Shown here piece by piece: positions 1 through 64,000 of a DNA stretch of 64,000 nucleotides. Positions within the stretch are counted from its first letter, which is position 1. Every line of letters begins with the position of its first letter. The notes under the pieces are model-generated. The model was not told where the DNA came from. It did no database searches and worked only from the letters and a program-made list of their open reading frames with translations. A program made the position numbers and the translations under genes. The DNA is from Mesostigma viride (lineage: Eukaryota > Streptophyta > Mesostigmatophyceae > Mesostigmatales > Mesostigmataceae): the NCBI GenBank assembly GCA_009746045.1, contig RPFO01000156.1:2485588-2549587 (forward strand), read 5' to 3'.

Positions 1-1160
1 GTGATGCAGGGAGAGACGACAAGGCCAGGCACTGCCACTGCCAGCCGAGACGCCTTTCCGATACTCGGTTCCTTTTGTGGGAATTTTGCAAATATATTTT
101 CTTCCGGAACGCAAGAAATTAGCCGGCCGCGCGTCACCCTTATATCCCTCGCTGGCCCATAACAAAAAAGGGCCGCGCACCAAGCCGAAGGCAGCGCCAT
201 GCAGCGCCCTAGGCTGTGGGCCGCTGACTGACTACCAGCGCAGTCTCATGGAATCCAAATTAATCTATTGACCTTCGCACAGTTTCCGCATATTTAGCTG
301 CGGACTTCTTAGTCGACATGGTTGGCTCCGCTGCTGGAATTACCAGCAGCCGGGGCGGGGCGCCCAGCCCACTTTCTATGACCACCGAGACGCTGCCCAG
401 CAAGGTGCCAACCAGAACCACTTGGCACATTGGTAACGCGAAATTTCCGTTCCGTTCAAACGTCCGCCCCTACCTGCCGTGAAGTCGCAAAGCCCGCGAC
501 TTCATAGCAGGCAAGGACGGGGTCTTTGCCTAATTTTCTTTAGCCCCGCCGCCATAGCAGCGAGGCCGCTCATACTGCTTCAGTGAGCACATTCAAAAAA
601 ACAACAAGTCGTCCCCATTCGTCTAACAAGCCTCTCTGCATGTACAGCCACAAGGTTGTGGCGGCCCTTTCTTTCCCGCATTCTGTTTAATAAACTATTT
701 TCAGAGAAATCCGAATACTCGTGCCGCCAGGGCCTTTAACTTTAACATCTGAAGTTTCAGTTTCAGTCTGAACTGGCCGTGTCTGCGTCCTGCCTCGCGC
801 GCCATCAGGAAACTGAGCGGGAAATGCATTTGCCTTAAATTTAAACTTCACATGTCGGACAAATATAAATGATTTTTGGCCGTATTTGCGCATTTGATTT
901 ATAAATGTTGCATATTTAGTCCACTAAATTAATCCAACGGTGAACCCCGTTCGGCAAAAAATATTTAGATTAATCCAACGGTGAAACCGATTACAATTCG
1001 TTCAAGTGGCCCGCCGGAGCGGCTGTACAATTTTTCCCAGTGAGCGCGCTGCCAAGTGTACTTGTGGGCAAATTTTTAGGTGCCCCGTCACTTCGAGGTA
1101 CTAAAAATTAGGCTACGGTACGAATTCAGCGAATTTCAGCGAATTTTCAGTCGAACCAAA

Positions 1161-1660
1161 GGAAGTGACGCCAACTACCAAAAAGTTTCCGTTACGAATT
1201 TTCAGCCCAACACTCGCGCAAAATGAAGTGACGGCAACTACCAAAAAGTTTCCGTTACGAATTTTCACTCCCACACGTTTGCACAAAAGGAAGTGACGGC
1301 AACTACCAAAAAGTTTCCGTTACGAATTTTCAGTCCCACACTTCGCGCAAATTTTAGTAGGGCTGCACGCAAGCTACCTTTCAAAATTTTGCGCTAGTAT
1401 GGAACGCATTTAATTCGTCTGGAGGAACGCTGCCCGCCAACTACCCCCGTTCAGAAAGTTCCGCCGAAATTTACCCGAGATTTGGAAATCTGAACGTCCG
1501 CGCAAATTTTAGTAGGGCTGCACGCAAGCTACCTTTCAAAATTTTGCGCAAGTATGGAACGCAATTCATTCGTCCGGAGGAATGCTGCTCGTCAACTGCC
1601 CCCGTTCAGAAAGTTGCGCCGAACTTTACTTGAGATTTGGAAATCTGAACGTGCGGTTGG
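1161..1660. repeat. Direct repeat blocks in AT-rich spacer
   Basis: GAAGTGACGGCAACTACC followed by AAAAAGTTTCCGTTACGAAT occurs three times between 1161 and 1340 (the first with one mismatch). A roughly 155-bp block containing TAGTAGGGCTGCACGCAAGC occurs twice, near 1346 and 1502. These look like remnants of a satellite or of a transposon's subterminal repeats. No coding content was seen. Confidence 0.75.
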
Positions 1661-1775
1661 AGTTTCGCGGGGAAACCCAAGTTCCCAAGTAATTCACCAA
1701 TGACGCGCTTCGAACACTTGTCCGCTAAAACCTAAGCAGCCGCTCCGGCTGGCCACTTAAACGAAACTTGATGGA

Positions 1776-1970
1776 CCAAAATATTTAGATTAATCCAACG
1801 GCGAAACAGTTTTGCCCAAAATATTTAGATTAATCCAACGGCAAAACAGTTTTGACCAAAATATTTAGATTAATCCAACGGCGAAACCGGCTTTGACCAA
1901 AATATCTAAATTAATCCAACGGCGAAACCGGCTTTGACCAAAATATCTAAATTAATCCAACGGCAACCGG
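1776..1970. repeat. Tandem repeat, 40-41 bp unit, about 5 copies
   Basis: Units begin CCAAAATATTTAGATTAATC at 1776, 1816, 1856, 1897 and 1938. The first three are spaced 40 bp and the last two 41 bp. Later copies carry ATATCTAAATT in place of ATATTTAGATT. Single related copies occur near 925 and 958. Confidence 0.9.
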
Positions 1971-2696
1971 TAAGCAGCCAAAAGTATTTGAATAATATTT
2001 TATTTATATTTGTCCGACCTGTGAAAAATACAGAGATTTTGGGCCAAAAAAGTGGGTGCGGGAATGATGTGCGGCGGATATGGCGACCTGACAAATATGG
2101 GCGGCATTTTCACGTGAGCTTATTGTTTTGGGCGCCCAGTGGCAAGAACGAAAGCTTGGTACTTACATATGCTATAGGGTCTGAATTTGGTTACGGAATT
2201 ATTTGCGTTTGCATGTGTAGCACGGCTGCTCAACATGAGTAGGTCACAGATCGCCTGCGCCCGGACGGTCGATTTTGAGCACAAACATGTCAGTGCGTGA
2301 GGAAACGTTGCCCGCACCAGGCCAGGCAGTTTTTGCGCTTGATTTTAATCGTAGTATAGAGTTTGGAAACAAGAACTTGGAAACATGTCATTGCCCGCCT
2401 GCAGCTTAATCAGCCACTGACTCCCTTCCTGAACCAATGTAGCCTGCATTCCACAGAACGTGACAGCCTCTCCAGGCTTCTGCCACAATTCTTTTCCCAA
2501 AGGAAATGCATCATTTATGATGGGCACAAACTGACTCAACCACTTACTACTTAGTGGGAGCAATCAAGTGCAAGTCATCACCATGCAGGCTAGCATACAT
2601 ATCCAGTGCAACGTACATTCAGTCCAGTGCTCCTTGAGACTGGGCAGCTGATTAAGAATAGCAAAGCCCTCCTGGGCCTTGGCTCTGCGGGGCTGC

Positions 2697-2697
<1 letters not shown>

Positions 2698-2729
<32 letters not shown>
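2698..2729. repeat. CTG trinucleotide microsatellite (about 10 copies)
   Basis: An uninterrupted run of CTG/CAG. On the minus strand it lies in an open frame that would read poly-Gln or poly-Ala, but no gene could be supported around it. Confidence 0.9.
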
Positions 2730-2734
<5 letters not shown>

Positions 2735-2825
2735 ATTAAAATTCTGACCCCGCAACCCCCAGTCATCGCGTATCTCGCCGTCTTAAAAACCCTCCATCGT
2801 TTCTGCAACTGCCGATGACGACTGC

Positions 2826-2866
2826 CCGATGCCGATGCCGATGCCGATGCCGATGCCGATGCCGAA
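2826..2866. repeat. GATGCC hexanucleotide microsatellite
   Basis: About seven tandem copies of GATGCC, lying between the CTG repeat and the candidate minus-strand gene. No function can be read from it. Confidence 0.9.
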
Positions 2867-2959
2867 GAAAGAACACAGCTGGGGAATTAATAAATCAATC
2901 CCCTGGAACCAAGAAAAAAAATTTCCTGAATTAATTCACTGTTAAATATAACAGAAAAT

Positions 2960-3529
2960 TTAATCCAGCCGCATATCGCCGCGCGGATGCTGCAATACGT
3001 TATCCAAAATCTGCTGCACGATACCCGGATATAAATCAGGAAGTCCTTCGTTATTTTCGCCTGGCTCCTCAGCGTTTGATTGCCGCTGGATAGAAGCAGC
3101 AACGTTTATAATACCGTCCACAGAAGACGCCCACCCGACGTTGCGAATCGGAGCAGCGACAGCCGGAAGAGTCGCCGAAATTCCAGACCACGCTAGCTGT
3201 CGCCAACGCCATGGAATACCCAAGCCGTAGGTGCGAAGCGCCAAAATTACTTGAGCTTGCTCTTATGGTCCCGACGCTGCAAGCCCTCGGAAAATAAGGG
3301 AATTTTCCGACAGGATTTCCAAATCTTGAGTAAGGTCGGCGACGAACTGATGCAGATCGTTAGAAACCGGCGGCCTGCTGACGAGCGCTTGAGACAGCGA
3401 AGGTTGAACAGCACGCGAATGCAGCTCAGCAGTAGATGCCGTACGTTGAACGTTGAAATTGAAGCCTGACGACGATGGAGCCGTCGCACGCTCGGGAGAT
3501 GGCTCACGATATTCACGCGTATTTCCCAT
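2960..3529 (-). pseudogene. Hypothetical frame interrupted by one in-frame TAA
   Basis: One minus-strand frame runs from an ATG at 3529 (MGNTREYREPSPERATAPSS) to TAA at 2960-2962 (HPRGDMRLD), with a single stop at 3263-3265 between LIFRGLAASGP and EQAQVILALRTYG. Without that stop it would give about 188 further residues with mixed, protein-like composition, such as LPDLYPGIVQQILDNVLQ. I do not recognise a family. It could be a host gene inactivated by one mutation, a gene with an unrecognised intron, or chance. It ends 84 bp from the left piggyBac terminus. Confidence 0.3.
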
Positions 3530-3612
3530 ATGATGGAAAAACACCGTAAAATTTGACGACACCAGAAATCAATGCCGTAATCAGTAGATTACGAACTCGA
3601 TTGTAATTCGAG

Positions 3613-6051
3613 TTAACCCTTAAATGGTGCTCGCGCCTATTTGTAGGCGCGAGTTGAACTCGCGCCTACAAATAGGCGCGAGATGGGAAGCGGCGCGGCG
3701 CGAATGCCAGTAGACATTTCCGTGATATTTTTAGGTCTGCTGCTAGAGCTAGATGTGCTCTACGCCCTGATACCGGACATCACTATGTTTCGACCAAGTC
3801 TACAGGGACTAATTAACGGTTACAGTACAGGGGGTACCCAGGTCCACCGGGACGAAAGTGAATGTAAAATAATTACGAACATGCATATTCGAGGCTATGG
3901 CGGTGCAGAAAACTGATTGGTGTAGGAGCATCGATGCATGGATTCGTTCCAAATTTTGTAGGCATTATTTATGCGTTATAAAGATACTGTAGCCGCAGTG
4001 GCGCAACATTTACTGAGGTGCGCAATCATCTCGGTCTGGGTTTTACTGCGTCAACGCGTGTTTATTGTGACGGGAGTGACAATGAAGCTAGCACTTGTTA
4101 TCGGCGGCTTTATAATTGAATATTTTGCATCGAGTAAATTTTTACGATGTATTTCGAATATTTCATTAGTGTCGTGGGCCAGGAAAGTCTTGACGCATCG
4201 GCCCTGTCGTCAGCTTGCTAGCTGTCCTTGAGCCTTTTTTTTGCGGTTTCGACCTGGCGTAGTTTAGTGTCCCTGCGGTTACCGTCGACAAGATAAAGTC
4301 GTCGTATCACTCGGTAAGTAATCTCGGACTCATTGTTGAAGGTTTGGGATGTCAAAGTTGCTTCGTTACCACTTTTCTGTAATGGTTTGTGGTGGTGGTT
4401 GCGCACAGCCATTACGGTCAGATTTTCATCAGTTTTGTGCATGATTGGCTGCGTCTGCACCAAATATACTAGAATAATGATTGGTGTTACATGTAAATAA
4501 GTTCTATATGGTATCATGATGGTTTCTATAGCCTAAATCCTTAAGAATAGATGGTATCCTGGCCTGTTTTTGGTTAGCCTTTTAGCTTTGTTAGTATTGC
4601 TGTTGTGCAGTCACCCCATCTGTCTTCATGTAACACCTGTGGAGGTCCCAGTGCCCTGCTTGCATTCAAAAGAAGGTCCATGAGTTGTCTCTGTGTCATT
4701 TCATCTCAGGCAAGCATATGGAGGTCATTTTTTATGTTGTGGATGCATGGGCTACGTAGCCCCTTGCACACGTGCATTTGGGCCTTGGCACAGTGGTATA
4801 CCTGCTAGTAGAGCTTGGTAGCCACCACATGGTGACGTTTTCTTTAGAACAACATGAAGCATAGTTTAAGCTGTGTGTTAGTGATCATTTTGAGCATTAC
4901 CCGGCCATTCAAAAGCACCATTGTGCACGCCTCATACCATCGTAATGCCACTTAGTGCCACATGTCGCCCCGTAGCCAGTTAACAGCTGAAATGATGAAA
5001 CCCAGCATATAAGGAGCTCCAGTTAGCATTTCCAATGATCTAGGCTTGCTTTTACTTATTTAGTCTAGCACTGACATGTGAGAAAAACTGTGCATGTGGT
5101 AGGCTTGTGTGGTGGGTAGTCATTGGCCTTACCATGCCATGATACGCGCGAATGTGACTGTGCATTGGCATGGCTACCTATGTTTAATCGCTGTTATGGA
5201 TGTTCTGTATGCTGGAATTGATGAAATAATGCATGTTTGATCATTTATGATGTTTTATGATGCTACGGACTGAGGCGCCTGCCTTGTAATGCTAGCAAAT
5301 GTCACCAGCCAAACTGGCTCCTATTTTTAGGCGCGAGTTATTTTTAGATAATGCATCTGGGTCCCTGGGACAACCTGTCATGTCAGTGTTCAGAAGCCAT
5401 GCCTGGCTACCCAAGCAACTGCCTTTAAAATGTTGGGAGCAACGGAACTGTTTTCAGGTGTAATAATGCATTATACATGAGTGTTTTTCTCGCACTCGCG
5501 CACCCCCCTGAGGGTGGTGCTATATTTAGCACCCATAGGACATTGCAACATGACCAATGACATGACCCCCAAGTAAGTCCCTATATGTGTGTGCTTTGGT
5601 CCCAGTATGGACCCTAAATTGTTTTTAGGTTAGGTTGTGGACATTAACAGCCGTGTTCAGCCCGTCTCACGGTGCGAGACTGAACAAGTCTCGCGTGCAG
5701 ACACGTGTGTAGTACTCCTACACACAGATCTCGAGTGATTTATCTAGTACCAAATCCGAAAGGCTTGCATCACTCCCCGGACAGGAGAACTTTTGCGGAT
5801 GACTGTAGGTGTAAGTTGGCGATGCCATGGTAACCGGAGACGTCCGTCCTATAGTCAGCAAAATTGGTGCGAGAGGTCCCCAGTTCGATTCCGGTCGGAT
5901 TCATTTGCAGATCGCGTTTTCCGCGTTTTCCGCGGCCTGGCACTGAACGCAAAGGTTTTCACCTTTGCGGAGTGTCTGATCAGAAAATTAACATGCAAGG
6001 TGCAACTGGAGCCTATTTTTAGGCGCGAGTTGGACACCATTTAAGGGTTAA
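3613..6051. mobile_element. Non-autonomous piggyBac-type element with TTAA target duplication
   Basis: Perfect 13-bp terminal inverted repeats, CCCTTAAATGGTG (3617-3629) and CACCATTTAAGGG (6035-6047), are flanked on both sides by TTAA (3613-3616 and 6048-6051). This is the hallmark of piggyBac insertions. The element is 2431 bp. Subterminal GGCGCGAG/CTCGCGCC palindromes lie at 3630-3683, 5328-5337 and 6020-6030. No transposase coding could be recognised, so it is non-autonomous. Words such as GGGTCCCTGGG and a CCCCCCTGAGGG block are shared with the larger element at 50047-53951, suggesting a common family. Confidence 0.9.
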
Positions 6052-7117
6052 AGAAACTGTGGCTGAACTGTGGTTCAGCCTGCACTGATTGATATCTACA
6101 GAGGAAGTAGTTATATTAATCAATAGGTTTACGTTGCTGGTTATGGATACCAGCACAGAATGCACGAGGCAACGTGAGAACCGTCGCCGAAGGTGCGAGG
6201 ACACAGGTGCAGGGAAAGTGGTGCTACCAAGTGGCAGCACCCTGCTCGTTATACACTAATTGTGACGCAGTCACATCCAGATGACTGATAGGACAGATCA
6301 TCTGACAATATTGCTGTCCTTCACTCTGGACCAGCAGATCTCGACTCGTTATCCATAAATAGTCACATCAATGTCCTGTCGCACAAGTCCTGTCACTATT
6401 TGTTACGTCTAATCAATAGCATTGAATAGACCGCAGTGTCGGAGACTAAATGTCCTATCGTACACTGTGACAAGACGTCGTATGCCACGCGTCACTTGAA
6501 GAACCACCGTGGAATCACCGAATCCAAGTAGAATATAGTATAACAGTATCTTGCTCATATCTCGAGCAATACTCATCAGAACGAACCTGTTTCTGGATTG
6601 TAGTAACCGGAAGTAGAATCTCTACAAGCCAAATAGCTTAGTAGAATAATATTGCTTGCCAGGCAATATTAACTGTACTACGAAGCGACCAGCTGGTTAC
6701 CCAGTATGTATAACCGCTTGTGGTAGGTGATATTCTGTTTAGAACTGAGGGAGCATTACAGTGAGCAGGGAAGCCAGGTTGCCGTGCGGCGCGTCAGGTC
6801 ACCGTGAGGAATACAAGGGAAGACCCTGTTGCGTCCCAGGAGGTCCCAGGAGATCATATGGAAACTGAAAAGCTCTAAGTAAGGGGATGGGCTTGTCGTT
6901 GTTGCAGCCGGGCCAGGGGTCCCACACCTTGTGTTGGCCTCTTGAGCCAATAGCCAAGCGCGACGCATAATTGCTGAGTTCAGACAGGCTGCAGAGGAAG
7001 ATAAATCGCCGCCCCACGTACGGCTGCTTTCAGTTGGTGTACTCGATCGTGCCACACTTTGAAAACCGTCTAGTCGTTCGGGATAGTCCGCCAGATCCGT
7101 CGCATAATATTAAATAA
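6052..7117. other. Spacer without recognised gene
   Basis: No gene is supported. A short inverted repeat, AATATTGC and GCAATATT, lies at about 6647-6671. A minus-strand open frame at 6799-7017 reads protein-like (VWDPWPGCNNDKPIPLLRAF) but matches no family I know. It sits just beyond the TTAA tail of the retroelement at 7118. Confidence 0.4.
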
Positions 7118-8735
7118 TTGATTAATTAATTAATTAGGAACATAACTCCGTATATTGGGAGTATATGTAGCACGTAGCCCTTGAGAAGGGGCATATGGCC
7201 TATAATACATTCTAAGCTACCGTTCCTGCAAGGGTGCATGGGAACGTAAACGACCCTTGCTCTAGGTGCACCAGGGCACCTGCATCCCCATGATCTATCA
7301 AGCTATACCCAGCTAAGGGGGAGCCTGTCATGGGGGGGAAGATCATCATAACTATACAAAAGCTAGAGCGTGGCCGCATCTCAGCAGAGAGCAGCTCTCT
7401 GCATGGGCACAGCATAACTAAATAAAGCTAGGCATCATCTGGGGTGTGGCACATCATAGTAGGCACACATGTACATGGCTAAATAATGCTCGTGAATCGG
7501 CTGGTATAGTGCCTGTAGGAGGCATACATGCACATGGCCACGGTCTAACTAGGCTACACTACTACTGCTGTATTCCCCTAAGCTGGGGTGTCTGGAGTCG
7601 ATCACTGGGGCCGCGGGGGTCGCATGCATGCCAGGGCTTGTGGCCGACGTAGATGGCCGCCCCCTTCCAGTACACCGGCTGCCCCGCCTTGGACCGTCGA
7701 TCTGCCGGAGCTGGAGGTAGGTCGGCCATAGCTCCCGTCGCCGTTGTTGCTGCGCCAGGGTCAAGACGTCGTCCACGGTGAAGGGAGTGTTCTCGGCGAG
7801 CCGCTTGCGGCGTCTGAGAAACGAAATCTTGTCCGATGGGCTCTTAAAGATGAGAAGAAGCGGGGGCGCCCCCGCCTTACCCCGCGCGCGGGGAAGGCGA
7901 TGGGCGGCCAGCTTAATCTCACCGAGAAGGCCCATGCGTGCAAGGATTTTGCTCTCAAACGCACGTGCAAGCTTCTCGGAATTCTCACCTTCCTCCATGT
8001 CGAAGTTCTTGACGATGACGTTGAGGCTGCGCTTGGCGAGCTCGGCCTCACTCCTCGCGGAGGTCGAGCTTCTGTTGCTCGAGCTGTGCTGCGACCGCGG
8101 AGGTGGTGGAGGTGGCGTGCTAGCTGCATGTCCGCCCAGGTCGGGATAGGAGGAGCATCGCCAGCCAGGCCAGCTGGGGCTCAGTAGCTGGCTTGGCGGC
8201 AATGTCCTTCACCGCCTGGGCGGTGAGGCCTGCGGTGTTTTCGGCAGGACCTCGATGGCGATCGATGGCATTGTCCTTAAGGCGCTGGTCAATGTCGCAG
8301 AGCTGGGCGGTGATGGAGTCGGTGGAGGCGGAGGGGGGGGGGCGGGGAGGCGAGGAGGGTGGCGGTGGCGGTGGGGATGGTGGGGAGCTCAGCAGCCAGC
8401 GTGCGACTCACAGCTGCCACATCTGCAGCTAGGGGCGTCACTGTGCTGTGAGAGGGCTTCGTTGCTCAAGGTGGAGGAGGAGGGTGGATTCGGTCAAGGG
8501 GATGGGGCGCCAGGGGTCCACGGCACATGCAGCGCTTAAGGATGGAAAAGAGGGCGGCAAGCTGAAGGCGCGGTTGCGTCCAGCAAGACAGGTCAGGTGC
8601 ACGGGGCCCTGAAACTGGCCGTCAGACTGGCTGCGGAAGGCGGAAGCATAAATATGGCGTTGGAGGCGCTGGCACAGGTCGAAAAGGGAGGCATACGACC
8701 CAAGGATGGCTGACGGCGTATGGCTGACGGCGGAG
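7118..8735 (-). mobile_element. ORF1-only non-LTR retroelement copy A
   Basis: Minus-strand copy. The 3' tail is a TTAA microsatellite at 7118-7137, preceded by a variant of the TGCTACAT...CTCC/GGAG 3' hairpin. ORF1 C-terminal coding is open at 8202-7549, with MGLLGEIKLAAHRLPRARGK, APPLLLIFKSPSDKISFLRR and TLAQQQRRRELWPTYLQLRQ, then a frameshift before VYWKGAAIYVGHKPWHAC. These blocks match the other copies here and resemble the RNA-binding ORF1 protein of L1-type LINEs. The upstream part to 8735 is degenerate coiled-coil coding. No reverse transcriptase lies between ORF1 and the tail. Confidence 0.75.
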
Positions 8736-10666
8736 CTCAGATCTTTTGCGTTTGAGCCCCAAATTCGGTCAGACCATTTGCATTCGATGCGCTTTTTTCA
8801 GACGCACACGCCAGTATAATCGGTTACGGCTGAAACGCAGTATTGCCAAAGTTACGCACGTGACCAGCTATGACGACTACCAAAGCAAAACGAGGGCTGG
8901 AAAAGGAGCTGGCACAGCTTCCCAGCGCCCAGCCCAACCCTCTCGCCCTCGCCATTGTTCAGCCGCCAGGCTTACCCGCCAAACCCTCGCCAAGCGCCTC
9001 GCCTGAACCCAAGAAACCATGCCACGATCGCCACAAATGGAGCCAATACCTGCCCGGCGACGGAATGTTCTCCCTCTTCGAGTGGCAGAGACTGTCGCCG
9101 CAGGAATGCGTCGAGGTTCTCGAGTTCCTCGTACAGCCTGGAACGGAAGCTCTTCGTGACCCTGAAAGGGGGGGCGGCTATCGACTACCGCGACACGTCC
9201 TGGCTCTACACCTTTGACGAAGGCAAGCCAACGCCTGTTTATCTTGACCAGCCACTACCAGCGCAGCGTCGGCGACATCACCAGAGCGATCAACGCCAGC
9301 CTCGCACAGCCGGCTGCCCCATCGGCTCCCTCCCTCTGCAAGGATGACATCCGCGCAGTGCTGGAGGAGCACGTGACCTGGCCTCTGGCCGAGAAGCTGA
9401 CATCGCTGAACACCACGCTCAACACGGTGGAAGCCCGGGTCTCCAACGTGGAAACCAAGGTCGTCCACAAGCTCCAACCCCAGTTCACGGCGCTACACAC
9501 CGCGGCGCAGGCTTCGGAAACGCATGCTGCACTTGTCTCTCGCCTTAACCAGGTGGAGGGCAAGTGTGGCGTGCTCCTGAAGAAGCTTGAAGCCATCACC
9601 GCCCACACCGAGGCCCTGGCCACACAGGTCGATCCCCAAGATAGCGGAGCAGACGGCCACCATTGCATCCCAGCCACCCCGGCAGGATGCTGGCGACCTC
9701 CCGCCGCTCTCCTACGCGGACCTGCTGCGGTCAGCGACCGCCCCCACCACCGACGCCATCGCCACAAAGCTCCAGGAGCTGGAGGACCACCGCCAGGCCC
9801 AGCAACGGGAGGTCACCGACCGCGCTCGCCGCGAGTGCCGAGTGGTGCTACGTCGCTTCCCCCAGAAGCCAGGTGAGACGTCAACCTCTCTTGCTGACGA
9901 GCTCAAGAACCAGCCAGCTTCTTACCCTCATGGGCCTGGTAGGTGAGGTAGAACTGCGTGGGTGCCACCGCCTTCCCCACTCACGGGACAAGGCGGCTCC
10001 CCCACCAGTCCTACTCACCTTCCCCTCCCCTGAGGATAAGCAGCGGTTCCTCTCTCGTCGCAAGCGGTTGCACGACCTCACCTGGACGCTGGATGACGAC
10101 CTCACCCCCGCTCAGCAACAGCAGCGACGCGACCTGTGGCCGGAATACCTCCGCCATAAGCAGGACTCCCCAGAAGCCCAAGGTGTACTGGAGGGGCGGA
10201 GACCTGATGATCAACCACAAGATGTGGACGCCCCCAGCGGGCTAGAATAGCAATAGCCCTAGCTTGTAACCATTGGCGTCACTGCCGCTACGGCAGCCAT
10301 GCCTAGAATGTTGCCTAGCTGTGCCAACACACCTAGCCACGTGCCGCCAACGCACGGTACACAACCAGCCATAGCCTTAGCCTAGTCCTAGTACAGCCAT
10401 GCTACGCCCTGGCTATGTTCAGATTACTTGCCCACGCTCCTTGCTATGATATGCTCACATGGGTCCTATTGCACCCACAGTTTGCCGGATCGTTAGCCTG
10501 TCCTTTTAGCTAGCCGCGCCCGATTGCAGCTGTGGCATGCCTTTGGCATGAAGGAGACTGGGGGTCTCTGCCCTTTCTCCTGTAGTGCACACACAGGGAT
10601 TAAAAGCACTTCGGTGCTCCGTGACTCCCCAACGGGAGCACGAGTTTAATTAATTAATTAATTAAT
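8700..10666 (+). mobile_element. ORF1-only non-LTR retroelement copy B, near full length
   Basis: This is the most complete copy. The 5' UTR starts near 8700 with GGCTGACGGCG. ORF1 begins at ATG 8870 (MTTTKAKRGLEKELAQLPSA) and runs to about 10246 through several frameshifts. Segments in order are an N-terminal block (HKWSQYLPGDGMFSLFEWQ), a coiled coil (TLNTVEARVSNVETKVVHKL), a linker (KLQELEDHRQAQQREV), an RRM-like block (VELRGCHRLPHSRDKAAPPP) and the C-terminal block (TPAQQQQRRDLWPEYLRHKQ and WRGGDLMINHKMWTPPAG). A 400-bp 3' UTR ends in the hairpin GTGCTCC/GGAGCAC (10615-10642) and a TTAA tail. It encodes no reverse transcriptase and lies head to head with copy A. Confidence 0.8.
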
Positions 10667-11320
10667 ACGACCCATAAAACAAAAGCTCCAGGATCCGGAT
10701 GGGTGGCCAGTCGAAATAGCCAGGTCTGTTGACGTCGAAGGTGGAAAATAACCCGTCAACGTCAAAGTCGTACTCAGACCAGCTTGGTTCGGTTGGGCGG
10801 CTGCGTATGGGCTCAGGCGAGGCTGAAGGCAAGGCATGAAGCCCGGGAGGGTGCTGGGCAACCACCAGTGCGCGACTAGTGTCACCGCTGCCTGCCGGAC
10901 TTGAGGGCGAAGCTGCTGCCGGAGCTGCAGACGTATTTTCATGGCCTAGCGCAGCTGCCAGGCTGCGTTGCGTCGAGGAGCGTTTGCTCCTCATATATTG
11001 CGTAATAGCTTCGGAAAATTATATCAGCATGTGCGTCTTAGAAAGACGAAGCGATTGTGATATTCACAGCCGAATTCGGTGCTCAAACGTGAAAGACTGA
11101 AAGTTATGAGCTAGCTCCGCCGTCAGCCATGGCTACCTCGTGGCTCGTGGCTCATTCAGTAGGTCAGCTTCCTCATATAATATTATAGAGTAGGATTGTT
11201 TTTATAGATAGCTTATGATCGACCGGTAGGATTGCGTGTACCCATCCATCCATCCACGAGCGGGGTTCATGCTCCGTGACTCCCCAACGGGAGCACGAGT
11301 TTAATTATCTATTTAATTTT
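10662..11320. mobile_element. Twin-primed LINE insertion (inverted 5' part plus sense 3' end)
   Basis: 10662-11130 is the 5' UTR and ORF1 N-terminus on the minus strand (MRSKRSSTQRSLAAALGHEN, WSEYDFDVDGLFSTFDVNRP). It is followed at about 11160-11320 by a plus-strand LINE 3' end: ACCGGTAGGATTGCG, a CATC repeat, the GCTCC/GGAGC hairpin and a TTTAATT tail. The outer edge is internal to the element and the inner edge is its 5' end, as twin priming predicts. The 3' end matches that of the reverse-transcriptase element at 41190-43497. Confidence 0.65.
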
Positions 11321-11518
11321 ACTAATTACTTACTTAGTGTAACGCGCGCCGGCTTTGATCAAGGAGACAAGATTGTGCTCACGTTTAAGATTGTTGACCA
11401 GCCCTGGCTTTGTTTTGTACTTTACTGACCTGCTTTAAGCTCATAGGAGCAAGGTCACTCATGGGAGTACACATTTCAAGTTTCATCTTAATGCCGTCAG
11501 AACATTACATCTGAATTT

Positions 11519-12225
11519 GTGAGCACCTTAGCCACTTCGATGGTCTGCTTGCTGGTCCTTGGCGCCGCACCCGGGCCGAGCTCTACTGCGAGATCCCTCT
11601 TGGACATCACCCATACCATCCGACACCGCCGCCTCAATTTTGCCGGCCATCTTGCCCTCACAGACCAGCCTGCTCACCTCCTGCATGAACACCGATGTGG
11701 GCCCTGCGGGCGGGCTTAGGGCTAGAGCCAACCATTAAATTAAATTAAATTATTAAATTATTAAATTATTAAATTATTAAATTATAACAAGACTCCGTTG
11801 GGAGATCATGTAGCACATATTCCCGTGGAGCCAACCATGCAGGTAGACACCTCCTCCGGCCTATGGCAGGGTCCCCTTGTCGATCCCATCGCAACCAAAA
11901 GGCCAACTTGCACGCGCCCCGCACCGACGTGGCGCGACCCGGGCCTATGTGACACAATGGCTTGAGGATGCAGGGCTTCTGGGATTATCTGTACTCCGCG
12001 CCCGCATGATAGACAAGGAGAAATGGGCTGCCATCTGCGCTAAGCACCTTCCTGCGGGGCATGCTCCTGTTTTCTCCCCACGGGCTCCGCGGTCCATTGG
12101 TAGAATGCAGGGTCGAAGTCGGCAGGTGGAGGTTATTGCCCCTGAGGGTAGCCGCTACACTACCGCCTCGTCTGCCATTACAGTAGAGGACAGCTCAGAT
12201 GAGGATTATATCCCCCTGTAGTGAC
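11519..12225 (+). pseudogene. LINE ORF2 C-terminal relic
   Basis: Plus-strand coding blocks IRHRRLNFAGHLALTDQ (11610-11670) and ATRAYVTQWLEDAG (11930-11975), then KEKWAAICAKHLPA and a Ser/Asp-rich end DSSDEDYIPL. They match the post-reverse-transcriptase C-terminus of LINE ORF2 seen at 41332-41736 and in reverse at 43510-43870. It is broken by a small LINE insertion at 11736-11827 and lies 320 bp from the HST stop codon. Confidence 0.6.
11725..11838 (-). mobile_element. 92-bp 5'-truncated LINE insertion with 11-bp target duplication
   Basis: GAGCCAACCAT is present at 11725-11735 and again at 11828-11838. Between them lie an AAATT/ATTAAATT tail and the 3'-terminal CTCC/GGAG hairpin segment (GGGAGATCATGTAGCACAT) of the same LINE type whose intact 3' end is at 43976-44250. 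Orientation is minus. It interrupts an older ORF2 relic on the plus strand. Confidence 0.85.
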
Positions 12226-12544
12226 TACATGAAGTGATACTACATGGGTTGGGGCATGGTGCAGACGATATTTGTAACTTTCATGTAATTATTTTCTAAT
12301 GAGATTAGGATAGTACTAGCTCCGTGGCATGCCCATGCGCATGAGACGCAAAGTACTTACTTACTTACTTTTGAACCATCATCAGAGATACGAAGTGAGA
12401 TATATGACTTACCAATCATTTATTCAGTGGTGTGGTCAAGCAACATTTGGCCCTACATTGCTATGTGTCATGGATTCCCAATAATGTAGAAGATACTTAA
12501 CTGTTTTACTCTACAGCTCGCTGTTTAAGTGGTATTACCTTAAC
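12226..12544. other. HST 3' flank
   Basis: This stretch of about 320 bp lies between the HST stop codon and the ORF2 relic and probably holds the HST 3' UTR. It contains a TTAC run (12356-12368) and is otherwise unremarkable. No polyadenylation signal was assigned. Confidence 0.4.
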
Positions 12545-15500
12545 TTAAATAAATGGGAACACCAGATATTCTGCATAGAAAAGGTTCCAGATGTTGGCAT
12601 AAAAGCGGGCGATGGCATCCTGCAATGAACAAGAGAGTAATAACAGGAAGAACAAAAACTTTTCAGTCAAGAGTCAACATATGGTAAAGCAAAACGTAAG
12701 GCGGCACAATAACAAACGACTTCTCAGAAGTCATGTCTTGGTAGATGAATGAACAGAGAGGGCTTGGTGTAACACTTCTGTTCATTACCCAGCTAGATGC
12801 TCGTAGAATCTAGATTCAGAAACAGACGTGAAATTGCATGCCAAGCAGCAAATACCTAAAATGACCTTAGCTGAGGTCCTACTTATTTCTGTTTTTTTTT
12901 TCATTAGCATAGTACTACGTGAGAGGCCCTCACGCGGCGCTTGCAACTACGTATTTACTAGGCCTTTCCATTTTGACCATCTATCTGCCCGCCCCCCCCC
13001 CCCCCGCCCGCCCGCCCGCCCGCCCACCCGCCCGCCCGCCCACTCGCCCGCCCGCCCGCCCGCCCGCCCGCCCGCCCGCCCACCCGCCCGCCCGCCCACT
13101 CGCCCGCCTGTGCGACACCGCTTGCCAAGCCAGCCACTGGTGCACATTTCGAGCCCGCCATATCTATCTTACTCGTGCGAATTTCGAGCCCGCCATATCT
13201 ATCTTACTCGTGCGCATTTCGAGCCCGCCATATCTATCTTTCGGACTTACTTCATATAGTTTTCAAAATAGACCTGCTAACTTGGGCAGTCCGGCGCGCC
13301 GGCTGCCCACTTCTTGCCATCCACCCCTTGCGTGGGCACAAGCCTAGAGGTAGCTTCATCCCATACCGACTCACCCGCGTGTACTTGCCGTCGTGCAGCT
13401 TCTTGAGCGTGTACGCCAAGAACACGGCAAACAGCGCGTGCGCACCCGCCATGACGGGGGTGTTGAACGCCTGGGGGAGGCGCGCATGCATACGTGTCAG
13501 TTGTGGGCAGAGGTGCACGCACAAATAGATGCAATGGTACTGTCAGATGGCCATCGAAGGGCACTATGGTTTATGCTGGGTGTAAGCCGCGTGAGGCGTG
13601 GTTGCACTGTTGATAGCGCCCCCAGGAATCCAACCCTACAATGACATTAAGGCACCAACTTGCTTTAGCGTTGCGAGGTCAGGGGAGATGCCCCAACTGT
13701 ATTGACCCGGTTAAAGGTATCAGCCGGTTGCAAAGGAGTGCGTTGCAGCCGTAATTGTGACAATAGAGCAAGGGGCGGCTGCAAGGCCCCAAGCAGCACC
13801 ATGAATCCGTTCTAGCCAGCCACTGCATCATGTAAAGAAAACCACTAGTTATAGCCATGCGATTGCCGCTGGGTAGTAGCATCGTACGCGTTCCGCTGTT
13901 AGCAGCGTCGCAAATGTGTGACTGCTAGGGCACCATGCATGCTGTGATAGGACATATGAATATGGGCACCATGCATGCTGTGATAGGGCATACGAATATG
14001 TCAAAACGCGGATACGACATGCGTGAAATATGGATACGAAAACATAATTGCAAAACGTATTTCCTATTAGTGCGTTCACGGCACGGAATGGCCACAGCAT
14101 CTCGAGGAGGCCTCTACGGCTTCGCACGCCCTACTGGCGCAGTTTTTTCCAAGGAAAAGCGGGTTGGGTTGTGGTTTGAACAAGTTGCGTTGGGGAGAGG
14201 CTCTGCACAGCATGAACTGGCACACATGCACTCTCAACGCCAGCGTTGGACTAGATTGCGCGTAAAGGTCACACCCGCGCCCACCGCATGCCTCCAAAGC
14301 ACCTGCACTTGGTAATGCTAAATGCACCTACGCCTCAACCACCAGCACTTGATATACATGTGCCTGCTTTCGGTGACCAGAAAAAAATGCACCGGCACCT
14401 TAAGCGCTCGCATGAAACACACCTCGGCCGGCTGCAAATACATGAATGCCATTAAATGGATTCTCCAGCTTTCTGGCCTGAGCTGGTTGTCTCATCGATT
14501 TCCATGCACATGGGCTTGCCTACTGCTGGCGTCATCACACACACATGCACACAAACCACACAGGGGCTGCCAGAAATGCACCCACCTGTACCTTGAACGT
14601 GAGCACCTGCCTGCACTCACCTGCACCTTGAATGCGAGCACGACGGCGGCGACATAGTTGAGCATGAGCAGGCCCGTGCCGATGGAGGCCACGTTGCGGG
14701 GACCCAGCCGTGTGGCAAAGGTGGAGATGTTGTAGCTGGCGAACATGGGGTGGGTGGCAGAGGTGACGAGCGACAGTGACCAACACACAGAAGGCATGGG
14801 TTAGATGGTGACATGGTGACATGGTGGTGAAGGTGGAGATGTTGTTGCTGGCGTACGTGCCGTACGGGGGCAAAGCTGACGAGTGGATAGTGACGGAAAC
14901 ACATCAGGCATGGGTTGGAGAGTTGGTCCGATGGTGACATGGCGTGGAGATGTTTAGCTGGCATGCGTACACACGAGGCAAAGGTGAGAGGAGACGGGGA
15001 CCAGCATAAGAGTGACCAACACACGCAGCATGGCATGGAGACGTGGTGAGAAGAGGTGACGGTACGGTGAGAAAAGGTTGTAGCTGGCGTCCGTACAGTG
15101 CAAGGGTGAGCGTGCAGGAGAGGGGGGAGCAGAAACACACACACGGTGTGACGCCGAGGGGGCATGAGACAGCGTGAAGATGTCGTAGGGGGCAAGGGTA
15201 AAGAGGACCTGGGGCAAAGGTAATGGGTGGCTGGGACCAACGCACACAGCATGGCATGGAGAGATGGTGGGATGGTCCCCCACTCATTGCCGCCCACTCT
15301 CCCCTCGCAGCATGTCACCCTATTCCCGCTGACACCACCACCATCACATCCTGGTCTACCAAGATTTCCCGCTTTATTTACATCGCAACTGGTCTACTTA
15401 GCCGCGTCCTCGTTAATAATAACTCACGGCTTGTCACCCGAGGTCGCCCCCCCTCACACCTTCACTGACATACTCAAGTGTGCCTATGCAACCACTTCCA

Positions 15501-18500
15501 CTATTCACCGCTTGTCGCCCTAAATTCTCTCCCATCAGCAATCACTCACACGTTTTCGCCGCAAACTACCTCTCACGTTCTCGCCACAAACTACCTCTCA
15601 TTAACAGTCCATCACAGCTTGTGGCCGTGGATATCCCCCCCTAACAAATGCTCATAATTTGCCGCCCTTGATATCCCCTCCTAGCAAATGCTCACAATTT
15701 GCCGCCCTTTATATTCCCCCCTAACAAATGCTCACAATTTTGCCGCCCTTGATATCCCCCCCTAACAAATGCTCACAATTTGCCGCCCTTGATATCCCCC
15801 CCTCCACCAATAACGCCCTACATCCAACCCTTGAACTGTCACTACAGCTTGTTGCCCTCAATACACCCCCCTAACAAACCACGCCCTAGATCCAACCCCG
15901 CCCCTGAGGTGTGCGCCCTTGAATGTCACTCACAGCTTGTCGCCCTCGATATCCGCCAAGTCCTTGGTGATCGCGATCACGACCGCAAACAGCGTCACGA
16001 AGCAGGTGATGAAGGCCACCGAGGGGCTGGCGCACGGCACGTGCCATTACAACGACCATGGTGACGAGGCAGGGCGCACGGCACAGGAGGCAGGGTGCAC
16101 GGCACAGGAGGCAGGGCGCACGGCACAGGGTGGATTTGTCACACGTCGACGATGAGGGGGCAGGGCGCACGACGATGCGATGAGAACAGGAGTATACAGC
16201 CTTGCACACCGCGGCAACGCCAACCATGCACGCAAACACACGACGTGAATGAAATAAACATCAAGTAAACCCATAACGAAAGCGCCCTAGACCCTAAGAC
16301 GTGAATGAAATAAACATCAAGTATACCCATTACGAAAGCACCCTAGACCCTAAGACGTGAATGAAATAAACATCAAGTAAACCCATAACGAAAGCACCCT
16401 AGACCCTAAGACGTGAATGAAATAAACATCAAGTAAACCCATTACGAAAGCACCCTAGACCCTAAGACGTGAATGAAATAAACATCAAGTATACCCATTA
16501 CGAAAGCACCCTAGACCCTAAGACGTGAATGAAATAAACATCAGGTAAACCCATAGCGAAAGCACCCTAGACCCTAAGACGTGAATGAAATAAACATCAG
16601 GTAAACCCATTACGAAAGCACCCTAGACCCTAAGACGTGAATGAAATAAACATCAGGTAAACCCATAGCGAAAGCACCCTAGACCCTAAGACGTGAATGA
16701 AATAAACATCAAGTAAACCCATAGCGAAAGCACCCTAGGCCCTAAGACGTGAATAAAATAAACACCAAGTAAACCCATTACGAAAGCACCCTAGACCCTA
16801 AGACGTGAATGAAATAAACATCAGGTAAACCCATTACGAAAGCACCCTAGACCCTAAGACGTGAATGAAATAAACACCAAGTAAACCCATAGCGAAAGCA
16901 CCCTAGACCCTAAGACGTGAATGAAATAAACATCAGGTAAACCCATAGCGAAAGCACCCTAGACCCTAAGACGTGAATGAAATAAACACCAAGTAAACCC
17001 ATAGCGAAAGCACCCTAGACCCTAAGACGTGAATGAAATAAACATCAGGTAAACCCATAGCGAAAGCACCCTAGACCCTAAGACGTGAATGAAATAAACA
17101 TCAAGTAAACCCATAGCGAAAGCACCCTAGACCCTGAGACGTGAATGAAATAAACATCAAGTAAACCCATAGCGAAAGCACCCTAGACCCTAAGACGTGA
17201 ATGAAATAAACACCAAGTAAACCCCTAGCGAAAGCACCCTAGACCCTAAGACGTGAATGAAATAAACATCAGGTAAACCCATTACGAAAGCACCCTAGAC
17301 CCTAAGACGTGAATGAAATAAACATCAGGTAAACCCATTACGAAAGCACCCTAGACCCTAAGACGTGAATGAAATAAACATCAGGTAAACCCATAGCGAA
17401 AGCACCCTAGACCCTAAGACGTGAATGAAATAAACATCAAGTAAACCCATAGCGAAAGCACCCTAGACCCTAAGACGTGAATGAAATAAACATCAGGTAA
17501 ACCCATTACGAAAGCACCCTAGACCCTAAGACATGAATGAAATAAACATCAAGTAAACCCATAGCGAAAGCACCCTAGACCCTAAGACGTGAATGAAATA
17601 AACATCAGGTAAACCCATTACGAAAGCACCCTAGACCCTAAGACGTGAATGAAATAAACATCAGGTAAACCCATTACGAAAGCACCCTAGACCCTAAGAC
17701 GTGAATGAAATAAACACCAAGTAAACCCATAGCGAAAGCACCCTAGACCCTAAGACGTGAATGAAATAAACATCAGGTAAACCCATTACGAAAGCACCCT
17801 AGACCCTAAGACGTGAATGAAATAAACATCAGGTAAACCCATAGCGAAAGCACCCTAGACCCTAAGACGTGAATGAAATAAACATCAAGTAAACCCATAG
17901 CGAAAGCACCCTAGACCCTAAGACGTGAATGAAATAAACACCAAGTAAACCCATAGCGAAAGCACCCTAGACCCTAAGACGTGAATGAAATAAACATCAG
18001 GTAAACCCATAGCGAAAGCACCCTAGACCCTAAGACGTGAATGAAATAAACACCAAGTAAACCCATAGCGAAAGCACCCTAGACCCTAAGACGTGAATGA
18101 AATAAACATCAGGTAAACCCATAGCGAAAGCACCCTAGACCCTAAGACGTGAATGAAATAAACATCAGGTAAACCCATTACGAAAGCACCCTAGACCCTA
18201 AGACGTGAATGAAATAAACATCAGGTAAACCCATAGCGAAAGCACCCTAGACCCTAAGACGTGAATGAAATAAACATCAAGTAAACCCATAGCGAAAGCA
18301 CCCTAGACCCTAAGACGTGAATGAAATAAACATCAGGTAAACCCATTACGAAAGCACCCTAGACCCTAAGACGTGAATGAAATAAACATCAAGTAAACCC
18401 ATAGCGAAAGCACCCTAGACCCTAAGACGTGAATGAAATAAACATCAGGTAAACCCATTACGAAAGCACCCTAGACCCTAAGACGTGAATGAAATAAACA

Positions 18501-21418
18501 TCAGGTAAACCCATTACGAAAGCACCCTAGACCCTAAGACGTGAATGAAATAAACATCAGGTAAACCCATTACGAAAGCACCCTAGACCCTAAGACGTGA
18601 ATGAAATAAACATCAGGTAAACCCATTACGAAAGCACCCTAGACCCTAAGACGTGAATGAAATAAACATCAAGTAAACCCATAGCGAAAGCACCCTAGAC
18701 CCTAAGACGTGAATGAAATAAACACCAAGTAAACCCATAGCGAAAGCACCCTAGACCCTAAGACGCGAATGAAATAAACATCAGGTAAACCCATTACGAA
18801 AGCACCGTAGACCCTAAGACGCGAATGAAATAAACATCAGGTAAACCCATTACGAAAGCACCCTAGACCCTAAGACGTGAATGAAATAAACATCAGGTAA
18901 ACCCATTACGAAAGCACCCTAGACCCTAAGACGTGAATGAAATAAACACCAAGTAAACCCATAGCGAAAGCACCCTAGACCCTAAGACGTGAATGAAATA
19001 AACATCAAGTAAACCCATAGCGAAAGCACCCTAGGCCCTACCCGCCAGAAATGGACCACAGCGGCTCATCTCCGGTACGGTACTGCAAAGTACCGCAGGT
19101 TGTGCTAGCCAACGTGATAACCAAAGTCGCGGCCACAACCCTATGCCGATTCAACCATCACAAGCACCGCACCAGCGAAAACACCACAACCCGCTGTGCT
19201 GGCTCAAACACCACAACTCCTGCGCTGGCTCGAACACCACAACTCCTGCGCTGGCTCAAACATCACACCTCCCGTGCAAGCTCACCTCCACTGGAACGGC
19301 AGGTTGAGCGCGGCGCGTGTCGCATGGTAGACGCCAAAGTTGAGCAGGAAGCCGCGCACCTGGGGCACAGGGGGTGGGTAGCGCGAGCAGGTGGGATACG
19401 CAATATAACCACAAGTAGGACGAGCAGGTGACGAACGCAATATGGCCACAGGTGGGTCAAGCAGGGGATGTTCAGGATGGCTAGAAGATGGGCATGGCGA
19501 GCAGGCAACATGCATGCACATGACTTGGACGTGCGCATGACTAGGACATGTGTGGCTCGGACAAGCGCATGACTAGGAGACATGCATAACTAGGAGATGC
19601 GCATGAATAGTCGATGTGCATGACTCGGACAAGCCCATGATAGGACATGTGCATGGCTTAGAGATGTGCATGAATAGGAGATGCACAGTGACCAAGGGAC
19701 ACGCATGCGCCAGCATCACAGTGACCAAGGAATGCACGCGTGTGCCAGCATCATCCTACCGTGGCGATGATGATGAAGGCGGCGAGCGGGAACTGCTTGA
19801 GCCGCATGGGAGGGACCGAGTAGATGGTGCCCAGGAAGAGGCCGAACGAGTAGAGGCAGGTGATGAGGCGGTCAAAGTTGCGGGCGACGATGCCCAGACC
19901 ACCGGCCGCCAGCAGAAGGCAGAGCATCCACGCGGCGGTCTTGGACAGCTCACCCGCCGCGACGGGGAGGAAGGGTTTGTTGACCCTGGAAGGAGGGGAG
20001 GGGGGGGGGGGGGGGCGGCAAATCGGGGAAGCCGCCAGAATTTTTAGCGACGTCGTGCAGATGGGCCAGAAAAGGTGGTAAGAGGGCGGGGGAGGGCGGA
20101 GGAGGGTGGGGGTGGGGGAGCTGGTGATAAAAGGCCAATAACATTGCTAAGTGACATTTTGGCCAAATGGCCAGATAAAGCAGCAAGTGACTTCTTGCAT
20201 GATTGAAAACCTGTGGCAAGCGGTTAAGTTCAAACATGGGAGCAGCAGGAGAAATTGGAGGGTTGCCGATGTCCATGGATGTACTAACGAAAATCAAAGG
20301 GGGGGGGGGGGGTTGTGTAGAAGGGAGCGGCCACAGTTTTTGGTTGTGCTTAAGGACGCCAACCATGATGCTGTAGTAGAATTATACAGCTGTGGTATGT
20401 AAGATAGGACGTAGATGATAAGATAGGATAGTATGTAGACAGACATACTTACATAGGCTATGTAGACAGACAAACTTACATAGGCTTGCAAGCTTTGCTT
20501 GTACTATGCATGATGCATAAGATGTTGGGGCAGTTATAACAAGTGACATACTGTATAATGTCATGCACCACATGACGGTGTGTTACACTTCTACAATACA
20601 GGGTATGCTGACTTGAGGGGAAAGCGCAGCACTTGGGAAAGGCGGTAGTGAATGCCGGCACAAGCTACACGAGCCTTGAAGAAGGAAAACATCGATGGAA
20701 ATGGATGAGTGAGCTTGCACAAAGGCCAATTATCAAGACACCAGTACGTACTTGTCAATCTCGACGTCATAGATCTGGTTAATGCCCACGATGTAGCCGT
20801 TTCCACACAGCAGCGCCACCAAGCCCAGCAGCGCCCGAGGCAAGAGACCCCAGTCAATCGCCTGGGAATTCTCCAGAAGCGCTCGGCTCGTTACGGCTCT
20901 GCATGGAGGATTCACAGAGAGTTATCCCAACATTGAAAATTTTTTGCGTTTCAAGTTGGAGAGTCACCCATGTCCGGTATTACTGCTAACAATGGCTATG
21001 TTTTAAGTAGCCAGTGCGGTGAAAGGCTATGCAGGCTTAAAAAAAAGAAAAAAGAAAAGTGATTTATTACTTACGTCGTTCCCAGTATCGTGCCACGAAT
21101 GGTATGTGGCCGCAAGAATTTCCAGCAGGCCGAAAGAAATGACGTTTGCCCGTCTCCTGCCGGTGCCCCAGCACCTCCGGCAGCTACTCCGGCGGCAGAG
21201 GCACGTGTTGCTAACGGAGCACGGCTGCCGCTCCTGGCAAGCTTCGGCTGCAAGGGGCGGAGACCTTGCAAAACAAAACTGGAAGATAACTTGCCCACAT
21301 TTACATGGCACGGGGGAGTGCCTCTAAGTGCACGACATTTACCAGCTGACGAGGAGATCTTATACGAAGCTACCGGCGTTTTTGGGCATTGAACGCGAAG
21401 ACCGAAAACACTAGCCAT
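12545..21418 (-). CDS. HST: Homogentisate solanesyltransferase (plastoquinone biosynthesis), 8 exons
   Basis: Exons on the minus strand are 21418-21075, 20898-20752, 19985-19760, 19359-19286, 16026-15934, 14735-14621, 13470-13375 and 12619-12545. All introns are GT-AG, all phases agree, and the join gives 389 residues plus TAA, close to plant HST length. The ATG at 21418 is the first methionine after upstream in-frame codons without ATG and begins a Ser/Arg/Ala-rich plastid transit-like region of about 85 residues. The mature part starts near [14 protein letters not shown]. Both UbiA prenyltransferase Mg-diphosphate motifs are present: NQIYDVEID at the exon 2 end and KDLADIEGD at the exon 5 end. 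The C-terminus, [19 protein letters not shown], is typical of HST. Known role: HST condenses homogentisate with solanesyl diphosphate at the plastid envelope, giving the plastoquinone-9 precursor. HST rather than tocopherol phytyltransferase is chosen from the [18 protein letters not shown] and ISTFATRLG blocks. The introns are full of repeats, described separately. Confidence 0.95.
12985..13112. repeat. CCCG/CCCA microsatellite in HST intron 7
   Basis: A poly-C run is followed by CCCG tetranucleotides with scattered CCCA and CTCG variants. The open frames it produces (Pro/Ala/Arg on plus, Gly/Ala/Arg on minus) are repeat translations and not genes. Confidence 0.9.
13146..13245. repeat. 35-bp tandem repeat, 3 copies, in HST intron 7
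   Basis: ATTTCGAGCCCGCCATATCT starts at 13146, 13181 and 13216, an exact 35-bp spacing. It lies between the CCCG array and HST exon 7. Confidence 0.9.
14388..14612. repeat. Decayed copies of the HST exon 6 donor edge
   Basis: The true exon 6 3' edge (plus strand ACTCACCTGCACCTTGAATG, 14615-14634) is followed downstream in the gene by a close copy, CCCACCTGTACCTTGAACG (14581-14599), and a weaker one at 14388-14412. The near copy retains a possible GT donor (read on the minus strand). Confidence 0.75.
14826..15200. repeat. Decayed copies of the HST exon 6 acceptor edge
   Basis: The true edge on the plus strand is GGAGATGTTGTAGCTGGCG (14723-14741). Variants recur in the intron at about 14831 (GGAGATGTTGTTGCTGGCG), 14943 (GGAGATGTTTAGCTGGC), 15069 (GTTGTAGCTGGCGTCCG) and 15175 (GAAGATGTCGTAGGGGGC). 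The intervening stretches also share CATGG and GACCAACACAC words, so the duplicated unit is larger than the splice site. Confidence 0.8.
15420..15870. repeat. Eight decayed copies of the HST exon 5 donor edge
   Basis: The true edge on the plus strand is CAGCTTGTCGCCCTCGATAT (15933-15952). Variants lie near 15422, 15507, 15612, 15650, 15691, 15732, 15773 and 15841. Several share CTCACAATTTGCCGCCCTTG and CCCCCCTAACAAATG, with about 41-bp spacing in the central cluster. Confidence 0.85.
16050..16175. repeat. Copies of the HST exon 5 acceptor edge
   Basis: The true boundary reads GGCTGGCGCACGGCACGTGCC (16025-16045) on the plus strand. GGCAGGGCGCACGGCACAGG and close variants follow at about 16070, 16088, 16106 and 16161, an 18-bp unit that keeps the acceptor region. 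Confidence 0.75.
16242..19036. repeat. 56-bp minisatellite, about 50 copies, in HST intron 4
   Basis: The unit starts GACGTGAATGAAATAAACAT and ends GCACCCTAGACCCTAA, and repeats every 56 bp (16242, 16298, 16354 and on). Copies differ at two diagnostic places: ATCAAG, ATCAGG or ACCAAG, and ATAGCG, ATTACG or ATAACG. The terminal CCCTAGACCCTAAG resembles CCCTAA telomere sequence but is not telomeric. The array is within the transcribed intron and contains no long open frame. Confidence 0.97.
19190..19285. repeat. Tandem repeat next to the HST exon 4 donor
   Basis: About three copies of a roughly 27-30 bp unit containing CACAACTCCTGCGCTGGCTC lead into the exon 4 donor (CAAGCTCACCTCC on the plus strand). 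The last unit grades into the splice site. Confidence 0.6.
19500..19720. repeat. Degenerate GCATGACTAGGAGATG-type repeat in HST intron 3
   Basis: Multiple variants of a roughly 16-20 bp unit with GCATGACT(A/C)GGA lie between 19500 and 19690, followed by two copies of CATCACAGTGACCAAGG-like sequence. The array is intronic and non-coding. Confidence 0.7.
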
Positions 21419-22140
21419 TTTTTTCAGCTCAGGGTCATCGACTACTTTACGCCGGGGCTTGTGGAGCAACAAATGCTGCTCAAAGGTTAGCAGCTATGAA
21501 ATTAATAATGGAGGGCGGCCTGCAGGACTGTATATTATTATGTGGATTAAACGTTAGGAATAGGCGACCGCCAATCGTCTGCCTAGCTCTCTCCTCTTTG
21601 CCAACGTGTCACAGCGCGGGCGCATCCCGTGAACAGGTTTGAGAGGTGTTGGGGTTTATCTGCTTTGCCACGGCAGCTCATGTGACGGGTGCGCGCCTGC
21701 ACGGTGGCCACGACCGCGGGTGCCAGGCTACGGACGGCCACGTGGCGAGGCTCGGAGCAATCACCCCTGCTGACCGTCCTGCCTGGGAGCGGGAAATCAA
21801 GAAGGTTGCTATGTGCAACGTAAGATACAGAACAACCAATTCTAGTGGGGAACCTTTACGCCCATTTACGTCCAGACGCGTCAAATATGTCTAAGACATT
21901 TGTTCATGTCCGTTAGCAGAGTCGATCTTGGCATAAAATCCCCAAGAAGGATAAATATCAAGCTTGTCTGTTGCCATTTTAATTGCGTAAAATATTTTTC
22001 TCCGAGAATGGTGCAACAAGCGTGCATGCGTCGATTATGGCGTCCTTGTGGCACAGACATGGTGACAGTGAGCGAGGCCGGGCCAAGCAATTAGCATGAG
22101 AGTTTTTCTAATGTAGGCTTACATTCGGTCAGGTGCCTTC
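21419..22140. promoter_or_regulatory. Divergent intergenic region between HST and the coiled-coil gene
   Basis: This 722-bp stretch separates the inferred start codons of two divergently transcribed genes, so it should hold both 5' UTRs and promoters. No clear TATA box, tandem array or transposon end was seen. It is one of the few repeat-poor stretches in the window. Placement as a shared promoter is inference from gene orientation. Confidence 0.5.
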
Positions 22141-25100
22141 ATGGTTAATGGCGGGGGACAAGATGACTTGCAGCTTGCCGGGGATAGCTTGTTGTGCATT
22201 AGAGCAGTCCCCGTGGTTGCGTCGGTCCGAGCTGCGCCTTCGGATTCATCCAAAGCCGCGAAGGAGGCTGCCAGAAAACAACGCATTTCTGCAACTGCGA
22301 CCAAACGCAGTAACCCAGTCAGATCAGCTAGTCCCTCAGGAAACCCGGCCTCGTCAAGTCCTGGCAGAGTGCGTTCGATATCAGAAGTTCTGACTCCCCG
22401 ATCGAGCGGACCCGCGGTACGTGAGCTCGAAGCCCGGGGAAGTCAACGTGGTGCACACCCGGGTAGATTTGATAATAAAAATGCCTTCGGCAAGAAGAGA
22501 CACGTTAAAGCTGCATTGAACAATAAATAGCGGTCTTTCAATGTATTCTAATATCCTACCAGGGATAGTGTGCTGAGTAGCAAGTGATGCCTGGCTGGCA
22601 CACCGAGCGTGAACCTAGAGTAACCATGGAGATAATTCACCATCGTACTTTTCAGTAATGCTGCCACTGCCACTGTGGCGTAGGGGCAATCGCTGCTGTT
22701 TGTCCCAACCAGGTTGCACGGGTGCTTTATGACTTCTTATTTGGCTCTATTAATAATCATGCTGCCACCGTGGCATGGGGGCACCCGCTCCAAATCAGCC
22801 CAGCCAGCTTGTGGAGGTGCTTTAGAATTGAGTGAGGGCAATGCTCTACGCCTGGCACATCTGGTCCACATTCACATATTCACCTTGTGGATATTAGATG
22901 TGTTTTATCATAGCTTTTGGGGGCGTGCTTGTGTCATTATTTACGCGCCACATGGCGCGCACACCGCACACGGCTACTATGGTAGGGATTCCCCATGCAC
23001 GTCCTCGGAAGAGCTGTACTACGGTGAGCGCGTAGCGTGTGTGGGTTTTTTTCCATCACAAACATCTAGAATGCACCGGGCGTTTCCCCTATCACCGTCT
23101 GGTTTAGAAGGGGGGCAACAAACAACGTTGGCTGCACAAGCTGCTGCTCTGGCATAGCCTCTATCGCCTAGGGGTGAGGTTTACATGCAACCATTCTTGA
23201 CTTCCGATCTTTTCGCTGTTGACTGACCATCGCCACAGCTCTGCATTTGAACTTTTCCCGTACGGCACTCGCTGTGTGGCTGGGCCGGGCTGGGCTGGGC
23301 TGGGCTGGGCTGGGCTGGGCTGGGCTGGGCTGGGCTGGGCTGGGCTGGGCTGGGCTGGGCTGGGCTGGGCTGGACTGGGCTGGGCTGGGCTGGGCTGGGC
23401 TGGGCTGGGCTGGGCTGGGCTGGGCTGGGCTGGGCTGGGCTGGGCTCAAATCGTCCCGTGGGCGTTCACTCGGTTGTGGCGGGGTGTCTTCGCCTCCTCC
23501 CCTCCAGGTTCTGCGAGCGCCCGTTGGCGCCTCCAAGGATGAGAGCCACCTGCCAGGGTCCAGCTCCCCCAGGGACAGGGACAGGGTCGCCCTCCCTCGC
23601 TCCACCCAATGCTCCGCGTTTGCGACGCCGCCCCGTCAGCGGCCGCAGTCGTCCCCTTTGAGCCCCCGCGTGACGGCCGCCGGAATCATCAAAGGGAACC
23701 CGGTGACGGCCGTAGCCAGCGGTAGCCTCTCCGCAGGGGTGGCGGCCAGGAGCCCCAATCATGGCCTGAAACCGAGGGCGTCCATGGGGGGGTTTGCGCA
23801 GGGGTCGGGAGAGGGGGCGGCGAAGGGGGTGGGTGGCGGTGGTAGTAATCGGAGGAGTGAGGACAAGGGGGTGGTGGCAGTGGACCCGGAGGCCGAGAAG
23901 AGGAAGGCGCATCAGCGGCTGGAGCAATACCGAAAGGCGCAGGAGGCGGCCAAGGATCAGGTATGCAAGCATGGATGTACGAGAAGACACATCCGTCTCC
24001 GCGCACAAGTCGGGTAGCCACCTGGGCTGTGTCGCTCCCTTCGTTGCTCCACCCGGGCTGTGTCGTTTCACCCTTGCGCTCGTGCTTCTTTCGTGTTGAC
24101 CTCATCCACTTGTGCTTGTTGACTATATTATAAGGGGGTATGCCCCCTCTTTATCATCCCCATGCTTACGCACCCTTGCCCCCACGCTTGTGCTTATGCT
24201 GTCCTTTTGCCTCACGCTTACGTTCCATTCCTCCCTCGCTTCCCCGTTGCGCTCGTCCTGGCAGGCGGCGCAGCAGGAGGAGCAAAAACGGCGCGAGGAG
24301 CGGGAGCAGTTCACGCGCGCGCAGCAGCTGAAGTACGCTCTCCATATATCAACATCGATAAAATGCACGCGCTTGGTTTCGTGGGTGGACCGTGGGCACT
24401 GGGCAACGCCTGCACGACGGGCTAGCAGCAACTATAGTAGGCCATCGCTAGCGCCTTGAGGCATTGGTCTGTTTTACGAGCTTGACCCAGGGTGCCATGC
24501 TACGTTATGCAGGTAGCAATAGCTCTAGGTGCGCCCGATAGTTCTGGAACATCACGTCAAGGCCGTTGGTTTGGAGACTACTAACCCCCCACCCTGTCGT
24601 GACCCTCAACCCTGGAATGACCTGTGTTCAACTGCTGTGTCCCAAGTGCCCAGCCGTTGGAACCATGCCATGTACTGGGCGGTCGGTACTATAGCGGCGA
24701 ACACTATAGCAGCGCACACTATAGCAGCGCACTAGCGTCCCCTGGATCCAATTGCTATTCTCGATGTTGTGATTCACGGCATGGTGTCGTAGGAGAAGAG
24801 GTCGCTGCGTTTGATAACCTGGCAGCCCCTCAGGAACACATGTGACGTTTAGAATGGTCGCTGCTGGCCTCGGAACCTGAGGGAGCGCTCGCCTTTTTTG
24901 AATCGCTCACATTTTTAAAGCAGCGTCAAGACATGGGGAGGGAGCTTGCACATGCGTTCCCGTCCTGCCGCTAAGGGGATACCCGTCTTCCTGCTCTGAA
25001 GTCGCTCTTTAGTGCTCTGAAGTCGCTCTTTAGTGCTCTGAAGTCGCTCTTTAGTGCTCTGAAGTCGCTCTTCCTGCTCTGAAGTCGCTCTTTAGTGCTC

Positions 25101-25929
25101 TGAAGTCGCTCTTTAGTGCTCTGAAGTCGCTCTTTAGTGTTCTGAAGTCGCTCTTTAGTGCTCTGAAGTCGCTCTTCCTGCTCTGAAGTCGCTCTTCCTA
25201 CTCTGAAGTCGCTCTTCCTGCTCTGAAGTCGCTCTTGGTGCTCGTCGTCGTTGCTAGTGACCCCACAGTAGACGCTATTTTTGTGCGTACACCCAGTTAT
25301 GCAGGTGCTACTAGGATTTGAAAGAAGGACCTCGGGCATAATCTACCCAGTTTCGTTCACTTTTGCTCGTACCACCGAGGATGTACTTCTTCACTCAATG
25401 GAAAACTGTACTCCGTACCGTACTGTATTATACCGTACATCATATGCCAGTTTGTTGCATTATACGCCAGCCTGACTGGGTATACTTCTTGTACGCCCCC
25501 GTCCTCATCAGAGCCACCCTTGTGAGATGGTATTGCTTTTCTCGTGTCCATCCCCCTCCCTGCACACATGGCAGGGACCGGCAGCGTGAGGAGATCTACT
25601 CCCTGAACACGCTCATGCGGCGCACAGAGGAGCACCGGCTGCAGTGCTACATGCAGCGAAAGGAGGCGGAGCGGGTGGCGGGGGCTGGGAAGGTCCCGGG
25701 GGCCAATGACTCTTTGGCATCCCCTGGACAAATCCTGGCGGACGACACAGATGATGGCGGCATGAGTGATGGGGATGACGATGACGTTTCCTCGCCGTCC
25801 TTTTCGTCGCTGGCGGACAAGCGGCGGGGAAAGGGGGGTGCCCCTGCGGCTTCTCGTCTGGGCCAGGGTGCCAGCACAGCCACGAGCACGGGCCACGTGC
25901 TGCGTGAGACGAGTTATTTGGCCGTGTGA
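22141..25929 (+). CDS. Coiled-coil protein of unknown function, 4 exons
   Basis: The exon model is 22141-22416, 23508-23960, 24265-24332 and 25575-25929, joining in phase to 383 residues ending at TGA. Donors are GTACGT, GTATGC and GTACGC; acceptors are CCAG, GCAG and GCAG. Residues 1 to about 210 are rich in Ser, Pro, Arg and Gly and look disordered. About 220-300 form a charged coiled coil, including [19 protein letters not shown] and [20 protein letters not shown]. The tail is acidic, then Ser/Gly-rich, ending [10 protein letters not shown] do not recognise the family. Exons 2-4 are well supported because the charged helix reads smoothly across both junctions. Exon 1 is inferred from phase, a good donor and matching composition. 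The gene diverges from HST, with start codons 722 bp apart. Intron 1 holds a TGGGC array and intron 3 a 21-bp minisatellite. Confidence 0.7.
22650..22830. repeat. Imperfect tandem duplication in intron 1 of the coiled-coil gene
   Basis: GCTGCCACTGCCACTGTGGC with following GGGGCA, CCCAACCAG and GGTGCTTTA (from 22660) recurs as GCTGCCACCGTGGCATGGGG with CAGCCCAGCC and GGTGCTTTA (from 22760). This is one roughly 100-bp duplication. Confidence 0.6.
23279..23447 (+). repeat. GGGCT pentanucleotide array (about 33 copies)
   Basis: Almost perfect GGGCT repeats with a single GGACT interruption at 23371-23375, inside intron 1 of the coiled-coil gene on its sense strand. Both strands are open in all frames because the unit has no stops. 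The G-run spacing (GGG every 5 bp) is ideal for G-quadruplexes in the pre-mRNA. Confidence 0.95.
24998..25243. repeat. 21-bp minisatellite in intron 3 of the coiled-coil gene
   Basis: About 12 copies of CTCTGAAGTCGCTCTTTAGTG, some in the shorter form ending TTCCTG. The core CTGAAGTCGCTCT resembles the exon 3 donor edge of the same gene (CTGAAGTACGCTCT at 24328-24341), so it may derive from that splice site. Confidence 0.85.
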
Positions 25930-26225
25930 GGGAATTGCAAATCAAGGCAATAGGGATTGCAGATTAATGGACCTTGGTTTGCGATCGAGCATCTCCTCTT
26001 ATTTATAGCACATGTATGTGTGCCGCGTGAAAGGAGTTTTTTGGACGTGTGAGGGGGGACAAGTTAAAGGCAGTGCGGGAGGATATCTACGATTCACAGA
26101 GAAGTCAGTTCAGGGGCTGCCATTCAAGAGGAGACTGGTTTGTGTTGGGTAGCCTCACCTTATTTATTGCGCGAGGCCTTGTGCTGCGCGAGACGAGCCG
26201 ACTGGTTGGTAGCACCTATGATACT
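25890..26225 (+). repeat. Partial duplication of the 3' end of the coiled-coil gene
   Basis: GTGCTGCGTGAGACGAG at 25898 in the last exon recurs as GTGCTGCGCGAGACGAG at 26181 in the 3' flank. GGCCGTGTGAGGG at the stop codon recurs as GGACGTGTGAGGGG at 26043. This looks like a decayed tandem duplication of the terminal exon edge and 3' flank. Confidence 0.6.
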
Positions 26226-26559
26226 AGTTAATTATTGGGGACCTTGGTGATGGTGGTGAATTAAAGCAGAATTAGATTTAGATAGCGTAATTAAATGCGT
26301 GGGGATGGGCCATATTTGGTTCGTGATTGCAGCTCCAAGCATCTATTCATGGTGCAAGTTCACGAGTGCATATATAACTTGTGGCTTTGTTTATTTGACA
26401 GCACTGTCGCAGACCCGCCAGGGCGCCACTGGGCAATTGATAAAGACATTCAATTATTAATTTACATGTAGACTGCGTCACGCGAACATGAGTCCTTAGT
26501 GAGGTGGAATCAAATGGGAGTGGGTGGCCGGACCGTGGGTCTAGCTAGATCTAGCTTCT
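26226..26559. other. AT-rich spacer without recognised gene
   Basis: Nothing recognisable was seen between the coiled-coil gene's 3' flank and the retroelement relic. Only short AT-rich runs are present. Confidence 0.4.
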
Positions 26560-27295
26560 GCGCATATTGCTTCCCTGGCCATGGATCGATCGACCTTCGC
26601 TTCCTAAGGAAAGATGCCAAGTCAAGAACGTTCCCCCGCCAGTGCTGCTCACATTTGACTCCCCAGAGGATAAGGTACGCTTCCTTCGGCAGCGCGCAAG
26701 ACTCGATCTGCACTCCACCCCGTTGTCCCTCCAGGCCGGACGACGACCTGCATGACTCCCGCGCAGCAGCAGCAGCAGCAGCGTCGCGAGCTGCAGGGGT
26801 GCCACGGGCCACCTGCTCATCGAAGTCTCCATGGCTCGGCCGCTCTCCGGTCCCCACATCCCCCGGGCGGCGAGGAAACGAAGTGGGTGCCGACGCTGCT
26901 GCCGCTGTGGCCGAGCACAACAATTAGTTTGCATGCCTCCTACAGAAATGTGGGGCCCCGGCCACCAGGTCATCCCCTTTGTCCTCAAGAGGAGTGGATG
27001 GGCCATGGGCTCCAAGACGGCGGAGTTTTTTCACGAGTGCTGGCCAGCGGCGGGAAGACCGCCGGCCTCGACCTAGCTCGAGGGCCAGTCAGACTGCCCC
27101 GTGATCTGCCCGGACATGGTCGTCATATTGGCGGCAGCGCCTGCATGTTCCTCACTCTCACTCGCACGGTGGCTAATGTGTTTTCCCGTTGCGTCGATCC
27201 GGGCCGAGGTTGTCGCGACCCAGGCGGTGTGGGTCACTTCCCCGGCTGGCCTGTCGTGGCACCTGGGCCGGCAGAGGTGTTGCTGCATGTAGTTG
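26560..27295 (+). pseudogene. Chimeric retroelement relic (ORF1 segment joined to ORF2 C-terminal segment)
   Basis: At 26600-26755 a frame reads VPPPVLLTFDSPEDKVRFLR, the ORF1 RRM block, followed by TPAQQQQQQRREL. Immediately after, another frame reads GHLLIEVSMARPLSGPHIPR and QVIPFVLKRSGWAMGSKTAE. The latter matches HLLIDVSVARPLALSHVA and VVPFVLEEFGAMGPLTSAFF at 46570-46770, the C-terminal part of a different LINE ORF2. Parts of two elements are thus fused within about 60 bp. Confidence 0.65.
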
Positions 27296-27299
27296 TATA

Positions 27300-28692
27300 T
27301 AGCTTTGTACGCTAGTGTTAATCCTTGCCTGCCATGGAGATTCTAATTTCTTTACGGTCTTTCCTCTTTGACATGGGCAGTTTTATTATGTTGCATACCG
27401 GTCTCATTACCGTAATTTTTTAGTCTCGCTAAATACATACGATGTATCAACGCAAAGTCTGCGCGTCACGTGAGCATCAGTTCTCAGCAGGATGGAAATG
27501 GGACGTAATGGGTGCATGCATCCTTCGAGCTATCGATCTAGCTTCTGGTTACAGGTTTGCGGGCACCTCTGCCCAAATCACTATAATTGGGTCACGTACA
27601 CGCAGAGCCCCCACGTACTGAGGGGAATGTATCAAGGAGGGGGGATATCGAAGTATCGTTTTAAAACTGCCTTCGCCACCTTTACAAACTTGTCATCTGC
27701 CTTGACCATCAGTATTATGTACAGATCGACAGACCGGCCGGGAGGCTGCCCGCGCGTGAGGCCGTTCCTCCCAGGGTAGCACATGTCCATTCCCAGCCTA
27801 TGACGAAAGGCCAACGTGGCGACTTTGCGGCGCACGGTCAGGGGCGCCGGCTCGCCATATGATATTGCAGTTACTCAAACCAACTGAAGCTCATGCACTG
27901 GTTGGTGTTGACCAAAAGAAACCCCCATGATGGGGGCAGTTCAAATTTATTAAAATCAAACATGAACAAGCTGGCGGTACATGCACATCAGTGCGCAACC
28001 AACCTAGTTTTAAACTAGGCAAAGCCATGCAGGTCTACGTATACTCAAATAGATTTCAAAACCAACAAAGGGCCAAAGCTAATCACATGCACAGACATGG
28101 GGATCGGTGTTGATGAGACTTTGCATCCCCAGCATGCCAATCTGTTTACGTACAGCGGCCCGCCGGTGTCCCAAACCAGTGACAATACTCCTGAAATCTT
28201 CTAGCTATCCACAATGAAATTCTGTCGGGCTGCATGCAACAGATCTGATTGCATGTACCTTGGCAGGGAATGGCAGGTAAATATTGTACACGTGAAGGCC
28301 ACTCTCTGTCAAGGCGCGCACCGAGGTATGTAACTATTATGAAATCCAAACGGTTCAGTCCCCAAATAAACTATACACAGGCGCTACCTCAAAAGGAGCC
28401 CTTCCATAGAACAGCAGGATTCCGCCCGCTATTCCCGCAATCAGGGTCTTCCTTAGCGTCTAGCCGGATCCTTCCTCTGAAGAACTGGCCGGACCGCTTC
28501 GCGGCGGGATCCAGATAGTAGCTTCCTCGACCCTCCAAAGGATGGGGATCTTTTCTCAGAAAACGGGATTAAGTTTCTCCAAGAACGGGGTCTTCCGAGG
28601 CACCTTGGTCGATCCCGCGAGGCATGGACTATCTTCCCCCCAGTGGGGCAAGACGTTTCTGGGTACTAGCCACGTTAGAAGGTGGGCCATGT
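27300..28692. other. Intergenic region with PTOX 3' flank
   Basis: No gene is supported. A minus-strand frame at 27640-27820 (RSVDLYIILMVKADDKFVKV) looks protein-like but is isolated and unrecognised. The last few hundred bases before 28692 should include the PTOX 3' UTR. No transposon ends were recognised. Confidence 0.4.
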
Positions 28693-31600
28693 TTAGAAGA
28701 AGGGGATCTCAAACGGGATCTCCGGCAGGTACCGAGCGATCGTGATGATGACATCGGTGAGCGTGCTTGACACCTCAGCATCCTCCAGCACCGTAGCCGC
28801 CTGCTTGAGCGCCACCACCGCAGCCGTGGACGCCGCCAGCGCCGCCGCCGCCATGGCGATCTTGTTGGGCGACGCCACGATCGTGTCCTGGCACTCCGCC
28901 ATCGTCTTCACGTGCTCAGCCTCGTCGTCGGCAATGTTGGTGAAGACGTCGTACAGGTTGCGGCACTTGGGGCGGCGGGAGCCGGGAGCGCGGCTGGTCT
29001 GGAACTCGTCAAACCTGGTGTAGGTGAAGGTGCCCCATGCACCAGGGTTCAGGAGCAGGTGTAGGTGTTGGTGTGGGTGTAGGTGTAGGTGTGGGTGTAG
29101 GTGTAGGTGTAGGTGTGGGTGTGGGTGTAGGTGTGGGTGTAGGTGTGGGTGTAGGTGTGGGTGTAGGTGTGGGTGTAGGTGTGGGTGTAGGTGTGGGTGT
29201 AGGTGTAGGTGTAGGTGTGGGTGTGGGTGTGGGTGTAGGTGTGGGTGTAGGTGTAGGTGTAGGTGTGGGTGTGGGTGTAGGTGTGGGTGTAGGTGTGGGT
29301 GTAGGTGTGGGTGTAGGTGTGGGTGTAGGTGTGGGTGTAGGTGTGGGTGTAGGTGTAGGTGTAGGTGTGGGTGTGGGTGTGGGTGTAGGTGTGGGTGTAG
29401 GTGTGGGTGTAGGTGTGGGTGTAGGTGTTGGTGTGGGTGTAGGTGTAGGTGTGGGTGTAGGTGTAGGTGTAGGTGTGGGTGTGGGTGTGGGTGTAGGTGT
29501 GGGTGTAGGTGTAGGTGTAGGTGTGGGTGTAGGTGTGGGTGTGGGTGTCAGTATTAGGGTCGCGTTGGGAAAAGCGTTGAGATTCAATAGAAGACACATG
29601 GAGGGCGTCAAATGCACCATTTCGGTAGAGGCCAGAGGCAGGAACATTGCATGCTTTCTAGAGCCTTTCTTCAGGAAAAGGACATGATGGGAGTTGCTTG
29701 CACATTGGCAACGTCACACCTTGCATGTAGTGCTCAAAATTGCATGCAAGCCAACCTGAGAGGGCAGGATGCGAAGCATAGGAATGACACCATGTGGAAG
29801 GAAGAAACTGTCATTCATGGCAGCACACTCATGACGACAGCAAGGGATGTGGTAGACGAAGAAGCCTGGTAGAAGAGCTGCGATCTGCATGGGGCTTAGG
29901 AGAGGTATACTAGAGACCGCAAAAGGACATGCGATGCTTCCCTCACAGGTATGCACTACACCTTCGTTGGATTATGGTAACACAGCGACCTATGCAGGGT
30001 CAGCATTACGGAAACAGCCGCATGCCCATCAAATGCTGGTGGATGAAACAAAGGGAAGGACAATCCGTGAAACAAAGCCACCAGCATCAGGCGCCAAAAC
30101 TTGCCGAAGGACCAATACACGCATATCCACGTGCCCGACTGCATCAGCGATGGAGGGTGGCAGAATGCAGGTACCATACGGTGATACGGACATAGCGGAC
30201 ACGACCTGGTACTCACATGCACATGTCTCTCCCGGTGTAGTACTGGTGGATGACAGGCGGATGATGGGTGGGTAGGAGGTGGAGGACAGGTGCAAGAGAG
30301 GTGGAGGAGGAGAGGTGCAGGAGAGGTGGAGGAGCGGAGGAGAGGTGGAGGAGAGGTGGAGAGGTGAAGGAGAGGTGGAGAGGTGGAGAGGTGGAGGAGA
30401 GGTGGAGAGGTGAAGGAGAGGTGGAGGAGAGGTGGAGGAGAGGTGCAGGAGAGGTGAAGGAGGAGAGGTGCAGGAGAGGTGGAGGAGCGGAGGAGAGGTG
30501 GAGGAGAGGTGAAGGAGAGGTGGAGGAGAGGTGGAGGAGAGGTGGAGGAGAGGTGGAGGAGAGGTGGAGGAGAGGTGGAGGAGAGGTGGAGGAGAGGTGG
30601 AGGAGAGGTGGAGGAGAGGTGGAGGAGAGGTGGAGGAGAGGTGGAGGAGAGGTGGAGGAGAGGTGGAGGAGAGGTGGAGGAGAGGTGGAGGAGAGGTGGA
30701 GGAGAGGTGGAGGAGAGGTGGAGGAGAGGTGGGTAAGGGGTGGCGCGTACTCACATATACATGTCCGTCCCTGTGTAGTACTGGTGGATGACAGGTGGCG
30801 GCGGCAGCGTCTTCAGCAGCTCTGCGTTCTCGTCGCGGAACTGTTCGTACGTGTCCACTGTGGGTGGGAGGCAGGGAATATATAGCATGATGATGATTGT
30901 TAGTAGAATAATAATTAGCGTTAGCAGGTGTGAGCATTAGAACAAGCAGGTAAGAAGACAAGCGTCGCCTCAAAACTGTTAGTATGCGTTCACTGGGTGG
31001 CACACAAGAGGGGAAACTGGGTGGCACACAAGAGGGGTATGAAAAAGGCTGTTGGATGAGGTTGTGGGATGAATATTAGATTAGCTGCAGCAGCAAATGG
31101 AGAGGAAACGAGTTTTGCTATTTGGACAAGTCATTACAGGTCCACTGTACGTAACACGCAAGGGAAGTATAAGGGGTCCACTGTATACAGCAGGAAAGGC
31201 AAGGGGGGCATCGAGAAAAACAGCAAAGATGCAAGTCATAATTTGGGAGGGATGGCCTATGCGGGTCGATGTATTCTAATCAATGTTACTTCACCGTCAA
31301 AAGCAGGCAAAGTGTTGCTTTACAACTAGTTTGACCGAAGCTATCACCGACCTGCATGGGCCTCGATCAGCTCGCTGAAGTTGTAGGCCAGGCTCGGCGA
31401 GATGAGCCAGAGCAGACAGAGAATCATGTAGTAGGCGATGGCCGAATGGCGCGCGAAGAAGCGGTCGGCCCAATCCTTGTCACCGCCCAACGCCTCCATG
31501 GTCAGCAGGTGGTGAAACTCGTTCCTAGACATAGAAACAGGGGCAACGTGCATGTTGTGGTGGCAACAATACGTTTTTATGGTCAGATGGTGGTACTCCT

Positions 31601-34600
31601 TCCTATAGATAGAAACGAAACGGCAAGGATGGCACTGAGGCAAAAGTACCGCTCTACGGTCAGGAGGTGGTGGAACTTGTTTCCATGAACAAGAAAAGTG
31701 GCAACAAGAATGGTATAACAGCCCTAGCGTGTCCCTATGGTCAGCATGTGGTGGAACTTGTACCTCTATGAACAGAAACAAAATGGCATGGACGGCACAG
31801 GGACATGGGTGCAACTCCATGGTGGCAAATGGTGGAAATAGGTCAGGTTAGCCGTGAGTAGGGATGGCGCAAAGGCGTGCACCTTTGATAAAACAATCGT
31901 CCTTCCTTTTAGCAATTAACCGAGCCTGACGACCACCACTCCTTGGCAACCTGGCCAAAAATAAGGTGACATCTCACAGACCACCCCATATATCCTGCAG
32001 GGCATTATGGCTACGTATCATCCCCCCAAGGTGACCAACCAACCACTCCTCCTGCATGGGCATAGAGTGACCGACCAATATATGCCAGATTTGTCCCAAA
32101 GCCACGCACAGGTCCTCTGGATTGGTGTGCGCTACTTTGTGCCCACATGGCCAGTAGACCACTCACCACTCCTCGGCAAAGTGCACGTGCTTGACCACTC
32201 ACCACTCCTCGGCAAAGTGCACGCGCTTGACCTCAGCGGAGAAGCGCCACCAGCCGAGCGACTCATAGCCGTGAAGCATCGTCACGTAGGAGAAGTAGGG
32301 CATGCGGGCCACCGTCTGTTTCGGGGAAGCAAAGGAGCAGCGGGGCTGGGTTTAGACACTCTATCAGCGGTCACCTACGAGAAATAGGGCATGCGGGGCA
32401 CCGCTTGTTTGTTTGTTTGTTTGTTTGTTTGTTCGTTCGTTCGTTCGTTCGTTCGTTCGTTCGTTCGTTCGTTCGTTCGTTCGTTCGTTCGTTCGTTCGT
32501 TCGTTCGTTCGTTCGTTCGTTCGTTCGTTCGTTCGTTCGTTCGTTCGTTCGTTCGTTCGTTCGTTCGTTCGTTCGTTCGTTCGTTCGTTCGTTCGTTCGT
32601 TCGTTCGTTCGTTCGTTCGTTCGTTCGTTCGTTCGTTCGTTCGTTCGTTCGTTCGTTCGTTCGTTCGTTCGTTCGTTCGTTCGTTCGTTCGTTCGTTCGT
32701 TCGTTCGTTCGTTCGTTCGTTCGTTCGTTCGTTCGTTCGTTCGTTCGTTCGTTCGTTCGTTCGTTCGTTCGTTCGTTCGTTCGTTTGTTTGTTTGTTTGT
32801 TTGTTTGTTTGTTTGTTTGTTTGTTTGTTTGTTTGTTTGTGTGGTAACGTGTGTCAGGGGGGGAGGGAGGGAGGGGGAGAAGGTACAGCAAAGCGTTCAG
32901 GTTCCCACCAGTGTACTACGTACGGCATGCGGGCGACCGTCTGTTGTTCATGCGGGTGTTGGCATTGGTGTGGATGTTGGCATTGTTGATGCGGGTGTTG
33001 GCATTGGTTTGGATGTTGGCATTTGTGGTGTGGGTGTTGGCATTGGTGAAAGCACATGAGGAAGGGAAAGCACAAGGTTGTCATTGTATTCCATCAACAA
33101 TCACCTAAGATAGTCGGGCATGCGCGCCACCGACTGCAATCACATGCGTTAGGGGAGGACGGGCTTGGCACACATGCTGTGGTATTCCACTACTTGTGAT
33201 GTGCGACAAGGTAGGGCATGCGTGGGACCGACTGCTCAGGGGTAGGAACGGAGCAGGGGACCTCTGGTCCTTTATCACTATGTGTGAAAGAGGACAGGGT
33301 AAGGTTGGGTCAAGATCCACTCCTCCTCAAAGGTCCCGCATGAGAAGTAGGGCACGAGTGCCACCGTCTATTTGGGGGGTTGGAGGACGGCACGTGACAG
33401 ACACTGGGCAGAGCTTTACTATCCCACCAATCACAACATTCTTAGAGCATGATTCAGGGCACGAGTGCCACCATCTATTTGGAGGACGGAAAGGCGTAGA
33501 TAACAGGGCAGCAAGTTGGCATGGTTCGTACCATCCATCCACGGCAATGCATGGGAAGTAGCCAAGCAGGGCACTGGTGTGACGCTGTCTGGTTGAGACT
33601 GCGATGAATTGCAACATTATCGCAAGCCAACCCCCTTTCAGGCCCCAAAATCACCCAACAGGGTCCCAGGATACTGGTATTTAACCCCCCTGAGAAGGCT
33701 GACTCACTACCTGAGAGAGACCCGGCCAAAACCTGGGCTCATGAGGCTCTGCGTAGGAAGGGGGCATCAACCATTACTCCATTCATGCTGATGTCAAGGG
33801 GTAGGAATGAGGCGGCGGCGGGTCACTAGATTTAAAGAGGCTGCATATGGGTCTGCAAACTCTGCATATGGGTCTGCATATGGTGTCTGCATATGGTGTT
33901 TGCATGTGGTGTTTGCATGTGGTGTTTGCATATGGTGTTTGCATACGGTGTTTGCATGTGGTGTTTGCATATGGTAAACAGGCAGGGGTATTAAATAACT
34001 AGAGAGTGGTTGGGGGGGGGCATGGCCGGGCACCAAGGAAGGGAGTGTGCAGGTAAAAGCATTCCAGCATATATTCCACTATAGCTTGCTTTTACCCTAT
34101 CTAGCATACACTATAGCTTGCTTTTACCCTATCTAGTACACACTATAGCTTGCTTTTACCCTATCTAGTATCAAGGAGACAGCAAGCGCAGGCACTCTCT
34201 AGTATATACGCCAGCATACACACATATATCCTATGTTTGAATTCAATGATCCAAGATCATGTGTTCCAGGGAAGCTACAGGGATCACATTTTAAAACTAT
34301 ACCCCCCTCTCCCCACCCCTCACGCACACGCTGTAATACCTGCAAGCCCACAAGCCCGCATGCAGGCACACAAGCACACGCACAAACATGCGCGCCTACG
34401 CGCACATGCGCACACCCACACCCACGCCCACGCCCATGCCCACGCCCACACCCACGCCCACGCCCCCTGCGCCCGCGCCCACGCCCTCACGCATGACCTC
34501 ACCCCCATGCATGGCTACTGGGTTATTCATGAGTTATATGCGGTAAAAGGTATCTGCAGTAACAACCATCTGCCGTAACCGGAGCAACGTTGACCACTCT

Positions 34601-35573
34601 GCTTCCATGGAATGCTGGGAGTGGCTGGATTTCAGATGCTGCAACATGCGGCACGGTACAAAAGAGCACATATGCATACCTCGAGGAACCAGAAGCGGGG
34701 GATCGGCCGGCCGTCGAAGATTACGTCCAGGAGCCAGCACAGGAAGAGGTACGGTCCCTTGATGATCGGCGAGGTTTCCACCTCCGGGCGCGCCCGCTCC
34801 CGCTCCCAGATCGCTTCATTCGAGAGGGTCAGTTTCGCCAGCTTGGCCCGCAATTCCTGCACCTCGGGGCTGACCGGAGGCTCGGGCTCCTGCAGCTTGC
34901 GTAGCTTGTACCAGATGCTGGTGGATTCCGCGACGAAGTTGTTCTTAGCGACCGCGAGGCTGGTTGGCGGAGGGCCCATCTTCCGGGCATCTTCATCAAT
35001 GTACAGGCCTCCCTGTGATTTATAGCCGTAGTCGGTCGGAGGCAGCGTGTTGGGATCATCGGCATCTATTTTGGCCTGTACATCCTTGATAATCGTTTCT
35101 AAGGCCGCCAGTTCCTTCCGCCGTTCCTCTCGCTCCTTCTTCAGCTGCTTCATCGTCTCGCCGTTCGGGCTTTTCAAGGTTTTCAGGTCAATGCTCGCTG
35201 AGCATCTGACAACCTTATGCCGGGGATTGGCGCGCTGGGGATATGGTTGCCACCCCCACTGTGTGGAATGGGCAGATGAGCTTTTGTGGACACCATCGCT
35301 AAACTTGGGTAAGAAAGAGGAAGTTAGGCGAATTGCCGACATCCTTGTCCAAGTTTGCCCGGGAATGCGCTCAAAAGAATAACCCCACCTGTTTGTATTC
35401 TGCTCTTTCAGTCGGAAAACCTGATGCCCAAAGCTAACCAGGCAACGACGAAAAGTCGGTTGTGACCCGATGGTACACGGTTTTCCCAATTTTAGGGCAG
35501 CGCAGTGGTTTCCCGGGAATCTCGAATTGCCAACAGCGTGAGATAATGCATTCTTCCTCAATGGGCATGCCAT
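28693..35573 (-). CDS. PTOX: Plastid terminal oxidase (plastoquinol oxidase), 5 exons
   Basis: Exons on the minus strand are 35573-34680, 32315-32203, 31524-31352, 30857-30755 and 29014-28693. All junctions are GT-AG and in phase, giving 534 residues to TAA. A second in-frame ATG at 35342 gives 457 residues and a more typical transit peptide ([14 protein letters not shown]), so the true start is uncertain. The family signature is clear: PRFWFLE joins [19 protein letters not shown], then [54 protein letters not shown] and [13 protein letters not shown]. The six expected di-iron ligands (E; E and H of EFHH; E of IEAHA; E and H of EAEH) are all present. Known role: a non-haem di-iron oxidase at the thylakoid that passes electrons from plastoquinol to oxygen, supporting carotenoid desaturation and acting as a safety valve. 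The C-terminal Ala-rich extension is unusual. A tandem copy of the exon 2 donor would cause a stop if used, so the first donor was chosen. Confidence 0.95.
29047..29550. repeat. GGTGTA/GGTGTG hexanucleotide array at the PTOX exon 5 acceptor
   Basis: About 80 hexamers, GGTGTA and GGTGTG intermixed, begin within 35 bp of the exon 5 acceptor. On the sense strand they read CACCTACACC. The acceptor itself (CACCTACACCAG) has the same composition, so the array appears to have grown from the splice-site region. The long Thr/Pro, Gly/Val and Cys/Arg frames are repeat translations. Confidence 0.95.
30205..30740. repeat. 12-bp array beside the PTOX exon 4 donor, bounded by a copy of that edge
   Basis: GGTGGAGGAGAG repeats fill 30268-30730. 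On the right is the true exon 4 donor edge (GTACTCACATATACATGTCC, 30748-30767, then GTGTAGTACTGGTGGATGAC). On the left is a close copy of the same edge (GTACTCACATGCACATGTCT, from 30210, with the same GTGTAGTACTGGTGGATGAC). The array thus lies between a splice-site edge and its duplicate. Confidence 0.9.
31575..31775. repeat. Three decayed copies of the PTOX exon 3 acceptor edge
   Basis: The true edge on the plus strand is GGTCAGCAGGTGGTGAAACT followed by CGTTCCTAGAC (31499-31530). Variants begin at about 31579 (GGTCAGATGGTGGTACTCC), 31659 (GGTCAGGAGGTGGTGGAACT) and 31740 (GGTCAGCATGTGGTGGAACT), each followed by a GAACAG/GATAGAAAC-like stretch. Spacing is about 80 bp. Confidence 0.9.
32157..32231. 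repeat. 37-bp tandem duplication of the PTOX exon 2 donor edge
   Basis: GACCACTCACCACTCCTCGG with following CAAAGTGCACGTGCTT occurs twice in tandem, from 32157 and 32194. The right-hand copy is the true exon 2 end and donor. Use of the second donor would put TGA in frame after GAGGAGTGG. Confidence 0.95.
32371..33590. repeat. Seven decayed copies of the PTOX exon 2 acceptor edge in intron 1
   Basis: The true edge on the plus strand is GTAGGGCATGCGGGCCACCG then TCTGTTTC (32296-32323). Related segments lie near 32383 (ATAGGGCATGCGGGGCACCG), 32921 (TACGGCATGCGGGCGACCG), 33112 (GTCGGGCATGCGCGCCACCG), 33210 (TAGGGCATGCGTGGGACCG), 33347 (GTAGGGCACGAGTGCCACCG), 33456 (AGGGCACGAGTGCCACCA) and 33565 (AGGGCACTGGTGTGACGC). 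Nearly all retain an AG acceptor on the gene strand. Confidence 0.9.
32405..32840. repeat. GTTT-GTTC-GTTT tetranucleotide array in PTOX intron 1
   Basis: About 88 copies of GTTC (32432-32783) lie between shorter GTTT runs (32405-32431 and 32784-32840). The array starts exactly at the acceptor position of one duplicated exon 2 edge, whose normal flank reads TCTGTTTCGGGG. All frames are open on both strands, but only repeat peptides result. Confidence 0.97.
33835..33980. repeat. TTTGCATATGGTG repeats in PTOX intron 1
   Basis: About nine copies of a 13-15 bp unit (TCTGCATATGG and TTTGCATGTGGTG variants). Confidence 0.85.
34078..34172. repeat. 33-bp tandem repeat, 3 copies, in PTOX intron 1
   Basis: ACTATAGCTTGCTTTTACCC followed by TATCTAG occurs three times (from about 34079). 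The third copy runs into TATCAAGGAGACAGCAAGCG, a variant of the dispersed motif found at 59766. Confidence 0.85.
34370..34490. repeat. CACGCC/CACACC-rich low-complexity tract in PTOX intron 1
   Basis: Mixed CACGCC, CACACC and CACAAG hexamers. Low complexity without a single strict period. Confidence 0.8.
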
Positions 35574-36249
35574 GTGGCAAAATCAAGCGTGCTCCCTGTG
35601 TTGCCACTTGCCAGGCTGGATTGCATATTTAAGGAAAACAGAGACCTTCCTGACCTTCCTGAGTCCTGACAACATGCCACATGCAAAATCTCGAAGCCCA
35701 AAGGGGGAGGGCACTTGATCGGTTGGGACTTGGGCATCGGGACTTGGGGCGCCAAGATTTAGACTGAGCAATTTCGGTACGATATGTTGTTGTTGTTGTT
35801 GTTGTTGCCCACGCATGGGCAACGGTACGATATGTGGCCGCGGCGGTTTCATAATTCATCCTACTTTCCGTACGATTCGCGAACAGTCGAGGCTGAGCGA
35901 GGCTGTCGTACTTCGTGATGTGACGGGCATTGGGACCTTCAGCTGAGGCTTCAGCATGGAACCCACCCGAAAGTCCCTGTCGAGCTCTTCACTCTTCAGA
36001 CTGTTCGACTGTTATGCGCGCATACTGGGTAAGAAGGTAATGTGGTGGTCGCGAGGTCACGTCCTGCTGGAACACACGTCGCAGATTCCTTATAGACGAG
36101 GCTCATAGAAGCGCTTAGACTCGACGAGTCAACGTGCGCCTTTATCCTATCGTTTCGGGCTGTCTTCCAGCAGGCTTCTACCACAATTTCGATTAGCGGC
36201 CTTTTTTAGCTTTTGATCGCACGTACGCCTGCCGATTAGAAAATCAACC
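35574..36249. promoter_or_regulatory. Divergent intergenic region between PTOX and the PLAC8 gene
   Basis: This 676-bp spacer lies between the outermost PTOX ATG and the PLAC8 ATG, on opposite strands, so it should carry both promoters. It includes a short TTG run (35786-35806) flanked by two copies of GTACGATATGT and a pair of CCCATGC/GCATGGG words. No TATA box could be assigned with confidence. Confidence 0.5.
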
Positions 36250-38525
<2,276 letters not shown>

Positions 38526-40136
38526 GTGAGGGCTGGCTTGACGGCCACTCCGCACGGCGATGACACAGTAAATGGCTGTATGGCCGGTCTGTGCTGCTAA
38601 CCCTGCCAGGTAACGACATCACTGCTGTGAAGCCAAGTCTGCCTGGATGCGCGGCTGACGATAAATTACCATTTGCCCGCCTGGCCTGGCTGCCAGCAAC
38701 CTGGCATGGCTTGGCTGCGACCTGCTGGGCAAAGACCTGAAAAGAAAAGGCACGACAGGCTCGCCTGGGGATCCGTCAGTGAATGTTTTTGCTGTGACTT
38801 GCCACCAAAACCATTGGGGCAAATGCCAGCAGCCAGACCCTCTATACCCTTCATCTTTTCTCTTCAGCGGTGCGTTGCCAGTGGAAACATGCCGTTCTAT
38901 CCGTGGGCCGATTGTGTTACTTGCCAGCTAGTGAAGGGATGTGGGGACCCTACAAGTAGATAGAGTAGTAATGTTTCTCTGTGGCCTCTTGGTACTGGGT
39001 GTCCTATCGGTACGCACTGGGCGTCCTATCGGTGCACCTGCTTCTGTATTGCAACGGCGGGCATTTGACCAGTGGCAGCCGGTCCAATGGGAGGGTCCAT
39101 TGGCCTGGAATGCTTCTTGTATGGAACACAGGGCGAGTTACATGTGGGTTACTTCTAGTGCGGGTTTTCTTCTGCCATGCACTGCCCGATGGGATGTGCT
39201 CCTATTCGGTCAGTGTCTCATGCGCTGAGCATCCAATTCCGTACCTGTGCGGTTAGTTCATGGCTCAAATGCCCCGCTGTTCTGACGGTGCCATACGATG
39301 GCGATGGTTGATGTATTTATGTTGCCATTTTTGCCTCGATGCATGGGCATCTGGGACATTTCCAGTAACTAGTTTGCGACGTGGCTGTAGAGATGCGGCC
39401 ACTGAGCAAGCACCAGCTATCGGTTGCGAGGCGACAACGAAACTGTCTGGAAGAAAGGCGGCGGTCGTCTTGTGGGGCTTTGGTGGTGACTTGGTGGGCT
39501 GGGATGCTGGTGATGGACTCATTGGGGCAATGACATGCCATGGGACACAACTCGGACACAACTGGATTTTGGTGGTGTTGCTGCCAGCTCATGGCTCTGA
39601 TGTGCAATGTTTTGCCACGCAAGCGTGTGTATAGGTTGCACGCTTAATGGGTCTATATCAATGAGACAACCATTTAGATATATTTCGCAAAGTTTCGGAT
39701 CCCAAAGTTTCGGCATCAAAGTGCCCGTGAACATTGGAAGTGGTATATATTTTGGTTGCTGCGGTCAGGGTGACTACCGGTATGCTGAAAGCATAATTTC
39801 TTGGCATGCCCTGATGTGTTGGTTGGCGAAATGTTCTTGTTTTCACACTGAAGCCTACACACTAAGTACATGTTTTCCATGGAGTCTGTATATATTTGCT
39901 TATTTAATTTGTAATGGTTTTCACTTTAATGACCAGTAAATGCACACGCATGTTCAGGTCTACGCGTCGAACATTTCAAATTTCAAATTTCAAGTCCACT
40001 CACGGAAAACAAGATAATTTAAACGCAACAATACCAATCATATGGTTGATCACTCGAAGAAAGACACATCTGAATCAAGTACTTGCGTGTTGCATGCATG
40101 CGCATTAATTAATTACGCACGCAGTCGAGTGTCTAT
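38526..40136. other. 3' flank of the PLAC8 gene, no further gene
   Basis: No gene is supported in this 1.6 kb. Short open frames on both strands lack family features. GGTACTGGGTGTCCTATCGG and CACTGGGCGTCCTATCGGTG form a small local duplication near 38990-39035. The right end meets the TTAA tail of the retroelement at 40137. Confidence 0.5.
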
Positions 40137-41120
40137 TAATTAATTAATTAATTAATTAAACACGTGCTCCCGTCGGGGAGTCACGGAGCACCGAAGTGCT
40201 TTTAATCCCTGTGTGTGCACTACAGGAGAAAGGGCAGAGACCCCTGGGCAGTCTCCTTCATGCCAAAGGCATGCCACAGCTGCAATCGGGCGCGCTAGCT
40301 AAAAGGACAGGCTACCGATCCGGCAAACTGTGGGTGCAATAAGACCCATGTAAGTGTGGCATAACAAGTAGCGTGGGCAAGTAATCTGAACATAGCCAGG
40401 GCGTAGCATGGCTGTACTAGGACTAGGCTAAGGCTATGGCTGGTTGTGTACCGTGCGTTGCCGGCACGTGACTAGGTATGTTGGCACAGCTAGGCAAACA
40501 GTCTAAGCATGGCTGCCTTAGCGGCAGTGACTCCAATGGTTACAAGCTAGGGCTATTGCTATTCTAGCCCGCTGGGGGCGTCCACATCTTGTGGTTGATC
40601 ATCAGGTCCCCGCCCCTCCAGTACACCTTGGGCTGCTGGGGGTCCTGCTTATGGCGGAGGTTTTCCGGCCACAGGTCGCGTCGCTGCTGTTGCTGAGCGG
40701 GGGTCAGGTCGTCATACAGCGTCCAGGTGAGGTCGTGCAACCGCTTGCGACGAGAGAGGAACCGCTGCTTATCCTCAGGGGAGGGGAAGGTGAGCATGCA
40801 GGACTGGTGGGGGAGCCGCCTTGTCCCGTGAGTGGGGAAGGCGGTGGCACCCACGCAGTTCTACCTCACCTACCACTCATGAGGGTAAGAAGCTGGTTCT
40901 TGAGCTCGTTGACCAGCAAGGGAGGTTGACGTCTCACCTGGCTTAACTGGGGGAAGCGACGTAGCACCACTCGGCCGGCCACTCGCGGCGAGCGCGATCG
41001 GTGACCTCCCGTTGCTGGGCCTGGCGGTGGTCCTCCAGCTCCTGGAGCTTCGTGGCGTCGGTGGTGCATGGGGCATGCCATGGCGTCGGGGGCGCATGGG
41101 CATGCCACGGAGTACCATGT
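40137..41120 (-). mobile_element. ORF1-only non-LTR retroelement copy E, 5'-truncated
   Basis: On the minus strand the ORF1 C-terminal half is open to 40564, with MGATAFPTHGTRRLPHQSC, LTFPSPEDKQRFLSRRKRLH, TPAQQQQRRDLWPENLRHKQ and a final MWTPPAG. It is followed by a 400-bp 3' UTR, the GTGCTCC/GGGAGCAC hairpin (40164-40191) and a TTAA tail (40137-40160). The 3' UTR is nearly identical in layout to copy B. No reverse transcriptase is present. Confidence 0.8.
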
Positions 41121-41189
41121 GCTAATCTCATTCGAAAAAATAATTACGCGAAAGTTACAAAATATCGTCTGCATCATGCCCCTACCATA

Positions 41190-43497
41190 TTAATTAATTA
41201 ATTAATTAGACTCGTGCTCCCGTTGGGGAGTCACGGAGCATTAACCCCGATGGATGGATGGATGGGTGCAACATTCCTACCGGTCTAATCTATCTACATC
41301 TATCTAACAACATGCTAACTACAACATCTATCTAGGCAGCCGCACGAGGGGAGCTATCTGGCGTGCCTCCCGCGGGATTGCACACGCGGGCGCTTCCCCA
41401 CTGGGGGGGCTCATTGTCCTCTATGACCTGGGCCCACTTGGCCTTGTCCATCATCTTCTTCCAAATCACGGAGAGGCCGAGGCCCCCCATGTCCTCTACT
41501 AGCTGTTCCTTGAAGGTGCGGGCCTTGCGGCGTCTAACATCACTAGGCCCAGCCCACGTCAGGAGGTGCCGGCCAGGCTGAGCTGGTCGCAGTCCTGCGG
41601 GGGGGCCACGTGAGGTGTCTACCTGGTTGGTGCGAGCTAGGTGCCCTACAAGCTGCAGGCGGCGTTGCTTAATTGTGCTGGTGATATAGGGCATGCCCTG
41701 CATGGTACAGGTCCTCATTGCGGACATGAGCAGCATATCCTACTCTGAAAATGGAACGCAGCATGCTGGTGACCGCGCCGTCCAGCTTGCGGGCCAGGTC
41801 GGCGGTGAGGGTCCACGTCTCGGCGCCATACGTGAGAACAGGAAGGACGAGGACCTTGAACAGGTCCTGTTTCCCGATCTTGCCCAGGGGCTTGCGCCAC
41901 AGGGCCCGGTACTGACGTAAAGCGTGCCAGGCGAGGGTGATGCGATGGTCCACATCAGCCTCGCAGCTGGGGAGCAGGCTGCCCAGCAGCTTAACGCGGT
42001 CCCGATACGGGACCCGAGAGCCGTCTAGGAGATAGAGGGGCGGCGCTGGGTTGGTGAGCCCCACCGCCAAGGCCTCTGTCTTCTTGCTGACCTCAAGCCC
42101 CACTGCCCGGGCCTCGAGAGCCAGGCAGTCAAGCCATGTCTGCACGTGCTCCGTGTCCTCGAAGAGGGTGGTGTCGTCTGCGTAAATGATGTCTGCTAGC
42201 CGAATCTCCGTGTCCGCACCGCCATGCCAGAATTTGTTAGCCACCTGCACTCCTGGTTCCCTGCCCACGATGCGGGCAAATCGCTTGCGCGCCTGAATCA
42301 TTACGTATTCGACAACAATAATGAACAGGTAGGGTGACAACACGCAGCCCTGCCACACACCCTTCTGTAAAGGGCATGGGGGCGTGGTCCCGTAAGAAGT
42401 GCGCACCGAAGTGGTGGACCCTTCATACAGGTTGCGGATGACAGCAATCAGGGGGCGGGGGATCCGGAACAACTCGAGGATGTCCCAAAGCGCAGGCCAG
42501 AAAACCGAATCGAAGGCTTTGATGAAGTCCACCAGCACAAGGTGCAAAGGGGACTCACCAGGCTGAAGGCGTTGCAGTTCCTCCACCAGTCGGCGAGTAG
42601 CGAAGAGCGCCTGTACTGTGTTGCGACCTGAACGGAAGCCGTGCTGAGTCTCGCTGAGGTGACCGTCCAGGGCCGTGCGCAGGCGGTTCAGGATGAGCCG
42701 CATAAGAAGCTTGAGGGGGGCACTTTGAATGCACACCCCTCTGTAGTTGCCGGGGTCGGCAGGCGACCCCTTGTTCTTGTACAGCATCGTGCGAAAACTG
42801 TGTTGCCAGGCCGCTGGAGGTGGTTGCGACGACAGCAGAAGGCGGTTGCAGATGTCCCGGAAGAGCAGCATAACACCTGTGTCCTCGAATTCGGCTGCAA
42901 GTTTTACAACTGCGGCCGGAATCTCGTCAGAGCCGGTGGCTGCGTCATACCGCAGGCGCTGGACCGCCTCCGTGACCTCGCGAGAGGTGAAAGGAGGCAT
43001 GTCAGACGGGTCGCCAAGTGGGCCGACCAGCGGGGGACTAGGTAGTCCGCCGCTGACCTAGGCGGGGCCGGGGGCCCTGCGGGGCCGGCCAGGGCGGCCG
43101 GGCGGGCGGCGGCGGCTGGGAGCAGGGGTGGGGGCGGCGCAGCTGTCCCCACGACCTCGGCCGTGGCCGTGGCCCAGGTACGAAGCCGCTTGGCTGGGGC
43201 GCCGGGGACGTCGTGGCGGCGGGGCCGGCCGAGGCCGTCCGGGTGCCCGAGGCGCTTGTACCAGAACCAGGCCCCCTTGCCGTCGTGCTTCTGCTGGCAG
43301 CTGCGCAGGTCCTTGACCATCTGCTGAGCATCTGCCTTCTCAGCCTGCTCGTAGGCGGCCCTCAGAGCTGCTTGCAGCCCAGGTTTGGCGATCGGATCTC
43401 TGTTGCGGCGGAGCATCTGCCTGGCGGCGACCACTGTCGGTGTGTGACGGTGGACAGCAAGCTGCCGACGCGGAGGCAAGGTGGGGGACCCTACCAT
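41190..43497 (-). mobile_element. LINE with reverse transcriptase, 5'-truncated
   Basis: Minus strand. 3' end: TTAA tail at 41192-41207, hairpin at 41212-41240, a CATC/GATG repeat, then the ORF2 stop at 41332. The reverse transcriptase is open from about 43000 to 41669 and then shifts frame to the C-terminal part (41736-41332). RT blocks visible are GSPADPGNYRGVCIQ, TQHGFRSGRNTVQALFATRR, LVDFIKAFDSVFW, GVWQGCVLSPYLFII, the catalytic YADDTT, and LTYGAETWTLT; GHLARTNQVDTSRG follows in the second frame. These suit an APE-type LINE of RTE-like character, with the clade uncertain. Upstream linker coding reaches 43497, where the copy is truncated; no endonuclease domain is left. Confidence 0.85.
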
Positions 43498-43509
43498 ATA
43501 GTCTCTAGA

Positions 43510-43870
43510 TCGAGGGGGATATAATCCTCATCTGAGCTGTCCTCTACTGTAATGGCAGACGAGGCGGCAGTGTACGGCGGCTACCCTCAGGGGCACTAAC
43601 CTCAACCTGCGGACTTTTACCCTGCATTCTACCAATGGGCCGTGGGGAGAAAACAGGAGCATGCCGGGCACAGGGAGGTGCTTATCGCGCAGACAGCAGC
43701 CCGTTTCTCCTTGTCTATCATGCGCGGGCGCGGAGTACAGATAATCCCAGAAGCCCTGTGCACATCCTCAAGCAATTGTGTCACATAGGTCCGGGTCGCG
43801 CTGCGTCGGTGCGGGGCGCGCACAAGTTTGCTAGTGGGTTGCGACGGGACAAAGGGACCCTGCCGTAGGA
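43510..43870 (-). pseudogene. LINE ORF2 C-terminal relic
   Basis: The reverse complement of this stretch closely matches 11880-12222 (ending in GATTATATCCCCCT), the same ORF2 C-terminal region. It has several frame breaks. The LINE at 41190-43497 is inserted next to it. Confidence 0.65.
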
Positions 43871-43974
43871 GTTGTCAATGCGCGACAAGATAACGGCAGG
43901 CTCGAGCTACCATGGTCTGGATTCTCCCGATTTCTCGGGCCTGCGCTGGTTGTCTCCTTATAGTTGTCTACCGG

Positions 43975-44205
43975 GTTAAATTAAATTAAATTAAATTAAA
44001 TTAAATTAAATTAAATTAAATTAAATTAAATTAAATTAAATTAAATTAAATTAAATTAAATTAAATTAAATTAAATTAAATTAAATTAAATTAAATTAAA
44101 TTAAATTAAATTAAATTAAATTAAATTAAATTAAATTAAATTAAATTAAATTAAATTAAATTAAATTAAATTAAATTAAATTAAATTAAATTAAATTAAA
44201 TTATA
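43975..44205. repeat. TTAAA pentanucleotide array, about 45 copies
   Basis: This is the 3' tail of the minus-strand LINE at 44210-45500. Shorter AAATT/ATTAAATT tails of the same type flank the 92-bp insertion at 11736-11827. Confidence 0.97.
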
Positions 44206-45500
44206 ACATGCCTCCGTTGGGAGATCATGTAGCACATATTCCTTGATGGATGGGTGGGGTGGAAGGAGCCGCGTAATCGAACTAACCTAACTCTAATCTA
44301 GCTAGTCTAGAAAAGTCCTAACTACCCTACTCATCAAAACGCCTCCTCCGCTTGGGGGGAGGTGGTTTGCCCACAGGGTCGGGCGTGTGAGCCTTGACAA
44401 TCCTCTTCCACCGCGTCTTGTTCTGCATGGCGGTCCAAAGAAGGGAGAGAGAGTGGATGCGGTATTCAAACTGGGCTGGGACCAGTAGGTCATCTGGACA
44501 GCAACATCTGTACGTAGTTCGTGACATAGTTTCCCTACCTTTTTGGCAATGCCCTTGGGGCCAGGCCAGGTCAGAATGTGCCGCCCTGGCTGGCCAAGCC
44601 GCTGGGGGCCGGCCAGACCAAGGGCGGTGTCGACCTGGCTGGTGCGAGCAAGGTGTCCTACAAATGCTATCCTACGCTGTCTAATCTCGTCCGAAATACG
44701 AGGCATGCCCTGATACAAAGACTCTGATGACGGGCGCTTGGAAAACCCTACGTTCAGGACCTGTCGGAGCATCCTGTAAACTGTGCCGTCTAGCCTAGAT
44801 GCCAGTGTGGGGTTGAGTGTCCACGCCTCGGCGCCATACGTGAGCACCGTGAGGACGAGGACCTTGAAGAGCATACGCTTGCGGTGTTCGCCCAGGCCCT
44901 TGGAGCGCCAGTAGGTGTTAAGCGAACGGAGCCTAGCCCAGGCCAGGCCAATGCGGGTGTCCACATCGTCGGCTGTGTCAGGAAGCCAGCTCCCTAACAG
45001 TTTGAAGCGGTCGCGGAACGGGACCGTCGTCCCGTCGAGCAAGCGCGGCAGCGGCGGTGTACTGGAGGCCCCAATCACCATCGCCTCAGTTTTGACACTA
45101 ATCTCCAACCCCACCGCCCTCGCCTCCAGGCCCAGACAGTCCAGCCAGGTCTGAATGTCCTCGGGGCGCGCGATGAGGGTGGTGTCATCCGCATAAATCA
45201 GGTCGGCCAGGCGGTAGCCAGGCTCAACCCCACCGTGCTCTTTCTCGTTAAGGATGTCCAAGCCTGGCTCGAACCGAGCAGTAAAGCGCGCACGTGCTCG
45301 GCGCATGACGTGATCCACGACAATAATGAACAGGTATGGGGACAGGACACAACCTTGCCACACCCCGTGGTGAAGGGGGAATGGTGGGGTGGTGCCTTCC
45401 GCAGTCCGCACTACTGCCTGTGAGCCCTCATACAGCCGGCGAATGGCAGCAATAAACGCAGGTGGCACTCGATCCAGAGCTAGGATGGCCCAAAGACTCT
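43975..45500 (-). mobile_element. LINE with reverse transcriptase and expanded TTAAA tail, 5'-truncated
   Basis: Minus strand. An open frame runs from 45468 to 44302 with the RT middle and C-terminal parts: AIRRLYEGSQAVV, GVWQGCVLSPYLFIIVVDHV, LIYADDTTLIARPEDIQTWL, FKLLGSWLPDTADDVDTRI, LTYGAEAWTLNPTL and GHLARTSQVDTALG. The copy starts within the RT, so it is dead on arrival. The 3' end has the CTCC/GGAG hairpin near 44203-44230 and then about 45 TTAAA pentamers (43975-44205). It is inserted into another minus-strand LINE relic (45505-46130). Confidence 0.85.
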
Positions 45501-45504
45501 ACCG

Positions 45505-46130
45505 GGTTGCATGGCCAGTCCTAAGGCTACCCGCAGGGCCCACATCAGTATTCACCTGGTCTGTGCGGGCAAGATGGCCGGCAACTGAAGAGGCGGCGGC
45601 GGTGTGGGATCGATTGCATGGGTGACAAGAGGGAGCTGAGTCGCAGTACGTAGAGCTCGGCCGGCTCGGGTGCGGCGCTGACTTGCATGGTAGCGGACGC
45701 CGAGGGTGTGACGCCGGAGCATTCGAGCACTTGACTGTGCCGTCAAGCTGCTTGCTCAGCGCCTGGTCCAGGGTCCACGCCTCGCAGCCGTAAAGGAGGA
45801 TGCTGAGCCAGCTGAGGACAATTAGGGCCTAATTCCAGAACATGCAGAGTGCGCTTGCGCCGCTCGCTCAGGTAGCGACATGTCCAGAACCGGTCGAGGC
45901 GGCGGAGATCCGCCCATGCAGGCCTGGCCAATGCAGGTGTTGATGGACATCGTCGGCCGTGGAGGGGAGCCGGCCAGCTGCCAAGGAGCTTGAAGCTAGG
46001 TCTACTTAATTGAAACGCCGGGTCGATCGGCGGGGGGACGGGGCTGTCGTCAAGCAGGAGTAGCCGGGTGGGTGGGGTGGTCCCAGCGGGGAAGCCGATG
46101 GACATGACCTCCACGGACGTCAACTACCTT
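45505..46130 (-). pseudogene. Degenerate LINE ORF2 fragment
   Basis: Minus-strand pieces VAGHLARTDQVNTDVGPAG (near 45545-45590) and SFKLLGSWP (near 45980) are parts of the same RT C-terminal region, with many frame breaks. Confidence 0.6.
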
Positions 46131-46960
46131 ACGTCAGGCCACTTCAAGTTGATCGGCAGTTGGCTTCCCAACTGCGGCGAGGACGACCTGACGACAAAAA
46201 TAGGCATGGCTTGGGCGCAACTCCATGACCGGCCACTGCCGCTGGTGGAGCAACCCCTCCCTACCCCGGATCGTCAAGCGGGACCTTTTCAAGGTCGTCA
46301 TTCTGACTCGATATCCTGACCTACAGCGCGCCGAAACCTGGACACTGACGCAGGAGCTGGAGCAACGACTCGACGGCGATTAACGTCATGCACGGCCAAG
46401 ATATGCTGCGCAAGGCCCTTAATATTATCCCCTTTGGTTTGCACATTAGTAATGAGGATTTGTACGCTGAGTTGCCGGCCTATGTTTCCCACATTCATAT
46501 ATATAGGCTGCCTTCTATTCCCCCAACCACCGGCCTGACATCGTGGTGCTGGATCGACTTTGAGGGGGGTGGCCGGCATCTGCTTATTGACGTTTCGGTG
46601 GCGCGGCCCTTGGCTCTTAGCCACGTGGCTGGGGCCTCCCTCACGGCAGGTTACACGGCGGACCGGGCGGAGCGGGCCAAGCTCCTGGCCTACGGCGACG
46701 TCGGGCACCATCGTGTGGTGCCCTTTGTCCTGGAGGAGTTTGGGGCCATGGGGCCCCTGACCTCCGCCTTCTTCAAGGAGTGTTGCCGGCTCCGGGAGGA
46801 CCGGCTGGACCTGGAGGGCCAGCGGGCCCCATGGTCGGCGCGGACCTGGACGTCATATTGGCGTCAGCGCTTGTCGGTGGCGCTGACTCGGGCCATGGCT
46901 GACATCATGCTCCGCCGTACGCGGGCTGATTTTGCGGTGCAGCAGGGCTATTAGGTTCCT
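46068..46960 (+). pseudogene. LINE ORF2 C-terminal segment of a second lineage
   Basis: Plus strand. FKLIGSWLPNCGEDDLTTKI is followed after frame breaks by an open stretch to TAG near 46954: RPDIVVLDRL in one frame, then HLLIDVSVARPLALSHVA and VVPFVLEEFGAMGPLTSAFF, ending RAMADIMLRRTRADF. The RPDIVVLD...LIDVSV pattern resembles the distal nuclease-like domain that follows the RT in some non-LTR elements. The expected final D/E-x-K lysine is Ser here, so activity is doubtful. Confidence 0.6.
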
Positions 46961-47089
46961 CCCGTTAGGCGTTTCCATTGGTCTCATCGTAGTATAGAGC
47001 TTTGACATGGCTCTGTACATAGGTTTATTATAGCTGGGAGTTTGCTTTGGTTTGAGTGATTTCACTCTGCATGCTGTAAGTAATTATAT

Positions 47090-47660
47090 TTTTAAATATA
47101 TATAGGCACAGGCGCCTGGGCCAGGCCGGGCACCTGGCCCGCACAGATCATACCTGTAGCCTGACATGTGCATCAGATAGCCTAGCTGGAACCAAGCCCG
47201 CCCAGCCCGGCCGGGGCTTTTGTCCTCACCTGGCGTGCCCCAGGCCGCGCACGGCAGGGCCGCCACCCGTGGACTTTCCGTGCATGATTGACAAGGCGTG
47301 GACATGTGCAACCCTACTAGATGAGACGGGCTCACACCCGGGCCGGCAGCCTCCTGGTTTGTCTGTCTGTAATATGGCCTCGGCAGATGGTTCGCAAGGA
47401 TAATAAATGCATGGCAAGTAGTGATCACGAAGGAGACCAACCCATACTGAAGTCAAGTCTGTGGGAGCTGCGTGTGACCGCGTTTGGCATTCATAGCGAT
47501 TCGGGCCGTGGTCAGTGCCCACCATGCAACCCTGTAACTAGGAACTACTAGATAGCTGGCATAATTCATTCATTCCTGATGTTCTCCAGCTCCCACTGAG
47601 GATTATGCTCACGTGACGCAGTCACGTGTATATTAATTGATTAATATATACATAAATATA
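47090..47660 (+). pseudogene. 5'-truncated LINE fragment with CACGTGAC hairpin end
   Basis: Degenerate GHLARTDH-like coding (AGHLARTDH near 47125-47150) is followed by a 3' UTR. The perfect hairpin CACGTGACGCAGTCACGTG (47610-47628) and an AT-rich tail end it. The 3' UTR matches 58500-58930. Confidence 0.65.
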
Positions 47661-48130
47661 ATGACCTCGATAGGCCGTTTTCTTGCTGATCATAAGCCCC
47701 AGGTGCCGCCCGGCCGCGCTTCCAGTGACAAGCTTTCTAGCCACAGCTGCATGGGCGGACTCCGTCCGGGGGCTTCGATCATCAGCGTCGTGTCATCAGT
47801 GTAGATCAGAATTCAGATCGGCTCAGCAGTCGGTAGGGCCGCGGTGGGTCAACCCCGCCGTAGCTGGCGTACTCCGTGATTTGGATCTCCGGCGTGTGCC
47901 CCTCCACCTGGGCAAAGCGTGCTTGTGCACGCCTCACCATATAGTCCACCATGATATGATGAACAGATATGGGGAGAGCACACAGCCCTAGCTGCCACAC
48001 CCCGGTGTATCGGCAGGGGGAACGCCGGCCGAGTGACGCCGTCAGCGGTACGCATCTGGGCTTGGGACCCTTCTTCACAGAACTGGCGCGGATGATCTCA
48101 ACAATGTACAACATCTGGGACACTACTTGA
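47660..48130 (-). pseudogene. Degenerate reverse-transcriptase fragment
   Basis: Minus-strand words VDYMVRRAQARFAQVEGHTP and YASYGGVDP correspond to the VDHVMRRARARF region of the RT at 44302-45468. Several frame breaks are present and no tail was recognised. Confidence 0.55.
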
Positions 48131-48359
48131 CAGGTGGAGAAGCACCCATAGACCCGGGCGTCCCATATGATAACCGTATGGAGATCGGCCTAGTTCAGTG
48201 TAATCCATGAAGATCAATAGCGATGGACCAATGGTAAGAGGCGCCGGGAGATGATAGCCTCTCGCCGCCCTTCTATACGCGGACCTGAGTGCGGTCAGCG
48301 GGCGCCTCAAGCACAGTCTGACGCCATCGCTATAGCTATACGAAACTCCAGGAGCTTGA

Positions 48360-49760
48360 GGACCTAGCTTCACCAATTAAGCAAAACAACGGGAGGCCAC
48401 CGACCGCGCTCGCCGGCCGCGAGTGGTGCGTGGCCGGTGCTGCGTCGGTTCCCCCAGAAGCCAGGTGAGACGTCGTCAACCACCGGCCCTTGCCGACGAG
48501 CTCAAGGACCAGCTTCTTACTTACCCCGTCATTCATGGGCCTGGTAGGTGAGGTAGAACTGAGCGGGTGCCACCGCCTTCCCCACTCACTGGACAAGGCG
48601 GCTCCCCCACCAGTCCTGCTCACCTTGGACCCCAGCTCCCCTAAGGACACTGAAGCAGCGGTTGAATCCTTTCTCGTCGACGAGAAACGATCGTGCAAGA
48701 GGTTGCACGGCCTCACCCAGTGGACGGCTGGACGACGACCTGTCAGACCCCTGCTCAGCAGCAGCAGCGACGCGATCGACCTGTGGCCTGAATACCTCCG
48801 CCGGATATGCAAGCAGGACCCACAGAAGCCCAAGGTGTTCTGGAGGGGCCCGCCGAGACCTGATGATCAACTACAAGATGTGGACGCCCCCTGCGCGGGC
48901 TAGACTGATAGCCCTAGCTTGTAATCATTGGTAGTCACTGCCGCCATGGCAGCCATGCCTAATAATATTTGCCTAGCTGTGCATGCCATATGTACCTCAG
49001 TAGTCACGTGCACCGCTAACGCACGCTACATACACAACCAGCCTTAGCTAATTAGCCCTTGTACCGCCAGCCATGCTACGTCCTGGCTATGATTATAGCT
49101 TACTTGCCCACACTCCTTGTTATGATATGCTCACACCGACGGGACGTCTTATTGCAGTGACCCACGGCCGAACTTGCCGGATCGTCTATCGGGTCGGTGC
49201 AGTTGCTGCTGTGGCATGCCTCTGGCATGAATAAAGGAGAAAGGGGGTCTCCCTTTCGATCTTCCTGTTGTGCATATATGTGACCGCGCAGCTCGGACAT
49301 TATTAGTTATAAGGCTGTTTAATTGTACTTCATTCCGCGGTGTGGATCGAGTGTCCCATGCCGGCTGTAGTTGTTTTGTTGTGGTATCTCTTGTTACCGT
49401 TATAGCTTTGTTTATTTTTACGTAGGTGCATGCGCAGTTTACTCTGATGTAAGTATTTATCTTTTTTATTATGTATCGAATGCATGTGCAGGTGCTTCAT
49501 GATCAGTCACTCTGATGTAAGTTATTATCATTAATTTTTAACATATATGTGATGGTGTGGATCGAGTGTCCCATGCCGCGGCTGTATAGATAGTTGTTTT
49601 GTCATGGTATCTCTTGTTATATAGCGTTGGCTTTGTTTATTATATTACCAGGGCGCCTTTACTCTGATGTAAGTAATTATTTTTTAAAACATATACATGC
49701 AGGGATTAAAAGTACTCCGGTGCTCCGTGACTCCCCAACGGGAGCACTAGCTAGTAGTTA
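48360..49760 (+). mobile_element. ORF1-only non-LTR retroelement copy J, degenerate
   Basis: Plus strand. ORF1 blocks VELSGCHRLPHSLDKAAPPP, LWPEYLRR and a final MWTPPAR appear in shifting frames (48550-48900). The 3' UTR is interrupted by a roughly 215-bp tandem duplication (49336-49680, GATCGAGTGTCCCATGCCG twice). The GTGCTCC/GGGAGCAC hairpin follows at 49721-49747. Confidence 0.7.
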
Positions 49761-50042
49761 TATTATTAAGAGGCCCGGGGGGCCATGCAGGCGGCCCGCT
49801 TCCTCGATCAGGCGGCGCGCGGTCATGGTGAGTTGGCCGACCATAACACATGCAATTGTGACCAACACGGAAGCCCATCTGGTGGGACTCACCTAAATGG
49901 GAATAGAGGCAGTGGCTCTCATCATGCGGACTTCAGCAGGAGACGCATGAAGACTTTCAGCACGCAGCTTAATTCCAGATCGAGGCATGCAGACGCCGCG
50001 GTATAGTCATGCCGGCCGGTATCCGCGGCGGACCCCTTGCCC
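49761..50042. other. Spacer between retroelement J and the piggyBac element
   Basis: Nothing recognisable was seen in these 280 bp. No open frame has supporting features. Confidence 0.4.
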
Positions 50043-50357
50043 TTAACCCCTAAACCGTCCTCGTGCCGATTTTCGACTGCGAGTTTTTCTCATGCCTCAC
50101 ATTCGGCATGAGTTTGTGCGCCCTGTAGGGATTTGGCGGGAAGGTTTTGGCGGGAACCAACTAGACCACCGAAAAGATCTAGATTCACTCTATCCGTAGG
50201 ACACTTGTCTGACCGTATTTGACCACCGTATCAGGGTGGAAACCCTGGTCAAAGTCAACAGGGTACCCTGGTGCATGCAGGTTTGGGCGGTAAAAAAAAT
50301 TGACAAAAACGTACGAAAACGAAGGATGCGAAAAAAGGGGGGAGCGCGGACGTAGAC

Positions 50358-51600
50358 ATGGCGGACGAAATGCAGGCAGATATACGGACTTTCAAGGTAA
50401 AGAAGGGCATTTTCATGGCAGTGCCAGTGGAAAAATTCGGACTAGACTGGGCGATAGAGCAGTATGGGGAAAAACACAGCGAGGTACGTTTGCCGGGCAA
50501 GGTAGTGACAGTGAACAGGTCCGGAGATGGTGCACGGTGCTATTTCCCGGACGACAAGCTCACGTACCCATTCACCCGTGAGCAGATTTTCATATATTCG
50601 TGCAGCTCAGATGAGTACGAAGCTCTAGTGAAAGAATGCGCAGCAGGAAGGTCCCAACGGCAGGTAGCAGTGACGATGATAGCGAGCAGGGCCAGGATAG
50701 CGATTCTGACGCCGGCGAGGACGACGACGACAAATCCGAGGATATCGAGCTGCCCACACCGGTCAAGCGACGCGAGCCGGGGAAGCGCGCTGTCGGCAAC
50801 CCGAAGAAGAACCCAGCCATCAGCCACGCCCCGAAAAGGCGCCGTCAGACCAAGGCGGCGGCCAGCGAGAGCGTTGTCTCGGACGCTTCCGATGACGACT
50901 TTGTTTACCAGAAGGGTGCGGAGGGTCCGGTGCCGAGCGGTGAGGCTGAGCTCGATGATTCGTTTTTTCCTAACGACACGCCTGCCACTGAGGAGCCAGC
51001 CGAGACTGTCTGGAAATCTGGTTTCGGCAAGCCAGGTGTGTTTCCTTTTCCCGATACTCCGGTGCTGTCGCCGATGACGGGTACCGCCTGCTATCAAAAC
51101 CTTTCCCCTGCCCAGCTCAAGTTTGGGCCCCTCGGGCTGTTCTCCCTTTTCTGGTTCCAACGTGATGTCGTGGCCAAGATTGTCAAGGAGACCAACGACT
51201 ATGCTGAGCTCAAGGGGGCGGGCAAGCCAGGTGAGCGTGAGTGGCACCCCTTAACAATGCATGAGATGGGCAAATTTCTGGGTGGAGCAGGTGCTGTGCC
51301 AACTGTGCTGCGCGCAAGGCAGGAAGCACAAGACCTCGGTCATGTGCGAGCACTGTGACATGGCGTTCTGCAGCAACAGCGAGCGGAACTGCTTCGGCCT
51401 CTTCCACTCCGGGCAGGTGGAGGGGCTGGACTTCAACGTGACGAAGCAGCGGGTATGGCAGCGCCTCTTCCAGCGTGGCGAATGCGCCAAGAATTTCAAG
51501 GGCGCCACTACCACGAGGGGGCAGCAGCCACCACCCGGAAGCTCAAGGGGGTGGCGCGGCGCCGCCATCTCAGGGCGGAGCATGTCCGCCTGGGATATAG
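50358..51600 (+). pseudogene. Internally deleted piggyBac transposase
   Basis: From ATG 50358 a frame reads MADEMQADIRTFKVKKGIFM. Near 50640 the protein-like reading moves to another frame: an acidic region (GQDSDSDAGEDDDDKSEDIE), a basic KRRRQTK, then the piggyBac N-terminal transposase block GLFSLFWFQRDVVAKIVKET and EWHPLTMHEMGKFLGG (51130-51285). The reading then shifts again, straight into the C-terminal cysteine-rich zinc-binding domain (CQLCCAQGRKHKTSVMCEHC, CFGLFHSG; 51297-51410). The catalytic Asp-rich DDE middle of several hundred residues is missing, so this copy cannot catalyse transposition. The two frame changes could also be lost splice sites. Confidence 0.85.
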
Positions 51601-52194
51601 TCCTACGGAGGCTGACTAAGAATGCTAGCATTTGTTGCCTACGTGGCATGGCATTTGGCCTTTCCTGCCCGCGCTCATGCGCGCCGTGTATCACCATGGG
51701 CCGGCATGGTTTGAAGTGTGTGTTATTGTTTCATGGACCCACCTGTGCATGTGTTATTTGGTTTCATGTTGTTAGCCTGCATGGGTTATTGTTTCATGGT
51801 CATGTCTTATTAGCTTTCATGTTTATGCATAACTTGTGCAGTTTGAAAATCTGCTCCGTGATGGTCACAGTGCCACCTATTTCTAGTTGGCAATTTTCAG
51901 TGTTACTGCATGCATGGTCCCGGCCTTGGTCACTAATTTATCTAGGAGTGCTGGGATGTTTTGACTTTGTGTGCAAGGTCCATCATGCATGTAAAAATAA
52001 GTACCACAGTATCAGCGGGTCTGCAAGCATTTACGCTTATTGTGGCATATATTTGTGCCACATAGGCTGGAATAAACATAATCATGCATGTTTCACGCTT
52101 ACCTATCATTTCCATGTTCAAAACTGCACTAGGATGTTTATTCTAGCCCCCCCCAAACTGGTGACTCAAAATAGTCACCAGCTATTTTTAGCAT

Positions 52195-53249
52195 TATCTT
52201 GTGGGTAGACGCCCTGGCCACGCAGGTCCCCGAGATCGCCGAGCGAACGGCCACCATCGCCGCCCAACCTGCTGGTAGGGCTAGTGATGACCCCTCGACT
52301 CGCGCCTCCTGGGCGGACCTGCTCAAGAGCCAGGCATCCTCTACCACGACCGCCATCACCACCAAGCTCCAGGAGCTGGAAGACACGCGCCGCGAGGCCG
52401 CTGACCGCGACCGTCGCCGCTGCCGGGTCATCCTCAGGCGCTTCGACATGCTGCCGGAGGAGACCCCAGACTCTCTTCTCGACGAGCTGAAGAAACAGCT
52501 CTTGGCGCGCATGCAGCTGCCAGGTGCGATACTGCAGGGCGCCTACCGCCTGCCCCATCCACGGGCCAAGGCTGGGCCCCCTCCAGTGGTCCTCACCTTC
52601 AGCGACATCACAGCCCGAGTTCGGTTCCTCTCTCGCCGCAAGAAGCTGGTGGACACCTCCTGGTCGCTTGACGACGACCTGACGCCAGCCCAGCAGCAGC
52701 AACGCCGCGATCAGTGGCCCGACTACATCCGCCACAAGACCAACCCCGAGAAGCCCCAAGTGTACTGGCGGGGCGGGGACCTCTACGTCAACAAGAAACT
52801 GTGGAAGCCCCCCGGGCTTCCCCGGGATAGAGCACTCCAGCTAGTTGTCTAGATGGGGGCAATCGATGATGGGATAGCTTAGGCATTACAGCACTTGAAA
52901 CGATATTAGCGCACAGCGTTATAGTACCTTCAATTAGCTCTGGCACCTTGTGGCCATCAGCTTGCGCCTTAATTAGCCGACGTCTTGAGCCCACCTCACA
53001 TTTGTAGCATAAGCTATGCGTCAGCCTACCTATGGTATTGCACTGGTTGTATTGCACCCACAGTGTTGCGCCCCGGCACCATGCCGTGGAGAGAGCGCTC
53101 TGTGGCCTGCCCACCTGCGGCAGTGAGAGAAGCTAGGGCGCCCTCCCTCCTTCTCACTGTGTATATAGGGTTGAAGGTTCCTTTACTCTGTATTGGCACC
53201 CACGTGACGCAGTCACGTGCTTATTAATTAATTAATTAATCTTGTGGGT
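52195..53249 (+). mobile_element. ORF1-only retroelement copy K nested in the piggyBac element
   Basis: The target duplication ATCTTGTGGGT is seen at about 52196-52206 and again after the tail at about 53239-53249. ORF1 is open at 52199-52852: ITTKLQELEDTRREAADRDR, RCRVILRRFDMLPEETPDSL, AYRLPHPRAKAGPPPVVLTF, TPAQQQQRRDQWPDYIRHKT and VYWRGGDLYVNKKLWKPPGL, without a frameshift. It is the best preserved C-terminal ORF1 in the window. The 3' UTR ends in CACGTGACGCAGTCACGTG (53201-53219) and a TTAA tail. A duplicated copy of the target region at 53560-53610 shows the empty-site arrangement. Confidence 0.85.
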
Positions 53250-53955
53250 CCCTGGGTGAAACAAGACATGTAAGTGTTTGGATGTAGTGCTTGGGTACAG
53301 TTGCAGTCCCCCCTGAAATACTAGGGTGAAATCCAAGGTATACGTGCTCCATCATGCATGATAAGGTTGTGAACCCCGTACTCGCGGCCCGCGCGTAGTC
53401 GTCTCCAATCATATCCGGCAGGGACCTGCAGTGGTTATGGCAGGTATTGGTGGCACACAGGTTGGAATAAGTGTTAGCATGCATGTTTGCCCATACTCCA
53501 TGCTTACCTATCGTTTCCATGTTCAAAACTGCACTAGGATGCCTGTTTTAGCCCCCCCAAAACTCGCGACTCAAAATAGTCACCAGTTATTTTTAGCACC
53601 AGCTGATGGGTCCCTGGGGGAGTTACAATTTTTAGTGTTTGTATCCCATCCTAACTAAAAAATCTATCTACAAAACCAACCGCAGGGTCAACTCATTGAG
53701 GAAAGGGGTCTATCATCCATTATAAGGGTGTCACCGCGCACACTCACCGTACCCCCCTGAGGGGGGGGCTATTTATAGAGCAGGGGGGGCTAGCACTGGG
53801 ACCACCCACTATACCCCCAGGTGGGCCCTAATATGGTTATGCTTGGTTCCTAGTATGGTCTAGAAAAAATAATTAGGCTGAATGGGGGCACCTGTGGCAT
53901 ACTGTGCAACTCGTGACTCATTTTAGTCACGAGTCAAAGACGGTTGAGGGGTTAA

Positions 53956-55640
53956 TAATTTGTAAAGTGCATGACCCAGACAGTGGTCTTCCAATACATC
54001 GGCGGCCGGGCCCGAGGCCATCTCGACGTAGACTTTCCGGGTTGCAAACGCCCCGTCCGGAGGAAAGGCTCAAGCTCATCAGGCCTCAGGTGAAATATTG
54101 TCCACTCCCATGGCAGCATCGTTTCGGAGGGTGGTGACTGGTGGGCATGGCACTCCAGCAGCCCATTCCCGCATGGGTCCCGTACTCATCGTGGGGGCCG
54201 TGAGCCGTCCACCAGGGGGCCGGAGAGCGGAGGGACCATCCAGGTAGTCTGTTTCTGGCGCGGCCGGTGGGCGCCTGCATGCGGGGGCTCAATAGATAGG
54301 TCCGCCACGGCTATAGCCGCAGGGCGTGCAGTGGCAGCGGGGTCGAGCGCGGGGGGGGATAGTCCAGGAGCCCCCCGGATAGTTTAGCCTGGGAGCTGAA
54401 CCAATTTAGCTCAAGGCGATCACTGCATGCTGGGGGCGGTGCCCGCCAGTGTGAGCTAGTACGGCAATACGGCAATACGGCAATACGGCAATACGGCAAA
54501 ACCTCGGCGTAATTCGCGTATTTCGTATCATACGGCGTTTATTACAGCGTATTTGCGCATATACTACCTATAGTCGCCGGTACTATCTAGCTAGTCGTAC
54601 GGCAATATACGCCAAACCTTGGCGTATTGCGTATGTCGTATAATACGGCGTAGTAGTAGCTCACACTGCCAGGTGCCCGGGATGTCAGGCGTCAGCGTTT
54701 CCCGGCGCGTCTTGTGACGGAGATGGTCGAGAGACCGCCATGCATGCCACCTTGTGCTGGTTGGCGCAACCGTGTGGCTGATTGATCTCACATTTGCATG
54801 AATCCATCACAGTCATCTGATAACAGGATGTCAGGACGGCCGGCCCTTTGCTGCATGGTCATCATTGCAGGAAGGATCTTGTCTATGAGCTGATCGTCTG
54901 TATATGAGGTGGCTATAGTTGTGCACCCCTCAATTACGGCATCTATGTACGTCCAAGTGTAGGCATTCCCTTCCGCTGTGGCGCCGCGGCGGACGTACAC
55001 GGCCGCCACGTGTCGCGCGCCCCTGGCGCGTTGAGCTAGCTGCCCGGGCATGATCTGGAAAAACTGCGTCTGTAGCTCATCAGTGATTCAATGTAGTGTT
55101 CGCGCCCTCGGATTGAACAATGCCCTTTCCAAGCCATGCGCAATTATATCAGACAATGAATGCTCCCTGAATCTGAGCCTAGCTTGGTTCCAGCATGATC
55201 TCGATCAAAGGCAGCGCGCGCGTGGATCGATAGTCGAGCCCCCTGCGCGCCTACAACAAGTATGGGTCTGCCAAGCCCGACGCATCCTTGAAAGTTGGTC
55301 GGAAATATGCGGTAGCTCGGGAAAAAAAATTGCAGCGGTAATGAAGAAAGTCGTTTGATCACAAAGTACGTCTTCAAAATTAAAAAAATTATGCGTCGAG
55401 GTTGTGATAAAAAAAATCGATCTTGGACGCACTTCATGCATTGGGAAGCTAAATGTTTTGCTGCAGTACGTCAGGTGGGCCGCGGGTAGTGAGAATATCT
55501 GCGACCATTCATTCAGGCACCCACCTATATGAATGACGCAACATGCTGTTGATTGATTCGATTCCGCAAATTTTATCATAGCGAAAAAAAACAGTGGTGG
55601 ATCGAATAGCACCGTATGAGGATATAGTCGTAAAATTTCA
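53956..55640. other. Region without a recognised gene
   Basis: A minus-strand open frame at 55051-54788 (GNAYTWTYIDAVIEGCTTIA, ILPAMMTMQQRAGRPDILLS) looks protein-like and may be a transposase relic, but no family could be assigned. AATACGGC repeats (54460-54500) and two copies of a GGCGTA...CGTATTTCGTAT-like stretch (54500-54540, 54595-54650) are present. Confidence 0.4.
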
Positions 55641-55803
55641 GCCTTGCTAATGCCTTTATACGTGTACGCCTTTCCCCTCCCCTCCCCCTCCACTGAGGAC
55701 ACGCAGCGGCCGGTTCCTTTCTCCGGTCGCAAGAGGTTTCCACGATCGGTTGGCACGATCGACCTCACCTGCATGGACGTTGGACGACGACCTGACCCCC
55801 GCT

Positions 55804-56026
<223 letters not shown>

Positions 56027-56460
56027 GCGCGACTTGTGGCCGGAGTACCTCCGCCACAAGTAGGACCCCCAGAAGCCCAAGGTGTACTGGAGGGGCGGGG
56101 ACCTGGTTATCATCATAATGATCAACCACAAGATGTGGACGCCCCCTGCGGCCTAGAATAGACCTAGCAAAAATTTGGTAGTCACTGCCGCCATGGCAGC
56201 CACGCCTACTAGAATATTTGCCTAGCCTTGCAACAATACCTTCTCTCCTAATAATTGATATACCTAGTCACGTGCACGGTAAACCGGCCATAGCCTTAGC
56301 TTATAGTAGCCTTTGTACAGCCAGCCATGCTACGTTCTGGCTATGCTTAGCTTCCTTGCCCATGCACGCTCCTTGTTTTGATATGTTCACGCGGGTCTTA
56401 TTGCACCCACAGACCTTGCCGGATTGTTTATCGTGTCCGATTGCTGCTGTGGCATGCCCG

Positions 56461-56938
56461 ACTACAATACGCTTCCGCGGACACCTTTTTCAGCGGGGAA
56501 AGTGCCCCCGGGCTTCCGGGGCAAATTCAGCAAGCGCTGCGGAACTTAGATACTAAAATTTCGTTTTTGGTTCGTACCGTACAGCCAATCATTTTGCGCC
56601 CGGATCAAATTGTGATCTGGGAACTGAACACGAAAATTTCAGCGGAACGTACGAAACATCAACGCAACTACAGAAAATGTTCAGTGACGAAACTGTAGTA
56701 CCGTGTACCCAAGCAAAATGTAGTAGGACTTCGCTAAATTCACGTTCGGAATTTTTCCCCGCAAGATTCCCCCGCAAGATTCCCCCGCACGATTCCCCCC
56801 GCTAGGTTCAGGCTCCAGTCGATGCTCGCCAAATGGCGCAAAAAAAGAAACATATGTTAAAATCAACGGTGCGAATCCTCGTTACCGCTCGGGTAACATT
56901 CTCACTCATTTCGCGTCTCCTACGAACCGTATTGTAGT
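56461..56938. mobile_element. MITE-like insertion with 11-bp terminal inverted repeats
   Basis: ACTACAATACG (56461-56471) and CGTATTGTAGT (56928-56938) are perfect inverted repeats, 478 bp apart end to end. They interrupt the otherwise collinear 3' UTR of retroelement L. There is no coding potential. A three-fold CGCAAGATTCCCC repeat lies at 56759-56799. The target duplication is unclear, so the superfamily is unassigned. Confidence 0.7.
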
Positions 56939-57070
56939 TTATGCATAAAGGAGAAAGAAGGTCTCTGCCCTTTCTTCCTGTTGTGCACATACAGGGATTT
57001 AAAGCACTTCGGTGCTCCGTGACTCCCAAACGGGAGCACGATCGGATTTATTTATTTATTTATTTACGCT

Positions 57071-57470
57071 CAGCATCGCCTGCCAGACCGGCCGCCATGC
57101 CCGTCGCCCGGAATTCGGTCACACCAAAAATCGCATTTGGCGCCACTTTTCGGGTATACGTATACACCCCTTACGAGGCCGGGCAGATTTTGGCGCGGCT
57201 CGGACTGTTGTGACATTGACAGTGGGGCCGGATACATGCATCTTGCTTGATCAGGGCGCGTGTTTCGAGCCAAACTGGCCGCAATATCATAATACGCTGG
57301 AATTAACGTTCAGAGCGAGATAAATCTACACGGTTTAGTTAAAAACCATAATTGTTTGATTTTTGAGTTGCCAGGTTGTATCCATCACACTCTATCACCT
57401 AACCCATATTTTATGGGCTGTTCGGCTTCATTGCTCGCGCTTGAACGTCCCCACGAACTCGTTCGGCCCT
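57071..57470. other. Spacer without recognised gene
   Basis: Nothing identifiable was seen in this 400-bp stretch between the tail of element L and the next RT relic. Confidence 0.4.
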
Positions 57471-58925
57471 GATTACTGTCATCCGCACGCTGTATGAGGG
57501 GTCGACCACCTCGATCGGTGCGTACTCAACACGGCTTTACCCCGCCATCATTGTCCACTGCAGACTGGCGTCTGGCAGCAGGGTTGCGTCCTGTCGCTGT
57601 ACCTGTTTATTATTGCCGTGGATTATCTTATGCGCCAGGCACGTGCCCGCTTTGCTCTCAGTGCTGGCTGGCCGCGCACCTGGGAAGTAGAGAACACGAA
57701 CGGACTTGGAGAAGCCTGGGGGCGCCGACCAACAAGCAGATATTACTATAGCTGACCTCATTTATTATGCCGACGACATACCGCTCATTGAGAAGCCGGC
57801 CGGAGTCTGCCCAACTTTGCATGCACTGGACTGCCTGGCGCCCGAGGCTCGGTGCATGCAGTCGGTCTAGAAATCAGCCGCAAAACGGAGGCCCTGGCTC
57901 TCAGCCTGGCCGCCCCCCCGCCCCCACTCCGCCTCTTAGACGACACCGAGGTCAATTACCCTACTTCAGGCTGTTCGGGTTGCTAGGCAGTTGGCTTCCC
58001 GACTGCGACCTCGGACGACCTGACTAGGCATGGCGTGGGCGCAACTCCATGAGACCATGACCACCACCGCTGGTGGAGCAACCCCGCCCTACTAGGGCGG
58101 GGTTGCGCTGTGTAATTTACGGCGTAAATTACACACCGAGGTTAATTACCGGCCTACTTCAGGCCGCTTCAAGTTGATCGGCAGATGGCTTCCCGACTGC
58201 GAGGACGACCTGACGACCCGGATCTAGGCATGGTGTGGACGCAACTCCATGACCACCGCTGCTGGTGGAGCAATTGGTTAACCCCGCCCTACCCCGGATC
58301 GTCTAGCGGGACCTCTTCAATGTCGCTATTCTGGCGATCCTGACCTACAGCGCCGAGACCTGGACGTACACTGACGCAGGAGCTGGAAAAACGACTCGAC
58401 GGCAACGTCACCAAGATGCTGCGCAAGGCCCTTAATATCCCCTTTGGTTTGCACATAAGTAGTGAGGATATATGTACGCTGATTTGCCCTATGTTTCCCA
58501 CATTCTTAGGCACAAGCGCCTGGGCGCCTACATAGCCGGGCACCTGGCCCGCACAGATCATGCAGATACATCAGATAGACTAGCTGGCACCAAGCCCGCC
58601 CAGCCCGGCCGTGGCTTTTGTCCTCACGTGGCGTGCCCCGGCGCGCGCGGCTGGGCAGCCATCCGTGGACTTTCGTGATAGGCGCCTTGGCATGGACATG
58701 TGCTACCCTAGACGGGACAGGCTCACACCCGGGCAGCCTCCTGGTTTGTCTGTAGTATGGAGCTAGGCAGATGGTTCGCAAGGATAGATGGCAAGTAGTG
58801 ATGAAGGAGACCACCCACAAGTCAGTGGGGGCTCTGCGTGTGACCCAGTTTGGCATTCATAGGGATTCGGGCCGTGCGGTGCCCAACCCTGTAACTATCG
58901 AACTAGATAGCTAGCATAATCCATT
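57470..58925 (+). pseudogene. Degenerate LINE reverse-transcriptase relic
   Basis: Plus-strand words RTLYEG (57485), LIYYADDIPLIEKPA (57755-57800) and GHLARTDHADTSDRLAG (58530-58580) follow the order of the RT proteins at 41-45 kb, with many frame breaks and local duplications. The CTTCAGGC...GCAACTCCATGA block occurs twice, near 57963 and 58158. Confidence 0.7.
58077..58130. repeat. Two adjacent perfect short inverted repeats
   Basis: CAACCCCGCCCT and AGGGCGGGGTTG (58079-58105, loop of 3) are followed at once by GTGTAATTTACG and CGTAAATTACAC (loop of 1, about 58110-58134). They lie inside a degenerate LINE relic and probably arose by local inverted duplication. Confidence 0.8.
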
Positions 58926-60166
58926 TCATCCCATGTTCATGAACCATTGGTAGTCACTGCCGCCCTGGCAGCCATGCCTAGTAGAATGTTCAGATTAACT
59001 TTGCCCAGCCGTGCCACCATACCTCTCCAAAAACAGGTCGTGGACCGGCTGGATCGCATAGTATCTCCGCACATCTGAACCCTGTGATGCCAGATCTCCT
59101 TTGCGGCCGTTCCGAGCTTGGCACTGGATTCGTTGTCCACATCGTCGCGTCGCTGCCGCAACACGATGTTTTCTGGCATCCGCGGGCTTTTGGTTCCCGC
59201 CGCACATTTGAAAGTGCTGTCCTCCGGCTTTTTGCCTTTGCACCGTGCAGTTCTTGGACGTTTGGAATCATGGCATGGCTAACGTGATGACTGACTAGCT
59301 AGACCTTTTCAGTGGTTTTCCATTTGCGGGTATTTCCTCGTAAATGGTGGCCGGAGAGCGATCGCAGCAATGGTGCTCACCACTAGACACTCCCGGCCAG
59401 TTAGGCTAGAAACACACGCCCTGATCAAGCATGCTGTTTCCGGCCCCACCGTCTAGGTCATCTAGTCGCTCCACACGTAAGCCAGCCATAATTTCAATGC
59501 ACAAGGATACACATTTCCATCACCATTCATCAAGTCATCATCCTGAACGACTCGAAAACGCGGAAAAGATAACGGCAGGCTCGAGCTACCATGGTCCGGA
59601 TTCTCCCGATTTCTGGCCTGCGCTGGTTGTCTCTTTGATACCTAGTCACGTGCACCGCTAACGCACGGTACCTACACAACCAGCAATAGCCTTAGCTTAG
59701 CCCTTGTACAGCCATGCTACGTCCTGGCTATGATCAGATTACTTGCCCACACTCCTTGTAATTGTGATATCAAGGAGACAACCAGCGCAGGCCAGAAATC
59801 GGAATATTCCGGACCACGGTAGCTCGAGCCTGCCGTTATCTTGTCCACGTTTTCGAGTCGTTCAGGATGATGAATATTCTGAGGATGATGAATATGAATG
59901 GAGTTGGAAATTGTTATGATATCAAGGAGACAACCAGATGATATGCTCACATGGGTCTTATTGCACCCACAGAACTTGCCGGATTGTCTATCGTGCCCGA
60001 TTGCTGCTGTGGCATGCCTCTGGCATGAAGGAGAAAGGGGGTCTCTGCCCTTTCTTCCTGTTGTGCACATACAGGGATTGAAAGCACTCCGGTGCTCCGT
60101 GACTCCCCGACGGGAGCACGCGTTTATAATTAATTAATTAATTAATTAATTAATTAATTAATCCCA
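58925..60166 (+). mobile_element. ORF1-only retroelement 3' UTR with two nested insertions
   Basis: The 3' UTR shared by copies B, E, J and L (from GGTAGTCACTGCCGCC at 58947 to the hairpin at 60092-60119 and TTAA tail to 60165) is split by two extra segments, about 59020-59640 and 59766-59936. Both carry the same dispersed sequence in opposite orientation. The intervening UTR portion is 59641-59765. Confidence 0.7.
59480..59936. repeat. Inverted pair of a dispersed repeat (CAAGGAGACAACCAGCGCAGG)
   Basis: About 125 bp at 59510-59640 and 59766-59895 are inverted copies, with shared words CAACCAGCGCAGGCCAGAAA, GGTAGCTCGAGCCTGCCGTT and CGAGTCGTTCAGGATGATGA. Partial copies of the same end occur at 43880-43965, 14450-14505, 34162-34185 and 11358-11372. 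The class of element is unknown. The constant end TATCAAGGAGAC would be compatible with a TC-start element such as a Helitron, but no matching 3' end was found. Confidence 0.65.
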
Positions 60167-60240
60167 TGTTCCCCTCACACTGAGGACTTATGCTCACGTG
60201 ACGCAGTCACGTGTATACGTACATCAACTAATTAATCAGC
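60167..60240 (+). mobile_element. Very short 5'-truncated LINE 3' end
   Basis: CCCATGTTCCCCTCACACTG is followed by GAGGACTTATGCTCACGTGA, the CACGTGACGCAGTCACGTG hairpin (60195-60213) and an AT-rich tail. It is placed directly after the TTAA tail of the previous element. The same end occurs at 47565-47640. Confidence 0.7.
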
Positions 60241-61092
60241 TAATCCATCACACACGAATATTGAATGTAAAATTGAATCATCAAAACAATCCAGGGGAAA
60301 GACACGAATGAGAGAAACATGGAAGTCTGAGCCAGCCCAAGGAATGGCAGACGGAGTGCCAGCCGAAAGAATGGGAAGCTACACATGAACTGTACCCGAT
60401 CAAAAGGGCGGCAACCTGCCACTGCCCACGATAGTACATGATCGATCTAGGAAGCTCACGGTGGCATGACTGCAATCCAGAGACGAACACCGATATATGC
60501 ATGCGCGCAGGTTGTCTCTTTCAAATATGCACCCAATATATCGCACGCTGCCCACCATATATACCCTTATGAATCCTAGATCAATAGATCATGATATATA
60601 CACGCAGAGCTAGCACAGTTTCTATCGTATACCATTAGAATTTCTCTAGAGTATACCATTAGAAACCAGTACGTTCGTGTTAGACACCGGATCTGCATGG
60701 GTCTAGATCGATACCCTAGTTAGCTGGCATCATGCCTTGCATGTGCATGGCGGCCAGACGTGTCCTATGTGCTGGCTAGATGACCTAAAAATACCATTAT
60801 TCCAATCCCATTGGCATACCAATCTAGTTCACCCTGGAGTACAGAGCTCTTCCGGAGAATCCAGCAAAGGGTACGTCAAAGCCCCTCTGACCGCGATGCT
60901 ACATATCAGCAAGTTGGGCCCTGCACTAAGGTTTTGTCTTGTTCCGCATGCAGACATGCTTAATACTAGAATGTGAGCACCTGCACATGCTCACATTCCG
61001 AACTGGCACATGTCCTCCAAGGCAAGCCTTCATTTGATGTCCATGCAGCTGCTGTGACCACCACCACTGCCCTCAGCATCGGAGCCAGCTAT
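60241..61092. other. Spacer and SDR-gene 3' flank
   Basis: No gene is supported. A short direct repeat, GTATACCATTAGAA, occurs twice (60628, 60653). The right part should contain the 3' UTR of the SDR gene. Confidence 0.4.
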
Positions 61093-62469
61093 TCATTTGC
61101 ATTCAGTGAATAGCTTCTCCCACTTTTTTGGGTCTTGTCCAGGTCCGTCACCCTGCGAGTGGATCCAGGTCGTCGCACGGAGGATAGCAAGGAATTTAGT
61201 GATACGCAAGGAACGGCTAGCTGACAGACCGGCACAGCCGCCACACGTCAAAACATCACATGTTTGGTCAACCCTGGGTTCAAGGCACACTATTCCTCCT
61301 TACTCACCACATCCATCCCAGGGTCTGTATTGCAAACTGAGCAAACCTGACGGGTTCCCATTATTGCCACTGACATGTGCTTCACCACCGCAAATAAATC
61401 ATAAATCCCGTCAAGCAACCTTACAGCTATTCTTCGAGAAGTAATGAGCACCAACACTTCTTGGAATCAGCCAACAAGCATTTCTGGGACAGCAAAAAAA
61501 GTGCATTTTATTCCAAGCTGTTACCTGGCTACAAACACCCCCCCACAGCCCACAACCAATAACCAGCAGCGCTAGCAGATTAGCTCTGCATCCCCGTGAA
61601 GGCCTGGTAACAGCAGTAGTCCAGCATGCATCCTTATCAATTACATGCCACTAAAGATACTGCAAAGATATTGCAAAGATACTCTTGGCTGCAAAGCCGC
61701 TTGCCTGTCTGCCTGTCTGCCTGTCTGCCCGCCTGCCCCCAATGCGGTAAACCGTTATGTTGCTGCGGATGGGTTGCCACTGCCTACCTGCACGCTTCCC
61801 AAGCTGTAGAGCTGGTTCACGGTGACGGGTAGGCTGAGCGCTTGCACGCAGGCCTCTGCCACGGCAATACGGCTGGCCTCGCCCACCAGGGTGTCGCCTG
61901 CACACGTTCACGGCATGACAAACACAATGTGGAAGGAAGGCAATACGAGTCGAAAGGCAAGGTCAAAAGAAGGGCAACTTGAGAAGAAACAACACGAGAA
62001 GAAAAACATAGGCAACGCCTCTCTTTCCCACAACCAGCAAGACTACAGACAAGCCTAACCCCCTAATCTAGAAGACATATCCATACGCGCACATGCACAT
62101 GCTACTGTACCCACAACCAATATTTCCCGTACACGCCATGACTTGACAACTGCAGCAGCGTTTATTTCATTACCCGACAAATCGACCCAACCATGAGCTG
62201 GCCCCGCCTTTAACCGAGACCTGTTTGTGCAACAGCGACACGCAATCCCATGCATAGTTCCATGCACCTTGGGGATACTATACTAGCTAGTATCACCCTA
62301 ATTGGGGATACTATACTAGCAAGTAGTATAACCCTCATTGGGGATACTATACTAGCAAGTAGTATAACCCTCATTGGGGATACTATGCTAGCTAGTATCA
62401 CCCTAATTGGGGATACTATACCAGCTAGTAGTATCACCCTCATTGGGGATACTCTATTCCCTACTATAC

Positions 62470-62564
<95 letters not shown>

Positions 62565-63502
62565 ACTCTCTCTTGGGGATACTGCATTACCTGGTCCGAT
62601 CACCCGAAGTACTTACCGTGCACGAGCTCCACTTTTTGCCGGGACCCACTGGTGGCCTGCAGCAGCGTGTTAAGGTCGTACGAAGTGTACGGCCCGTCGG
62701 TGAGCCGGCTGGGGCGGATGATGGTGTAGCGAAGGCCGCATCCCTGCAGGAACTCCTCCGACATCTTCTTGTATTTGAGCACGCCAAACGCGTTCAGGAT
62801 GCTGCCAGGCGTACGAGAGCGTGCGTGAGCATAGAAGCAAGTTTAAAACTAATTACGATGAGGTAGAATGCGTTGGGGATGCTGAAAGGTGCCAGCTTGC
62901 ACACAAATAGGAGCGTCGTGCGTAAGCTTGAAAGCAAGTTTTGAGCCCGTATCATGTTTGAATGAAGGGTGTTATATGTTCAGGGCGCTGTCAGCATATC
63001 CGTGTGTGATCAAACAGTGGCACGGTTGCAAGGACGGTTGCAAGGCTGGTTACAAAGATGGTTACAAGAACATGGCTGGTGCTCGGCAGGATGACTGAGG
63101 GATGGAATGTTCGCACCCCAAGCTGCCGGGCCCCTTTGCCCAAGCAGATGTAGGCGCCTAGGCATACTACAACTAGGCTCAGTAGTATATCGCAATTATG
63201 CGTGTAACAAACAACTTGGATAGAGCAACTTGGCTTGGGTACAGCAACCCGTGCGGTAAGTATGTCAGTGGCACAGCTACTTGAACAAGCACACATTGCG
63301 CTGAGATAAAGTGACGATGGAAATCCCAACACTCGGCCGACACTCAGCAAACACTTGGCCACCCCCCGGCAAAAAATCATGGACGCAGCGCCTCACCTGA
63401 AGGGCAGGCTGTTGTATCGCTCGACGCCGACTGAGGTTATAAAGATGAAGCGCTTGAGGTCCTTTGGTGTCGCCTTCATCAGGTTGATGGGGCCCACCAG
63501 AT
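61093..63502 (-). CDS. Atypical SDR / NAD(P)-binding Rossmann protein, 3' exons (partial)
   Basis: Four terminal exons on the minus strand, 63502-63397, 62801-62617, 61897-61788 and 61152-61093, join in phase with GT-AG introns and end at TGA. The upstream exons with the glycine-rich nucleotide-binding motif lie beyond the window. The 153 visible residues read LVGPINLMKATPKDLKRFIF, ITSVGVERYNSLPFSILNAF, GVLKYKKMSEEFLQGCGLRY, TIIRPSRLTDGPYTSYDLNT, then ASRIAVAEACVQAL and the end GDGPGQDPKKWEKLFTECK. This is the C-terminal half of an atypical short-chain dehydrogenase of the plant NAD(P)-binding Rossmann group (IIRPSRLTDGP and YxxLNxLL region). Such proteins are often plastid-located in plants, but no substrate can be read from the sequence. 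The exon starting at 62801 has a decayed copy of its 5' edge in the flanking intron. Confidence 0.85.
62268..62460. repeat. Imperfect 40-bp tandem repeat in an SDR-gene intron
   Basis: About five copies of TTGGGGATACTATACTAGC followed by AAGTAGTATAACCCTCA-type variants. A further TTGGGGATACT lies just after the AG array at 62572. Confidence 0.85.
62470..62554. repeat. AG dinucleotide array in an SDR-gene intron
   Basis: About 42 AG units followed by poly-G (62554-62564), about 60 bp from the donor of the exon 62801-62617. Confidence 0.97.
62860..63000. repeat. Decayed copies of the SDR exon acceptor edge
   Basis: The exon edge on the plus strand, AACGCGTTCAGGATGCTGCC (62787-62806) followed by GCGTGCGTGAGC and GAAGCAAGTTT, recurs as AATGCGTTGGGGATGCTGAA (from 62867) with GTCGTGCGTAAGC and GAAAGCAAGTTTT. 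A weaker trace lies at 62982. Confidence 0.8.
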
Positions 63503-63579
63503 CTGTCAGGGATGATGGGTGGTGAAGGGACAGACACCACGAATGGCATGACAAACTTCGTACGTATATATACTGCTAT

Positions 63580-64000
63580 AGACCAAAAACCTGCTATATA
63601 AATACTGCTATAGACCAAAAACTCCATGCATCAGTGAGCATGCCTCATAGACCAAAAACCTGCTATATAAATACTGCTATAGACCAAAAACTCCATGCAT
63701 CAGTGAGCATGCCTCATAGACCAAAAACCTGCTATATACATACTGCTATAGACCAAAAACTCCATGCATCAGTGAGCATGCCTCATAGACCAAAAGCCTG
63801 CTATATAAATACTGCTATAGACCAAAAACTCCATGCATCAGTGAGCATGCCTCATAGACCAAAAACCTGCTATATAAATACTGCTATAGACCAAAAACTC
63901 CATGCATCAGTGAGCATGCCTCATAGACCAAAAACCTGCTATATAAATACTGCTATAGACCAAAACTCCATGCATCAGTGAGCATGCCTCATAGACCAAA
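63580..64000. repeat. 69-bp tandem repeat in an SDR-gene intron, reaching the window edge
   Basis: Units starting CCTCATAGACCAAAAACCTG lie at 63643, 63712 and 63781 and continue to the end; about six copies are visible. As 69 is 23 codons, a 23-residue repeat frame (MPHRPKTCYINTAIDQKLHA) stays open on the plus strand. This is most simply a by-product of the repeat length, since the array lies in a minus-strand intron. Confidence 0.9.

Follow-up and report, generated by a model that had tools for sequence, protein, structure and literature searches.

Local duplications across splice junctions in the introns of the green alga Mesostigma viride

Duplication at intron borders: described systems

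A tandem duplication across the boundary of intron 1 and exon 2 has been described for an RdRp gene of potato (Ma et al. 2016, PMC4974935). As presented there, it took place at the DNA level over a single intron–exon boundary and copied the splice signals along, but it happened once, in a single gene, and gave rise to a new intron. In the DNA studied here, which comes from the green alga Mesostigma viride, existing introns have grown instead, in several genes; a junction often has more than one copy, and the copy sits within the intron. The 39 Mesostigma copies resemble the potato case in that they carry exon together with intron sequence, in direct orientation and at the same locus; a new spliced intron was not found for the PTOX gene, the four introns of which are the same as those of its paralogue.

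Small tandem duplications resulting from break repair with the participation of Pol alpha-primase/CST have also been described (PMC8355091), in a paper that cites Vaughn and Bennetzen 2014 for rice and Schiml et al. 2016 for plant genomes. They are likewise short and tandem and are a plausible source of the Mesostigma units, although that paper makes no link to introns, a word occurring 0 times in its main text. In Drosophila, intron sliding and gain have been connected with tandem duplication of coding sequence beside introns (PMC2891723), but the outcome reported is new intron positions, whereas in Mesostigma it is old introns that hold edge-copy arrays. Rogers and Bendich 2025 (PMC11782384) treat repeats at splice borders or close to them; those repeats, of 4–30 bp (mean 11.4), are common to both intron ends and are read as insertion traces, while in Mesostigma a single edge recurs, often several times, inside the intron. 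Introners (PMC9860276) are similar in being a genome-wide process that shapes introns, but by that account their copies are inserted into many genes, whereas the Mesostigma copies lie in their own intron. A single event is therefore already known from potato, and no report of arrays on the Mesostigma scale was found in the literature searched; the unusualness of the Mesostigma rate is judged from this literature.

Exon-edge copies in the PTOX gene

The window, a stretch of 64,000 nucleotides, carries PTOX on the minus strand. Its five exons yield a spliced product of 457 aa that is 100% identical to the annotated protein Mv00728-RA. The coding part of exon 1 (34680..35342) matches Mv00728-RA exactly; exon 2 (32203..32315) has both edges duplicated into the adjoining introns, exon 3 (31352..31524) has its acceptor edge duplicated into intron 2, exon 4 (30755..30857) has its donor edge duplicated into intron 4, and exon 5 lies at 28696..29014. 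Intron 1 thus occupies 32316–34679 and intron 2 occupies 31525–32202. Candidate copies, all on the minus strand, were scored against 200 order-2 Markov shuffles of the intron and were accepted if they exceeded all of them.

The sequence-only reading had claimed seven copies of the exon 2 acceptor edge in intron 1. Six were confirmed both by alignment and against 200 of 200 shuffles, namely copy 1 at 32370..32410 (score 52), copy 2 at 32920..32945 (score 42), copy 3 at 33101..33136 (score 38), copy 4 at 33211..33259 (score 43), copy 5 at 33333..33378 (score 52), and copy 6 at 33456..33494 (score 33), while the seventh, at about 33545..33600, is weak, did not exceed the shuffles and is seen in the alignment only. 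Copies 1 and 2 are separated by a (GTTC)n array with roughly 108 units (32407..32837). The six copies were recovered again with simple repeats masked, copy 1 then keeping only its exon part, as the intron part consists of (GTTC)n repeat. Copies 5 and 6 share bases that are absent from the exon edge, which points to a common copy as their source.

The three copies of the exon 3 acceptor edge proposed for intron 2, at 31579..31616, 31652..31705, and 31737..31780, were all supported by shuffles and alignment, and a fourth, partial copy is visible by alignment only near 31817. In this alignment (A2) all four copies have C where the exon has T, at a site that we read as third in a Phe codon; synonymous drift of the exon later than the copying would lead one to expect this. 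The AG, said to persist in nearly all acceptor copies, is mostly retained, in five of the five junction-spanning copies of intron 1 and in two of the three scored acceptor copies of intron 2, the second of which has GG in place of AG.

The tandem copy of the exon 2 donor edge that had been noticed in intron 2 corresponds to a 36-bp unit present in 2.1 copies with 97% matches (32157..32232, minus strand); a reading frame continued into the second donor runs into an in-frame TGA. One more copy of this donor edge was found in intron 2 by the shuffle test (31921..31949, score 33), and a copy of the exon 4 donor edge, 88% identical over 52 bp, lies in intron 4 (30209..30260), beyond the range covered by the earlier reading; both are on the minus strand.

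Junctions and interiors of introns in the sampled genes

Copies spanning the junction were present in the intron of their own edge at 20 of 92 junctions (46 introns, 17 genes), including 14 of the 64 junctions outside the window, in a small sample in which 28 of the 46 introns stem from two protein families. A copy was scored as spanning if it comprised at least 8 exon and at least 2 intron nucleotides, and matches on the exon side or the intron side only were not counted. The gene models are our own, including exon 7 of the solanesyltransferase, save for four annotated genes. Chaperonin and tRNA synthetase introns were modelled only where the adjacent exon matches are nearly contiguous in the family profile, giving 24 chaperonin introns (with locus Jb counted) and 5 tRNA synthetase introns; Jb, being a near-copy of locus J, was excluded from the 46, and 29 edges of the remaining chaperonin exon pairs, which were left out of the models, were tested separately as less certain. 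In some runs a 20-nt overlap of query and target produced self-matches, which were non-spanning and were removed; a rerun free of overlap, with intron H4 (a 56-bp unit × 50) omitted, again gave 20 junctions, 13 donor and 7 acceptor.

The 39 spanning copies include an exon part of 8–47 nt in 38 cases and of 73 nt in one, with the adjoining intron sequence copied along, so that the duplication is at the DNA level. When each edge was compared with 20 sampled introns of other genes, taking the best match only, 1 spanning match was obtained in 1840 tests. Inverted copies were found at 0 of 84 junctions (Jb counted) and at 0 of 10 in the tRNA synthetase set; in the set of 84, any match was present at 21 junctions and a spanning match at 16. 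Local copies of 80-nt segments from exon interiors were found in 0 of 77 cases. Taken with shuffles and masking, these controls show that the units match the exon edges far above chance, and the short exon part of 8–73 nt with flanking intron, in direct orientation and in the same intron, bears out the view that this is neither transposition nor whole-exon duplication. Within the sample, the suggestion that it is a habit of the genome also holds: in genes outside the window, such copies occur in 13 of 32 introns. The observation is therefore confirmed and extends beyond a single gene.

Within the window, intron 5 of the homogentisate solanesyltransferase gene (minus strand) carries copies of the exon 5 donor edge (15828–15863, 15772–15800, and 15612–15639) and of the exon 6 acceptor edge (14824–14883 and 14944–14962). 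Among CCT/chaperonin genes, which were picked without regard to repeats, edge copies occur in 8 of 24 introns (Jb counted), and among tRNA synthetase genes in 4 of 5. Chaperonin gene H has a donor-spanning 76-bp unit with three extra copies at 97% identity, which are therefore young. Loci J and Jb are 95.6–97.3% identical, and five of the eight indels of at least 4 bp between them are tandem duplications, of 4, 5, 7, 18, and 43 bp. In 15 young two-copy duplications, the overlap at the join was 1–8 bp in nine, absent in four, and 14 and 25 bp in two. A head-to-tail, minisatellite-like form is seen in the arrays of gene H (76 bp), the PTOX exon 2 donor (36 bp), and the PTOX intron 2 acceptor (~80 bp), while the PTOX intron 1 and RS224 arrays are interrupted; RS224 has three acceptor copies, which lie far off.

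The further suggestion that duplication is centred on splice sites is not demonstrated by these counts, since intron interiors are locally duplicated too and the visibility of edges comes in part from exon conservation. Local copies were detected for 13.0% of segments in five random 6-kb stretches of the genome (reversed 3.6%; a single stretch by itself had 32% and 17%), for 17.4% in introns outside the window (reversed 1.1%), and for 43.0% in window introns (reversed 0), which places the window at the high end. A separate count, with H4 omitted, found local copies at 42 of 299 interior points.

It is nevertheless possible, though rather unlikely, that duplication prefers splice junctions, and donors above all, as targets, or that duplicates there survive preferentially, either because more duplications form at intron starts (for example through nascent RNA–DNA pairing or nicked strands) or because a useful second competent site is kept. 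Outside the window, copies were found at 14 of 64 junctions (21.9%) and at 73 of 668 interior points (10.9%, likewise without H4), a ratio of 2.0, whereas a simulation of uniform duplication expects junctions at 0.43–0.6 times the interior rate, that is, about half. The excess comes mainly from donors (10/32; acceptors 4/32), and donor-junction segments have local copies at a frequency of 0.232, compared with 0.06–0.13 at 5–35 bp inside the intron. A residual donor-weighted excess over the uniform model thus exists outside the window, although it rests on few genes, and it weakens our first reading, in which junctions were a mere part of a uniform process. On the other side, junctions in window introns (6/26, 23.1%) are not above interiors (77/269, 28.6%), the less certain edges were positive in only 3 of 29 (17/93 when added to the outside-window set), and young, high-identity tandem arrays do not cluster at junctions, straddling 2 of 82 although, with the H4 array set aside, they cover 12.3% of intron bases. 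The uniform simulation also reproduces how copies taper off towards the exon interior and how they dip immediately within the intron.

The state of the splice dinucleotides is similarly divided. GT or AG is retained in 28 of 30 copies, whereas elsewhere in these alignments 55 of 81 GT/AG are retained (Fisher p 0.006), position-matched interior duplicates retain 0.683, and 15 of 17 junctions keep GT/AG in every copy (p ~0.02); the gene H intron was omitted from all of these counts. However, apparent retention is inflated by the fixation of the true splice site, since the remaining intron bases of the original drift. Copies within one array are not independent, and the retention test was weaker when the threshold was lowered to 27 (24/27, P 0.006, versus 23/24, P 0.0006). 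Selection on the dinucleotides was at first weakened by the counts of the same dinucleotide elsewhere (GT retained in 46/50, a count that includes the gene H array and second donor GTs, and AG in 6/7) and was then partly revived by the stricter controls; it remains suggestive. A slightly bolder version, to which we give marginally less credence, is that junction-biased duplication, above all at donors, or selective keeping would furnish many introns with banks of maintained spare sites with GT/AG preserved, as putative buffers or decoys in splice-site choice.

Origin of the copies and consequences for intron evolution

The account that we consider quite probable is recurrent DNA-level tandem duplication, in which copies straddling a junction are tolerated and old copies stay recognisable through the conserved exon. 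The genome would keep producing short tandem duplications, as suggested by units of 36, 76, ~80, and ~95 bp in clean edge arrays, possibly where staggered breaks or paired nicks are repaired by fill-in and end joining. Where a duplication straddles a junction, the exon-proximal splice site would still yield the right mRNA, and straddling duplications would be tolerated for this reason; use of this site in vivo is presumed, and in PTOX it is required by the annotated protein. The other copy, with its 8–73 nt of former exon, would fall inside the intron and be spliced out, so that the intron grows, while the exon-proximal copy would be open to renewed duplication. Copies could also multiply within an array, in the manner of a minisatellite, and become separated by simple-repeat growth or insertions. 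The outcome would be introns bearing arrays of worn splice-site look-alikes, in which edge copies can be recognised for longer than intron-derived ones because the exon edge is under selection.

Exon-derived sequence in introns could also be taken for intron gain of the Rogers/Hellsten type, in which the introns themselves are made from tandemly duplicated exon pieces. This is very improbable, because all four intron positions of PTOX (PTOX1) are common to the paralogue PTOX2, in which no above-threshold counterpart of the acceptor arrays of introns 1 and 2 or of the intron 4 donor copy was detected, so that the introns look older than the arrays; moreover, the exon parts are short and flanking intron was copied too. 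Intron gain from duplication of an AGGT-bearing exon was rejected on the same comparison, the intron positions being shared and the acceptor arrays occurring only in PTOX1. Gain or loss of these PTOX1 arrays and of the intron 4 donor copy thus followed the divergence of the paralogues, but the exon 2 donor edge is copied in both genes, and not every copy is paralogue-specific.

Mobile introner-like elements or transposons carrying exon-edge sequence are strongly disfavoured and still less credible: repeats do make up 30.1% of intron space in Mesostigma as reported (PMC6947507), but the near-absence of cross-gene matches means that similar sequence was not found in the introns of many genes, copies are in direct orientation only, and a DNA search of the genome with exon 2 and its donor region, which ignores simple repeats and very common words, led to two places only, the gene itself and its paralogue. 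Chance or low-complexity similarity, conceivable in introns rich in simple repeats, can be practically dismissed, since the matches were obtained with simple repeats masked, exceeded all shuffles, and had inverted and cross-gene controls near zero.

Recurrent tandem duplication would thus offer a visible and simple route for intron lengthening, by local duplication from the edges, in which the exon serves as a built-in reference for dating each copy. The donor of gene H and its three near-identical copies in a row provide a natural test of how the spliceosome chooses among such sites, and both intron growth and splice-site choice become directly testable. If junctions are truly favoured or their copies preserved, this would tie DNA repair, transcription, and intron evolution together in a new way.

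Genes of the window and edge copies in PTOX1

The window (G000:C2:2485588-2549587, in an assembly of 439.9 Mb) comes from the nuclear genome of Mesostigma viride, a streptophyte alga. PTOX1 lies on its minus strand in five exons, and the splice model yields a protein of 457 aa that is 100% identical to Mv00728-RA. A homogentisate solanesyltransferase gene (Mv00726) is located at one side of it, and an SDR gene (Mv00731) at the far end extends past the window. The annotated Mv00726 protein continues past the exon 6 donor (CAG|GTGAGT, 14621/14620) into the intron (region 14495-14734); exon 7, absent from the annotation, is likely at 13375-13470, given what we take to be a family resemblance. Intron 4 of this gene consists mostly of a 56-bp unit repeated 50 times with 96% matches (16242-19040), and this array matched none of the edges tested. 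Other long simple arrays, perfect or near-perfect, are (CAG) x 73.7 at 55804-56024 and an 8-bp unit x 35.8 at 37325-37610. Long open frames at 41759-42703 and 44803-45348 (e.g. LVDFIKAFDSVFWP, DLIYADDTTLIA) presumably resemble LINE-type reverse transcriptase, and motifs such as DPQKPKVYWRGGDL are found again elsewhere within the window.

For 13 introns, an 80-nt segment centred on each junction was aligned to its own intron, with scores compared to those of 200 order-2 Markov shuffles, and the test was run again with simple repeats masked. The sequence-only reading had described seven exon 2 acceptor-edge copies in PTOX1 intron 1; six beat every shuffle, while the seventh is seen by alignment only. 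Its three exon 3 acceptor-edge copies in intron 2 were recovered as a roughly 80-bp tandem array, accompanied by a fourth, partial copy in the alignment, and the tandem exon 2 donor copy that it reported there, a 36-bp unit, is present. Shuffle-tested alignment added another exon 2 donor copy in intron 2, and intron 4 carries a donor copy with 88% identity over 52 bp. In intron 1, copies 5 and 6 have bases in common that are absent from the exon edge, which indicates that the array grew partly via copying of copies.

The paralogue PTOX2 (protein P0002), located on another contig, has four intron positions identical to those of PTOX1, but its intron 1 is 295 bp versus 2364 bp in PTOX1. In shuffle-tested alignments, the acceptor arrays and the intron 4 donor copy of PTOX1 had no counterpart in PTOX2. 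PTOX2 intron 3 contains a copy of its own acceptor edge, and the intron 2 donor edge, copied in PTOX1 too, has a weaker copy.

Edge copies in other genes

Both edges of solanesyltransferase intron 5 are copied. Chaperonin genes (PF00118) of M. viride were added to avoid choice by eye, with 24 introns modelled from near-contiguous profile positions, phase and GT-AG. Copies spanning the junction (at least 8 exon and 2 intron nt) were found at 8/48 junctions, in 8/24 introns, and those of tRNA synthetase genes (PF00133) at 5/10 junctions in 4/5 introns. On contig G000:C2011, the matches to chaperonin and class I tRNA synthetase are full-length and lie in single long open frames, while the other matches are split in an exon-like manner; this contig may represent bacterial contamination.

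Altogether, 46 introns, comprising 18 from four annotated genes, 23 from chaperonin genes (the near-copy Jb of gene J being dropped) and five from synthetase genes, carry 39 spanning copies at 20/92 junctions of 17 introns; outside the window, 14/64 junctions and 13/32 introns are affected. Among additional, less certain edges, 3/29 have copies. When each edge was compared with 20 introns sampled from other genes, a single spanning match was obtained in 1840 tests (best hit only), and no inverted edge copies were detected at 84 junctions (Jb counted) and a further 10.

The exon part of the copies is 8-73 nt (median 24) and has intron sequence attached, so they were copied as DNA rather than from spliced RNA. 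Their median identity is 0.85 and their distances are 54-1144 bp. Chaperonin gene H (G000:C1468) has a young array with a 76-bp unit and three extra donor copies at 97% identity. In the synthetase gene RS224, the acceptor is copied three times about 950-1150 bp upstream of its modelled position, with 84-90% identity over 79 bp.

In the first 41 introns, GT is present in 17/17 donor copies and AG in 12/13 acceptor copies; among all 46, 37/39 copies keep the splice dinucleotide. When gene H was left out and only copies with 6 or more aligned intron nt were counted, GT/AG was kept in 28/30 copies, versus 55/81 for GT/AG elsewhere and a retention of 0.683 in position-matched interior duplicates, although higher retention is to be expected because the true splice site is itself fixed, and copies are non-independent. 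A looser test (threshold 27) gave 24/27. These values are suggestive of preservation of GT/AG in edge copies.

Duplication process and splice junctions

Chaperonin genes J and Jb (G000:C1641:60944-67934 and G000:C887:341605-349664), which likely represent alleles or a recently duplicated region of the assembly, are 95.6-97.3% identical over aligned parts. They differ by eight indels of at least 4 bp, five of them tandem duplications (slippage could account for the three shortest, of 4, 5 and 7 bp), and by an insertion of about 3 kb in an intron of one locus. In fifteen young two-copy duplications within 210 kb, overlaps were 1-8 bp in nine, none in four, and 14 and 25 bp in two, which would suit fill-in and joining of staggered breaks as outlined in the available text of PMC8355091. 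Local direct copies of 80-nt window segments were found for 0/77 exon interiors, 36% of 53 junctions, 54% of 470 intron interiors (including the long 56-bp array) and 11% of 2282 segments elsewhere.

Splice sites may themselves be targets of duplication. Donor-junction segments gave 0.232, versus 0.06-0.13 across the first 75 bp of the intron, and, by identical statistics, simulation expects junctions at 0.43-0.6 times the interior rate, while 14/64 junctions against 73/668 interior points were observed outside the window (donors 10/32, acceptors 4/32). However, this excess is diluted to 17/93 once less certain edges are added, and the genes of the window gave 6/26 junctions versus 77/269 interior points (13 introns, including an SDR intron mostly beyond the window). 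Moreover, a simulation of uniform duplication reproduces the profile seen, which tapers off within the exon and dips immediately on the intron side of the junction, and high-identity arrays cross only 2/82 junctions despite covering 12.3% of intron bases (56-bp array excluded).

Precedents and proposed tolerance of edge duplication

One duplication spanning an intron-exon boundary is described for a potato gene in the accessible part of PMC4974935. In the titles and abstract openings searched, with subscription papers mostly outside the literature covered, no description of exon-edge copy arrays as a genome-wide habit was found. Of two Mesostigma genome papers, one characterises introns as long and repeat-rich in its available text (PMC6947507), and the word intron is absent from the main text of the other (PMC7027972).

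In PTOX the exon-proximal site is the site used, because the annotated protein requires it, and reading on as far as intron 2's tandem donor copy would encounter an in-frame TGA. Together, these features suggest that a duplication straddling the junction would lengthen the intron at little cost, provided that splicing favours the exon-proximal site.
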